Origin: Ligula intestinalis
Lineage: Eukaryota; Platyhelminthes; Cestoda; Diphyllobothriidea; Diphyllobothriidae
Assembly: GCA_036362985.1 (NCBI GenBank)
Contig: JAYGXS010000004.1
Location: forward strand, 35,372,455 to 35,436,454
Length of the DNA: 64,000 nt
Direction of reading: 5' to 3'
Positions 1 through 64,000 of this stretch are shown here, piece after piece. Below the pieces are notes generated by a model. The model worked only from the letters and a program-made list of their open reading frames with translations. It did no database searches and had not been told where the DNA came from. The translations under genes were made by a program, and so were the position numbers. How positions within the stretch are numbered: position 1 is the first letter of the stretch; each line of letters starts with the position of its first letter.

Positions 1-574
1 AGTTTTAACAAAATTGGTTATTGATAAATTTAAACAACACATAAGTAGGGCCAAGAGCCCACAACTTCGAGCTATTCTCCAAGTTGCGTCCAGACGACCG
101 GATACAGGCAAGGGTGCTGGAGCCTGTTCCGGCGGAAATGCCTACCCATGCGTGGCACCATACTCTCCTCGATAAAAAAGCATTTTTTAAGACAACTATC
201 CGTAATAACGCGTGTTTTGACCTTGGCTATTCCAGTAAGTTTTTCCAGCTGATGGTCCATTTTGAGGGCCAAGTTCCATACATACACTTGTGAGAGTGAT
301 GAAGGCAAAGTCTTTCAGCAACTTAAGGTAGTTTTTGGTGACCTTACTTATTTCAGCGATTAGATCTACATACCAATTACGCTTTACTCTATAGTTTTAT
401 CTCATAGTTTTATTTGTTTTACTAATGTGCAAACTGTTACATCTTTTGTATCCTTCGGTTGCGGAACAATGATTTGGTGAATGCCGTGACTCTCATTTAT
501 TACCTGCAGGATGACAACCGCGGCTAGTTTGCACTGCTCATTTAGGTATTCTGCGCAGGCTCACCATATTTTAG
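1..574. other. Non-coding sequence upstream of first visible NADK exon
   Basis: No conserved coding sequence, RNA gene or repeat was recognised. The N-terminal exon or exons of the NAD kinase gene that starts within this window must lie here or, more likely, left of the window; I found no peptide like the region that precedes the kinase core in animal NADKs. Confidence 0.4.
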
Positions 575-707
575 TAGCCTTCAGAAAGTGGATTCTTTTT
601 TGCAACTGTCATGGACCTCAAATCCAAGTAATATACTTATAATTCACAAACGTGATGATCCGTCCGTTTTCGCTGGCCTAAAGACCATAGTCTATTACCT
701 TCTAAGA
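575..707 (+). CDS. NADK: NAD kinase, exon A (first visible exon)
   Basis: This exon encodes the first beta strand and helix of the NAD kinase N-terminal domain. The peptide reads LSWTSNPSNILIIHKRDD and then a helix ending YYLLR, matching the LTW-x-PxxVLVIKK region of animal NADKs. The donor AGA|GTACGT at 707/708 is strong and leaves phase 0, which joins in frame to the next exon at TAT. The 5' boundary is uncertain: AG acceptors end at 574, 577 and 584 and all are compatible with the frame; 575 follows the best pyrimidine tract. NADK phosphorylates NAD to NADP using ATP, mainly in the cytosol. The true start codon is not visible. Confidence 0.82.
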
Positions 708-1838
708 GTACGTCACTATTTGGTATTTTTCGAATTAATTACTTATCGCTGCTCTAGTATGAAAACTATTTAGTTTTCATACTAGAGCTGCTAGAAGGCT
801 GGAAGGATGTCATTGCCCTATAGGAAATAATAATAAAACTGGCATTTAACAAGCTTATTTATGCGTCAGGTAAATTGAATTGGCCGTACATTTGGTGTGC
901 ACCGAAATATAGTTTAAAAGTATGGAAGACATTCGATCACCCAGTAATAAAATTTTACAGGATGCAAGCTAGATTAAGTGAACTGTTTCGATTTCTCTTT
1001 CATCTTCTTTACATTTTGCTTTCTGTTCTTCAGCTTCTTAACCAATGAAATGACCTCTTATTTTTCCTTGAATGACAGATTGAAATAGCCAGCCGAATTC
1101 TAGTATGTTCTTCACATGCAGCCGCCTTACGACACAATATTTCCCGCATAGTACTACAGCTTCAATTTTCAAATTGTCCGTTAGTACGTCCGTCGCCATT
1201 TTTGTATGAATGCCATTCCGACTGTGCTCTGGGGTGAGGACCTGAATTCGCAATCCAACGTCATCGTTTTGCTATAGTTTCTTTACTTCCACTAGTTACT
1301 GCCTACTTTCTTAAATATTTCACCTCTGGAAGTACACTTACATGATTCGTTTCTCGCGCTCTATTCGTTTAGGTATTCTCGTCTGCACCTGCAATTTTAC
1401 AAGTTGAATGCGGTTGCCTGGTTCTCGTTATAGCCATCGACTTCATAACACCTAAGCGCTGTTGAACTATGCATGTACTGGGCTTTAATAATGTCTTAAA
1501 ATATAGAAGATAGGTAGGTGGATGGAATTGATAAATATCTCGGAGTATGATAGCTCGTTATCCAATGTGTCCTTTTACGAATCATTAGCTCGGCCGGCTA
1601 ACTTATTAAGGGCAAACTCAGTAGGGGTGGCGTTGATCGGGCTTATCTTGGGTGTCACCTAGTAGCAATACGTTTATCTAAATCGATCTTGGTGGGTATC
1701 TTCATTATAAGCAACTCAATAATTTCTTGTCATCGGAGTCACCAGGCGTTGCCGTTCGGATTTTGGCTAATTTAAATTTTTTTCTGTTTAGCTGCTTAAA
1801 TATGGGTAATGCTTGTGATTTTTTCCTCTTCCTGTCAG
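708..1838 (+). other. NADK intron A
   Basis: Intron of about 1.1 kb running from GTACGT to TTCCTGTCAG. It is AT-rich and I saw no element or RNA in it. Confidence 0.7.
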
Positions 1839-2189
1839 TATTATGATATCTGCGTCATGCTGGAAGAGTTCAGTTTACGCGAACTTCAAAAGGATGAGGA
1901 CTTCGAACGCATTGTTTGTAGTCACCTGAACAATCACCCGGTGACCGCACACCTCGACAGTAACACACACACATCGAAAACTGTCACATGCCCACTTTTT
2001 CGGCATCCACAGGATTCGGACTTGCATCTGATCCACGGCGACTTGTGGAAATCGGATGTTGGGTGGACAAACCCTAACAGTTGTCTCGTGGTCTTTGACT
2101 CCCAGCTCGCTAACAAACCTTGTCTGACAGATTTAGTCATCTGTCTAGGCGGTGATGGCACGCTTCTTCATGTGACCTCCATATTTCAG
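1839..2189 (+). CDS. NADK: NAD kinase, exon B with GGDG motif
   Basis: This exon starts at TAT after CTTCCTGTCAG and ends ATATTTCAG|GTTGTT, both phase 0, giving 117 codons. It begins YYDICVMLEEF, corresponding to the ENMIVYVEKKVLE segment of human NADK, and ends CLGGDGTLLHVTSIFQ. The GGDGT motif at 2148-2162 is the family signature: the glycine loop and the aspartate used to activate the 2'-hydroxyl of NAD. The middle, with several His, Thr and Ser residues, is variable in the family. No frameshift or stop interrupts the exon. Confidence 0.92.
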
Positions 2190-3961
2190 GTTGTTTTTCA
2201 AAGTTTATCAATGCTACTTTTTCATCTTGCACTGTTTTATTTGTGTGCGAATACTAGCCTAACATCCGGAAACTGCTGTAGTTAATTGTAAAGTAGACGG
2301 TAAATTACTTTCTGGAGTACACTAAAAAGGATTCTTTTCGCTCTACACATCGCGAAGGTGCTATGACTGTTTGAAAGAGTGGCTTTTTCGAGTCATTTGA
2401 AACGAATTTTTATCTTTCTAGTTAGCCACATGTGCGACATGCTTCTGTTTCGAGGTCTGCGTGAATTTCTGTCCATTTGACCGATATTATAGTGTGTTGG
2501 TTCTGCAGACTCATTGTCTAGGTGCTGATATTTTTTCTATATTGCCTCCTAATTTGGCCATTGGCGGTAATCCTACGCACAAATGGGTTAGGAAATACAT
2601 ATATGCGCAGCCAAATCTTGCACTGAAAAGTTGAGTTTATCTTCCTTATTCCTTGTTCCTGAAATTTTACAGGTCAAACTACGAGAATTTAAGACCAGGT
2701 TATATGAATATTAGGCAGCACTCCGGAAAGCAGTTCCCTTATGATTTGTGGTAATCCAAAATTTGAAACAACAATATACATTACTGATACGTCGGCAGTC
2801 GGACAAATCACCATGAAAGCCACGCACCGGGTTAACTAGTTGAGCTTGCGCTTCGTGATAAAGATAAAAAAATTGAAACCCGGCCGCAGAATTGACGGCC
2901 ATCGGGAAGTTTGATACAGCTAGCCACGCCGTCACGAGTTTTAGCTACTTGATTTATTCACCATCCAAAAAGTTTGCTATTTTAGTCTGTATATGTCCAA
3001 ACAGAGCCTGGGTCCATAAGTACAGCTGGATAAATAACTTCTGTAGATCGGCCTTTATCTTCTGCAGCTAAAAAATCGGTGGAAAATCTTTTCTTTTGGG
3101 CACATTGACGTAAAAGCTAACCGTATTACGCCTTTAATCTTACTAAAGTTGTACATAAGTTAGTCGAAAAATATCAAATACAGAGGCGCACAAAAGAACA
3201 ACTACCTGACTGGTCCGTAGTTTGTTCTTTAAGTTGGTTTTCGCCGTGGAGGCTATAGTTACGGGGATATTGAAGGCTTTTCCGGATATGATGGGCAAAG
3301 TGTTCGGGTCCGAAGATTTCTGACGTGGTCAATCCCTAAGCGCACCAAAGATGTCCTTAGTGTCTGTTGCGTTGCCGCAGACTAAAGCACTTATCTTACC
3401 TTCTCTGATGTTTTTAATTTGCACATCCACGATATGGAACTGCTTGTTGAATTGGATGGCGATTAAGATTGCGTTCAATTATGTCTGGTTGACCCGCGCT
3501 TCGCTTTTTTACCTAGGGCGAATGTAAACTAGATGCATACGACCTAAAATATTGGAAAGTACGGGCCATAGGCCAGTTGCTCGAGTATTTGCAGAAAATT
3601 CTCAGGCATAAGTGCTGTGAGGGTTGGTTCCACCAGCGTACTATTCTCTTACTGATAAACCTGGCCGTCGAAGGTGAATAAGGTGTTCGGGCGTAGCTGC
3701 AGGAGCTCGATGAAGTGAACTGATCCACATATTTTGCCAACGCCCGAATAAGGTCGTTGGTAGTGGTGGTAGCGAAGCCGTGTAGTTTACCGTAGAATAG
3801 CGAACTTATCTTGAGTTATAAAATCTACTATGCCGCCTACTTTTAAATACGAGCACAAACTTCGCAGTCTTATATAAACATCCTCCGTTCTCGTCTTGAA
3901 GTCTACTGTTTTCATTTGATAGAAATTTGTATTCAGTGACTATGTGCTTAAGTGGCGACTC

Positions 3962-4040
3962 ACGACCTCTAGTCAATGTCTAACGCCCTAATCATTGGGC
4001 CACGAACTCGTCTTGCCGGTTTGGGTCGGAATTTATTGAC
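3962..4040 (-). repeat. tRNA-derived SINE fragment
   Basis: On the minus strand this carries the same tRNA-like head as the fuller copies at 23.3, 31.0 and 46.3 kb: the GGCCCAAT box-A-like part, the AGAC anticodon-arm region, and the preceding CCGGCAAGAC leader. The tail is missing, so it is a 5' fragment. It is a transposed copy and not a working tRNA gene, since no acceptor stem can be closed. Confidence 0.5.
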
Positions 4041-4439
4041 TTTTGTTGGTGAAAGTTCACTGACTGCTAACACGAAAAATATGACAGATCTGACCAACGG
4101 CCAACTGGAAATTTCACGCCATGGAACTCCCGGCCCCGTTAAAGAGTTTCTCCACATTCCAGTTTACAAGCAAGCGAAAAAGAAACCGATGTTACATGGA
4201 CCCGATCAGCAAGGGGAAACGCCACGTTTTGTGGCCCTGTATGTGCTCGTCTATCCGTGGTCCATTACACCGAACTTGGAGCCCATTTGTTCTACTAAGC
4301 CAGCCATCGCGATTTATCCCACAATAACTGCTTGGCGAAGAGAGAATGACCCAACTACGGTTCGATGATGCTGTTGACCTGCTGGTTTGGTCTCACCTGT
4401 GAAAACTCTCTGCTTGGTATGTATTACTACGTCCGTGTT

Positions 4440-4880
4440 TTTCCCCCTAAACGGGCCGTTTGGTATATGCGTTGGACCAACACGGGTGGCCAGGTCAATG
4501 TGTGGCGGGCGTTATTCGGGTTGTACTCCCATGGCAAATTCGGAACATGGGAGGTGAGGGGGTGTTGGTTGCACGTGTAGGTGCAGGCTTAAGCCACAGC
4601 CACACGTGGCCCTCAGGATGCCCCCGCTCTGCGGAGCCTCCGTTAGGCATGCGTACGCCCGACCCCGCGTCCGTTCTTATTGACTGTGTCTTGACACGGG
4701 GCACAGGTGGGCCAGGGGAAGAGAAAATGTGGTAGATGCAGCGCAAATCTTCTATCACTTTAAATTAAGCCACACGTAAGTCACCGTTCCTGCACCACTA
4801 CGCTGTGCAGCACACGATGGACATAGTCGGAAACGCTGGTCGAAATGTCGTGTGTCTGTGTTTCCGGTCACACGCTTGTT
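4440..4880 (+). repeat. Dispersed repeat DR1, copy 1
   Basis: It is homologous along its length, in the same orientation, to 9.30-9.73 kb. Shared landmarks in order are the TTGGACCAACACGG start, GGCGTTATTCG, GTTGGTnGCACGTGTAG, TTGACACGGGGCACAGG, and TAAGTCACCG near the end. Inverted or partial relatives occur at 28.0, 41.0, 47.5, 50.9, 52.0 and 54.7 kb. It has no coding capacity, so it is probably a non-autonomous element of unknown class. Confidence 0.65.
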
Positions 4881-5033
4881 CTGAGTAGGGCTGGCTGAGG
4901 AAGGTAGCACTTAGCCTGAAACAGCTGCCTTACCTTTGTTTGTTTCATGCCCCGCTTTGGAGGTTCATATCTTCAAAGATTCGCTCCTTTTAAGACTGCT
5001 TAGCCAGCTTTCATGTTTTTTCTCCTTTTCTAG

Positions 5034-5136
5034 AACGCTGTTCCACCTATTCTATCCTTCTACATGGGCAGCCTTGGTTTCCTGACTCCCTTCAACTTTG
5101 AGCAATTCCCGCAGATTATCAGGAAAATTCTCCTTG
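5034..5136 (+). CDS. NADK: NAD kinase, exon C
   Basis: The acceptor is TCCTTTTCTAG and the donor is CTTG|GTAAGC. The peptide NAVPPILSFYMGSLGFLTPF continues to about 34 residues and matches the GSVPPVMAFHLGSLGFLTPF segment of animal NADK, part of the ATP/NAD-binding core. It enters at phase 0 directly after the Gln codon of exon B and leaves at phase 1, which is completed as Glu by the AG that begins exon D. It is intact. Confidence 0.93.
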
Positions 5137-5224
5137 GTAAGCATCCCCTACGTGCCTATGTATTTGTCTTCCCCACTCATTGTACAACTTCATAGGAAAT
5201 AGCATTAGAATTGTACTCAAATAA

Positions 5225-5800
5225 CTTCCAGTTTATATTTAATGGCCAATTTTATAGAAAAATCGAAGGAATTGAAATGTGACATCCAATTAGTCCGGCC
5301 TTTACTGAAATCTTTATAGGTCATCTAGAAGAAAAATTATCTTCAAAATTGAGTATGATAACACTTTACAGAAGATATGGGAATGATGTCTTCGTGATTT
5401 TTGATGAAATTAAGGTAGCTGAAGATGAGCTTTCTACAATGAATAAACTGTACCCTACGATCAACTTCACAATGTAAAAGAAACAGGACAACCAACTGTC
5501 CTTCCTAGGAATTCACATTTTTAGACAAGAAAATGGCTGCATAACACGGACCCTTTTCTATTTGCTGCATGGAACCATCGATTGTCTAGATCGTTTTCTT
5601 CAATACAACTTTACTAAGGCGTGGATATTCCGCACGTTTCATCCAAGGGTATAGCAAGTCCCTACGGTCAGAATTGTCAGAATATTCAGTTCTGAAGGAA
5701 CTTGTTTTTATAACTTTACCCTTTAATAGTGACAACATTGTAAATATTATCAAACGAACTTTGTGATGTACTTTTAATTTTTAAAAGTCCAAGCTTTAAA
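5225..5800 (+). mobile_element. Penelope-like element, reverse-transcriptase relic
   Basis: The translation reads FTEIFIGHLEEKLSSKL, then an RRYGNDVFVIFDEIKVAE stretch, and after a stop DNQLSFLGIHIFRQENG. A second frame then gives ELVFITLPFNSDNIVNII. These follow the order of a Penelope-like RT: GSPLGPxFA-IFM, YVDD, FLDxxIxR and the region before the endonuclease. The catalytic YVDD is altered to YGND, and stops plus frame changes show it is dead. It lies in sense orientation in the NADK intron. No endonuclease domain or terminal repeat follows, so both ends are truncated. Confidence 0.8.
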
Positions 5801-5832
5801 CGGGATGTTTTTGCTTCTTTAAAAGTTCAGTA

Positions 5833-6162
5833 CAGTAGTCGACGGTTATTAAGTCCACGGTTAGTAGACCCATCCGCGTATTAAGCCCAAATCAGCTTGG
5901 CACGGAATTTTACATAGCGAAATCCGCTGGCTAATAAACGTGTCGCAAATAATTTATGTTTTTGTTATTACGTAAAATGCACAGAAACAGCATTCTTTTC
6001 TTGTACATAACCAAGCTCTCTACATAATACCGTACGTATGCAATGTATAGTGCCTATCCTGCGTTTGCTAATCAAAAACTAGGACTCCGATTAGTGCACC
6101 CGCCGCTTATTAAGGCCAATTTGGTTTGGGCCCGAGGTGGGCTTAATAGCCGGCGACTACTG
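5833..6162. mobile_element. TA-flanked MITE (Tc1/mariner-type)
   Basis: The element begins CAGTAGTCGACGGTTATTAAG and ends with the inverted form CTTAATAGCCGGCGACTACTG. The terminal inverted repeats run about 25 nt with only a few mismatches. TA sits immediately outside each end (5831-5832 and 6163-6164), the target-site duplication of Tc1/mariner/pogo transposons. It is 330 bp with no open frame, so it is non-autonomous. Confidence 0.85.
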
Positions 6163-6529
6163 TATTTCCGTGTATGATGGGCTCTTTTATATGATAAAAA
6201 TTACTGAATTTGATCGGTTTGCGTAGTTCGTATAGGGAATTAGATGATAACTTTAAGGTTCCTATGGAAAAGCAACATAGACTGCAAGGCATAGAACTGT
6301 GTTGTGATACTGACGACAGTGCCCATGGATGCCAGCTTGCATGTATAGGAGCGAATATTTATGTTTTTGAAAGTACAGATTGATATTATGCAGCGACAGA
6401 TTGTAGCTGGTAAGCAGTTGCACATTTTTTTGCTCCAATAAACTCTGCATTACTTGTTTCTTTGAAATTTATGCCTCAAAAAATGCTTCAAGGATGAGGC
6501 GTGGTAGCTTTCCCTCGTTAAATTCATCC

Positions 6530-6630
6530 ATACGGATTGGCTTACACAGAACGTAATCGCAACCCCAAATTTAACTTTAAGCCTAACCCAAACCGTAATC
6601 TCATTCCTATTTTCCCTGGATCTTGGTTCC
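6530..6630 (-). repeat. Degenerate TTAGGG-like patch
   Basis: The plus strand reads as loosely repeated CCTAACCC/TAACTTTAAGCC units, that is TTAGGG-like on the minus strand. Similar patches occur at 32.9-33.06 and 48.94-49.13 kb, each near an AATATTT motif, so they look like copies of one dispersed repeat and not like true interstitial telomeric sequence. Confidence 0.4.
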
Positions 6631-8849
6631 ACGTTAATGGGAGTCTTCTCAGGAGCATATAAGCATTTCAAATCCATAATTGGCCTGTTGTCTTATTTTG
6701 CTTGCCTTTGGGTAAAAAAGCTTGTTTAGATTCATCAGGTCTACGTTATATTCGTTACCTAAACACCTTTTTACAAATTAAGGCCAACTGCAGGTGAAAG
6801 AGTTTGCTGTAGCATGCGCGCCTAAGGTTTTTGTGAGGACGTGACCCAAGATCATGCAGCCTAACCCCCTAACCGTATACGCTGATGTTTGTATGGCGTT
6901 CGTTTAGACTAATTAGGGCGATTAGTGAATGCTTTTTGCTTTGACGTAAACAAAACCCTCAACAAATCAAAAATAAAGACAAAACATAGCTGGAACGGGT
7001 AGACTTCGGAGGTGTCTGCGCTATTTAACCCTGTGACGTGTCTCAGTTTCACATCTGTTGAACGGGGTACTTTGACTGTTGCCAGTTTGTGGTGTTGGCT
7101 ACTAAATACTGAACTACGAATTTCCCGCCCGTCCATATCTGTTCATCTAAGCTGGGTTGATCGCTGGATTGGATGTTTGACTAATTTTAGAGCACGTGCC
7201 GACAGTAGATTATCTAACTTATGCAAAATGCCGAAAGTTGAGAAAGTTTGGTAATTACTCACAAATTGGTACTTACGTATATACCAAAACTTTGAAATAT
7301 TGATGAACAACCTCCAGCAAACGCAAAACTTGAAAAAAGTACAGGGAGTACCGTTATTTTGATTAGAAAGGCTAATTTTTTTATTTAAAAAACTCCTCAA
7401 ATTCCGAAAACGCAAAAAACCGCTGCAACTATGACCAATAAATGCAGATGTAATTGGCAGGTAAAATTGTAAACACTCCATTTTAAAGTGAACTTCCCCT
7501 TAATCAAATTTATTTATAGGCATTTGGACTACTGGATTACAATTAGTTTCAGATCGTCCTTAAAATTCCAGCGAATGCTTCGCGTTTTCACCTGTTTTCA
7601 AGCTTTTTCCATATATTTACATCGTGTTCTGTCTGCTTATCAAAACCCTAAAAGTGAGGTATTTCTTAAAATCATTTACCGAAGAAGTTGCTTTTTGGAT
7701 GTTATTTCTTATGAACATGGCCGTTTGGGAAGTTAACTATTCAGTGGAGCTCCTGTACCATATTAGTCTACCCTTCTGGTCCTTAACCATTATCACTGAT
7801 AGAAGGGACTTCGTTTTTATGTCCGAAGTCGGTCTTCCATTCCTGTGCTAGGATGCACTAGCAAACGGATTAGCATCCCCGGGCTTAATCCAACCAAAAT
7901 GCGTTAGTAGATGACAGTGCTAACAAAATCCACGCCCAAAAAGTGTTTAGAGGAGGTCGTCGAAACTCTTCTCAGCCCAGACTTTAATTGCCCACCACTT
8001 AGCCGTCTCCAAGCGGAGGATATCGCATAATTACTACGTCAAAATATTCTTATGGGGAGTTCGAACGAAGCCCAGTGGGAAATGGGCGTGGGAACAGCAA
8101 ACAGTGATGCTGAACAGGACATTTCCACGTCCCACACGCGTAATGGTACTTGCAGTCACATAAAAATCTCGTGAGATAGTAACTGAAAGTCTGAAATGGG
8201 TTTGCGTTTAAGAAGGATGACTTACGTGTGGTTGCGATAATGCTTATTGTGCACTTAAATCCCAAACTATTTCAGTCATGCAGGTATACCAGTCTTTGAA
8301 CGCCCGCAAAAAATCAAAATATGTAAAAACGACAACTTTATTAGGGTAAAAGTTAAATTTAGGGTCCACTCCAACACGCGAAAACCTCAGTTGGTCATAA
8401 GGGCTAGATAGATGCGGCATATCAGAAGAAAGAACAAAATATTAAAAAAGTAAAGCGTTTGAAAATAAAAAAACATAGTAGGAATAACTGCTTAAATAAC
8501 CAAATACTTGCGCGCGATATTTAAAATGGGAAATACAGCCAATAGGAAACAAGAATGCCCAATTGGATGCGATCGTCGCTTATATAATCTCCATCCCCCT
8601 ATATCCTCTCTACATAAATTCTATTGAGATGCTATAAAATTGATATACAGATAGCTCCTAAGCCAGAAAGCAGCCACCTGTCACCAAAAGGGGAAACAAA
8701 ATGAACCAAGAATAAACTAAACGAGAAACTACAGCATACAAGAACTAAACTCAAGCTAAGGCCGTTTCGACAAATCATGCGTACTGCTACGAATTAAGTA
8801 GACACTTATGCGAATAATAAGCTCTAGTGGATCCTAAATTTAGCTGTCA

Positions 8850-9010
8850 TGCTTGAGTAGTATGCATTTTGCCATCGATTTTCTGTGTCCTTATAAATTC
8901 ATACATATTTCTCAGGATACATACATAAAATCGTCGTTTCATGTACTCTTCCCCAAATTCTATTTTCGAATGAGGATGAATATCTGTTTGAGAAAGTTGC
9001 ATATTTTTAG
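8850..9010 (+). repeat. AT-rich dispersed repeat (TATGCATTTT family)
   Basis: It shares the start AGTATGCATTTT, a TTTTCTGTG segment and an A/T-rich continuation with copies near 12.99, 23.66 and 25.18 kb. No coding sequence or terminal structure was seen. The long open frame over it is probably a by-product of its composition. Confidence 0.4.
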
Positions 9011-9299
9011 GTCTCAAAGCCCATGGAATGTTCCTTCAAATAACGTCCTATCTGTCCGTTATGAAGTCTGCAACACATTCCACATTAATTGCAAGATTTT
9101 ACTAACCCTATGCAGTGTTTTATTAATGGCATGGGAGAATCTATACTTTTTTCGCGTATATCGTCAGATGTGTACTTATTTTAGAACTGGTTCCTTGACG
9201 ATCATTACTATTTCGACTAGCCAACCATATCTCGAAATTGGAATTACTTCGCTGATCGTGGACACCTGTTAGTGGTGTAATGTATTGTCATCGTGGTGC

Positions 9300-9730
9300 T
9301 CCTTAAACGGATCTTGTGGTAAATGGGCTGGACCAACATGGGTACCAGATCACGCCATAGCAGGCGTTATTCGAGTTGCATTCGCCTAACAAACTTCGAG
9401 CATTGGTTGGGGGGAGGTGGGCATAGGGGCGTTGGTGCCACGTGTAGTCACAGGATCAGTCACCAACCACCTTTGGCGTTTAGAACACTCGCTGTCGGTG
9501 GGATCTGAATCACACGTGGCAGCTCCGGTCTCTTGTACCGAATCCCGCACCCAGTCTTCTTGAGTGGCTTGACATGGGGCACAGGCGGGTAAGGGGAGAG
9601 CGAGTGTTGTAGGTGCAACGCAAGTATTCTATTTTTTTTAACTAATTCACGTATAAGTCACCGCTTTTGCACCATCACGCTGCAGAGCACATGGTGAACC
9701 TTGTCGGAATCGATGGTCGAACTGTAGTGT
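9300..9730 (+). repeat. Dispersed repeat DR1, copy 2
   Basis: Same-orientation copy of the 4.44-kb repeat, with the landmarks TGGACCAACATGG, GGCGTTATTCGAG, TTGGTGCCACGTGTAG, TTGACATGGGGCACAGG and TAAGTCACCG in the same order. Both copies are inside NADK introns and are clearly diverged. Confidence 0.65.
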
Positions 9731-10211
9731 GGCCCTCGTACCCAATGGTAATGTTAAAAAGTCTACTTTTGAACTTTTACTTTTCGATAGCAGTTGTGAG
9801 TTTCGTTTACTCCATCCGTAAAACGCCCCTATTACCGCCATTCCTGTTTTACAGCAGTCCATAATGGGAATCGGATTCTAAAATATGTGATTAACACTTT
9901 TGCCCTCGACGGGGTTTATTATCATGGGCCGGGGTTTATTCCGTCTGGAGTATCTAACCAATGCCTTTGGTTTTCATCCTTTCGCCTTGTTTACAGCTCA
10001 TGTTATCTAGTATTTCAAATTGTTCGCTTGCATTTTAATTCCTTTTATTTATATAAACAATCTAATTGAATAAATTTACCCTTTGTACTGGCAACATCTG
10101 TCAGTCTCGTTTGCCCGCCTGTGTCACAAGAGTCCTTAACTAACGTTTTCTGAGTGAGTCCAAATACCCCATAGTCAACCACTTACCTGCGGTTTCAACT
10201 TCTACTTTAAG

Positions 10212-10336
10212 AGGGTGGTCCCTGCATGCTGCGTTCACGGCTCTGTTGTCGTGTAATTCGTCGGTCGACCTCGGATTCCAACTCCCACAGCGGCAGTGAG
10301 GAGAGCTCACAGCAAATCAGTTTGACCTCCTACCAT
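10212..10336 (+). CDS. NADK: NAD kinase, exon D
   Basis: This exon runs from CTACTTTAAG|AGGGTGG to TACCAT|GTAAGT. With the G from exon C it reads EGGPCMLRSRLCCRVIRRS, then a Ser-rich stretch ending SLTSYH. LRSRL is the conserved strand of the NADK core and the Ser-rich stretch replaces the variable loop before VLNE. It enters at phase 1 and leaves at phase 0. It was found by splice signals and similarity, since it is too short to stand out as an open frame. Confidence 0.9.
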
Positions 10337-10599
10337 GTAAGTTATTCACCTGCGCGGACCTTTGTCCTTCTTCACTCACTTCACTTCAATAATAGAATTT
10401 AACAGTAAAGGGCTTTCGGAGCCTCAACTTTAGTCAACGAATAAAAATAACAAGGCCAACTGTGTGGTAACCTATTCACTTGTATTTTGATTTCGACATT
10501 GTATTACTTAGGTCATCTACTGTTCTTTTTGCTTTTCTGTTTTTGGAAAATCGAGCTGTACCTATCATTTCGCCGTAATCATAATCTTTTACTTTTCAG

Positions 10600-10699
10600 G
10601 TTCTCAATGAAGTAACCTTTTCCCGTGGTAATTGCCCCTTCCTCTCCAATCTTATCCTCAAAGTAGATGGCAAGGAAGTTACCTCCATTCAAGGCGATG
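10600..10699 (+). CDS. NADK: NAD kinase, exon E with NE motif
   Basis: This exon runs from ACTTTTCAG|GTTCTC to GGCGATG|GTAATTG. The peptide begins VLNEVTFSRGNCPFLSNL and ends VTSIQGDG. The LNE motif (10603-10611) is the conserved Asn-Glu pair that contacts substrate, and IQGDG leads into the PTGST loop of the next exon. It enters at phase 0 and leaves at phase 1. Confidence 0.93.
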
Positions 10700-11109
10700 G
10701 TAATTGTTTGCTTGTTTATACTCCGCTACCATCACTAACATCTTTACCATCATCTGAATGGCGATACCTTTTGCAGGATCATGCGCCTCTTTTATTCACA
10801 ACTTGTTGAGACTGAACACAGCGGGCAGAACAGTCCTGAAAGAACGAAGCTTACTTGTTGGTGTGGACTGCGGGTATTCGGATGGGGTTTATAAGTCAAG
10901 CGGCCTTTGGCAAAGATAATGTGTAAAGTAAACAGGCTTTTGGGTTTGTTGGAGAAGCTATTGTGCCGCAAGTGGCTCATGCATAAATGTACATTAGTTT
11001 TGCAACTTGGTTATCAATGACAAGTTAAGTTACCAAGACCTATCGCTGTTACCGGAATCTATATAGTCACTGAAGAGGATGCAATCACCGGAACAAGAGT
11101 TTTATTTGC

Positions 11110-11640
11110 CGCAAAAGGTGACAACCGCGTGAGCTGCGAGCTGCTGGAGTCATGGTTCTCAGGCTCCCAATCCATCAACAAGAGCAACGACTTGGCGTTC
11201 CCATACGGTGTACTGAGAAATTTCCTGAGTAAGAGAATCAGTCACGTGGGAAGGGCCGGGCTTAAAAACAACTGGCGACAGCGGGCATAATTGCCACGCC
11301 ACTATCAAGCCCGCATCTGACGCTGAAAAGGCAATTGTGGCAATTATTGAGTCGAACTCAGAGTATCAAGCCAGTACCACATCAATTAAGATCCAAGTGG
11401 TGGCTAAAGAAGTGAATAATTATCACACACATGCGGATGACCACCATGAGCTGTAAATATTGCAACCTGTGCATGTCTCAACCTTATCTGCGCATGACCA
11501 TGACTATGTTACCATCACCTATGATTAAGGATTCCCGGCGGAATCAGAAACGTCAGGCATCTTGTTCCAGTGATCGTATCCTTTTATTCTGAACTGCTTC
11601 CTGGGACTCGCATATTCTCCACTATTGACGATAGTCATTG
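11110..11640 (+). mobile_element. Penelope-like element 3' end with hammerhead-like terminal repeat
   Basis: GDNRVSCELLESWFSGSQSI is followed by NKSNDLA and then YGVLR, matching the C-terminal part of the GIY-YIG endonuclease in Penelope-like elements and closely resembling the 24.6-kb copy. About 300 nt downstream is the terminal-repeat motif: a box-I relic (CTATGA, 11519), hairpin GATTC-CCGGCG-GAATC (11530-11545), GAAAC (11547-11551), GUC and an ACTGCTTCCTGGGACTCGCA tail. The reverse transcriptase and the endonuclease start are missing. It lies in the NADK intron before exon F. Confidence 0.75.
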
Positions 11641-14247
11641 ACATATGATCGAAGAAGCCTGTGGGCGGGGGGAGAGAGAAATGAGGCCATTTTTTGTGTC
11701 TTCAGAAAGGAAGATAAAGCTGCATGAAAGGACCGTTTCACTGTGAGTCTTTTCGATATTGCTCCAATGGTTTATTCCACCGTTTTTGGGTGTATGCTTT
11801 GAGGTAAGTTTGATTCACTGGCGAGACCCGACCAAGTTGGATATGAATACATCCTAATTATGATGTATTTGAGAATTCCGCCGAGCAAAAAATACCCGCT
11901 GGCTTTGTTGCAACGTTCTTTTTCATCGAATTCGAGTGACTATGACGGTTTAATAGAATCCAACGACGTACTAGCCGACTATGTGTGTGGCATTGCTCAA
12001 CTTCTTGCTCATAGCAATCTTGTAACCTCACCATTCCGTTTTTCGGCCGGCCTACATCATTAAATCTGTATTCGGAAGGCTGCAATTGGATTTGATAACG
12101 CTGCATGAAATGCCAGGATTTTTGTTTGGGGACCAGGTAATGCACGTGGTACGCGTAGACGAAGTCGTCAGATATATGGCCAACTGCGCCCATTCCCCGG
12201 TTTGCACGGTGGCCGGGGCCTGGGTATGGGACTAGAGCGTGAGGTCAACGGGTCAGCCTACTTTCGTTACGCGCCTGAAGCTATCACAGGGCACTAAAAA
12301 CCGGCCGGCCTACGTCATCGAATCAGTATTTGGTCTTGATAGTGCTGACTTTGTCTCAGTAACAATCTGTGAAACAGTGGTCGACCTCGTCCGGGACGAG
12401 GGGTTGTTTCGGAGTCGGCTTTTGGAACGTCATTACCTCTTACTGGTGGGTATGAGTGCTTTCTATAAACACATTTTCGATTGTCTATTACTTTCACAAC
12501 CTCCGTATGCATGGTTGGGGCTGAACTACTTTTCACTGGGGCTGCAGAGCCAATTACAGTCAGCAGAATAGTCATCAAGAAGTGCTACTGACGAATTCAA
12601 AGTAATATCACAACCCCAGGTGCTGGAGCACTCGGCTCAACTTGGAACCATAAGAGTGATGTTCGCTGATGTCTTCCGATTGTATGAAGGAAATTGGTAT
12701 CTCCGTTTTGCATACAGGCCCGCGGTCTATAACTCATCCGAACTGTTGCATAGCCAGGAACAGTGAAAAATAGTAAAGGGTTATTGGCATAGATAGGGCA
12801 CAATCAAAATCCTGAAGCGTGTTTTCGATCTCAGCAGACGGCTTGCGTAAGGTTATACTGTTTATAATGCTGCCCAATATATTGGTATCCATATATCGAG
12901 AAATTCCTATCACATCAAAATGTCAGTTGTTGAATGAGCTTCCTTCTGACCACCTACGAAAATCTTGCTGTATAAAAAATGGCTGCTTAACTAGTATGCA
13001 TTTGTCTCTTTAGTGCCTTTTTAAGTTCAGGCATATTCTATATAAAATATGCCTTATACTCATTTTGTGGCAAATTACGTCTTCTTCAGATTGTACGCTT
13101 GAAGAAATTGTGACTTTTGGTTTAACGAAAGTTTTCAATTTTGATATGTTTTACGGCCGTGAAATGTTCAGTTCTAATGCATCATGTCCATCGGTTTATT
13201 AATTTAACCTGTAGAGTATACAACGTGATGGATGTCCATTGCAAAATTTTATAAGAACTGTTTAACTTATTTCTCATGGCGTAGGGAAGTGTTTGCTTTT
13301 CCCTAGACAAAATATTTACAGCATGTTGTTTTGAAAATATGAATCCAAATGAAAAGGCCGGTACAGTTCAACTTTATTCGACAATTTAGAAAGTTTCCAA
13401 AAACCGAACGACACCCTTCCGTCAAATATGAAATTTAAAGTAGGCGTTATCCTCTACCAACGAAGTACAAGAGATAGTGTGCTTGTGAATATTTTGTATA
13501 ATAGGTATGTGAGTTCACAGGGGCATCGAAAATAAGTATGCAAAATGAGTACTGCTTATGTAATCATTTTTTGCAGCGTTGGCTTTTTGCATGTGGTCAA
13601 AAAGAAGCTCCTTAAAGTAACTCGTACCTCACATGATTATCATCTCGCGATACTTTCGGCCTGATCAAATTTGAATGTGTGGCCGGCTTTCTTCGAAGGA
13701 GCGGCAACTTCAGAATTGGCGTCATTTCTTCGCACTGCTGCCAGGTGTTTGACATTTCGCGTCTTGAGAAGTTTTCCAGATTTCCTAGCGTAGTTGCTTT
13801 GTCAATAACTGCATCGCATCGAAAGGAAATATCTGGAGTTGGCTATCGACGTCAGAGAAACTGAAAAACTCCTCGATACGCGAATGTTCGAAAGCGCGAC
13901 TGAACATGCGAAGCCAGACAAACGCGTGAGCGCAAGCGGGATTACTGGCCTGGGACGGCAGCTAAGATCGAAGACGTGCGAACACTAGCCCCCGATGGGA
14001 GGCCCCTTGACTGAGATAAATCCACCTCAGTGCAATATTACAAGCCCGCTCAAGTTATCCTTCTTAATCGAAAACGTATTTCAGAATTCTGGTTAAAATT
14101 CAATGAAACATTTCATCTACTGTACTAATCCGCTTGCAGACCACTACAGCGTCCTCTGCTAGACTGGTCTCAGGGTGGACAAAATGTCGAAGGCTTGTGA
14201 TTTCTTCTTCTTTTACTGACCCCCTTGATTATTTTGCTGTTCTCTAG
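11641..14247 (+). other. NADK intron E, distal part
   Basis: No conserved peptide was found. Two short related segments (12044-12078 and 12302-12334, both beginning CGGCCGGCCTAC) lie 260 nt apart in direct orientation, and an AT-rich dispersed repeat starts near 12.99 kb. Open frames of about 110 codons at 11.9-12.6 kb overlap each other on both strands and match nothing I know. Confidence 0.5.
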
Positions 14248-14552
14248 GCCTTATAATCTCCACGCCAACTGGCAGCACCGCCTATTCCATGTCTGCCGGT
14301 GCCTCCATCCTTAATCCCGGAGTGCCAGCCCTCCTTATCACGCCCATCAACCCGCACTGCCTCAACTGTCGTCCCCTCGTCCTTCCAATGGACGTAACCA
14401 TCGAGGTCTCCATCAATCCGGACGCTCGTGCCAGCGTCGTTTATCTCTCCAACGACGGGCGTCTGCGTCATCGACACGTGCTTCGTAAGGGCGATCGGGC
14501 TCTCATCACCGCCTCACATTATCCCGTGCCCTGTTTCTGTAGCGAAAGCAAA
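14248..14552 (+). CDS. NADK: NAD kinase, exon F (main catalytic exon)
   Basis: This exon runs from TGTTCTCTAG|GCCTTATA to AGCAAA|GTGAGT. With the preceding G it gives 102 residues: [20 protein letters not shown], then [20 protein letters not shown] and RPLVLP, then SNDGR and [18 protein letters not shown] is the NAD-binding loop of NAD kinases, ITPI-PH-L-RPLVLP is the next signature strand, and the DGR/GD pair belongs to the C-terminal beta domain. It enters at phase 1 and leaves at phase 0. It is free of stops and better conserved than anything else in the window. Confidence 0.96.
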
Positions 14553-14723
14553 GTGAGTGTCTCTTTTTTAGTAGAGTGTAGTTTTGCAGGTGACAGGAAG
14601 GAAGCTCGTTCCTGACCAGACTTTAATATCTGGAGATTGCGCTGCACATTAAGGCACACAAAATCTGCCTACTAATTATCAGTGTCAGAATTACTGTCTT
14701 TACTTGTTTTTATTTCTTATTAG

Positions 14724-14852
14724 GTGGCGGACTGGTTCTGTGACCTAGCTAACTGTCTGCACTGGAATGTACGTCACCAGCAGAACGAATTCAATGAGGC
14801 GCGTTTCCTACCGGACAGGTTTCATGCATTCTCCACCAATCACTCTAGTTAA
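14724..14852 (+). CDS. NADK: NAD kinase, terminal exon G
   Basis: This exon runs from TTCTTATTAG|GTGGCG to a TAA at 14850-14852. The peptide begins VADWFCDLANCLHWNVRHQQ, matching the VSDWFESLAQCLHWNVRKKQ end of animal NADKs, with a 22-residue tail replacing the acidic tail of the vertebrate protein. Added together the visible exons encode about 414 residues, the size of the conserved core, so only the poorly conserved N-terminus is missing. No clear AATAAA follows; a GATATAAATG sequence lies near 15.0 kb. Confidence 0.93.
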   Translation: MADWFCDLANCLHWNVRHQQNEFNEARFLPDRFHAFSTNHSS

Positions 14853-15718
14853 CAAAAAGGATGCATTCTCTCTCCCTTCCTCTTTTTCACAATGATCCTC
14901 CTCCTTTTTTAACAGATCCGTCTTTTTCTCACCGCCTGTCAGCGACTAACCAGGTTCTTTCGATGCCTTTTTTCTTCAAATTTTGTTTTTTGTATGAATT
15001 GATATAAATGCTTTCGTACCCAGAGAAAGTTGCCGTTTGTCAGGCAGATAGTGCTGTTTATACGCACAGTAATTGCCGGCAAATCAAGCGGTAAGATTGT
15101 AGCGGTCTAGGTAGTGGTTGTACTCTGAGCACTACAATAATCAGGCCGAGTCACCAGTGAGAGGGATTTGTTGTGAACAGAACCCTGAGTTGCGCTCTGA
15201 GGCAGCAGTGACCACTGGCGAAGCCAGGGCTAGTGTTGACTGCGTCCAGCCAAGCCTAGGTGTGTAGGGATGTCTGTGTGTTAGAGAGAGGGAGGTGTGA
15301 TAAGGGCAGCTGCTTCTACATGACAGTAAAGTAAGTTCAAGGGATGTATGGTTGGTTTGTTACATTGCTCGAGGGGGTGCCGGCTGTGAAGGTCCTTTCT
15401 GTGTGGCGTGTTCAAGTGGCCTTTTTGGCAGCCGCGATTGTCTGGACGCACGCGTATGATGTAAGTCGAGGGTTTTCAGATCAGCCAGTCGGAAACAACC
15501 GCCTACGAAGACAAATGGCGTTGGAAGCAGCGGACATTGAACGAGGAGGGAGGCAGCACTGTTGGCCGTCCGCCACAAGGTGAAACACTAGTAGCATACT
15601 TTCGCGTGATCCGTAAATTTAACCAACTTCTTGATACTGACAGGAAAGGACCCAGTAGAAATTATATCGTCAGCACAAGGACTAAGTGGGTGTCTTTATG
15701 TGCCGATCTTTATGAAGC
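14853..15718. other. NADK 3' flank
   Basis: A pyrimidine-rich stretch of about 120 nt, probably the 3' untranslated region, is followed by unassigned sequence. No gene or known repeat was recognised up to the transposon at 15.72 kb. Confidence 0.4.
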
Positions 15719-16528
15719 ACCGTATTTTCCGCACTATAGACTGCACTAGACTGCCAATGAATGGTTTGTTTTCGGACTTTTTTATTTAAAGCGTACCAAA
15801 CTATGAGGCGCATTAGGGGAAACAAAACAGGTTGATAAGTCAGCCAATCAAATTTGAACGAATTCACAAAGATTGTCAACATTCTTCAAAAGATAATGAG
15901 CGTATTCACAATAATGCAGAAAATAGTCAGTTCTTCTTCATAATCTTTTGGCAATTGCTGCGAGACAGTAGTTCATGTGTGGGTGGAGAAATTATGTCCT
16001 CTTATAAAACGAAAGCATCAAGCAGGACCACCCCGAAAGTCATTAATCTTCATGTCCCATGCTAATGTTACCTTCATTCGAATAGACACTTAAAGACGCT
16101 TCTACCTGCTACTCTCTTCAATTTTGTCCTCTAACTGTGGCCACCTCGCTTTGTTCCCTCTGAAACTCTGCTTGGTCTTCTTTACCTAGCACAGGTCATC
16201 TTCTTACTTCCTCCACTTCCGTACCATTGATTCATTAATGTGTAATTCTTTCGCAGCTGCTCTTTTCCTGTGTTCTACTGCGTGACTGGTACCCTTGAGA
16301 TTTAAGTTCTCGTCGTAAGTGGGTGTCTTGACAGGTGCCATTTTGGTGTCCATGCACACTGTAATGTTATGGTGAAGCACAGCATATATTACTCCGTGAC
16401 GCTTCTGACTCCGAATTAACGCAGCATCGTGTACCACATAGAATCGCTTCGAGGTCACTTACTGGAAATAATAGATATATAAGTCGCATCATCTTTTTTG
16501 AGTGCGCCTTATAGTCCAGCAAATAAGA
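15719..16528 (-). mobile_element. Decayed Tigger/pogo-like DNA transposon, internally deleted
   Basis: On the minus strand from about 16330 the peptide TYDENLNLKGTSHAVEHRKR continues AAAKELHINESMVRKWRK, the N-terminal helix-turn-helix of Tigger/jerky-type transposases. After a stop the frame continues with LC-VKKTKQSFRGNKARWPQL, then DFRGGPAWCFRFIRGHNFS and TTVSQQLPKDYEEEL, in the order expected of the family. Ends near 15720 (CCGTATTTTCCGCACTATAG) and 16495-16528 (inverted GCGCCTTATAGTCC) form an imperfect terminal inverted repeat. The DDE catalytic core is not seen, so it is a deleted, inactive copy. The transposase has several stops. Confidence 0.8.
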
Positions 16529-16999
16529 TAGGTAATCAACAGGAAGCGAGCTGGTCTGTTAGCCTAATTGTGGATATTTCGGGTCCGCCCACAGGGTCTG
16601 GCTAGTGGAAAGGTTTTCGGTGATGGCTGGCTGTAAAACACGCAGGCTGTTGGATCTGATGAATAAATATTCGCGCAAGATGGACTGGAGGCCAAAAGCT
16701 TTTTGGGTTGCTTTAGTTTATAACCTAAAAGTCGCATTCGCTGGAGATTTTAGTGTTGTCCCTTGACTAGGAAGGTGTTATAGTCTTTTAACTAAATCCC
16801 CTGCTTTCTTTCACTACTTAGAACTTTCTTAACAAAGTTGCAGCTGTGTCTAGAAGTTTCCGCGTTTAGCAAATGTCATTGTTTTGCGAATATTCCCATG
16901 TGAGGCTTGAATAGTCAATTTGCAAACATGTTTTCGGTAATTTATCATCAGGTTAATAACATTACATGGAAAGTGGACTCGTGAGATGTAGACGGGGTT
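16529..16999. other. Unassigned sequence
   Basis: I saw no conserved coding sequence, RNA gene or repeat here. Confidence 0.4.
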
Positions 17000-17465
17000 T
17001 ATGTGCCTCTGAGCAGGTGGGCTAGTAACTCACTTTCGTTCCACGTCGCCTGTACAGCGCGTTGAGGAGATTAGGGCTGGGGCGTGGGGGTAGAGTGTGG
17101 ATGCTGTCTGTAGGTCAAACGCGCAGAGTACAGGGGGAGTGGAGAAGCGTGCGCTCGCCTGAAGTCGACCAGGGAAGACAGCCTGTCAATAATGCGCTCA
17201 TTTCGCTAACCTGCTAGTCATGTCCTCGACTGGCCGGGGGTGTGGGGTTAGTCGTAAACTTTCTTCCACCACCGCCTGCATGGCGTGTTGAGGGGGTTAG
17301 AGCTGGTTCACGGGGGAGGGTAGCGCGTGGGTGTTGTCTGTAGGTCGAATGCATGGTTGTTATTGGGGTGTTGGAGTGGTTTGCGATCTCCGCCTGAAGT
17401 CGGCCTGGTAAGACAGGCTGTCTGCAACAGTCTTCTGTCAATAAAGGGCTGGATTCGTTAACGGG
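17000..17465. repeat. Two-copy tandem duplication, unit about 235 nt
   Basis: About 17005-17210 and 17230-17465 are diverged copies sharing, in order, GCGTTGAGG/GTGTTGAGGGG, GTGGATGCTGTCTGTAGGTC, TCGCCTGAAGTCG and CTGTCAATAA, ending at CGCTAAC/CGTTAAC. The copies differ by many substitutions. No open frame is conserved between them. Confidence 0.65.
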
Positions 17466-18891
17466 GCAGCCTCGACTGGTGCTATCATCTCTTCGCGTAT
17501 GGTTGGTAATTTGTTAGGGCCTAGGAGGTAACTTGAAAGGATCCTTTGGCGTCGACTTAATGCTTCGCCTCGATTAGGTGTGTGTGTGAGAATAGAACTT
17601 GAGACCAGTCGATTTTCATTTTTACCTAGCTAGACTGCTACGTGATCACGCACCCTCTTTTTAAGACGCCTCGTTAACCCTTGGGGTGAGATGCATTAGC
17701 TGTACATCGTGTACAAACGTGATCTAGCTCCACGCAACACAGACTTATAAACAAATGGGAATGGGTAACTCCTCTCATGCACGTGAACGTAGCATAGAGG
17801 CAACATCAGGATGGAGCCATCGTAGTTTGTTCGAAATAAACACCCAATTGGCTGGCCATGAGATCCGAATTGATACAAACCCTTACCGCAGTCAATTGTT
17901 CGGGCCGGTCTACCGACTGATACTTTGGGCGGGTAGACCGCCTACATGTGTCATACACGACCTGTCTACCAAAAAAACATCAGGTTCTCATACATACTAT
18001 ATTGGACTACCTGGATCACACACGGGTCAGAGGCCTGTAGTGGCCACTAGCGGCCACTGTGGGGACCCCTGATCGCTGACTCATCGTGCTGTCACCCACC
18101 GAGGTTGCAGTCGCGGGGACTTCCCCTAATACGCGCTCTTGTGTGAATCAGCGCACCCTCTCTACCCTTCGCTCAATTTCGGGCGCGACCTACTGACACG
18201 CCCCGTCTCGGTTGCACTCAGGCCGGTGCGTAACCTCGTGCGTACCAACCAATCACTTTTAAGGGTGCATAAGACAAAGAAAAAAATGTGGCCCCTCGTA
18301 CAAATGTCGCCAGACATCACTTCAGGCCCGGATAGGGCACGGAATGAATTCTTTCGATTCAAATCTTTTCCTAATTATTCTTCCAATCCTTCGGTACAGA
18401 ATAAACTCTTCCTACCGCTCTGGCCTTCGCATAGTTTATATCTTCTCCTAGTGAACCGGGCCCGAAAGATGTAGCCGTAGGGGTCAACTCTATTAACCTT
18501 AACACTTCTCAATAGGCCATAGAGGGGAGCTAAATCCCACTTATGAGGCTTGCTGGTTCCTTGCCTGTGGTTGCTGATTTAGGACACGTTCTTCTGTACG
18601 GCGTATGTGTTAGAAAGGCGAGGAACGGCTTCAGTAAATTCTGTCGAACGAGAAGAACGAGATCCTGTTTTCTGATTTCAGCATAAATTACAACAATGGG
18701 TCCCAGTTATTTTTCGCAAATATGTGCGCCTGTTTGTGTTCGTTTTCGGTACACACTTTTACTTCATACTTACACGTTTGAGCTTGATTTGTATGGCTAT
18801 AGTAACCTTGATCAAGATAGTTCAGAGTACTTTGAGTCAACCATGTACTTGGGCGCGAATGCGAGAGAATACTCGTATTCCAGGAATTACT
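17466..18891. other. Unassigned sequence
   Basis: Several open frames of about 105-111 codons overlap on both strands at 17.7-18.5 kb with no recognisable domain. I could not assign this stretch. Confidence 0.35.
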
Positions 18892-18942
18892 ATTGGTAAA
18901 GGAGACATATGGTCGATCACTGGAACAAAATTAATTTTTTCC

Positions 18943-18977
18943 TGAGCTTTCGAGCTCTTACAAGAGCTCATCGTCAG
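18943..18977 (-). ncRNA. Hammerhead ribozyme-like motif, family C (minus)
   Basis: Read on the minus strand: CCU, then CUGACGA (18971-18977), U, the perfect hairpin GAGCUCUUGUAAGAGCUC (18952-18969), GAAA (18948-18951), self-complementary AGCU, C, AGG. CCU before the box pairs with AGG after the putative cleavage site as stem I. All core bases of a type I hammerhead are in place. Stem III could form only with a second copy. Activity is inferred, not shown. Confidence 0.75.
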
Positions 18978-19903
18978 AGGTGGAGAAACAGCAACAAATG
19001 TGGAAGCTACTTGGGGCGTGTGCACAATAACTAAAATTTTGAACGTGCAGAAAATCAATAATTGTGTGTGCTGCCGATGCCTACGCGTTCGGCCCCGGAG
19101 GACCCAAAAAAGAGAACCACCGAGGATATGGCACGCTCTGCCATACATAAAAGACGTCTCAGAAGCGATTGAGTGCATCGCTGCGGGACTAGGTGTTGGA
19201 ATTGCACACAGACCCAAAGCTACAATGCGCAGCAGAGTGATGAAAATAAAAGACCGGCTTACGCAAAATGTAATTATACAGGTCAAACGGAACGCATGCT
19301 CAGATCGCGTATACGTGAACACAAGCAGGCCCTGCTACTAGGCGACGAATCATCACAAGTTGCAACTTACACCTACGAAACAGGCCATGAGTTCAACTTC
19401 ACTGCCGTCAAAGTACTTGCCCACGCGGGAAACAAGACGAGCAGAAAATTTATCGAAGCCTGGTCCACGGATGAGAATTCGGTCAACAGATGTGTCGAAT
19501 TGGCGCCAGCGTACAGGGCCTTACGCTATTGCAAACGATCACATCCAGACGCCCGCCGTAATCAATTGGCCCAAAATCCTCCATAATCATCCCACTTTCG
19601 ATGCTGACGTGGCCATTTGGCGCCCAAGCCTACATAACCCCTCGCTTCTCATCCTCCTTCCCTTTTCCTATGACTTTTTAATTGCCCATCCCTCCCACCA
19701 TAACTATAACTTGTTTTGTTGACGATTCTATTTCTGTAAATATTTGCGCACAACTTGTCGATCTTGTCTACTGGCACTGGCTAGCACAGCCCTCAGTGGC
19801 AAGTCGGCAGCACACACAATTATTGATTTTCTGCACGTTCAAAATTTTAGTTATTGTACACACGCCCCAAGTAGCTTCCACATTTGCTGCTGTTTCTCCA
19901 CCT

Positions 19904-19941
19904 CTAACGATGGGCTCTTGTAAGAGCTCGAAAGCTCAGGA
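19904..19941 (+). ncRNA. Hammerhead ribozyme-like motif, family C (plus), box I mutated
   Basis: This is the inverted twin of the 18.95-kb motif. Box I reads CUAACGA (19904-19910), with G to A at a core position; the stem II hairpin is GGGCUCUUG/UAAGAGCUC, with GAAA at 19930-19933 and AGCU at 19933-19936. The core change should abolish cleavage while the minus-strand copy is intact. Confidence 0.65.
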
Positions 19942-19989
19942 AAAAATCAATTTTGTTCCAGTGATCGACCATATGTCTCCTTTACCAAT

Positions 19990-20389
19990 GTACTTGGGCA
20001 TCGTAGCTCATGAGACCGACCAAAATCCTCCAATTAGTCTTTCCCCTCACCAGGGTTAAATTTCAAGGTTGATGAGCGTAGAACACCATATAAAAGTAAC
20101 TTGGTATCCGCGTCATTCCGGTTTTCTAAAGAGAGCCCTCTCATTCATCCAAAACTTAGCAAAACAATCAGATTTTCTTAGTAATGACTGCTGGAGAACA
20201 TATTCAACTGCCAATTGGTAGCACTTCCGATTACTGCCATCAGAATCCTATTGAACTAGATATTTTTAAACCTTTTTAGATCGGTTTTCTTGGGTTGGCT
20301 TACTTCTTGCCTTTATTATTAGTGAAAATAGAGCCAATACCAGATTTGGACAAGCGCACGTTTGTATACTGTGGGAGGATAAGTAAAAT
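19990..20389. other. Unassigned sequence
   Basis: No feature was recognised here apart from a GTACTTGGG directly abutting the preceding element, which also occurs at 18845-18853. Confidence 0.35.
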
Positions 20390-20720
20390 GTAAATAGTCC
20401 GTCGGTCGACGAGGGGTATGCTGATTTATGACAGCCTCAAAAGGGGCAAAGGTCATATGAGCCTACCGTTGATCAAACTCACTGTCAGTCAGCAGCAGAT
20501 AGGCAGGTCAAAGTTTGTGCGTCGAGCACGGATATAATACCACGCATGCGGCAAGGCTGAAACAGTCCCGGCAAACAGGAACAATCAGGCAGTTACTCTG
20601 AGAATGGAATCAGGTGAGTGTCCAAGGTGTCAGTCTCAAAATAAAACGGTCCATGCCCTCGTACCTTCTTCTTCCTATTCTTCGTGGGATGGTAAAAAGT
20701 ATAAGATATCTGGACCTCAC
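20390..20720 (+). repeat. Solo Penelope terminal repeat, family B, copy 1
   Basis: It is homologous in the same orientation to 54.22-54.56 kb. Shared landmarks: TAGTCCGTCGGTCGACGAGG, GGCAAAGGTCA, AGTCAGCAGC, AGGTCAAAGTT, GATATAATA, GAAACAGTCC and GGCAAACAGGAA, then the degraded hammerhead-like motif at 20597-20632 (CUGAGAA, hairpin remnant, AAGGUGUCAG) and a CTTCTTC-rich tail. There is no coding sequence, so it is a solo copy. Confidence 0.7.
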
Positions 20721-22913
20721 ATCTTCACGCATAATGTAAATAGTACACGTACAGGCAGTAAAAGGGTGTACGTTTATGCAGCGATAAGAGACGAAACGCC
20801 AAAAGCAGGGAGTTAGGGATACGAAGGCGTGTTGTTATCCCAAGTAAAGCAAATTGAATATAAGCTAAATAGTAGTACTGGTGGATGTAAAATGCTAAGG
20901 TAAAAGACACCAATGGTGTGGGGATTTGGAATTTCCTTCTGTAAATCTAACTACAAAACCTTTCGTCACTGTTTTACTATGGGCCATTTTGCTTCAGCGA
21001 AAGACCTTCTACATCCTATCACGTGGTTTTGAAATTCTTCCCCTACTCAGTGCCGACTCAACGCGTAAAAGTCACAGTGATACATTACATAACGCAGTAC
21101 CCTTCAGGTCACGTGATAGTTCAGCCATAGAAAATGCACGAGGGCACGCCACAACTGTCGAGATAGCTATCGATAGCTGGTGTCAATTTTGATTTATAGT
21201 AGATAGACTTGCAGAACACCAGAATCCCCTTTTTCCCCGGTTTTCCACTCGCTGGTCACAGTTTCACCATACTCTCCACACTGGTGCTAACTTGAAGGCA
21301 AGGGGAAGTGTGTTTTGCGGATTTTCTGTCGATACGTAGTGCAGCCGGCGATTATTTTGACTCACCGAGGCGGTGCCACCGTTCTGGCTTGTAATCGAGG
21401 TCTACTTTTGGTTGAAGTTAGTGCGCCAGCTGCTGGTTTAATCATCGAAACCCTGATGAGCAGAGTTTCTCACAAATACTCATTGACAAAACACGTGCTT
21501 GCCTTGTTCCGGAACCAGCTATTGATTGCCCCGAAATTGGCCCGAACACAATATGCAATCCCACTCGGACAAAAAGGATAGTTTAGCGCCTAATACGGGA
21601 CCGATGGTAACAGGAGTTTCATGGGTCTGACCAGATGAAGGAGAGGAGAGCGCTAACCTGAGCCTGACTCTATCCATTGCGTTTGTTACAGTCAGGATTC
21701 ATTGCCGGGTTAGTTGGATCGTGCCGTGGTTTGTTGGGCAACCTTGGTCTAAGTAGTGCACATCATATACCCCTATTGCTAGCATTTTGTCCTACCGAAA
21801 CAGTGGTTATAAGGGTTTTTATGGTTTTTTTGTGGGTGGGCAATTAACTGCTATATTCATGATTATCTTATTGTACTAACATATGTTGTTGATTTATATC
21901 TGTAGATTTTCCTAATCTGTACTATCATTGAATGTATTGTGAGGAAACCCGATTTTCAAAATGAAGTTTTCATGAAATTCCTGAAAAAATGGGAATGGTA
22001 ATTATGAGGTCGTCTACTTCAACTGACCTCAGGTCCGAATTACCGTTCTGGAGTTAGATGCGTATAGTCCCGGGTGCGAAGCGCAGCGCACACCTTTAAT
22101 TTCCATGCGGAACAACTTACTCCAAGCGGCCGTGGGAAACAAATTCAACTGCATTTTTCCACTTTCCACTTAATTCTTCAAATGTCCTCTACAACCTGCC
22201 ATTTTCCTCTATTCCAAAACCCCTATAACCACCGTTTCCGTAAGGCAAAATGTTGGGACTAGGGTATATGAGGTGCACTGCTTAAACTATCTTTGCTGTT
22301 TGTTGCTCCGAAACGTGTGTGACTTGCGAGGACCGATGGCTTTTATTCCTACCAACCACTACAGACGATGTCATTCCTAGCTGATCTGACTGACGCTTTT
22401 ACGGAATCTTGATCGCAGCAAGAATAAGGCCGGCTTTGTGCCGTCTTTCATTACCATTATAAAACTGATGTTTTTTTTAACTTATGCGACGTCTCAATAG
22501 TCGCTGATCGGAAAATTGTCATTTGACCCGATAGATCAGTCCTCTCCCGGCCGACAAACCATTATACGACCCTACGAACCTGGCAAAGAATTTCAACCTC
22601 AACGACCACAGTAGATAGAGGTATTGTTGCGTTAGCATGTAATGCGGCCGCGTACTACACGCTGACTTTTCCTTCATTTCCTGAGTGGGCTCGAATATTT
22701 CTTTCATGCCCCAAAATTTTCTACGCAAGCAATACGTCGTCTTTTCAACGCGTGTGAAAACAAAATAGCATCTTTTGAGGATGAATATATCTATATAGAG
22801 AGAGCGAGAGAGTCATTTTTTCATCGGACAATTATTTGTCTGAATCATTGTCGAAGGAGTACAAGGAGGTTACACCCTCGTACCTTTTCTGGAGACGGGG
22901 GGATATGCGCGCT
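20721..22913. other. Region 3' of osr, unassigned
   Basis: This should contain the 3' untranslated region of the minus-strand osr gene; a possible poly(A) signal (AATAAA on the minus strand) is at about 22341. Otherwise no gene, RNA or known repeat was recognised. Confidence 0.4.
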
Positions 22914-23028
22914 TCATTTGGTCTCGTAGTGAAGATGCCTTGTCCTATGGAGTGCGAGAGTTCTCGACTGACAGAATCCCTTGCCGCAGATTTCACAGGG
23001 GAACGGTTTCTGAGTGCTGTGGGTGTAT
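22914..23028 (-). CDS. osr: Odd-skipped-related zinc-finger protein, last exon (finger 3)
   Basis: On the minus strand the exon starts after CCACCTCCTCCAG and ends with TGA at 22914-22916. It completes Arg (AG from the previous exon plus A) and reads [20 protein letters not shown], then [13 protein letters not shown] and a six-residue tail. This is the third C2H2 finger of the odd-skipped family ([21 protein letters not shown]), including the diagnostic [12 protein letters not shown]. The protein ends just after finger 3, as in vertebrate OSR1/2 short forms. Odd-skipped proteins are nuclear transcription factors in gut, kidney or mesoderm patterning. Confidence 0.9.
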
Positions 23029-23339
23029 CTGGAGGAGGTGGAAAAAAGGAGCTGAATGCAGTATGGTCCATTACCCTTTTCGAGTTCTAAAATAAGCGCA
23101 GACACAGTAAAAGACCAGTCCCAGGAAATCTTCGCCAAAATTTCCAAGTATTTTTTCGGTTAAAAATGAGTACAGTAGCTTATCTATTTCATGAAATGTC
23201 AACTTCAAATACGAAATGTGTTTGTTGTAATTTTGCTTACCGTGCAGCTGAAACTCAGCGTATTTCAGTTAGAGAAGGACACCGGCTTTTAAACTCACTT
23301 TACTCCGAGTACTTGCAAAATACATACTCTATTCAGATA

Positions 23340-23560
23340 GCATTGCCAGGAACGACAAGGGGACTGGAATGGTCATTTCTGGCTTATTAGTCGTCGTCAG
23401 CTAGTCATACCCAGCCCCAATTTATGCATCATTCGAGGCTAGAACTCGCAATCTTTTTGATCAGATTCTAACGCTCCAGCCAATGAGCCAAGAGCTCGTT
23501 ATCTTCCCGGTTTAGATCCGGAGATATTGAGACTTGTTTATGAACGTTCGTGACCATTAA
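23340..23560 (-). repeat. tRNA-derived SINE with hammerhead-like tail
   Basis: The minus strand shows the leader CCGGGAAGATAACGAGCTC, a tRNA-like head with TTGGCTCATTGG (box A) and GAGTTCTAGCC (box B), then a tail with GACUAG, CUGACGA (23394-23400), a weak hairpin GACUAAUAAGCC, A, GAAA, AUGACCAU, U, CCAGUCC. GACU before the box pairs with AGUC after the site. The same arrangement occurs at 46.15-46.35 kb. Confidence 0.65.
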
Positions 23561-23639
23561 CGGAACTCACTTATCCCCCTCTACCTTGGGTTTCATTTAT
23601 CGGGCTTTGGCAACCTATATACAGCCCCATAAAGCATAC

Positions 23640-23900
23640 ATACTCAACGAAAAATACTACTTGCGCAGTATGCATTTTCCTCATTAATCTTCTGTGCATC
23701 TATGCATTCAAATATAGTTTACGGAAACTTTGCACAAAAATATTCCTTCTTGTGGCCATTTTTAGCAAATAACATCTTCAAATGTTATATTTGACGCAAG
23801 GGTATCTTTTGATTTCAGAAAAGTTGATATTTATAATATTTCGAGACCATGAAATTATCATGCATACTACATCGTATTCACCAATCTATTAGTGCTGAAT
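23640..23900 (+). repeat. AT-rich dispersed repeat (TATGCATTTT family)
   Basis: It shares AGTATGCATTTTCCTCATTA, TTTTCTGTG-like and ATTCAAATATA segments with the copy at 25.18 kb and, more weakly, with 8.85 and 12.99 kb. No coding sequence was seen. Confidence 0.45.
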
Positions 23901-24589
23901 ATGAAGTCTACAAACGAACCCACATATATGCAACAGCGTCCTATATACGCTACATTCCTGACGATCTCATCATTCAAGTCTTCGACTGCTTCTGATTATG
24001 GGAACGAACGAGAATGCGAAACATTAGGCCAGTAAACACCATGTTCCAGCGGCCGCATCCTCTTCTTCTTCTGAACAAGAAACAATAATTTACGTTTTTC
24101 TCGTCCTTCTGGTTACTTTCTAGAAAAAAGTAGAGCGTCATGATGACACATCATATTAACGTGAGAACTCTATGACCTCTGCTTACGAAACATGACAAGA
24201 TTGCGTGACTGCATCTAGTCCTGAACATACGCAGTTGGCAGTGGTATTGACAGGCAAGCATCAAAGTTCAACAAGCGCGCGAGACATCAGGGAATCCCTC
24301 TTCGTATGTATGCGGGCAAGGATACGCACAGAGTGCGCAGACAGCGACCATTCTCAGGCCCTAGTAGTGGAATTCACCAACTGCACGAGCAGTTAAGGTA
24401 CATGCATTACTTCATTAAATGTCAACTGAAAATGCTGAAAGGTGCTTTTGGTTCGAACAACTTACCTGAGTAGGGTTGTCCTATTGATTATCGTGCAAAC
24501 TAATCGCAGAATATTTTAGTCACGTCAGGATACCAGCTTTTGAACGAACTTACTTCCGACCGCCTGCCAAAAGTGAACACTTTAGCCAA

Positions 24590-25150
24590 TGATGCATGCT
24601 CATCCCTTTTGGAGTTGGAGTTGCGCACAGGCCAGAAGCAACAATCAGGCGCCGGGTCATGAGACCGAAAGGCTTACTGCTGCGGCAGGAAACGGTTGGA
24701 GTCGTTCAACGGATCTGGTGCAGTTTTGGATCAAGCAACTACTTCGGAGAAACCTGGAGATTATTCCGGATGAGAATGGCTGAGCACGCAGTGGCGCTGA
24801 AGAAGAAAGACGCTAACTCCTAGGTGGTGGCTCACTCAACGGGACCCGGCCATAATTTCAAGTTTAACGAAGCCGAAATTCTCACAAGAGGTGACAATCA
24901 CGTGTGCTGCGAGCTGCTTGAGTCATGGTTTTCAGGCTCCCAGCTGGTACACATGCGAATGACCGCTAGGAAAAATGAATGCCATGCAAGCTGCGCATGT
25001 ATCACCCCCAATCTGCGCATGTCTCACACCATCCTACCATTATCTATGATTGAGGATTCTTTAAAAAAATCGAAACGTTAAAAAAATAAAATTCTTGTTC
25101 CCATAATCGCATCCTTTTTCACTTCTGAAATGCTTCCTGGAAATCGCATA
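24590..25150 (+). mobile_element. Penelope-like element 3' end (GIY-YIG) with degraded terminal motif
   Basis: FGVGVAHRPEATIRRRVMRP leads through a frame change to SSNYFGETWRLFRMRMAEH, then after an in-frame stop VVAHSTGPGHNFKFNEAEIL and CCELLESWFSGSQ. This is the GIY-YIG endonuclease region in the same order as the 19.2-kb element (YFGET strand, R-RM-EH, GHNFKF, LLESW). Downstream at 25041-25085 is a degraded terminal motif (CUAUGA, GAAACGU at 25072-25078, an AATAAA-like run) and the family-A tail CTTCTGAAATGCTTCCTGG. It is truncated at the 5' end. Confidence 0.8.
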
Positions 25151-25174
25151 TTCGCTTCTATCGGCAACCCACTT

Positions 25175-25400
25175 AATTAGTATACATTTTTCTCATGGAT
25201 TTTCGATGAGCTGGAAAATTCAAATATACTTTATAGCAAAAACGCACAAAAAATATTCTTTCTTGCATGCATTTTGTTTATCAAATTACACCTTATTTAA
25301 AGTTAATGCTCGAATAAACGGTATATTTTGCGTTGAAAAAAACTTTCTACTTGGCAAATAATATAGAACCCTACCGGCCGTTACACTTGCAGTCTAGATT
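25175..25400 (+). repeat. AT-rich dispersed repeat (TATGCATTTT family)
   Basis: It begins TTAGTATACATTTTTCTCAT and shares TTTTCGATGAG, ATTCAAATATA and ATTCTTTCTTG-type segments with the copy at 23.65 kb. It directly follows the Penelope 3' end, so the repeat may be part of that element's untranslated tail. Confidence 0.4.
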
Positions 25401-25459
25401 TCAAACTAACTGCTCTTAGTTTCGTATAAATTGAAAGGCAGGCATCCCAAGAAATGTAA

Positions 25460-25614
25460 TTTCATGGAAAGGCATTCTTTGGGAAATAGGTAGTTTATTG
25501 CGTAAATTTTCGACATTTGCACATTTCTCTCAAGTCTGATGACGAACTGGGGAACCAGTGTCGAAAATTTACGCAATAAACTACCTATTTCCCAAAGAAT
25601 GCCTTTCCATGAAA
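25460..25614. repeat. Perfect 56-nt inverted repeat with hammerhead-like loop (family D)
   Basis: 25460-25515 and 25559-25614 are exact reverse complements, separated by 43 nt. The loop together with the right arm reads on the plus strand CUGAUGA (25535-25541), hairpin ACUGG-GGAA-CCAGU, GUC, GAAAA, UUU and, a few bases on, CGCAAUAAA. This matches the layout of the Penelope terminal motifs (box I, hairpin, GAA, self-complementary AAUU, poly(A)-like signal). Exact arms imply recent origin or gene conversion. Confidence 0.8.
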
Positions 25615-25840
25615 ATAACTGCTCTTAGGAGAATCCTGTAATTCACCACGCCATGAGGAAGAGGTCACATGGCGCTAATTTTAGTTTGTAATCACTACAG
25701 AGTAAATCGTATGAGTTATAGGCAGTATTAATAAATAAACGGATACGATGAGTTATGAATGAACATTTCATGCTCTTAAAAATTCTCATGATTGAAATAT
25801 TTTCTCGAATGAATGCAAAGGTTCGCGATCCAGGTACTTG

Positions 25841-26334
25841 CATGGATGAGGAAGAAGGCAGATCGAGCACCAGGTCAATTGATTTATNNNNNNNNNNNNN
25901 NNNNNNNNNNNNNNNNNNNNNNNNNNNNNNNNNNNNNNNNNNNNNNNNNNNNNNNNNNNNNNNNNNNNNNNNNNNNNNNNNNNNNNNNNNNNNNNNNNNN
26001 NNNNNNNNNNNNNNNNNNNNNNNNNNNNNNNNNNNNNNNNNNNNNNNNNNNNNNNNNNNNNNNNNNNNNNNNNNNNNNNNNNNNNNNNNNNNNNNNNNNN
26101 NNNNNNNNNNNNNNNNNNNNNNNNNNNNNNNNNNNNNNNNNNNNNNNNNNNNNNNNNNNNNNNNNNNNNNNNNNNNNNNNNNNNNNNNNNNNNNNNNNNN
26201 NNNNNNNNNNNNNNNNNNNNNNNNNNNNNNNNNNNNNNNNNNNNNNNNNNNNNNNNNNNNNNNNNNNNNNNNNNNNNNNNNNNNNNNATAAATCAATTGA
26301 CCTGGTGCTCGATCTGCCTTCTTCCTCATCCATG
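25841..26334. repeat. 47-nt inverted repeat bracketing an assembly gap
   Basis: 25841-25887 and 26288-26334 are exact reverse complements that stop at the two edges of the run of N. The missing piece is therefore the centre of a longer palindrome or element. Outer ends read CATGGA, as does the outer end of the 25.46-kb inverted repeat, but the two repeats are otherwise different. Confidence 0.75.
25888..26287. other. Assembly gap (400 N)
   Basis: A run of 400 N, a round number that suggests a scaffold gap of estimated size. Open frames drawn through it are meaningless. Confidence 0.99.
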
Positions 26335-27540
26335 AAATATTTTCTGAAATTTGAATATATATTTTTTTCAAATATCCCATTTGAGAATCGCATAATTGAT
26401 TACCAAGTGAGCATAAGCAACAGCACGTTTATGCATGTTTTCTCGAAAATGTATTTGGATCTATGAGGACATCAACGATCAAGAAGAAAAATAGTATCCT
26501 AATTTGGTAGCCATTTTTTACTAAATAATTATTTTTGTAGGCAGTCAGAAGGATGCTCATTTAGACGTTGCTGAGATTCCTTGAGAGTAGACTGTATTCC
26601 GACTCTACTTAAGTAATTTATTAGAATCGAAAACACGCTTCAGATTTTAGGTTGACATCTCATGAGACAGGGAATCTACCGTGTCCTATCGGTTAAAAAT
26701 TATATAGGCCACCTCCAGAGCCTCGTTTGCAGCGAGCAAATTAAGAAGCGGGCCATAGTTGGATGGAATTTGCCCTCACGCCCCATACCAGTGGCAAATC
26801 TGATAAGTGCAGTGCCGGGTAAAGCTTAAGGCCTTCTTTTAACGAGTACCACTCATGGACAGGTTTATAATGACTCAGAGTGCCTTCACAATGTGAATTA
26901 CACATTTATTTTGGATATTCTTTCGCCAAAAGTATTTTTTTGCCTAATGTTTACCAATTTCTCAACCAGACCATCAAAGTAATCGAGCATACTTACATAA
27001 AAGTGCATGAACTTTACAATTCAATGTTACAATGTTCCTATGTTACAATCCATTTTATGACCTAAATTGAATAATTTGTTCAAAGCTTAAAGAAATTTAG
27101 AATTCCCACTGGCAGTTCATGAGATAGGGAATTTACTGTACAGTGTGTTTTGTAAGTGAGATGGATGCTGCGCAAGTCGCAAATGCACCCTTTCGTCATT
27201 TAAAAAATAACTATCGATGAGCATGCAATTAAGCCTGAAATTCTCCAGGCTCGATAACGGCCTGTACCTGGTCATTTAAATTGCCCTTTTTCATGTTGGT
27301 CATATTTGTTTTCGGAAAAAGGTAATTGATGTTTGTGGCCAATGAAAATTGGCCAAAACTGATGACATTCCCTGACTATGGTGATTGATTAATAGTCACA
27401 TTTTTACAATACACGAATTGGCTTGTGCCACTTGACTGACAGCAATGTAACCTTTTGAGCCTTTTTCTTCATTAGTATCCATTTCAGCATCTATTATATA
27501 CTCATTCAACTGGAACCCGTGTATTCAACCTGCAAGTTAC

Positions 27541-27696
27541 CTGTGATCTCGCAAATGATCCTGTCGGCGAAACGCCTTCCCGCAGACATCGCATGGGAAG
27601 GGACGTTCGTTGGTGTGAGTTCGCTCATGGATGAGCAGGTTGTAGGACTTGGTGAAGTTACGACGACAGTACTGACAGATGTACTGTTTCTTTGTC
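27541..27696 (-). CDS. osr: Odd-skipped-related zinc-finger protein, fingers 1-2 exon
   Basis: On the minus strand the exon starts after CTTTTTCAG and ends CACAG|GTAACTT. It encodes [20 protein letters not shown], then [20 protein letters not shown] and [11 protein letters not shown]. Finger 1 ([20 protein letters not shown]) and finger 2 ([18 protein letters not shown]) are almost identical to the odd-skipped family consensus, including [14 protein letters not shown] and [10 protein letters not shown]. It enters at phase 2 and leaves at phase 2; the last Arg is completed by the next exon, giving DHRYTHS across the junction. The linker THTNERPF is canonical. Confidence 0.93.
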
Positions 27697-27780
27697 CTGA
27701 AAAAGACAGGGTAACAAGTGGCAATGAAGTCATCTAAACTGCACTTTTGACATATGATAATCTTAACCGGTTGCACCTAC

Positions 27781-27852
27781 CTAAACCTGCCGAAAGACCT
27801 CGTTTTCTCCAGCCGATCAACCCGCAAGGAAAGTGAGTTCTGTATTCGGAAT
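27781..27852 (-). CDS. osr: Candidate upstream osr exon (72 nt)
   Basis: The minus strand shows a strong acceptor (TCCTTTTCCGACAG) and donor (TTTAG|GTAGGTGC) 72 nt apart. Read from phase 2 to phase 2 the exon is open, gives FRIQNSLSLRVDRLEKTRSF and then GRF, and joins in frame to [11 protein letters not shown] of the finger exon. A basic segment before KKQFICKFC is usual in odd-skipped proteins. The intron to the finger exon would be only 84 nt. The peptide itself is not conserved enough to be proof. The N-terminal part of the gene is not identified. Confidence 0.5.
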
Positions 27853-30779
27853 CTGTCGGAAAAGGACATAAAAAGATTTTAAACATCGACAACTAATCAC
27901 GACGGCGTCCATCACGTGCTATACAGCAGGGGGCCCGTGGACGGTGACGGCGTGTAAATTTTTTTATAGCTATGTTAAACTTGTGCTGTATCTATCACAC
28001 TCACTCTGCCCTCACCCTAATGGACCCGATGTCAAGGCAAGGTCACGATGACCGCCTGTGAGATCGAGTGCAGGAATTTATCGAGTTGAAAAGCTCATCT
28101 ACGCGTGCCAGGCACGTACTGTCAGTGTAAAATGGACCCAAATGTCTAACAACAAGAAAAGGGGCAATTGGGATTAAATTTACGTGGGAATGCTTGAGAG
28201 GTCAAATTCAAGGGGTTAATTGCAGCTTGATTCGCCGTCTGGGGAGGAGGACCGAGGTGGTGTGGACTTCGTCGTTTGCGGTGATCGAAATACTGGCTGG
28301 AATTATCTAATTTCTGCGTTATATATTCACAGTGCCACGTTTATTACGCACTATTGGATCTGCAGGTTGACTATCTTTCCCCTATCAGCTGCTAGCTTGA
28401 CGGTAATCGTTGCAGGTCATTGCGATACTTATTTTGAAGCTTTTTCTTTTGTGCGCTTATATGTGCTGTTATGAACAAAGGTGTCATTTCTGTCACTTTT
28501 GCACAAGTGGACGCACTAACTTGCTTCAGAATGAGCACTCGCAATTTTCCTAGTTTTTGTTATCACCGCAATTATTTCGCCAACTTCCTTGATTTGGGAA
28601 TGTAAATAAATGAAGTAGGTTTTTGCTTACCTAGAAGTCAGCCTGAATTTCGTTTCGTTTATTTCGCTGTCAGGTTTTAGAGGGTTCGCTTCAATTCCCT
28701 TGGGAGGATCTCGGCAGGAATCAGCCAACTTGCGAAAATCAAATGGCATCCAGGTGGTGGCTGTATTAAATATTCAAACAAACACGCCTACTTACACATT
28801 TGCAGTAAAAATGCAGTTGTATATTTTATTAGAAATACACCATGTGCGTACTTACCCGTTGTCTGAGGAAACGCGCAATCCTCGCCGCACCTCTCTGTCT
28901 CTGTCGGGACCTGGCGTTGAACTCCTCGCCTATCCACATTCCGGACTGTCGGATACATTTTCTTTGCTTGTTTCCTAACTAGTAGGCTCGTGTCTGGACG
29001 TAAAGGGTAGCCATGTGCCAAACGCATCTCAAAAGCATGCACGTTATTGACGGCAGAGACGTTGTTGGTCTGAATGATTTCTAGAGGATCAGCGACGCCC
29101 TTTCTCTCAAACCTCTGCCTAGTGTTTCCAGGAGGGGCAGTTCTGGAGGTCATAACCTGCGCTGTGGCGATAGAGTGTCTCAGAGATGACCGTCCAATAA
29201 CCGGGCTCCATAACCCACCTCTCCCATCTGTTGATGTTGGCCGGGAGCCTTGCTGTGCCTCAAATTGTTGGAGGCGTTGAAGCCACTCAGAGAATGCGTG
29301 ACTAGGACCTTAATTGAAAAATTAAGGAGTCAAGTGAGATCAATGGTCAAATTATGTGAGAACTTCCCTAGCGTATAACTCTGTCCCGAATGGCATAGCT
29401 TAAGCGTACATCCAGCGATGCGTTAACCGAGCACTGACTAGGAACACGCCGAAAAATATGTCATGCACCAAGGGGGTGCCAGGTGCCGATTAAATCAAAG
29501 GCACGGTTGGTATGCTGTTTGCGCACAGTATCGATCTGACAACTGCTGTGCGAAAAAAAATCTGTAGCGTTGCTGAAGGCCATTCCCGACAGAGGTGAGC
29601 TTGTGTAGGAATTCGAAACGTAGGATGAATCAACACCTGGTCCTAGAGAACCCCTTCGCGCCTTACATTCAACTGCCTGGGCTTTGCATATTTTTGACTC
29701 CTGTTAAACTTGTATTTGGCCCTTGATTTAGACTGGCTGTGGTGCCATATCCATTCGTGGGCTTATGGGAACACGAGCGCTTTGAGGAGAGCAATTATAT
29801 TAAAACGCGAGTCTTCTTTGCTATCAATCAAGCCACACACTACTGTCGTTCTGCATTGAGCAGTGGTTTTATCCATTTTTCGTATCATTTCGGGGCTCTC
29901 TGTTCAGCCTCCCCGTCCTCAGCCTACCCCGTAACCTCCTTACGGCTTGTTGCACGTTCAACTTGGCACGTATTACAAAGATGCTGCGTTCGCCCGAAAG
30001 CAGATACCCAGTGAGTCTGCTTTACTATACACGAATTACCACGAAAGTCAGTGTTGCACCTGATCCAGGGCATTACTGAAGTTCGTTTTTTGTGAGAGCA
30101 GAACTGTTCTGTGTGCGCTTTTAGGGCTCTTTAGGCGTTAATAAGGCCACGGCGGGGTGCAATTGACGACCTCAGCACCATGATATTGCCTCATTCTCTC
30201 ACGGCCCCAGCACGCGGATGTGGAATGTTTGAGCCTGTGGGTAACTATGACGCAACTTCAGCGCAAGCGGTAATTTCGTCCTCCCTCGCACTCCGTTCTG
30301 CTTGGTGGGTCAACCGGGGGCAGACGAACAAGTGTGGTCAACGCGCGTCACGTCCGGATGCATTGGCCACAGTCGAGGCTGCATTTTGCGCAAATTAACA
30401 GCCCTGAGGGGGAGGGAGCGGGAAGGGGAGGGCTAGAGGTAATAAACAGCCGACGGCACGGCAACAGAGTTCAGATGTCCCGATTCTGTGTTGATCGGAC
30501 ACCGATCTGCCTGCTGGCTTAGCCGCTAGATCTGACGCAAGTTTTACGCTCTTCGGTGAGGTGTTAGCAGGGAAAACGCTTTAGGAAATGCAACTGACCT
30601 CTCAATCTGTCGCAATAAGGAGTTTTCCCTACCAATCACTGGCGGCTCTGACATTACCAAGAGATTAACACGAGTATAGTCATCAGTCCTTTTCCATGGA
30701 TAAATTGCACTCTCTGTGACGATTGTACGCATTATTTTGCATTAATTAACGTTGGTTAATATACCAGACATTTTTATCC
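27853..30779. other. Region upstream of the osr finger exons
   Basis: osr N-terminal exons probably lie here or further right. A strong minus-strand donor (CAACGG|GTAAGTACG, exon side at 28855) could feed the 72-nt exon in phase 2, but that frame is closed by a stop about 75 nt upstream with no good acceptor, so I do not call it. A partial inverted DR1 relic is at about 28.0-28.13 kb. The rest is unassigned. Confidence 0.4.
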
Positions 30780-31082
30780 CAGTTTCCCTTGTCTTTGTTG
30801 AAAACGTTAACCTACCTATTATAGTAGCCGTTCTGTGGCTGCTAGCCGGCCGGGACAGTGAATCCCAAAACACAACGGGACGAGTGAGTTCTGTAAGTAA
30901 TCGGTGAGCGTTAATCAACAACTGTCAATATCCCTGATCGAAGCCGCCAAGACGACCAGCCCGTGGCTCAAAGGTCAATGCTTTGGACTTCTAGTCAACA
31001 AGTTGCGTATCCGAACCTCGGGTGGCGGACAATCTAGGGCTGGGTGTGGCTGTCTGATGATCGCAACGAAGCTGGAAATGTT
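30780..31082 (+). repeat. tRNA-derived SINE, plus copy
   Basis: It contains a GAGTGAGTTCTGTAAGTAAT module, then CGGTGAGCG, a tRNA-like head (CCCGTGGCTCAAAGGT as box A, GACTTCTAGTC arm, GTATCCGAACC as box B) and a tail with GUCUGAUGAUCG (31056 region) and GGAAAUGUUCAUU, a decayed form of the hammerhead-like tail seen at 46.2 kb. The module at the start recurs after the tail (31.09 kb), so SINE copies appear arranged head to tail. Confidence 0.6.
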
Positions 31083-31260
31083 CATTTAAGCCTCTTTTGT
31101 ATTTGTTGAAAATGTTAGCCTGCCTATAATATTAGCCACTGTGTGGATGCTGGCGAGGCTCAGGAGTAAGCCCCGGGACAGAATGTAACAGGTGAGTTCC
31201 GTGACCGACCGATGAGCTCTCATCCGCCATTTTTTGCCTCCCACTCATAAAACGCACTGT
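31083..31260 (+). repeat. SINE-associated module, second copy
   Basis: It repeats the 30.79-kb module: TTGTTGAAAATGTTAGCC, TATAATATTAGCCACTGTG, GGCTGCTGGC-like and GGTGAGTTCCGTGA. A third copy is at 46.56-46.69 kb, again just after a tRNA-like head. It is part of the SINE tail or a partner repeat. Confidence 0.5.
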
Positions 31261-32430
31261 GAAGTTTGCCAGCATCGTAAGGACATCAAACTTGTGTGTA
31301 TCTGAGGCGCGCTGAGCAACAAATCTCACCTTCTGCCAGCCAGATGCGTCATGGATGTACTGCAAAAGGAAGAGGAACTGCATTTCCTCCCTAACTTGAC
31401 GCGATGGAAAGCCTGCCTTAGAATGTGACCGATTGCGATAGAAAGCGTGGTCCATCCTTTCGACGGCTGATAGGGCTTATTCACTTTCGTTACGGTCGTT
31501 ATTATCGAACGACTGTTTCCGAATACGTTTGTTTATGCCCTTTTAACGCACTTACTCCTGCAGAACAGAATACGCCAGCCAGCCAGCCAGATAAGTCGAA
31601 GTCCAGGTGATTTATGAATCGTGAATGTGACACGTGATATCATTTTGATAATTGATCCATACGATTGCGCAATAGTCAGAAGAATTGAACATATAGTTGT
31701 ACCCACTCAATGAGAATCACATCAGCGTTCAAAAAGTCCCTGCGCCGATAAACTCTAATGACTCCTTCTCGATGTGGCTTTCTGTCAGCTTTACATCACG
31801 TCAAGCACTACATCCAGTCTGCTTAATCTGACTCGAAAACCCACCGGCGTCTGCGATCTTGAAGCTAAATTGAGGTAGACCCTGCACTGGTCCAACGCTC
31901 AGGCCATAGCACAGACACTGAGGAACGTTTTTAATCAATACGATGTGCCCACAATCATGAAATCTGTCGGAGTAAAGCAGTCCTTCCCAGGACCAATGGT
32001 CGTACTGCGAGGGTCGTTTGAAGGGGACAGTTATAACACCTGCAATTGTGTGATATCAGAAGTCTTATTTTTGAAGGTTGATTCTTGTGGTTTTAAAGAT
32101 CAGATCATGTGTGGCACGTGTAGACAGATAGGTTGGGTTTATTAGCCACTAAAATCACACTAATCTCAAATTGCCTGACCTTGTTTCATCATTGAAACCT
32201 GTTTTTTTTTGGAAAATTTACTGAGATATACGTACGGTATATATAGATTTACGTGTAGTTAGCCACTGAGCCTGCATTGGAACGAGGATGGTTCTTTTCG
32301 TCTGCGACAGACGAAGTACCGGTAACATTCGCCGCATTCAAAACAGCAGTAGTAGTAGTAACCGTACCTGTGGCAATAACATCAGTAATAAGCAAACACT
32401 TTTGGCACTGCTTAAATAATAAACCGTAAG
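31261..32430. other. Unassigned sequence
   Basis: No conserved gene or known repeat was seen. It includes a short (CCAG)n run near 31.58 kb. Confidence 0.35.
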
Positions 32431-32640
32431 TACAAGCGAACATGCGAGTCCCAGGAAACAATTGAGACGAAGACGACTCGATCGCTGGGACAATACTTTT
32501 ATTCGCCTGACGTTTCGAGGTCCGACCCATATCTGCTACTGCTCCCTGATTATGTCTCTGATGATGAATCTGCGATGAATCTCGAAACATCAGGTGAATA
32601 AAAGTGTTGTCCCAGCGATTGAATCGTCTTCTTCTCAAAA
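32431..32640. repeat. Head-to-head pair of Penelope family-A terminal repeats
   Basis: The segment 32465-32520, read on the minus strand, carries CUCGAAACGUCAGGCGAAUA followed by an AATAAAA signal and TTGTCCCAGCGATCGAG. The plus-strand copy carries CUGAUGA (32558-32564), GAAACAUC (32584-32591), AGGTGAATAAAAG and TTGTCCCAGCGATTGAATCG. The two tails are near-perfect inverted repeats of about 58 nt around a roughly 60-nt centre. Box I is visible only in the plus copy. The family-A tail CTGGGACTCGCATGTTCGCT continues on the minus strand to about 32431. Confidence 0.8.
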
Positions 32641-32914
32641 TAATAAACCTTCGCTTGTCACTGGCCCATGTATGTGGGCGCGTATTTTGAAATGAGTGTG
32701 TTCAGAAGGCAAGTAGGTTATAAATGTGGAACAAGATATCTCATTTGTGTTAAAATGACATCAGTTAACTGATTTCATCAGTTTTACGTTCAAGGAGGAG
32801 AAATAGACTTTATTCCTGATATGTTATTTGAGTTTAAGTTTCTTTGCGCAGTTACATTTGGGGAGGACGAAGAAATAGAAACCCCCCTCCACCCAACTGT
32901 CCGATGACTTTACG

Positions 32915-33060
32915 GAGATGAGTATTACCCTTAAGGCTAGGGTTAAGGCAGTGTGGAGGTGAGTCTGAGGCTTAAGTTAAGTGCAGAATTCGTGTGAAGG
33001 TTTTCTCTAGGGTTAAAGTAATGACACGGGAATATTTCAAACCCCCCATGGCCTCAGTGA
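32915..33060 (+). repeat. Degenerate TTAGGG-like patch
   Basis: It holds repeated GGCTAGGGTTAAGG and CTAGGGTTAAAG units followed by GGGAATATTTC. It is very similar in style and order to 48.94-49.13 kb, so a dispersed repeat is more likely than a telomere relic. Confidence 0.45.
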
Positions 33061-34829
33061 TATAACGCCCCCTCCACCCTCCCCCTCCCAGAGGGCCTAT
33101 AGCCTAGCTCCGCTTTATTCGCTTTTTACCTAGTGATGTCTATTGAAGGATTCTAAAAATAATAATGGTCATTGGATTTCCAGCCACACATCTACTTTCG
33201 CTGTGAGACTTAGCGGTTTTAAGCAGTATGAATAGCGTGAACTCGCTCGACAACAAACCAAGTGATCCGAAAACGGATCTAAAGCTTACGTCCTGGCAGA
33301 CTTAATAGCTACTTAATGAGAATTTCTGGTGCAATGCTATACTAGACTGGAGTTCTGTTGCCAGAGAAATGTCACTGGTTGCTAGATTAACTCTGTATTT
33401 AGTGCCTTTACAGAAGAAACTATAGTTATCCAAAAATCCTACAATCTGCAATTTTTTTAAAGATGCAACATGATTTATCGCTTTAACAAAAAATAGTTTG
33501 AGTTGTTTATGCTAAGTATTATTAGTTCAAACAATACAACGATTAGTCTTACACGATGGCTTCAAATCCGCAAACCGACCGCCCCACTGAAAAGTTCCCT
33601 TCGCGGGTATTTCTTCCGATTGGCCATAGAAGGGGTTGCAGCCGGGTTGCTGGGTGCTTCTAACGCTGCCGTTTGCCAAACGTGTCCGGCTTGCCTTGAA
33701 GTGCGATACCAGACGAAGGAATTCGGCTGGGGGCGGTATGTGAAAGGGTGTAACACTAGTTCGCAAAAGGCTCGTCATCATCGCCGTCAGGGTGGTTCGA
33801 GGCGCCAATGTAGAAAAGTGGATCGAATCATTCAAGGAAGGTCTAGATGCCATCGTTGAACTGGAAGTTAAAGCTATTGCAAGGGGCAGCCTCAAGAGAG
33901 GGTTTTTAACCCGGATTGTTGATTGCGATAGCATGTCGACTGCCCATTGGCTGGGCGAGCGCAGGCACTCGCGCTGAGCGATTACTGTTCGTGCGCCTAT
34001 CCTCTGACCGACTAGGCCTCCGATTGGTTGAAAATACTTCGGGTATTCTGTGCGTCGTAGCCGCGAGGGGGGGGGGAGGGAAATGGAGGCGGTCACCTGG
34101 AGAGACGGGGACAGTTGGGTGGGCTGATCGGCACCGTAACGAAGACCCTTGTTTATGCGTTCCTTCGCCTTGTGCGCTTGTCAGACAAGCAGCGTCAAAT
34201 CATAACACTAAAATATTCTGCTCGGAGGCCTTTAGGGTAAAGCAGCATATTATCTTCTCAGCGACAGAACTGCCTCAACTACATCTTTCTAAATAGGGAA
34301 TTGGTTGCATATCGGACACTAGCGACTTCTCCAAGAGCCTACGCCAATGGGTGCTAACAACAGCCGAGGTAGTGGCTAACCGACTAGCAAATCCAGTGCT
34401 GTGTTGTCAGAAGACGTTAACGCAGACACTATCACATTTGTGGCCGACGCCAGGTGACGATCGCATATCGCCCCCCACCACCTGGTTCCAGTTGTCTACT
34501 TCGTGCATGTCAAAACAATTTTCCCTCCGCTTACTCGACCCATGACCAATACTCACAGCCTAATTCCACTTCCCCAAGCGCAACGACCTTCGCATGCCGA
34601 ACTCGCCATGCGGGCGGCGTGAAAATGATGAGTTGTAATCACAAGACACCTATTAACCCTGTCCAACTGCACTATTTTGATTACCCATGCAATTTCATCG
34701 GCCTTACACACATGCTTGCCAAGTAGACTTGTCAAATTAAACATGGGAATATTTGCAAAATATACGAAATAATCGTAAAATCTTTGAAGGAAGTATTTTC
34801 CTTTTAAAGTCTAAGATGAGTCAAATTGT
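33061..34829. other. Unassigned, GC-richer segment at 33.5-34.1 kb
   Basis: At 33.53-34.10 kb long frames are open on both strands (189 codons on minus, 118 and 61 codons on plus). The plus-strand peptide RGANVEKWIESFKEGLDAIV is faintly like a retrotransposon gag fragment, but I cannot support it. No splice-consistent gene was seen. Confidence 0.3.
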
Positions 34830-35170
34830 TGCTGTCAATACAAACGAAAATGCGAGTCTAAGGAAGTGATTGAAAAAAAGCAGATGCGATTGCTCTGAAA
34901 AAATGTTATTTGCCCGACTTTTCGAAAACTGTCGCGGATCCGTCATCAGAGGAAACAGCAGAAACGGGTAATACATGCACACAGGTAACTATCGTCAATA
35001 AGGGCATTAATTGTCGCAAGTATGCGAAAAGCCTAGCGATTGCATCCTATAAATACCGCAACCCCTTGTGTATCAGTTATGCAGGTCTGCTACTGAGGGA
35101 TCTGTGATGGATTTAGAGACGTCAGGCGAATAAATTCTTGCCCCAGTGACCACATCTGCTTCTTTTAAAA
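34830..35170. repeat. Inverted pair of Penelope family-A terminal repeats
   Basis: Minus copy: CCU, CUGAUGA (34943-34949), degraded hairpin starting CGGAUCCGCGA, GAAAAGUC (34916-34923), GGGCAAAUAA, then the tail towards 34843 (CTTAGACTCGCATTTTCG). Plus copy: CUGAGGGAUC (35093), GAGACGUC (35116-35123), AGGCGAATAAA and CCAGTGACCACATCTGCTTC. The stretch between them (GTCGCAAGTATGCG, GCGATTGCATCC, AACCCCTTGTG) is also found just upstream of the 40.94-kb motif, so it belongs to the terminal repeat. Confidence 0.72.
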
Positions 35171-36580
35171 TTGTCACCATACATCGCTGCCGTTAAATAC
35201 GAAAAGTATAAGTTGATATAAAGTGCATATGGGGAGCTCTCTTGTAAGTAAATTCGCATCCACCCTCGAAACTGTTCTTTTTCGGTTGATTGCTTGCTTC
35301 GTGAGCCTGCAGCATTTGGCAAGAGGGAGAAACCGAGAGAGAGAAAGAGTACGCTTGATTTTGAAAGTGTTATGCCAAAATTTTAATCACGAAACTATTT
35401 CATTTCCTGTGGACAAAATACAAATTAAATAGAGTATTAAAGAAACTTACATGAAACTGTAGAAAATAGCATGTGGGTAATTCAAATTTATATATGTTTT
35501 TGGTATTTATAGGTGGGTATGTATTTCTGTTTCTTTCTGCGTAAAATTTTGCACCAGGACTGGTGGGCTGGAATGCTGATATGTCGGAGACCATGGCACA
35601 GTCGATGGAACGACTCCGTAGCGATCAATTAAAAGTGTAGGGGGTGGTCGGTCAGCAAATTGCTTAGCAGTTTAAAAGTGTCACTGTATTATAAGCTCTA
35701 CTAAAAAGCAGAAGAAAGACCGGTAGCTAAAGATAGCATTTGAAGGACGCATTTAAAAATCAACAAGCTTTCTCTAAGTTAGACTGGAAAAATAAGCGGA
35801 GCGCAGTTGAGATTGAAGGAGAAAAAGCAAACATCTATGAATTGCTAGATTAGGGCTTGAGGTACGCGAAATGAACATACCTGACGGATACAATATCGAA
35901 GTTTACGAATTTTAATGAAAAGGATTTCAGTTTGAAGAGTAAATGCGTTAACCCAACGCATTTGTGGACATATTTGCCCTCAATACTAATACAAAACCCC
36001 AAGTACCTGCCTGAGCTGTAGATCCTCAACAGAAATGAAGATTTTTCCCCTCCCTTTCCCCTAGACTAACCCCCCAAACCCTCCACGCATAACCAGCCTT
36101 TGATTATTGATCCTACCCCCCCCCTATTTCCAAGATTCGCTGTTATGATAAGACGAATATAATTCAGTGCATGTTTAACTTGTACCCCGCTCCCACATAA
36201 ATGTACTGGCTCGACGATACTTTATCAAAAGCTTACGTACGCTCGCTAGCTGCCCTTCTGAAAACTCTGATGCGAAATTTTACAACTTTACCTTTTTGTA
36301 TTTTAACTTAACTTGCCATAGCTGATTAGAAATATTTTAAGTCGCAAATCGGTGCATAAACCTGTACAACCTACGTAGAGGGCGTTCTCCTAGATACTCT
36401 GCCAGTGACACCGAACCAATTATGCCTGCCGTGCTTTAATATGGATCCCATGTTGGTTCAGCAACGTGGTCCGTTGAAGCCTTCCAATATGAATACTTAC
36501 TGGTATTGCCACTCAGACCTGTGTATATGTGTTGAAAGCATCTACCGAGGCCACTATTATCGATTTTGGATATACATTCA
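35171..36580. other. Unassigned AT-rich sequence
   Basis: No gene or known repeat was recognised. A C-rich tract (CCCCCCCCTA) is present near 36.12 kb. Confidence 0.35.
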
Positions 36581-37240
36581 ATCCTTCATCTGCGATGGAT
36601 TTCGAAACATCAAATGAATAAAAGTCTTGCCCAACGATCGCATCTTTTTCCCAAGTACTTCCTGAGACTCACACGTTGGGTCGTACTGATGTAGAGGGTT
36701 GCTCGTCAAATTCCCTCGAAAAGGCAGAGTGGGAAGCAAATCCTTTTTTTCAGCAGTCGGCAAGTCCTGTTTCGGGAAACTTTCTCTCATATACTTACTG
36801 AGAAACTTCTCGAAAAGACCGCTTTCTTGCACAACATTTTTTATAAAGGCAAATTCGTTTGCCAGCGTATCTAGCGTGCATTTTCTCCTAGGTTGTTTGG
36901 TGAGGCAGCGGACTATACTTCTGTATACATTTTTAACTTGTCCAGTCCATGTTTTCTCACGAAATACACTTCTCTGAATTGTTCCATCAGACGTAGTACG
37001 TCTAGAACGGATGGACACTCTCCAGTCTCTTTTCCAAAGTGAAGGTTAAAGCTGTGTAGCACTGATTCCCTTTATCAATGAAAGTCTCCAATCCTAGCTT
37101 TATATCTGCTAGATATCGGGCATAGGAAAAAAGGATACCTTAAAACTGGAGGGATCTTCTTGTCCTCTAGTTTCCAATGAATAAGCCACATAATAGAGGT
37201 CCCATCGCTACGCCATTGATTTAGCACTTAATCTTACCAT
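36581..37240 (-). mobile_element. Penelope-like reverse-transcriptase relic fused to an opposite-strand terminal repeat
   Basis: Minus-strand frames give NGVAM-like and YARYLADIKLGLETFIDKGN (a YADD-box relic), then IQRSVFREKTWTGQVKNVYRS, RCLTKQPRRKCTLDTLANEF, and ESGLFEKFLSKYM, the palm/thumb order of a Penelope RT. The coding strand then runs straight into the antisense of a family-A terminal motif: on the plus strand 36586-36618 reads AUCUGCGAUGGAUUUC, GAAACAUC, AAATGAATAAAAG. Stops and frame changes show decay. Endonuclease and 5' RT parts are missing. Confidence 0.8.
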
Positions 37241-40200
37241 TTATCATGTCTTGGACGCTCAAAGGGGGCTGTTGAGGTCAATTCAGCACCGCTCTCCTAT
37301 AAAAACCATGTTCTTGGCATCCTGCGTTCCTGCAACCGGTGCTTTTTTTTAGGAAACACCGGTGCGCTTACAGCAATCAGCATTCACATTTGAATAAGTG
37401 CACCAAGCCGCGAGCTCGCGCGACCGCCCACTTAGCAAACACGGCCTTGATCAACACTCGTCTCCTACCGTAATTGCCACCACCCCTTCCGGCAGAGGGG
37501 GGAGTCGAAAACATATTACCATTTGTTGCAGCGTCTGTGTCGCGCGTGCGGTGAGCCGGCGTAGGTCTTGGACGTGCAGTTGCTGACTAACTGTATCGAA
37601 TTGATCTGGTCCCAGCAACGGGCTCCTGTGAGCGAGCTTTTGTTCCTCCCTCCCCCTCCCCACCATACATTGTGAGTTTTCGCAGTGAGGGGATGTCGGG
37701 TGCGGCTGTAGGTCCTCCCGAAGTCCCCCTTGTTACCGCACTCGGGCTCCTTCTCAATCGTCCCCTCTCCGGTGGCACGTTTTTGACGTACATTTGGGAC
37801 AGATGGAATGAAGAGGTCAGTGAGGACTAAAATGACCACGCCGAAATCAGTGTCCTTGCTTTAAATGAGAGAGAGTTCAGGGATGAGTGGGGACCCGCAG
37901 TCCCTGCTGCCAATCTGGACAACCAGTGTATCACACATCTAACGCAACAGGATCACCGACCGTGGTTATACGCAGTACACTGCATATCTGATGAAATATG
38001 AAAATCGTAATTTGAGTAGGGGGTTTAACACACACTGGGAGATGTTTAGTTTGTTCATTGAGTTGACATGTGGCGCAAAATGCTGTTCACTAGAAAAGAC
38101 TCCAGTAACGATCAGTATACTGAGGCAAAAAGGAGCGGAATTAGGCCAAATCCAAAGTTTGTTGTCACCCAAGGAATGTCCTATGCTATTAAACGCTGCG
38201 GAAAAAATTTTCCATGAATGATGTACTGTAAAAGAATCTTAATAAAGATCATACACTTTTCTTAGTTATATGTGTTCAGAGAACGAACGATTCTGTTTTG
38301 CGTTCATGAAATTGAGGTAAGTGCAATTATGAGCTAAGGCATTATTATCGGAAAAGAAGAGCGAATTAAGTTCAATCAAATATATTTTCCAAATCTGCTA
38401 AGTTTTGTGAAATAAAATTAAGTAATTAACGTATAAGGCTGTAATTTGTTTTACCTCACCGAAAATAACGACCGAAAACAAGCATATATACAAACGACCG
38501 AGACATGCCGTCGATTTTCTCTGTCACGCCGTATGCAAAACATGTCCAATCATTTTTTCTCTATAGAGTGGAATGAATGAGTAGAAAAACTTGAAACGGA
38601 ATGACTTCAATATTATTTATTTTCTCAAAATCGTCGTTTATATTTTGCCACTCTGTTCTGCTTTTTTATCCTAGAACTGGGTCTAGAAGTAAACAAACGT
38701 ACTGAAAACTGCTCCGGTCTACGAAGAAAAGTGAGCTCTTTCATTTTCAGTGGAAAATCTATCCCAATGTTTAGGGAAGTCAAACGACAAGTCAAAATTT
38801 GCTGTCTCGATCTTGACTCAATCTTAAAAAAGTCAAAGTACACTGATATTCGACGCCAAAATCTGTAATTAAATCGTTTTTTAAGAGTTAACTTGTTACA
38901 GAAAGTTTTTAAATTAATTTTAGGCATATTAATTCCCAGCTTTTGTTGTAGACGTTCATTATTCTCGGCAATAAGATGGTATGTTTACGATTGCACCTGA
39001 CACATATATTCAAATTTATTAGTCAGTCATTGGCATGTCTGTATTTCAGCGTACGAAATACCCTACTCCTATCACGTCCCAATTGGCAAAATTAAGTGAA
39101 AATATGGTTGTTTTAGTCCAGTGTATTTTAGACACTACAGGAATGCAGAAACAACTGCAAATTATTACAAAAAACATCTTCGATTACGAACTGGAACTTC
39201 GGGCTGTTCGGTAACAGCCGTACTTTAGATTGCGCATAATATATAAGCATACGAATCAAAATTTTGATAAAAGGACTGTTTGCAATCATAATCCTATTAA
39301 AGTTACTTAATTTACTCGTCTCATGCATGAACAGACTTAATCTACATTAAAAATTTAGGTTTACCCAATAACCCCATTTTTAACTTTTACAGAATTTTCC
39401 GGGTCATTTCTAGGCAAGGTAATATTACCTGAGTAACTACAACAAACCTTTTTATTACGATTTTACTTTACCAGTGTAAGACTTTGGAGGCCGCAGCCCG
39501 GGCTGACTTTGCGTAGCAGGGATTTTTTGTTAAAACCCTTGGATTTCACCAGATAGGCAATCCACTGTAAATGCTCCCATCTAAGTCGGCACTTTTTTTC
39601 TGGGGCACGAGATTGATTTTTTAACGATTTCGAGTACAGATTTTTATGAAGGAAGTCAACGTGCATGCAAAGGCGTTGTCCGTTGGCAGCTGTAGCCGTC
39701 CACTGATTGAGCCCCTTTTAGATTGTCTCATGGGAACTGAAGCGCTGCCCTCAGCCAGGTCATGTTGCATTACTTGAAGCAGATGGCCAGTCGATGGAGC
39801 GAGGTCTTGCGAAACGGTTATTTTTAACAGGGCTTCCCGGAGAAGTGCTCCCGACTTCTTCTTCCCTCCTTGTGTAACGTGTGGCCTAGCGCTGAGATAA
39901 GTCACCTTCTCGCATATTCCCTCAGATGCTGTTTTTTTATTGATTTTGACTGTTGTAGATCAACATTGACAGTCTCAACTGGTTTCAATAATTTATTTCA
40001 GCACCTCATTCTGGTCCCACCAGATAGACAGCACATTTTTCCTCCTGTTTAGATTCTGAGAACTTAAAGTGTCTCACTGGAACTATTTTGGTCCATGCTG
40101 ACGCTATTTTTGACGGCGGATCAGACGTTGGTCAAGTAGTTTAGACTTAGGAATCGGTAGGGGAAAGGAAAAAGGAGAAGAAGCAGAAGCAGAAGAAGAA

Positions 40201-40800
40201 ATAGGAGGCTGTCCAATCCGAAGAAGTTTGCTCACTCAGACATCGACCCAAACATTCAATAAATACACAATTTATCCGTGTACTAGGCTGCAGGCCGCCA
40301 GTATCTGATGAGGCATTGGAGCGTTGGGTCGAAGCTGTAAATAGGTTGACTGAACTTGCAGAATAGATTGACCTGAATTGGCACAAGCTGTAAAATGGGT
40401 GCTCTGGACTCATCCACCCCAATCAGGGCAAAACAATGGGACTACGATTAACAAAAACTTGCTTGCCCAGACAATTCATTCCAAGCTAGCAAATTGCTTT
40501 CCCGACATAGAAGGCTCCACATTCAGTATTTGGATAGACCGGAAACCACAAGGAACAGCATGAGTTAACAGCTCCCCTCCCCTCTCTCCGGTCTATTAAC
40601 AACCTCCCGACCCAGGTTCGATACTGGGACTTCGTTAAGCCAAAAAAATCAGCCACTCAGGGAGCACACAGGCGAACCCATTTTCCACCGCCAATGCCGG
40701 TGAGCCTGTTGGTTGAGCAATCATCACACCGACCTCCAACACGGATGATAGCATTTCATCTGCTAACGACCCGCATGCCGATGATCAAGCCATTAGCCCG
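37241..40800. other. Unassigned, includes GC-rich 37.4-37.85 kb and an unexplained ORF at 39.5-39.9 kb
   Basis: At 37.45-37.84 kb overlapping open frames on the minus strand are rich in Arg, Gly, Pro and Ser with CpG-rich codons. This could be exonic (for example N-terminal osr sequence), but no splice chain could be built. At 39.62-39.91 kb a minus-strand frame of 94 codons (ALLREALLKITVSQDLAPST and onward) looks protein-like but matches nothing I know. The rest is AT-rich. Confidence 0.3.
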
Positions 40801-41000
40801 CCAGAGTGCAACCATAATCGACTAAAGGGAGCCGTTAGTTGCGATAGTTACGCAGTGGCGATTGCATCTTTGAACTATTGAAACCCCTTTTATATGAATA
40901 ACCCTTACTTGATACTGCCTCTGAAGCTAGGTTTGAGCTAGAAGCCGAAACGTCAGGCGCATAAAGTAACCCTGTCTACTTCGTCCTAACCACCCACCTG
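40800..41000 (+). repeat. Solo Penelope family-A terminal repeat
   Basis: It contains the subterminal block TTGCGATAGTTACGCAGTGG, GCGATTGCATC and AACCCCTTTTATATGAATAA also seen at 34.99-35.08 kb, then CUGAAG, hairpin GGUUU-GAGCUA-GAAGCC (40930-40946, one G-U pair), GAAACGUC (40947-40954), AGGCGCATAAAG. Box I is damaged. There is no coding sequence. Confidence 0.68.
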
Positions 41001-41340
41001 GTATACCAGGTTTGCTCACTGTGGACGGTAGCCATGAGGGCCAGGTAAGGTCCCGCAAGAGTTACGATTATCAGTCTACCATAATAAAACGACAATTCGA
41101 CTGTCGATTTCGACTATGTCCACCACGAACCTCAGCAGGCTGAAGCAACGCGCTGACTCCCACTGGATTAAAGTCAGAGTAGACTCGTATAGAGTCTACC
41201 CCACTCTCTCATCACTCCACAATGGACCCGATCTCAAGGCAAAAGTCGAGAAGGCCGGAGATAAAGGAGGGCACAGGCGGCTGGCGCGACTAATACTCAA
41301 CACGCGTACCAACAGCACGCATCGCTAGGTAGGCTCCTGC
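41000..41340 (-). repeat. Dispersed repeat DR1, inverted copy
   Basis: It contains TAAAGTCAGAGTAGACTCG, CACTCTCTCATC, GATCTCAAGGCAAAAGTCGA and GGCGGCTGGCGCGACTAA, the reverse-orientation signature shared with 50.95, 52.05 and 54.70 kb. The far end is lost. Confidence 0.55.
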
Positions 41341-41679
41341 ATGGGAGCGTCATAAAGGTTACGATAAGACGGAGCCACTGAGACTGACTCTCAGCCCGCA
41401 GTAAGCCACTCCACACAACAAGACACACACTGGGTCGACTGCGGCTTCCAAGTTATCTCATCAGTTGGCAACCCTCAAGGGCACGGCTTTTAGCGCGCCG
41501 CAATAGCTTCAAGCGCATCAGATTGTCTATAGTGAGGAAATAAATGCACCGACCTCACTTTCTCACCCACTGCCAGCAACAGGCCTCCGCCTAGCTGATC
41601 GGTCTCCTAAGAGTACGATCACCAGTCTACCATACTAACAGGTTGGACACACGCATGCTTCACTAAACCTAACTCTGAT

Positions 41680-41960
41680 TTGCTGATAGGAGCGAACAGA
41701 CGAGTTCCAGGAAGCAGTCTAGAATGAGAAGCTGCGATCGCTGAAACAAGGAGTCCATTGACCTGATGTTGCGGATTCTCGCTAGAACCCACGATCAGAG
41801 ACAACCGCAAATATAAAGACTGCGCACCCTGAGTCTCTATCACCCTTCCCGCGATTGGCTCCGAGGATGATGAGTTCGAGTGAGAATCCGAAAGGTCAGG
41901 CCAAAAAGCTTCTCCCGCCGCTGCTTCTGCTTTTTCCGCTTCCAGCGATCGCTCATTCTC
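41680..41960. repeat. Divergent pair of Penelope family-A terminal repeats
   Basis: Minus copy: GUCU, CUGAUCG (41792-41798), hairpin GGGUUC-UAGCGA-GAAUCC (41773-41790, one G-U pair), GCAAC in place of GAAAC, AUC, AGG, then a tail to 41690 ending GCTTCCTGGAACTCG. Plus copy: GAUGAUG (41866 region), hairpin with GAGUUC/GAAUCC, GAAAGGUC (41890-41897), AGGC, then CCAGCGATCGC. The two copies are about 70 nt apart at their box-I ends. Confidence 0.7.
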
Positions 41961-42820
41961 CTCCTTAGCTCCAGTTTATTGTAGTTGTGCGTTCAAGAAG
42001 CGCAGTTGCGGCCGGGATCGGGAGCGCTGCGCTGCGCAGCAGCAGCAGCAGAGTAGACGGAGGCGGACAGCAGAGTGTGTGCGCGCGCGCAAACACGCGC
42101 AAGGAGCCGTGTGAACTTTCTCAGCCTAGATTTCAACAGCTCCCGATACACTGCACGTGCAGGTTCGCGGCCGTTTTACTCACGCGGCGGCGGCAGCGGC
42201 GGCGGCAAGCTGTCAGCCAGGTAGCAACCGGGGGCGGTTTTGGGCGCATTATTGGGTCACTCCGCCTCCTCCTCTCTACACTATGTGCCTCCATTTTCTT
42301 CTTTGGCTGCTGCTGCTGCTGCCGCGGCTGCCGTTGTTTGCCCCTCCCCTCCCCTCCCCTCTCACGTGTTAACCGGACTGACATCGCGACTGGCCGCCGT
42401 TGCTGCCGGCCGGCCGGCCAGCCAACCAACGACGGTGGTGGTCTGCGTGTGTGCGTCTCTGTGCCGCGTCCACTACCGCGTCCTGGCAACCGAAGTACAG
42501 CTCGAGCAACTGCGCGATCACATGGACCTCTCAGTCACACACACACACACACACACACACGCAGACTTTTGCACCCGTTCCGCGTCCCCCCCCCGCGTCA
42601 AAAAGAAGACAAAATGATGCTGTGTGGGTGTGTGTGTATGTTTCAAGAAGAAGCAGATGCATCTTGCGCTGTTCATGTAAGGAAATTTTGCCGTCAGCGT
42701 TAGGTCGCGACAACATGCCCCTGCCTCCCGTCCCACCCCACCCCACCGCCAGCCCCTCCCCCACCTCCCAACCAGGTGTTGTTACATCTTCGTGGTGCAT
42801 CTTACAGCTTGGTACGTAGG
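41950..42820. other. GC-rich, CpG-rich low-complexity island
   Basis: It is markedly more GC- and CpG-rich than its surroundings, with CAG/CGG/CTG runs, GCCGGCCGGCCAGCC, CCCCTCCCCTCCCCT and an (AC)n microsatellite. Several long frames are open at once on both strands (up to 238 codons on plus), which is what such composition gives by chance. A splice-donor-like CTGTTCAT|GTAAGG lies near 42677. It may be a promoter or 5' exon of an unseen gene, but I call no protein. Confidence 0.45.
42536..42560. repeat. (AC)n microsatellite
   Basis: An uninterrupted CA/AC dinucleotide run of about 25 nt inside the GC-rich island. Confidence 0.95.
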
Positions 42821-45800
42821 TGCACTCGAGTGCGGGTCTATCGAATGACAGCTCAACTTAGGCCTCTGAGCTCTCAATCCACCTGTTAAACTCATGCTCG
42901 CTCCCCCACCCCTCCATCGTCATCAGTGAGCTCGAACAGTGGTGGGTAGAAGACGGTGGATAAGGGATGGACTAGCCATATCTCTTGTCGTGCGGGAAAT
43001 TAAAGACAACTCCCACGCTTGTCGTCGCATCGCTGCCGTATTTCAAGTAGGTAGGACCTGTTAATGGGAAGACGACCCGCGTAAAGCCAGATGGACTGAA
43101 ATGAAATGCTTCTGAAATAGGAGAAGGACAATGTGAACAAAACCGACACGTTCGACCTCCCCTTTGCACTTGCACCAACGTTAACCGCCTGTACATGGCT
43201 GGTAGACATGGTAAACGGCCAATGTAATTGAATATGCGCGTTCCAGGAAGCAGTTCAGAAGAATGGTAAACGGCCGACAAAACCGGGGCAACCACCTGCT
43301 AAGCTAAGGCGAACCTCCAAGCACGCAAGACTGAAATATCGTGGACTAAGGTCCGTGGCCTTAACCTCGCCTTAAAGTATGTGTTTCAGGTACGGGGTGG
43401 ATACATCCACAACCACCACCACCACGATCAGGTAGACCGACGGTTTAGCTGGAAGACTTCACTTCCGAAATAATACAATGGAGTGCCAATCTGATGAAAT
43501 CTAAGGATTTTTACAAGGAAGTCCATGTTACCCAAAAGTAGGTCACAGTGCGTTCCCAAAAATCCTATAGCAATAAAGTAATGCTCTGTCTTCAAAATAG
43601 GACATATTGCGATTTATCGAAGAATATTGCATTTTTTAGAAATACCAGCTTTTCTAGAAAAATGGAAAATTCAAAAGAAAAGCGAAAATCGGGCGTACTA
43701 GGTAAACTGAAAATTTAAATGTAGAGGAAGCCAGTTCATGCAAAAAAACGAGTGAACAAAGCAGCAAAAGTAGGATTACGTTAGAAAATGATGTTTTTTT
43801 AAATTTTTGGATACATGTGCTTCCATATTACGTGCAGCGTAAAGTATGGCTGTTACCGAACGCTCCAACGTTGAAGTATATATTCTAACACGGGTTCACA
43901 AGAAGTGCTAGTTGTTTCTCCCATTTATACACTGCTTGAGTTACTTTGGGATATGACGACGAGATTTTTGCTAAACTGCACCGATTGGGAGGCCACAGGA
44001 GTGCGACATTTCGTAAACTCACGTGCGCAATCCTAAATCACCATTTTGTGTACAGTAATGGAAATTTTATTCCATAACATTTCGTTGCAATTATTTCGGA
44101 ATTTCGATTAAGACGAGGTTCAGATCGTTCTTGAAATAATGAATAGCACTTTACGATTTTCACTGGCTTCATCCTGTTGGCCACAAATAAGGCTTACATG
44201 CTACATGTTTACTAACACATGCAAAATACGATATTTCTTGACTGCATTTAACGAACTAGTTAGCTTTGGGGCATTCCTTCTAACTCACCTGTTTGTCTGG
44301 GTCCTAGTTTTCTAATCACCCAAACATGTCAAAGCATTGCCGAGAAAAATGAACGCTTGCGAAACTAAACGAAAAACAATATGTCTAGGGTCAACAAACA
44401 AGCTTTCTATAATAACTTACCTCGTCAAAAAGAGTTTTATGTAGATATTTCAGCGTCAAGTGTCTGCGAACTTTACGTTTTTGAAGATTAAAAAGAGCAA
44501 AATCGCAGTGTGACCGGTTTTTTACTGCCCATAAAATAAGGATTAAATCTTCCGTTGAAAGTAAGAGAAATCACATTTCTGTGTATACTGGAGCAGTTTT
44601 AAGCAAACGTTTTCAATTCTTTGCTCCGTTCTAAGATTGCCAAAGCACGTCAGAATGGCGAAGCAGATACTACGATTTTGCAAAAACTGAGAATTTTCTA
44701 CCTCTTCCATTTCAAGTTTCCTGATGCGTTCTTAATGAAAAAGCCTTTTGCTCACGGGTTAACAGAGAAAGTGACGGCGTGTCTTCGGTGCTCATATATA
44801 CGCAAAACAAATTACGGCTTCCTAAGTTCAAGAATTAATTTTATGGCATAAAACGGGGCAGATTTCCAAAACAGAATTTTGTAAACTGAATTCGCTCTTC
44901 CTTTTTAGAAAACAATGCGATCTCATACTTGCACCCACTTAAATTTACTGAACACAAAACGAAATATTCCGTTCCCTGAAAAGATATAATCAAAATGTTT
45001 TAGTTTTTATTAATATTCTTTTATAGTACAACACACACAAACGAGAAGTTCTGGTACGCAGCGTTTGATAGCATAGGATATTCCTTGGGTGTCAACCAAC
45101 TTTGGAGCTTGCCGAATTCTGCGCCTACTTCCCTACAATTTACTGATCTCAAATGAAATCTTTTCCCGCAAGCGGTATGTTGTCCCTCAGGTCAATTCAT
45201 TGAATAAGATAAACAAACTAAAATGTGTGTTGAACCAGCTACTTACATTTCAAGCTACATGTTTCCTCAGTTAGGCAATCTAGTGCACTCCTACATTCGA
45301 AAGCATGACAATAAAAGTAAAGGTAGTCCGGGTTTTGACACTTATCTCCATCCCTTATGCATCCTATACGTGTCTACACAATCAATTATCGGCATTTTAG
45401 TGACCACCTATGTGCGCTAAGTGTTAGGAGGCTCCGCAAATAGTTAAAAGAAACATCACATGCGTTATTAATTTAAGATTATTCGTATCCCAGGACTGTC
45501 TTGATAAACACAAAAGTATATCATGAAAATATAGTAATGCCATTTATTCAAATCACCCCGCCTCATACAGGCGCAGTTAAAATTGTCTAGCCCAGGAAAG
45601 TTGGTGGGGTAACCATACGCACAAAACAGAGACTTTTCTATGGGTGCAACAGGCAGTGTTATGCAAAGTGTTAGTAATTATTATCACGGCGTGCAATGCC
45701 GAGTTGAGTACCAGTCCTTCACCACAACCACAACAAGCACAAAAACAACAAAATAATCTCAATGTATCCACCCTCACATTCCTCTTCTGATTCAAAATTA

Positions 45801-46149
45801 TTGGATGCCTCCGTACATCCAAAGTAGACAAGTCGGAGAACTTCGAATCCTCACCAAATCTGCCGATTTTTTTTACTAAAAGCATCTGCTAACAATGAAT
45901 TCATGGCAGGTCCCGAAGCCATGATACCTACATGGTCCAATCGCCTTGTTCGCACATATCTGATCTTCCAATGGCCATGGGTGCGGTTAACAGAACAACC
46001 ATCAATGTCCGTTGCAGTAATGAGGGTCAAATAATCCCATGCCTGTATCTGCGATTGATCTGTAATCTAGCTGCGGGGGGTGAGATTCACACTTTAAATG
46101 CATTTATTGGGCTACATGGGGTCTCATTACTAATAAAATAGCCGGCAAA
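42821..46149. other. Unassigned, mostly AT-rich
   Basis: A fragment of the Penelope family-A tail is present on the minus strand at 43225-43262 (CTTCTGAACTGCTTCCTGGA). Otherwise 43.3-46.1 kb shows no gene, RNA or recognisable repeat. Confidence 0.4.
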
Positions 46150-46350
46150 CACAAGATACCTGGAATGGTCATTTCTGGCTCATTAGCCCTCATCAGCCAA
46201 GCCTACTCAGCCCACTTGTTGTACTACCCGAGGCTCAAACATGCGACGTTTTGATTAGCAGTTTAACGCTCTTACTATTGAGCCACGGGCTCCTTGTCTT
46301 GCCGGTTTGAATCGGGAATATAAATATGAATGCTCACCGATCGCCAACGG
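46150..46350 (-). repeat. tRNA-derived SINE with complete hammerhead-like motif
   Basis: The minus strand starts with a leader (CGATCGGTGAGCATTC, CCGATTCAAACCGGCAAGAC), then a tRNA-like head with GAGCCCGTGGCTCAATAG (box A), an arm GCTAATCAAAACGTCGC and TGTTTGAGCC (box B). A tail follows carrying CUUGG, CUGAUGA (46190-46196), hairpin GGGCU-AAUG-AGCC, A, GAAA (46172-46175), AUGACCAU, U, CCAGG (46159-46163). CUUGG pairs with CCAGG as stem I. It is a SINE and not a tRNA gene, because there is no matching acceptor stem. Confidence 0.75.
46157..46201 (-). ncRNA. Hammerhead ribozyme-like motif in SINE
   Basis: Complete order on the minus strand: stem I strand CUUGG, box CUGAUGA, stem II GGCU/AGCC with loop AAUG, GAAA preceded by one unpaired A, stem III self-complementary AUGnnCAU, cleavage-type U, stem I strand CCAGG. 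The extra A and a G-A mismatch at the base of stem II are departures from the ideal core. Smα of schistosomes is the known precedent for a SINE-like repeat with a hammerhead. Activity is inferred. Confidence 0.6.
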
Positions 46351-46404
46351 TACTCGGTCGTCTTGCTCTGCCCTGCGGCTCATACTCGAGCCCTGCCAAT
46401 AGCC

Positions 46405-46700
46405 GCATAAGTACTAGTAGTTAAGGCAGGCAAAGAGATAGATTCTTGGACTTCTGATCAAAAGGTCGTGGGTTCGAGCTTCGACTGCGGCTGCGGCACC
46501 ACTAGGGGTTCGATATGGCTAGGTGGTGATAGCTAATAAACCAGAAATGGTCACCCCCCTCTCCCTTGCCCTTGCCGATAATGTTAGCTGTCTAAACTAC
46601 TAGCTGCTGTGCGGTTGCTGGCGGGGCTGGAGTGTGAGCCAGAAGGCAAAGCGGGCCGAGTGAGTACTATTAGCGTTGGGGATGCGTTCATCAGCGGTTC
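46405..46700 (+). repeat. tRNA-derived SINE, plus copy
   Basis: It has a tRNA-like head with GGACTTCTGATCAAAAGGTC and GTGGGTTCGAGCTTC (box B), then a decayed motif (GGUGAUAGCUAAUAAACC, A, GAAAUGGUCAC at about 46512-46548) and the CCTTGCCGATAATGTTAGC module ending GCCGAGTGAGTA. It lies tail-to-tail with the 46.15-kb copy. Confidence 0.6.
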
Positions 46701-46979
46701 TGATTGCTGCAGAACACGCATGCAGCACAGAGGCGGAAGTCACATGATTTAGTGCCCTCCATCCCATAAGCAATAATCGGTCGAGAGGTTGCATGGACAA
46801 AGGACGCGTGGGAAAGAGAAATGTAAGCACAGTCTATCCCGGCAAATTCCGCATGTAATATGTGACGTGGCTAAAGTTATTCCCACGAGCTAAAATCGTA
46901 GCTCGGAAGGCTATCACGCTCATACTCAGGACTCAGCATCAGAACGCAAGGACTGCCTATTAAAGTAGCCTGTATGGTA

Positions 46980-47115
46980 GGGTAACATCGGCTTTGTCAG
47001 TCACTTGCAAATCCATTGCACGGAGACTGGCAAACCACTCTCAATGTCCTAACTACTCAGATGCATTCATTCTCCACATGGGCCTACTCGGTCACTTGCG
47101 CATCTAGGACAGCGG
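46980..47115 (+). repeat. C2H2-like repeat, copy 1 (decayed)
   Basis: The peptide NIGFVSHLQIHCTETGKPLS matches the SRIGLVGHLRIHRTETGEPV unit of a multi-copy zinc-finger-like repeat, followed in another frame by HMGLLGHLRI. There is no start, stop or splice context. It looks like a transposed or retrocopied gene fragment. Confidence 0.55.
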
Positions 47116-47189
47116 AGTCCACCGCGATGACGACACAGCTAATATATCCTGCACTTCCAACAAGAAGCACATTAACAGCCCACAGACCG

Positions 47190-47519
<330 letters not shown>

Positions 47520-47520
<1 letters not shown>

Positions 47521-47640
47521 TTCCACGAGGTCTGCCGTGTGCTTCACAGCGGAGTGATACAGGGACGGTGACTTGTGCTGAATTAAAGTGCGAGTAAATT
47601 TTCGAGCATCTACGTCCCCGCTCCCAACTGGGCCCCCATA
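47520..47640 (-). repeat. DR1 fragment
   Basis: It contains ACAGGGACGGTGACTTGTGC and TCTACGTCCCCGCTCCCA, the start of the inverted DR1 unit, directly abutting a C2H2-like repeat. Confidence 0.5.
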
Positions 47641-47814
47641 CTGTCTTCATCCATTCATACACTGCGTTGGCCAAGTGCGCCTCCGTAAAAACTTGCGGTA
47701 GAAAACCACTAGTTTTACCACAATGCTGCGCCTGTCTTCACAATTATCTACATAATACATGATCATGCATAACAACAATCCCATGTGCGGTCCCTCAATC
47801 GGTGTGACCGCCAC

Positions 47815-48290
47815 CAGCAAAAACAACAGCTCCGACACAGACGCATCAGCATCCCCCGATCCATTCTGCGCTCTCTGCCGTCGCATATGCACATCGCGCA
47901 TCAGCCTAGTCGGTCACTTGTGAGTCCATTGCACACAGACTGGTGAACCAATGCGTGGGGCCCTGGCATCAAATCACCGCATCCGTCTCAACTGTCCGCA
48001 CTGTCCACGCACATTCCCACACCACACAGGTCTATTAGGTCACAGGCGCTTCCATGAGAACCTTTGGTACAACACCACCGGCTATACCGCATGGACACAC
48101 CTCTCCTCTACATCATATGTAGTCATACCCAACACCAAATGCCACGGGTTTGTAAATAGCATCTCTCACTTGAGAGGGAAGTATAATCCTCGGTTCCTAA
48201 TACACGTGGCTCCAATGTTGCATGTGTGATCCGAGCTTGAGTCTACCCCGGTGCGCTAAAAGCCATGAGTTGAAAGGCTGCTAACTTGCA
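47815..48290 (+). repeat. C2H2-like repeat, copy 3
   Basis: The peptide DPFCALCRRICTSRISLVGH, a stop in place of Arg, HCTQTGEPMRGALASNHRIR, then LNCPHCPRTFPHHTGLLGHR and RFHENLWYNTTGY. Two finger-like units are recognisable, each with C-x2-C and GLxGHxRxH. Its downstream part (CACGTGGCTCCAATGTTGCA, GAGTCTACCCCGGTGCG) is homologous to the 63.9-64.0 kb copy, so the repeat extends beyond the finger part. Confidence 0.65.
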
Positions 48291-48629
48291 ATTTTACGCT
48301 GACCTCACAATCGGTCCTAAGTGTGTTTGTGCGGAGTGGCCGACTGGTGATCTGAGTGTCGGGCTTCAATGACTCCTTCTTATCGTGACTTCCGAAACTC
48401 CTACACATGTGAGATGTCGGTAATGACTGACGATTCAGAAGTGGACGCTTCTGGATTTCCAACCACCATCTACTGACACATTCGGAATTGAACTATCTGA
48501 TGCATTTGTTCACAAGTGAAAGAAGGTTAACTGTGCCCCGTTCCTGCTTTGATGGTAGGACAGTTACCTTAAATCTCGGTAACGAGGGGGGGGGGGCGAT
48601 CTAGACCCTACATTATACACGCCTGAGTG
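48291..48629. other. Unassigned sequence
   Basis: No gene or known repeat was recognised. A GGGGGGGGG run lies near 48.585 kb. Confidence 0.35.
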
Positions 48630-48700
48630 AGAACATGACTGGCTGATAATGATGATGGTAGGTAGGCCGGAAATGGCCATTTCATTGTTCCTTGTCGCTA
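48630..48700 (+). repeat. SINE tail fragment with intact stem III palindrome
   Basis: GACTGGCTGATAATGATGAT is followed by AGGCC, GGAAA and AUGGCCAU, UUC. The 8-nt AUGGCCAU is a perfect palindrome placed right after GAA, as expected from the SINE tails at 23.4 and 46.2 kb, where it is mutated to AUGACCAU. The tRNA-like head is missing. Confidence 0.45.
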
Positions 48701-48934
48701 TGCGTAGTCCTCCTGAATGATTTCATATCGCTATACGGTTGTCTGCGAACGAACCTAGATTGGAGTTATAAGGCAGTTAGAACGATTCTGTTTGGTTACA
48801 CAAGCAGACCAGTGCTACCGATTCTATAACCGAAGATAACAGGATCTTTTTTAAAGGGTCACCTAAAACGGTCATGAGAACACAAATCGTTAACAAGACA
48901 TGTGGTTTTACATCAAATTCTGGACAAATTGGGT

Positions 48935-49130
48935 TTTAAATAAGGCTGGGGGTTAGGCTTAAGTTCAGAGTTAGGGTTAAGATGAAGATTGTGTTTTATG
49001 GGCTCATGCTTGAATTCGTGTTAACTGTAGGGTTTAAGTTTAGGTTAGAGCTAGGAGAGGGGTTAAGTTTACAGTTAATTGTATGTTAAGATAAGTGTTA
49101 GGGATAAGACAGAAATATTTATCCCAAGGC
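48935..49130 (+). repeat. Degenerate TTAGGG-like patch
   Basis: It reads as loosely repeated GGTTAGGC, AGTTAGGGTTAAG and GGTTTAAGTTTAGGTTAG units ending GACAGAAATATTT. It is the longest of three such patches in the window. Confidence 0.45.
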
Positions 49131-49253
49131 CAACTATTTGAAATGGATGGGGCGCTCTTATTACCGTATCCTGTTTAGGAAGCTATAGAAGTCATCCTTA
49201 TCTCTTTAAAAATTGTTTGGTTCAAACATTCACACTAACAGCATTATCATTTA

Positions 49254-49540
49254 CAGTGGAACCTCGGTTAACAAGTTTAATCCGTAAGGGCACCGAGCTC
49301 GTCACGTGACACGCTCGTCTTGCGAAATATAGCCAATAAAACTGCATCAGTTCACTGATTGGCTGCACGTGGTCGAGGACCAGCGGGTTGGGAGCAAGAC
49401 TCAACGGCGAACACAGGCACACGCACTGACAGTTTCTTAACTAAGTGGAAGCTCGTAAAGCGAGACATATTTTCTGCTAGTTGTTCGCTCTGTACCTGAA
49501 ACGCTCGTAGATGGGGCTGTTCATTACCTGGGTTCCACTG
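49254..49540. mobile_element. TA-flanked Tigger/pogo-like MITE
   Basis: It begins CAGTGGAACCTCGGTTAACA and ends with the inverted CTGGGTTCCACTG; TA lies immediately outside both ends (49252-49253, 49541-49542). CAGTGGAACCTCG termini and the internal CTCGTCTTGCGAA motif are typical of Tigger-type Tc1/mariner elements. It is 287 bp with no coding sequence. It does not share termini with the 15.7-kb Tigger relic. Confidence 0.87.
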
Positions 49541-50929
49541 TACTTAAGTTCGACTTTGAAGGATTTACTATGAGAAGTTCACTACCGCGTAATAACATTC
49601 CGGTTTGCTGTTGAAATAATGTTTTTTCTGTTTAGCTCGCAATCGCAAAATACACAAGCAAATCACGTGATTGCAACACTTGAATAAGGCAAATCCCATG
49701 GCTTATGGAATTTAGCGGTGAAAGTTCGTTTTATTCTCAACTGCTAGCTGTCATGGATCCGGCAACGAAATCCTATCTTTTCCTTAATATTAGTCCCCTA
49801 ACTGTGCCTTTAACTCTAAACTTAATTGCTCTGCGTTGAGTGTCATAGGTACTGAATCCCCAGAGTCGTCAAAAGTCTACCTTCCCTCGTCCAGACATCA
49901 TGTTTGATGCATTCTAAACGCAAACGAGACGCAGTTCCGTGAGAGAGAGAGAGAGCGAGAGAGAGAGAGATCAGGAACATACGTCGGATGCCTTCTCAGG
50001 GTAGAATGGCCCAGCAACGCGCAGACTGCTACGGAAATCTAATCGGCCACAAGTCTACTATAGCCAAGTACAAGAACATGGCAACGTCCATTACCGTGTA
50101 AACAGCGGGATTACGCCAGCCTCATCTGTGCAGGTGGGATCTGACAGACCCGACACGCGGCGTTCACGTGTCGCTGCCCCCTCCCCCCATTCCCCCGAGC
50201 CTCCCCGCCAGCGGCTAGGGCGCCAGCAGTGGAGGAGGGGATTGCGGTGGCGTGCAGCATCTCTCACTCCCCCCCCTTCCACAGTTTCGTCGCCGCACAA
50301 CTGTATCACCGGATCATTCGATCGTGCATCGCTCGAGTGCTTTACCCAACACGCGTAAAATTCCACTGTGCATCACCATAGTGTTGGGTCGCGTGGCCTC
50401 CCAAGTGGCCATAGCAACAGAACTTACAGATCCGGAATTCCATCCTGCCATCTAAGACGGCCCAGTTCTGACTAGCTAAGCAGACTACGATTAGACGAAA
50501 GTAGTGTGATTCTCATCCAACTGCGATTTAAGCGGACTAATACCGCAGCGCGGGGGCCATTGTGGCTGCAGTGGTTATCTGTTTCGGCGACGTTTACCCA
50601 TGTTAGCAACTTCCCTTGCGGTTAATCTGCAACTGCTTTTGTGATTTGCTGACTCTTTTCAGTAGGCCCTACAAACATAATCCGTTCAGTAACTACTTGA
50701 TATCAATAAAAGTAAGGCTGCCTTACTTGGACCGACTTTGCCCGGTTAACGTATCAGCACTAAAGTCCGTACATCTGAGGTGCTATCGGTGGGCTAGACA
50801 GAGACCAGTACACTATTGTCAAAGTTATCCTGTTATTTACCGAACTGGACTAAGAGAGAGTGAGTTATTCTGGTCGGATCAGGCGTTTTAATGTACGAAT
50901 GTTCAACTGTCGAGTCCGAAAACATTCAC
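49541..50929. other. Unassigned, includes GA-rich tract and GC-rich 50.1-50.46 kb
   Basis: A (GA)n-like tract lies at about 49.94-49.97 kb. 50.1-50.46 kb is GC- and CpG-rich with an acceptor-like CCCCCCTTCCACAG at about 50.28 kb and open frames on both strands. No product can be named. Confidence 0.35.
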
Positions 50930-51262
50930 CATCGACTCCACGGCTTGTAGGTACAGGGACGGTGACTTACGCGTGGATTAATCTTAACTGACAGTAGACT
51001 TACGTCGCATCTACCGCACTCTCTCTTCCCTCATCCGCCAGAGTTTGGTGCCTAGACAGAGTCAAGAAGACCGAAGGTGGGATCGGGAGCTGGTAGTTGG
51101 TGCAGCCGGAACTGGCCATTAAGGCTGTGATTGGCTGGTGCCTGAACCTGCACCTACGCGTGCCAATTACATCCCCTATATTCGGTATTCGTTATAGGAG
51201 CGTAGCCCGAATAACGTTTGCCATGTCCTGATTTGGTCTCCGTGTTGATCCAGCACATCTAC
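50930..51262 (-). repeat. Dispersed repeat DR1, inverted and near full length
   Basis: It starts GGTACAGGGACGGTGACTTA and runs through CAGACTTACGTCGCATCTAC-like and GTCAAGAAGACCG, the ACCTGCACCTACGCGTGCCA block and CGAATAACGTTTGCCAT, to GTGTTGATCCAGC. This is the reverse of the order in the 4.4- and 9.3-kb copies, which establishes both ends of the repeat. Confidence 0.65.
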
Positions 51263-51999
51263 CTCGCGACCGGCTTATGGGACACCTTTTGACTTAGAAA
51301 TTTTGACCGATGTGCTTTAGGTGTCGGTGTGTGTGTGTGAAATTTCGAAACCTGGAGAGTGCATCGTTCCCGGGGGAGGAGCCATCTTCGTTTTAGCTCA
51401 ATCGTCCAATTACTGACCGTCAAAGTCCATCGCGGAATGACTATTGGCACACGATTACCAGTTTGTGGATGAAAACTTATGACCACGTGCCCTTCGAACA
51501 GATCAATGGCAGACTGGGACTTCGAGAGTATTACTGAATTATACCTTCGGGAACGATTTTTTCCACTTCAAGTAGTGTTGGTTCGTTTAGTCCGCTTATC
51601 ATGAAAAGCATACCATACCCGCCTCGATTTTAGCATCTTTTCTTGTCCTGTCAAACATCAACCCACCACAACTAGTTGGACGAGGGAAAAACTCGAAAAA
51701 GAGTATTTTTACACCTGATTTGCACTATAATGAGGACACATTGCAATGGATAGCACATTTTAAGGAGATTTAAACTTAAAGAGAGTAGGTTTGCTGAACC
51801 GATCCTTCCAATAATCCATCTCAGATGTATCGGTGGGTACTTGTTTTTATAATCACGGAATTCCACTCCACAAATTTGGAAGTCAAATTCTTGTGCTCTA
51901 GATGAATCATTAAAGATTTTCTGAAACCCATAAGTTGGGAGATAATTTGATGATTCGAAGTTCGGATCATTAGTCACTTCGACCATCAAGAACAATGGT
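51263..51999. other. Unassigned sequence
   Basis: No gene or known repeat was recognised. Confidence 0.35.
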
Positions 52000-52145
52000 G
52001 TCTACCGTGTACTCCACAGCACAGTGGGCACGGAGGCAGTGACTTGCACATGGATTACTCTATATTGTAAGCAGACTTGTTCACTGTCTACCACACGTTC
52101 CCCTCCCTATACTTCCCGAGCTCGGCCTCAAGATAGAGTAAAGAA
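52000..52145 (-). repeat. DR1 fragment
   Basis: It contains GGCAGTGACTTGCACATGG, GTCTACCACACG and GGCCTCAAGATAGAGTAAAG, the first half of the inverted DR1 unit. Confidence 0.5.
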
Positions 52146-52398
52146 TAGTGAATAGGGGCTTAAACAAAGTAGTTGACAAAGACAATCAACCCATCTACAC
52201 TTATCACACGCGGCTTGCTCGCGCACGATGGGCCATGTTTTCACACAAACGAGAATGGGGCGTGGGGAGCCCGGATCCCAGGCGAGTGGGAACCCCACGA
52301 TGGTCACAATAACGAGCCATGGAAGCCCGACGCTCCCTCTGCCCGATATGTCAAGCTGATTTACTCCGTTTTTTAAAATTTTATTTACCTTCAGCTCG

Positions 52399-52590
52399 CT
52401 GATGTCTTGCAAGAATATCATAATTTTATGTGGTGATTTCGACTGTGCAGACCTACGTCCCTTCACCATTCGTGGTGACGCCACTCTTGATCACATACTG
52501 ACCAACTATCCCGAGCTTTTTGCTGTGAAAGATAGAACCCCGTTGTCAGACTCAGACTATTCTGTGTTATTGGGTCTGCCAACTATCTAG
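52399..52590 (+). mobile_element. Non-LTR retrotransposon endonuclease relic
   Basis: The peptide IIILCGDFDCADLRPF, then GDATLDHILTNYPELFAVKD and PLSDSDYSVLLGLPT is the C-terminal half of an APE-type endonuclease of CR1-like elements (GDFN, ATLDxILTN, PLxxSDHxVV). The catalytic His of SDH is replaced by Tyr, and GDFN by GDFD. The reverse transcriptase that should follow is absent; an antisense Penelope copy starts about 100 nt downstream. Confidence 0.75.
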
Positions 52591-52689
52591 TTCTAGTTCC
52601 AGACTTCGATTTGCTGTCCTTTTGGCCTCTCTGTGCGTGCTTTGGTTGATAAAATATTTTGGGTACCTATTAGCTCTGAAGAAGTCATG

Positions 52690-53990
52690 AAGCTATTGTG
52701 TTTCGCTCTTCTGTCAGCTGGTGTGCTGCAATGTGTTTCGGCCCTCTGGAGCAAAGCTTTTCAGAGAGGGACTGCTGTCGAAGTGTAGTACTTGGTTTGT
52801 GCTGGTGAATTTCCTGAATACTGTAGTTTGCAGTAGTTCTTTTGAAAACCGGCGTACAAAGTCATAGAGAAAGATGAGTTGGTTTTTTCTTTCCGCCTTC
52901 ATTGCGGATTGGATATTTGAGTCAACCGAGTTCGGTAATTCGTTGCGATGTCAGCTGTTTTGACAAAGACGAATGTGTCATCGACATAACGAACCCAAAA
53001 ATTTGATTGACCTGCAATGAAGACAAAGCGTTCTATCCGTTGACGGACCACTTCTGTTGTAACCTAGTGTTTTCCTGTGTCAGCACCGATTATGTCCCCC
53101 AGTAAGCATTAGGAAGAGAAGACAGAAAAGGATAACAGCTAGTACTTTACTGTCACTTGTACTAGTACGTCAACTCTGTTCCGTGTCCAGCAGCTTGCCT
53201 TCTGTGGTCGGTCTCGCTTCGGCAGCAATCAAACTTGATAGGCGAGCCCATTGGAGTGCCTTTATTTTGTTCATCCATTTGTCTACTGAATCTGAAGTAG
53301 GTTTTAATACAATGTCGGAGAAGTTCAAGTTTATGTTTGCACTTAAGGAGGATTGTCCCTCTCATCGTAGAGTCCGATTAGAAGTTGTCTTACAACACCT
53401 ATCGTGAGTTGCTATGGGGTGGAGTTGAAATGTGAAACAATGTCAAAAGCTATCATGGATTCATTTGGCTCTAAGTTCAGATTTTTTATCCATTCAAGGA
53501 ATTGTTTAGTAGAAGTCACAGTTGTTGGTGAGCCTACTGCCAGGAACATAAGGTGACCAAACATCCATTTTACCAAACCGTATGTAGAGGTGTCAAGAAG
53601 GACGATGGGCCTAAGCCGTATGTTTTCATTGTGCACTTTCGGCATACCGTAAAATCACGCTGAGGCTGTATCAGTCGGTTCCACGGAAAACAAATCGTTT
53701 GGTGTGATTGCACCGTTTGCTCTGAGTTTTGCTAGACTTTTGCCTATTTGGGTAAGCAAGTATTTCAGTTCACTGACAGGACATATCTTATACGATAATG
53801 TGCGCAAAAATTTGAGGTCCAGATGTCTTATCGTTTTCATCATCCCTCAAAGAAAGCGAAGAAGAAGGTCCAAGGACATGGACCGAGTTATATTGGGACT
53901 GACGTTTCGGACACTCGCTTGTGTCCATCGCCTTCGAAAATGCAAGGGTAATAGGCCAACCTCCGCTGGAAAGTTGGTCTTTGACTGGCG
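52690..53990 (-). mobile_element. Penelope-like element (family B): terminal repeat plus reverse transcriptase
   Basis: Read on the minus strand: hammerhead-like motif at 53932-53900, then LKYLLTQIGKSLAKLRANGA, YGMPKVHNEN-like and LRPIVLLDTSTYGLVKWMFG, SPTTVTSTKQFLEWIKNLNL, SMIAFDIVSHF, NKGTPMGSPI, an ERFVFIAGQ-NFWVRYVDDTFV box, and KNQLIFLYDFVRRFSKEL to NQVLHFDSSPSL. This is the full RT order (fingers, PMGSPI, catalytic YVDD at 52977-52988, FLDV). YVDD is intact but several frame changes and stops break the frame. The GIY-YIG domain is missing. Confidence 0.87.
53900..53932 (-). ncRNA. Hammerhead ribozyme-like motif, family B (box I degraded)
   Basis: The minus strand reads GGCGAU, perfect hairpin GGACAC-AAGCGA-GUGUCC, GAAAC, GUC, AGUCC. 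The hairpin and the GAAACGUC part are perfect, while box I is AGGCGA instead of CUGACGA. It lies upstream of the RT in the sense direction. Confidence 0.6.
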
Positions 53991-54219
53991 CCCTTAACAG
54001 AGCCATAAACCTTCATCCTGCCTACCAGGTGGTAAGCAAACGGCTCGAGTCAGTTCGAACAAGGCCAGCAGGACGGTGAAGCAGACACAAGCGTGGCGCA
54101 CAACTGAGGTCGGAGGAAGATAGGAGAGGAGTCGGCCAGGAACCACGTGACCAGCTTGGAACGCTACCTCACCGCTACTGCGCTCATGAGGTTGACATGA
54201 GCTCATAGGAACAGCAACA

Positions 54220-54560
54220 AGTAATTAGTCCGTCGGTGGACGAGGGACAGGCTAGTAAGCGCACTGACTTGCCAAAAATTACGACAGCCGCAAAAGGGAC
54301 AAAGGTCACATGAACCCCCCAGCGGTCAATCTAACGGACAGTCAGCAGCGAACAAGCAGGTCAAAGTTCGTGTGCCGAACAAAGATATAATAACAGGCAA
54401 GCAGCGAGACTGAAACAGTCCTGGCAAACAGGAAAAACCACCACGTTACTCTGACGATGGAAACAAGCGAGTGTCCGAAACATCAGTCCAATATAACTCG
54501 GTACATGTCCTTAAACATTCTTCTTCGTCTTCTTTGGGGATGATGAAAACGATATCTAAT
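54220..54560 (+). repeat. Solo Penelope terminal repeat, family B, copy 2, with complete motif
   Basis: It is the same-orientation homologue of 20.39-20.72 kb. The motif at 54451-54487 is complete: ACU, CUGACGA, U, hairpin GGAAAC-AAGCGA-GUGUCC (one mismatch from GGACAC), GAAAC, AUC, AGU. ACU pairs with AGU as stem I. It lies about 200 nt from the antisense RT element and points away from it. Confidence 0.75.
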
Positions 54561-54679
54561 ACGAATTTTGATCGCCAAGTAGGCTCTGGGCTTCCTTTTG
54601 GTAATCAAAGTTGCTGAGTGCCACTGTGGACTAGCCTTTGTCAGCCGGCAAAAGTAATAGACAGACTTAGTCAGCCGGC

Positions 54680-54930
54680 TGTGGTAGACTTGCACAGCAG
54701 CTACCACACTCTCCCATCTCCTCATCTCCCCATGCCCAGTGTCATGTCAGAGTCAAGAACATCGGAGACGGGATGGGGTGCAGGTGGCTGGCGCGGCCAA
54801 AACCGCCCCCAAGCGTGCCACCACCCCCTTCGATGTTCAGCATTTTATCTTAGCACACAACACAAATAGCGCCTACAGTACCCTGATCTGGCCCCCGTGT
54901 TGGTCCAGCGTATCTATCGCTTGACATGTT
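54680..54930 (-). repeat. Dispersed repeat DR1, inverted copy
   Basis: It contains GTCAGAGTCAAGAACATCGG, GGTGGCTGGCGCGGCC, AAGCGTGCCACCACC and GGCCCCCGTGTTGGTCCAGC, the inverted DR1 order. Confidence 0.6.
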
Positions 54931-55700
54931 CGGAACACAAATGTACATCTAACATGCGAACATATGCCTGAGTTGGTGAGTTCAGTGTTACGTCAGACCA
55001 TCTCACTTTAAACCAAACGACGCGCAAGTCAAGAGGGCTAAACCAATCCTTGGAGCACAGGGTGGACAAAGTAAAATGCCACCGCATACCATTCCTCAGT
55101 GATCCTAACGCATAATGCCGCAAATAATTGAAGCACGATCCCTTCGCATATGAGCTAATTCCTCTTATTATTACAGAAAGCAATATTCCCCGAGACCTTC
55201 TCTAAAATCCGCCTGAGAATTTACTGGCGCAGGCAAGCACAGGGGTTTCTGTCTGTTGTTGTTACGTTGAAACTGTGTCGAGGCTGCTCTTCTACTGCAA
55301 TACATACTTTTCCACTTCATTGTTTGCTCCTAATGAGCGAGCAAGCAAGCGAGAGTTGCCTAATAATTTTGGTCCCTTTAATTAGCGACCTCATTCGGCG
55401 GATTTTTCATGATTGGTGGTTGTGCGTTCAAGTAATAAACACATTTTATCTTGACTTCCTCTGAGAGGTATTGTCCAGGAAGTACCGACAGGGTTGCTTT
55501 CAAACACCAGCCCTCTGAAAAACTCGTATCAGTTAGTGACGTAGGCGTCTTCCAGTTGCCAAACTGCCTCAAGAACGTCCGTTGCGTAAATTAAAAAGAA
55601 ATCATCCCAGCGCCATGCAAACGATCTGTTGCACCGGTTCTGGGGTGGGTATTTTCTGTGACGAAATCTACCTGATAGGCACACTGAACAGAAGAATCAC
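54931..55700. other. Unassigned sequence
   Basis: No gene or known repeat was recognised. Confidence 0.35.
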
Positions 55701-55931
55701 TCGTCCATTGTGGGGGTCCCTACTCCGTGGCATAATCATCGTCTCGTTGCCCTCGCTCCCCCCACAGCCACCACCTTGTCTACGACCCCCTTCTGCACCC
55801 AGCCAGCGTGGCGACCGCTAGCCAGGCCGCGACTGCCGCTAAGGTGCTGCATGTCCGCTCTCGCATGTGTGTGATGAAGTGCAGGCGGATTTGGTGATTT
55901 TCGAGCGCCGCGCCAGTTCATGGTTTATTAG

Positions 55932-56065
55932 CCCCCAAAGTGTCGCGCGTCGCCACCGACGAGGGCGGCGGCATGTGCACCATGGTGGAGCACAGCTTCT
56001 GTTGCCACCAGAAGGCCCCTCTGTCCCCCGTCTCGCACCTCCCCCCTGACGGTATCATCAATCAG
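55932..56065 (+). CDS. Candidate exon of an unidentified gene
   Basis: In a GC-rich, CpG-rich segment (about 55.7-56.5 kb) an open stretch lies between an acceptor-like GGTTTATTAG and a good donor ATCAATCAG|GTGAGG. It reads PKVSRVATDEGGGMCTMVEH, then SFCCHQKAPLSPVSHLPPDG and IINQ. The residue pattern (Gly-Gly-Gly, paired Cys, few Arg) looks more protein-like than the other two frames. I do not recognise it, no partner exon was found, and the acceptor is weak. Confidence 0.3.
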
Positions 56066-56936
56066 GTGAGGAGGGGCAAGCGACACCCTCCTGTCCCCGC
56101 ACACAGACTTCGAGAGAGAGAGAGAGGTGGCGCCGCAAAATGGCACGCGGGGTAGCACATGCGTCGTGTTAGAAGACCCGGCGGTAGCGAACGGTCTCAC
56201 TGTCGCCGCCGCCGCCTCCTCCTCTCGGAGACGGCTCAGGGAGAGTTAGAAAGGAGTAGTGACGACTCGTCCCTCTTTCTGCGTAGTTGGATGCGCACTT
56301 GCCTCGGTTCCAACAAATATGAGGATGGGGAGGTAGATTTTTGCTGCTGCTTCTGCTTCTGCCACCGACAGAAAACACATATGCACGGACACACATGAAG
56401 GCAAGGCACCAACTTTGTGAGTGCATTCTGAACAGGAGCGGACCGGACCGGACCGACAGATCACAACACAACGCAATGCTAAATGTGCTCGGCTAGTGTA
56501 ATTCAGAAAACAAAAGGTGAGCACACACACCGAAGGAGAAAGAATGGAGGGAGGAATAATCACATAGGCAAAGGAAAGGAAACTCTGCCATGTGGCTGGC
56601 CGGTGTTATGAAGCGCTCCCAGAGGCATCCTCACTGTCGTTCTGTCGCCGGGACAGATGGAAGTACACATCTGTGACCAATGTCAGCAAAATACATTTGA
56701 CCGAGTGCAAATATTGAGGACAAGATCGGATGATTCACAAAAATATGAGCATATAAATAAGGGAATAATAGTTTTTCAACCTTGTACTTTGCAAAAGGGA
56801 TAAATAATGAAAGCTCGTGCAGAAGGCCAAAAAAAGTTTGCCATGGCATACGGTTAAGCACCGAAGATGCCATTTTTTATAATTCACCACAAAATAGGTC
56901 AGCTTGTGGCATCGAACTGAGGTCCTTAATTGGAAT
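56066..56936. other. GC-rich to AT-rich transition, 3' flank of UGP2
   Basis: 56.07-56.5 kb is GC-rich with CCG/TCC runs and open frames on both strands. 56.6-56.94 kb is AT-rich and should hold the 3' untranslated region of the minus-strand UGP2. No clear poly(A) signal was seen. Confidence 0.4.
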
Positions 56937-57044
56937 CTAGTGATTGACTATTCGAAGATTGCCTGTGATGACCTTGTTTTCTAGAACAGAACCATTCGGA
57001 ATGTCGATCTGCTCGTTATCTTGGGCTATAATGATAACGGTGCC
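56937..57044 (-). CDS. UGP2: UDP-glucose pyrophosphorylase, last exon
   Basis: The minus strand exon starts after TTCTTGATTTTAG and ends with TAG at 56937-56939. It reads [20 protein letters not shown], then [15 protein letters not shown]. This is the left-handed beta-helix end of UGP2 (GxVxIxA-xG-xxxIPDGAxLENK-ITG), which mediates oligomerisation. It joins in phase 0 after VVLK of the previous exon. It was found by similarity and splice sites, being too short to stand out as an open frame. Confidence 0.93.
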
Positions 57045-57339
57045 CTAAAATCAAGAAAAAAGAACACATTATTTTGAAGCAAGCATAAAAACTGGATTTA
57101 TTTGTACAAATAAATTTAGGGACAGCTTTTTAACTACTTCCTATCTATGCATAAATTAGATAACAAATGAAAAACACAGCATTTTGAATTTTCACAGAAT
57201 CAATAACAACAAGGTTATTGTTCAACGCGGCGACTAGTTAATAATAATGCCACCTTTAAACTTAGGAAGGAAAATTAGGGACGGGAATTTACAAAAATCA
57301 AACATTGATTAAAAATAGGCCTGCGATTTCCAGGGCAGT

Positions 57340-58420
57340 TAGAGATTAGCCACATGATCTAACTGCTTATATAGGTCCGATTTCTCATGCCGTATATGGG
57401 TTGCTTCCATATAGCACAAGGTCCGATTTGTGTGCGTTCGAACAAGGACTCGGAAAGGTGTTTTGAGGTTAACAGTGTGACCACTGTCTAGCAGGTGTTT
57501 TGTAATGGAGGACCGTGGCACTGTATTTTCTTGTTTAAAAAGCAGCCCTGGTCGCCAATAGCCTTTGCGTACGGCCAATATACGTGCATCCGCAAGTGCA
57601 CGTGAATCCATAGACACAGTTGGGTCTGGCGTGCACACGCAAGACATCCTTTGTCCGGTTACTTAGAAGGCTTTTAGTGGTAGTGAGGAACACTAGTTCA
57701 GCTGCATTGTATGTTCTCTCTACGGCGCAACGGAGCCATCGCATAATTGCATTTGAAACATTGTCATCCTTAAAAGTAAAAATATAAAAATGGGTTCTTT
57801 TGAAACCGACTGTTCTGCAGATTTTGGCCAGAAAGAGCCGCTGCATTTTGGATTGAGACATGAAGGCTAGCCGCGTTTAATTAGGACCTCTTTCATGCGG
57901 TGAATTTCTGCAGGTAGGATCTTGCGAGAACAAATATTCTTAGCTCCCTGGAAAAGTGTAAGTACCAGATTTCGCTTTCACTGTGTTGGCACGAAGCTGG
58001 TAAAACGTAAGCTTTGGAGATAACCTCGCGGAAAACAGTGTGCCCGATTAAACTATCATCCTCTCTGAACAAAGGGGCGCCTAGGCGGGACAACTTGTTT
58101 TTCTGCTCTATCTCTTCGGATGCAATAAATTCATAAAATTAAAAAGATTTTCGGCTCTTTTGCATCAACAATAGTGAATATATCGTCCACCTATCGTCTG
58201 TGTATTGTCGTCCTATTAAGTTTCGATGACACCTTTTCCTCTAAGTAACCCATAAAAATATCGGCGAAGGTAGACCCGAGTGGACTCCCTCTTGTAACTA
58301 TATCAGTTTGTATGTGCAGTCGCCCATTAAATAGAATTTTAACATTCTTCTTACAAAGTGGCAGCACTTCCCGAGGATTCGCATGCATCATGCATCCATC
58401 CAGTCAGTCCTTCCTTATGA
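57340..58420 (-). mobile_element. Penelope-like element, RT plus GIY-YIG endonuclease relic
   Basis: Minus-strand order: NVKILFNGRLHIQTDIVTRG, SPLGSTFADIFMGYLEEKVS, then a stop followed by VDDIFTIVDAKE (YVDD with Tyr replaced by a stop), FTSFVPTQ, NLVLTLFQGAKNICS, LAKICRTVGFKRTHFYIFTF, DVLRVHARPNCVYGFTCTCG, CTYIGRTQRLLATRA, and SSITKHLLDSGHTVNLKTPF to CYMEATHIRHEKSDL. It therefore carries both the RT and the TYIGRTQRL strand of GIY-YIG. Many stops and frame changes are present. It belongs to a different lineage from the 19- and 24-kb elements, since the endonuclease sequences differ greatly. Confidence 0.87.
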
Positions 58421-58439
58421 TTGTTAATGCTGGACTTGG

Positions 58440-58590
58440 TTGCAAGAACCAGAAGTATATTCGCCCGGCGTTTCACATTCATGTTCGCCGTCTCTGATGA
58501 GGAATCCGCGCGGGATGTCGAAACATCAGACAAAGAAAAGTCTTATCACAGAGATCACATCTTCTTCGTAGCTGCCTGTGAGTATGAGTT
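58440..58590. repeat. Overlapping inverted pair of hammerhead-like terminal motifs
   Basis: Plus strand: GUCU, CUGAUGA (58494-58500), imperfect hairpin GGAAUCC-GCGC-GGGAUGUC, GAAAC (58520-58524), AUC, AGAC; GUCU and AGAC pair perfectly as stem I. Minus strand: GGCGA, hairpin ACAU-GA-AUGU, GAAACGCC (58467-58474), GGGCGAATA. The two motifs face away from a shared centre of about 20 nt, next to the 5' side of the antisense Penelope element. Confidence 0.7.
58494..58530 (+). ncRNA. Hammerhead ribozyme-like motif with perfect stem I
   Basis: Box CUGAUGA, GAAAC, AUC and the pairing stem I strands GUCU/AGAC are all present. Stem II is imperfect. The self-complementary ACGU is ACAU here, a CpG-type transition. 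Confidence 0.6.
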
Positions 58591-58854
58591 TTAGAAGGGA
58601 CGAACAAAAGTTTGTGTCTATTTTGCCTATTTCCGACCATCCGAAAATAAGTCGAACAGCCGCAAATGTCTACTGATTGTTATTAAGTAGCGATTAAAAC
58701 GTTAATGTAAATGCCAACAATAGATTTGTGGCAAAAATGATTCCACAATCCACAGACTGAAATTAAGTGCCCTCTTAAAATCTTGTGTTTGTTCAGAGAA
58801 TCAATATACAAAGTAATTCTTATAACACATAAACAAGAGCATCGGGCAAATTAC

Positions 58855-59123
58855 CTTCAACACCACGTCCTTCCCAAATGTGACGTTTCCGGAGACAGTA
58901 AGATGATAGAGCTCAATCATACTAGGAACCTTTGACATGTGCTTTTCAAAATCCCTCATTTTTTCAAAGTGCTTTCCCAACTTGACAATTGGGAGCGTTG
59001 GGAAGTTTCGGAGTGGTGAGGGCAGCAACTGACCGGCACGCCAGATGTACAGGTCAGACATCAAGAGCATTAAGTCAGACGTTACCTTAACTGGGAGGAA
59101 CCTGCTGCGTGGGACCCGTAGAC
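58855..59123 (-). CDS. UGP2: UDP-glucose pyrophosphorylase, penultimate exon
   Basis: The minus strand exon starts after TTTTCAATTCAG and ends GTGTTGAAG|GTAATTT. With the G of the preceding exon it reads LRVPRSRFLPVKVTSDLMLL, then MSDLYIWRAGQLLPSPLR, KLGKHFEKMRDFEKHMSKVP and SMIELYHLTVSGNVTFGKDV. VPRSRFLPVK-TSDL is the UGP2 signature whose Lys contacts the nucleotide-sugar, followed by SIVEL-xLxVSGDVxFGK leading into the beta-helix. It is intact. UGP2 makes UDP-glucose from UTP and glucose-1-phosphate in the cytosol; in tapeworms this feeds glycogen and glycocalyx synthesis. Confidence 0.95.
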
Positions 59124-61733
59124 CTGAATTGAAAAGAGTCGAGAGAATTTTACACGCCTTAAAGGTTATACGAATTTGGAAATTTCGCTTGAGAATGACT
59201 GGAAGAAGTAATGGGTTGAAATAGGGACCTACATAAGCCAGGCTATCAACATTGGTGACACTCGAAAACTTAATCAAATTATCCGCAAAGTTTGCAGGTG
59301 ACCCCTCTTCTGAGGGAAAAACCATTCAGGCTAAACAAATATTGTGTCCGTAGACGATGGTAGTACCACTGCTGGCATTCTGGAGTTCTAGCTCCACGAG
59401 GTGCCCGAATAAAATTGAAGCAATGAGGTCATTCCTAATGACTGGGGTTCAGGCATCCTTGTGTCCGTATTCAAGAAGGGACATAAGACAAGGTACGGGA
59501 TGTACTGCAATATAAGTTTCATTGACATTGCAGTGAAAGTCTTCTCTGATGCCCTTAAGCGAGTCCCGACTGTGTACTGCTCTAGGGCAAGACCCAACCA
59601 AGCAGGATTCCGTGCAGGGCGTGGATGTGTGAACCAGATATCCACACTGAGACATATTCTTGAATTCCACCATTTCTACTTGCAGCCAACGGCCCCTTTC
59701 TTTGCTTTCTTCTCCACTGCGTTCGATTCCTCTTATCATGAGTTACTGTGGCGAAAAATGGCACTGGATAGCTTGTTTGCCAGAATCGTTGCCCTGCTCA
59801 AGGTCTACTATGACCTCACGACTGCGTGAGTTCTGGCCCAGGATAATCCTTCCATCCTTTCGATACCCAGACTGGAGTTCAAAATTGCCGTATTCTATGG
59901 GCCCTTTCCCTAACCTACGCTGTAGAATGGGTTCGTGGAAAGGGGTTTGGGTTGCACGCGGACACCGGCTGACTGATCTGGACAGCACTGATTATGTTGT
60001 CGTGCTAGCTTCAAGCTTTGGCGCTCTACCATCTATGATGTCATTGACTAATGAGGTCGCTAAATTGTTCGGTCAATTGATTAATGGTGGGAAGGCAAAC
60101 GCGTTTAAAGACTGCCTCCCGATCAGGAGAAGGCCTCCCTTACGATTAGTGATTGTCAACTTGAACCTGTAGACAAGTTCAAATACCCCAGGGTGATGCT
60201 ATCCCCGAATAAGCAGCGCAAGAATGAAAATGCTCTCCAACTCGATGCTGCTCGCCGGTTTTTTTCAAACGTTAGACAGTGTCTACGGCTCCAACGCGAC
60301 ATTTCTATCGCCACGAGGATTCGCATGCATGCATGCATCCAGTCAGTCCTTCGTTATGGTTGTGAATGCTGGACTGTACGCGTAGAATGTGAGCGAAAGT
60401 TGAAGTTATTTGACTATCACTGCTCCATGAGCAGCCTTGGAGTAAAGTAAATCGAGTTCGACTCAGAGGAGTCTGTGAATACCCGCTGGGTTAACATCGC
60501 AAGGATATCCCCCAGGTCATTTAAGAATAACAACCGAAGTGGTTTGGGCACATTCTTCGTCTGCCACCTCTAGAACTCAGTGTTGCCACGCGCGATCTGG
60601 CCCCGTGACCCACTTGGGGGTATCAGAGATTGGTTCAACCTAAAACCCGGCCCGAAAAAATTCAGCAAGTTATGAAAGTGGTTCTTTGATCTTCGGTCTC
60701 CGACACTGGCAAAGTGAATGGGTCAAGCTTTCCATGACCGGTGCTGTAGATCGAAAAGTGTGGCCGCATACAATACGAGACATCATCAGGGTCACCTGAA
60801 TCAGACACGAGCACAACCGTGCCACGCGAAAGAAGGCACTTTAGAAACTTATAAATGGGTTGATATTCAAAAATACACAAACAGTTTTGCGCGTAAACAT
60901 GTTACATATCTTAAATATTCGTCTTCCCCGGAGAAATTTCATGTAAAGTGGCCACCAAACAATAAACTGTAAGCCAACAATTACATTTCTTTGAATAAAA
61001 GTCAACTTCTTGAAGCATCGGAAATACGTGTAAAGTAAATACCTCTTACTTAAGGCATTTCATAAATGATTTTCCCTGAGTTGACTGCGGAAATTTTTCA
61101 TCAGAGTAAATTTGATGGAACAGTCTAAACAGAGTATTATTTGACAAGGCTAAAAAATCCATAATACTTTTGATGTTCCTTTTTGTAGAATGGATGTTAC
61201 ATGCTTACTCCACAGCAGTTGATTGACTTCGACTCAAAAGTTCATTGACATTGCGGGTCTGACCTTCAAAAGTTATGTCCCGATCACCCAAATCCATGTC
61301 CTGCACCTAATAGATTCTAATATGATAACCTTCAAAATATTATTTAAAAAAAGTAAAACTTTGAAATATTTGAATCCGCCAATAGTAAACGATTGACATG
61401 AGTACTATTAAAAACTTGCTCCGATAGGGATTCATTGTAGGGTCGTCCCAATGGCAAGTCTCTCAGCTCCAGCTTCTTACAGAATTCGTGGTTAAAGGTT
61501 TAGTGCTTGATTAATGCGTGATCAGTGTACAGTAGGAAATAAATTAAAGCCTCTTATAATTGTTTTTTCTGAACTAAAAATGTAGATGGTAAGGTTGCGG
61601 AAAGGCTAAAAAGACTAAAATGAAAGTCTATGAACCAAGAAAACTTTAACGATAACTCCTATTGACTAACATAATCTGCAAGTACTACAAAACCATACGT
61701 TTGCACGTTTAGTAACTGTGCTAGTAAACGCAC
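59124..61733 (-). other. UGP2 intron holding a non-LTR relic
   Basis: A 2.6-kb intron. 59.4-60.8 kb is a non-LTR retrotransposon relic antisense to the gene; 60.9-61.7 kb is AT-rich with nothing recognised. Confidence 0.8.
59400..60800 (+). mobile_element. Non-LTR retrotransposon reverse transcriptase relic
   Basis: Plus-strand order over several frames: DWGSGILVSVFKKGHKT, ISFIDIAVKVFSDALK, RPNQAGFRAGRGCVNQISTL, FAFFSTAFDSSYHELLWRKM, RGHRLTDLDSTDYVVVLASS, SLTNEVAKLFGQLINGGKAN, DAARRFFSNVRQCLRLQRDI, IQSVLRYGCECWTVRVE and FGHILRLPPLELSVATRD. This is the palm to thumb order of a CR1/RTE-type RT and its C-terminal tail. The catalytic YADD is DSTDY here, the first Asp region is FSTAFDS, and stops and frame shifts are frequent. 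The endonuclease is missing. Confidence 0.88.
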
Positions 61734-61956
61734 CCATTGGTCTTTCGAAACTCTTTATTGCCGCTCCAGATGCCTCCTCGAGCTGAATAATGCGCATACC
61801 ATCCGGAAGTGTCTTTCTGTTTATGATAAGATCCATCTGAAGCCTCTTTGTTAGTAGTGCATTGTAAAGTGATTCGAGATTCACCCAGAGGTTGTTGGTG
61901 TTGAAAATATTGAATTTCCTTACACTTAAAAAGTCATCCATGTGTTCTGGTGGGAC
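61734..61956 (-). CDS. UGP2: UDP-glucose pyrophosphorylase, third exon from the end
   Basis: The minus strand exon starts after GTCTCATTTCAG and ends CCAATGG|GTGCGT. It reads VPPEHMDDFLSVRKFNIFNT, NNLWVNLESLYNALLTKRLQ, MDLIINRKTLPDGMRIIQLE and EASGAAIKSFERPMG. FKIFNTNNLWxNL and LQLETAAGAAI are hallmark UGP2 segments; NTNNLW lines the sugar-nucleotide pocket. It enters at phase 0 and leaves at phase 1, completed to Gly by GT of the next exon (ERPMG-LRVPRSRF). Upstream exons lie beyond the right edge. Confidence 0.95.
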
Positions 61957-62545
61957 CTGAAATGAGACATCTGGAGACAGTTATTTGTACCTACGTTATC
62001 CGCTAAAATACTAAAAACTAAGCGATCTACTGCCCCCATCTAATTATAACTCCTAGTTTAGCATGTGGCGATTTTGCGATCAATGCGGTGAATTCTATCT
62101 TCAGACAAGCGTGATGCCTACTTGCACGCATAATTACTTCAGCCGCCTCCATTTTACACATTCATCTTATCATGCGAGATGTATTCGAGGTCACCTCACA
62201 GCATTTAATCCATTCCTTTAAGCAAATAATTCAACGCTGAGGGCAGCCAAGGCAGGGTTGGGGTAAGACGGCATCTTGGGAGTCGGCACTTAATTGGAGG
62301 CTACGCATAACCGAACCATCTAATTTGAAGACTATCGAGGCTTTTATAATTGGTCACTTGCCAAAACGAACCTACACTACTATTGAATGGATATAGAGGT
62401 TTGCGTCCAGGTGCTTGAATACATATAGGAGAAGAGGGTCAAATACGAGAGCAGTTAGTTGATTATTCCGAGTTTTCAAACTCCCGCCGTAGTTCATTGT
62501 CAGATTACAGCAACAGCATTGACAACAGCATCAATTATAGGGAGT
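61957..62545 (-). other. UGP2 intron, proximal part
   Basis: No further UGP2 exon could be found up to the right edge of the window, so the intron exceeds 2 kb. This stretch holds nothing recognisable. Confidence 0.5.
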
Positions 62546-62770
62546 GCAAGCTAAGCATTTATCAATGACTCAAGTCATCAATACGTTATCACAGCACATT
62601 CATTCTCAAACAGTCCTTGTAAATACACAGTTAAAACTGAACGCACGCNNNNNNNNNNTTGAAATTTGCAAGCTAAGCATTAACCAATGACTCAAGTCAT
62701 CAGAACTATATCACAGCACATTTATTCTCAAACAGTCCTTGTTAATACACAGGTCAAACTGAACGCATGC
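62546..62770 (+). repeat. Direct duplication flanking a 10-N gap
   Basis: 62548-62648 and 62669-62770 are about 100-nt direct copies (GCAAGCTAAGCATT, AATGACTCAAGTCATCA, TCTCAAACAGTCCTTG, CTGAACGCA) with several differences. The first stops exactly at the N run. It could be two haplotypes joined end to end or a true duplication. Confidence 0.75.
62649..62658. other. Assembly gap (10 N)
   Basis: A run of ten N, a placeholder join between two overlapping or duplicated sequences. Confidence 0.99.
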
Positions 62771-63000
62771 TTGGATCGCGTATGCATGAACATCAGCTGG
62801 CTGTGCAGCAGGGTGATGAATTATCGAAATTTGCTGTCAACACCTGCAACACTGCTCATGAGTTTAACTTTGCAGCCGTAAAATAATCGCCCACGCTGGA
62901 AATAAGATGAGCAGCGAATTTATTGAAGCTTGGTCCATGGATAGGAACTCAATTAATCGATTTAGGGCCAGTACACAGGGTCCGGCGCAGTCCCCACCAG
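62690..63000 (+). mobile_element. Penelope-like GIY-YIG endonuclease relic
   Basis: The reading TGQTERMLGSRMHEHQLAVQ, QGDELSKFAVNTCNTAHEFN, FAAVK, stop, IAHAGNKMSSEFIEAWSMDR and NSINR is closely related to the endonuclease of the 19.2-kb family-C element. At least one frameshift and one stop are present. It sits in the UGP2 intron, antisense to the gene. Confidence 0.8.
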
Positions 63001-63639
63001 ACTTTTTAAATTGAAAATTAATTCACTTACACTCCAAAGACCGATACGAAAATTACAGGTACGGTAGAGGTGTGGTTCCTAGTCAGGGGACGTGACGCGC
63101 TAGTTCCGTGGATCCTGGGAGGTAATCAAGAAGGCTCGCAGGCGATCGCATAGCGACGAGGGGCACATGTATTGGTAGGATAAGGGAGATTAGAATGGTC
63201 GTTTTTGACTTGTTTGCCGGCATCAAATAGCCATTACCAAACTTAGGTTTTGCTCCCCTCCCCATCGGTCTCCCAAGACCTTGTCGTACCATTTTATCTA
63301 TGGTATATAGTGGACAGTGTAATGACACATTACAGTGAAAGTCAGATCCCCATAAATGTGAGCAACGTTCGCTCCGACAGCCCTATTCTGCAACTTTGCG
63401 ATGACTTTGACTAAGTCGTGATTCCCCAGAAGGTGCCGTGGGAAGCATGCTTAGTTAAAATCCAATCCTTTTCAATAGAAGAGGCTCTAGAGGTGACTGA
63501 CGTCTGCTTGAATCCGGTGAAACGGCCGGACACAGTTAGATGGAAGCCCATAGCCACAGTAGCTGTAAAATAGAGCTGTGCCATATGCACCGTTCCATTC
63601 TAACAAGACCTATTTTGAACATTATCTACCTCTCACAAA
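63001..63639. other. Unassigned sequence in UGP2 intron
   Basis: An 81-codon minus-strand frame at 63.08-63.33 kb (containing PKFGNGYLMPANKSKTTILI) looks unusually regular but I cannot assign it. Nothing else was recognised. Confidence 0.3.
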
Positions 63640-64000
63640 TACCTAACCAGCGCCATTTGTACCCCTGTGTCGACATCGGACAATGAATTGGTCCAGCATG
63701 CTCAAATTAGCAACACACAAAGGCCGCATGGGTCTATCCGGCCTAGTAGGCCACACGCGTCTTCATATAAGCCTGCAGTATAAAACCCCGGCTACGCCAT
63801 ACTGAAACATCTTCCCTAACCAGCATTTACATCACACATGGTCAGGCCCCAAACCACATAGTGCGCATTTGAAAACAACCCATTTCAGGCGGAGAAAAGT
63901 ATAGTTCCCGGCTCCTTCTCCATTTGGCCCCTCTGTTGCACGTATCGTCTGCACCTGAGACTACCCCGGTGAATTAAGTGCCATCGTTTGGAAGGTTTCC
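63640..64000 (+). repeat. C2H2-like repeat, copy 4 (decayed, cut by window edge)
   Basis: The peptide RMGLSGLVGHTRLHISLQYK and the downstream GAGACTACCCCGGTGAATTA block parallel the 47.82-48.29 kb copy in order and spacing. The finger cysteines are lost. Confidence 0.55.

Follow-up and report, generated by a model that had tools for sequence, protein, structure and literature searches.

A minimal type I hammerhead motif in the terminal regions of Penelope-like elements of the cestode Ligula intestinalis, with a palindrome where stem III would be

A 64,000-nucleotide stretch of the Ligula intestinalis genome (the window; C4:35372455-35436454 in a searched genome of 644 Mb) carries on its minus strand, around position 18943, a short motif with the boxes of a hammerhead ribozyme. 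This raises the question of whether the motif is a hammerhead, which element it belongs to and how it could act with its third helix reduced to a few letters. The letters that the initial annotation gave for 18943-18977(-) were confirmed exactly, and from 18980 to 18941(-) they read CCU-CUGACGA-U-GAGCUC-UUGUAA-GAGCUC-GAAA-GC-UC-AGG. The CUGANGA and GAAA boxes and a UH cleavage site are all present: stem I is CCU/AGG, the first box is CUGACGA, stem II is GAGCUC/GAGCUC with middle letters able to extend the pairing further, and GAAA is followed by the palindrome A-GC-U and C17. The earlier scheme was amended: one base between CUGANGA and stem II is unpaired, and at 18943 this base is a U that belongs to a start codon. 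The architecture had been called complete; this is wrong because there is no stem III hairpin, helix III being missing in cis and stem I having three pairs only. Core boxes with a UH site, compensatory stems I and II and an absent or reduced helix III are what marks the minimal hammerheads of Penelope-like elements (PLEs), and all of these were found. The motif is very probably a genuine PLE hammerhead of the minimal type I form, and cleavage would be expected after C17, between 18944 and 18943.

The motif is overrepresented in the window. The pattern CTGANGA-N19-GAAA-NN-TC with at most one mismatch has 8 matches against 0.38 expected, and none of 100 dinucleotide shuffles reached 8. A covariance model (R1) was built from 28 copies of contig C1 and no window copies; its E-values are rough according to the tool itself. 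R1 placed 18939-18982(-) at the top of its window matches (48.6 bits, E 1.4e-13) and returned 12 window stretches at E<1e-3, including all six sites to which the initial annotation had ascribed the same order of elements. Further stretches at this threshold are 19899, 32553, 34911(-), 40916, 41859 and 53901(-). The hammerhead identity proposed earlier is thus supported by the model, as it is by covariation in a larger sample. The accompanying statement that core bases stay fixed is true at four of the six sites (18943, 54451, 58494 and 25535), the cores at 11519 and 41773 being broken.

The copies differ widely in their state. Those at 54446-54489(+) (47.7 bits) and 58489-58532(+) (39.6 bits; stem I GUCU/AGAC) have intact cores and carry GAAA-CA-TC, in which the stem III dinucleotide CA is not palindromic. 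CA is also found in the intact-core copy at 32553-32596(+) (43.5 bits), which the inverted repeat I7 adjoins, and AG in the copy at 34911-34954(-) (43.1 bits), whose core boxes are intact. At 25531-25575(+) (39.1 bits), 579 nt 3' of an endonuclease fragment, an AAUU-family hammerhead has an intact core and stem I AGU/ACG with two of three pairs. The sense copy at 19899-19942(+) (39.5 bits), 316 nt 3' of an endonuclease fragment, is substituted in the core (CTAACGA at 19904). Decayed copies lie at 40916-40959(+) (CTGAAGC; 32.9 bits), 41859-41902(+) (27.1 bits), 11516-11559(+) (21.2 bits, E 1.6e-4), where the core is broken (CTATGATTA...) and stem II GATTC/GAATC is kept, and 41760-41803(-) (20.1 bits, E 3.7e-4), with the broken core CTGATCG...GCAA. 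A weak endonuclease similarity (11051-11218, E 0.003) lies near the 11516 copy. A partial copy at 53901-53930(-) (25.0 bits, model positions 10-39), missing the 5' part of the core, is inverted to the 54446 copy in inverted repeat I11, with PLE coding fragments nearby. Judged by their letters, the window copies of the PLE hammerhead are mostly decayed; core, both stems and palindrome are all intact in the 18943 copy alone among the 12, and this copy sits in an inverted copy of the terminal region.

Several other features of the window were recorded. Arms of 59 nt at 25457-25617, 98% complementary and 43 nt apart, flank the AAUU-family hammerhead and resemble two head-to-head PLE tails, and an assembly gap (a run of N, 25838-26337) falls within an inverted repeat. 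Host exons were seen at 58801-59325(-), for UDP-glucose pyrophosphorylase (Pfam UDPGP, 1.2e-31), and at 1800-2285(+), with a weak NAD kinase match (0.0015, below the cut-off).

The Penelope origin claimed at the outset is borne out by the position of the motif 3' of the endonuclease, by the domains of a longer copy (L087) and by PLE coding matches. Pfam searches of short window pieces gave no reverse transcriptase (RT) or GIY-YIG match, and L087 gave both: its 799-aa open frame matches RVT_1 (6e-7, 29.8 bits, just above the cut-off of 29.6) and GIY-YIG (0.0066, 17.2 bits, below the cut-off of 22.6). Because one frame carries the two domains, L087 is assigned to the Penelope-like elements. Protein relatives of the frame come from Spirometra and Sparganum, the best at 77% over 87% of the query and others at up to 84% over 42%; a homologous-protein search with the RT-side piece 36611-37045(-) and a PDB sequence search with the L087 frame returned no match. 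Penelope elements make up 9.95% of the Sparganum proliferum and 10.41% of the Spirometra erinaceieuropaei assemblies, according to the accessible part of PMC8166898.

The position of the hammerhead in the element was read from copies chosen by their proteins. In the region about 230-450 nt downstream of 18 endonuclease matches, picked by protein similarity alone, a hammerhead was found in 16. Both core boxes are kept in 14 of the 18, 13 of these with the AGCU palindrome; the exceptions are L078, cut short inside the hammerhead, L084 and L086, with a changed GAAA box, and L085, with none. Since these copies are recent, they show position more than selection. Thirty-two hammerhead stretches were then compared with PLE coding matches, from the window and from 200 kb of C1 (20 of the 24 model matches there, E up to 3.3e-4). 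For ten, PLE coding sequence lies no more than 1.5 kb upstream on the same strand; for several it is antisense or downstream only, and 14 have no match within 1.5 kb to the one PLE query used. At C1:92270, where the core is decayed, PLE residues 11-94 start 46 nt downstream and the frame is unbroken between motif and N-terminal domain; the distance is 47 nt at C1:93933, where the match covers residues 160-749, the N-terminal part being missing. The hammerhead therefore stands about 0.3 kb 3' of the endonuclease and again at the ORF start. The PLE terminal region (pLTR) is found at the ORF start, at the 3' end and in inverted arms, the ends being seen on separate copies.

At the 18943 locus, a PLE coding fragment at 19075-19583(+) covers sequence before and in the endonuclease and ends at a stop (tblastn with the L087 frame, residues 618-679 and 695-799, and own-genome protein search). 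The sense 3' terminal region at 19804-19989(+), with the second hammerhead copy, forms one arm of inverted repeat I2. The other arm, 18892-19077(-), is an inverted (5') copy of this region, 97% complementary to it, and holds the intact hammerhead. Being carried by the inverted terminal region, the intact 18943 ribozyme is antisense to the coding fragment. Assignment to the retrozymes, which consist of hammerhead-bearing non-coding repeats of 150-400 nt in tandem, was considered and rejected, the 18943 motif belonging to an ORF-bearing PLE.

Genome-wide, CTGANGA-(9 to 25 nt)-GAAA has 96,254 matches against 32,254 for the reversed pattern, and the pattern extended by NN-TC-NN-G has 12,353 against 311. 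When the endonuclease fragment served as query for a protein search of the same genome, 29,385 candidates were obtained, and each of the 150 that were scored had an E below 1e-56. At least seven pairs among these 150 listed matches are in inverted order (minus then plus) at distances of 1.7-4.1 kb, for example C4:14491292/14493614, which suggests that PLEs are often inserted head to head. At C1:152404, 642442 and 965118 there is a short repeated CTGACGAGAATTTATCGAAA motif without a clear stem II.

To what extent the stems are maintained was assessed in 40 distinct copies, six from the window and 34 others, all having exact boxes, a distance of 17-23 nt from one box to the other and GAAA followed by NN-UH. 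Twenty-five of the 40 rows came from regions chosen by eye for a visible stem II hairpin while the flanks (stem I and palindrome) were still unseen; as this selection used the letters from core to GAAA, the stem II counts lean to pairing and those of stems I and III less so. Stem I pairs in 90/78/78% of copies at offsets 0-2 against 90/58/44% in shuffled data, the values at the second and third positions being reached by 1 and 0 of 2000 shuffles, respectively. Pairing is at chance from the fourth position (offset 3) onward, so stem I has three base pairs and no room for loop I contacts. Stem II is about 6 bp long, and compensatory changes occur in both stems.

An alignment of 28 of the 34 non-window copies (A1) gave a similar picture. 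The named structure is paired in 77.0% of cells against 60.9% after shuffling (0 of 500), a count that leans to the structure because A1 omits six mostly poor-pairing rows (C1:22995, 171135, 4592, L030, L035 and L037). Sliding the structure by one column lowers pairing to 46.5%, with a sharp peak at slide 0. Pairs changed on both sides number 7, an ordinary count that 130 of 500 shuffles also reach. When all columns of 30 copies were scanned against one another, the third stem I pair scored highest (z 5.2), and several non-helical pairs reached z 3.5 to 4.7, so the scores are inflated by copy relatedness. RNAalifold at default settings predicted no common structure for A1, we think because the stem II register differs by one base between families. 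The covariation that the initial annotation had seen across six sites could not be carried by so few sequences; the larger sample supports it.

It had also been stated that the lack of a covariance-model hit would count against a hammerhead. No hammerhead match was returned by an Rfam scan of the window at E<=5, or for the 7 PLE-type loci in a scan of ten loci at E<=10; the model that does match was built here. Because Rfam models missed every PLE-type copy tried (window and seven loci), this abundant type of PLE hammerhead is easily overlooked. Rfam matches to mir-196 and mir-3149 were discarded because an inverted repeat and a simple repeat underlie them; those to mir-196 (both strands, below the cut-off) fall on the 25457-25617 arms.

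The motif departs from a canonical three-helix hammerhead in having no room for a stem III hairpin in cis and a stem I too short for loop contacts. Two letters and UC or UU follow GAAA, with no hairpin, in 16 of the 18 copies picked by endonuclease similarity; for the 40-copy set and the 12,353-match pattern, the two-nucleotide spacing from A15.1 to U16.1 was built into the search rule. In the first 100 copies listed (coordinate order, both strands), the dinucleotide is CG in 48, AT in 17, GC in 13, TA in 1 and another in 21. A-N-N-U is palindromic (ACGU, AGCU, AAUU) in 79 of the 100, against 39.6 expected from base make-up, with a fourth palindrome, AUAU, in one copy. When 110 distinct sequences were grouped at 70% identity of the stem II segment, 11 of 14 groups had a palindromic majority, as did 2 of 3 at 60% and 18 of 22 at 75%. 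ACAU and AUGU, found at C1:138678 and in copies 54451, 58494 and 32558 of the window, are the variants that CpG decay of ACGU would be expected to yield.

Because A-N-N-U is mostly palindromic, a stem III between two copies is predicted, and its formation between two ribozymes would be the simplest reading of the sequences. Small PLE-linked hammerheads, described by Lunse, Weinberg and Breaker in 2017, are reported to cleave as dimers. In newt and viroid hammerheads, too, stem III is formed between two ribozymes, as far as the available portion of PMC6155905 goes. Here two ribozymes, placed either in the two terminal regions of one tandem or read-through transcript or on separate transcripts, would pair via the 4-bp palindrome, and the paired ribozymes would cleave after C17; the cut is predicted after GAAANNUC, for which the corresponding AAUU-family string is GAAANNUH. 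We consider this dimer step, pairing through the palindrome and then cleavage, probable. ACGU, AGCU and AAUU offer natural compensatory variants for dimer cleavage.

The strongest competing account is that the hammerhead was active once and that present copies hitchhike with the element as inert relics. In most window copies the motif is indeed broken or the palindrome gone, the core of the sense copy at 19904 carries a substitution, and for an Anolis element, RNA with a dead hammerhead inserted as well as wild type (PMC11167929, accessible part). But the core persists across families whose stems show compensatory changes and whose palindromes differ, and 14 of the 18 endonuclease-anchored copies keep both boxes, weak evidence given that these copies are recent. 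We regard the relic account as unlikely. The annotation's phrase 'functional or recently functional' fits the subfamily of these anchored copies and, going by their letters, would misfit most window copies.

The ribozyme and the reading frame of the element overlap. In the 18943 copy, an ATG is formed by A9-U10.1-G10.2 (18971-18969), its U being the unpaired base after CUGANGA. The frame that begins there, 18837-18971(-), encodes 44 aa (MSSCKSSKAQEKINFVPVIDHMSPLPIVIPGIRVFSRIRAQVHG); its first ten codons consist of stem II, GAAA and the palindrome and end in S-K-A-Q, after which the PLE N terminus follows, with IPGIRVFSRIR in common with the 799-aa frame of L087. Among the 100 listed copies, ATG is found at A9 in 43 and ACG in 36, and where ACG is found N7 is often U, giving an in-frame ATG at A6-U7-G8. 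At least one of the two ATG sites is kept in 36 of 39 distinct ACGU copies, not significantly more than the 34.9 expected (p 0.32); for ACGU and AGCU pooled, 47 of 50 keep one against 42.8 expected, and this p of 0.011 arises mostly because the two families differ. A start of the form M-x6-7-KRQ, the stretch encoded by the ribozyme, occurs in 9 of 120 listed protein relatives (P0010, P0019, P0022, P0024, P0025, P0027, P0043 and P0082 of Sparganum proliferum and P0053 from a metagenome), most others starting further inside. Two distant PLE proteins, P0098 (from the fluke Dicrocoelium) and P0099, start M-x6-7-KRL, which suggests that ribozyme and start codon may overlap there too, with a different stem I.

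Such overlap invites the explanation that selection acts on the PLE N terminus M...(P/S)K(R/A)Q and that the hammerhead look is a by-product. In its favour, many copies of the ACGU and AGCU families have a frame that is open across the motif, and Sparganum proteins keep K-R-Q. However, the palindrome codon is CGU (Arg) or GCU (Ala) by family; since it keeps the RNA palindrome and not the amino acid, selection on the RNA is favoured. The AAUU family, moreover, has no ATG at A9 in any of 17 distinct listed copies, N7=U in four and a stop further on in 11, but it still has the boxes, stem II and the palindrome. Paired letters also change together, and CUGA lies 5' of the start codon. A purely coding origin is accordingly very improbable.

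Folding of single strands with ViennaRNA gave no hammerhead and paired CUGA with UCAG in 6 of 8 test strings, all of the ACGU and AGCU families; the two-strand optimum of the strings tested was a full-length duplex, not a hammerhead dimer. A plain CUGA/UCAG stem-loop serving protein binding or RT initiation instead of a ribozyme, which this minimum-energy monomer fold would favour, can be given hardly any weight, because nearly all listed copies of the AAUU family have another sequence in place of UCAG (UCAC or UCAU; UUAC at 25531) and neither AAUU test string forms such a hairpin, although the family keeps boxes and stem II, and because only the hammerhead predicts the covariation seen at the third stem I pair. 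For a minimal hammerhead, the modelled hairpin could keep single copies silent, which fits a need for a partner or a protein.

In the ACGU and AGCU families, with the ATG of the ORF in the core (A9-U10.1-G10.2, or A6-U7-G8 where N7=U), cleavage would remove the start codon, because the ATG is part of the core: cutting after C17 would leave it on the 5' product. Uncut RNA would then be the message and cut RNA a non-translatable unit, so that a start codon within the core would make cleavage and translation mutually exclusive. It is tentatively conceivable that the ribozyme is a dimer-sensing switch which converts PLE mRNA into a non-translatable unit-length template, the palindrome serving as a family-specific recognition tag. 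The start codon in the core of two families and a palindrome that differs between families are the most noteworthy features of the system. With more than 10,000 pattern matches and several families in one genome, the purpose of PLE hammerheads becomes testable.

Minimal PLE hammerheads without helix III, and overlap of ORF and ribozyme, have already been published (PMC7761336, PMC6155905 and PMC11167929, each as far as accessible). As in the minimal type I hammerheads of PLEs and Terminons (accessible parts of PMC7761336 and PMC6155905), the motif has a CUGANGA/GAAA core, no helix III and no loop I-II contacts, and stands in the pseudo-LTR of a PLE with thousands of dispersed copies; a possible difference is that three palindromic stem III tetranucleotide families and start codons in the core occur here side by side in one genome. 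It resembles the small dimer-cleaving variants of Lunse, Weinberg and Breaker (2017), compared by title, in its PLE linkage and diminished stem III, the dimer being a prediction here. In PAc, a Poseidon element of Anolis, ORF and hammerhead also overlap, the cleavage site lying 26 nt past the start codon; this hammerhead required protein to cleave and was dispensable for insertion in vitro (PMC11167929, in its accessible sections). According to the same sections, PAc is one element conserved in Anolis species, whereas several families of another animal are concerned here, with the ATG at A9-U-G and possibly at A6-U7-G8 where N7=U. No report of a cestode PLE hammerhead was found in the literature searched, and the two key PLE-hammerhead papers may contain one.

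A second hammerhead-like type is present in the window at 23337-23417(-) and 46133-46213(-). It is characterized by CTGATGANGGCTAATRAGCCNGAAA, a longer stem I and a stem III of the form ACAG-UU-CUGU or AUGGCCAU-like, and is separate from the element of the 18943 motif. It is like metazoan retrozymes and Sm-alpha-like elements in its type I core, longer stem I and stem III, and differs from them, as far as the accessible parts of PMC7229834 and PMC6155905 describe them, in being mostly dispersed, not tandem (100 listed places). In locus L066 (114-1101), three copies lie 401 and 361 nt apart, and the locus has a weak match to Rfam Hammerhead_HH9, whose cut-off of 52 bits it does not reach (25.4 bits, E 0.0022). 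The pattern of this second family, CTGATGANNNCTAATRAGCCNGAAA, has 2,936 genome matches against 0 when reversed.
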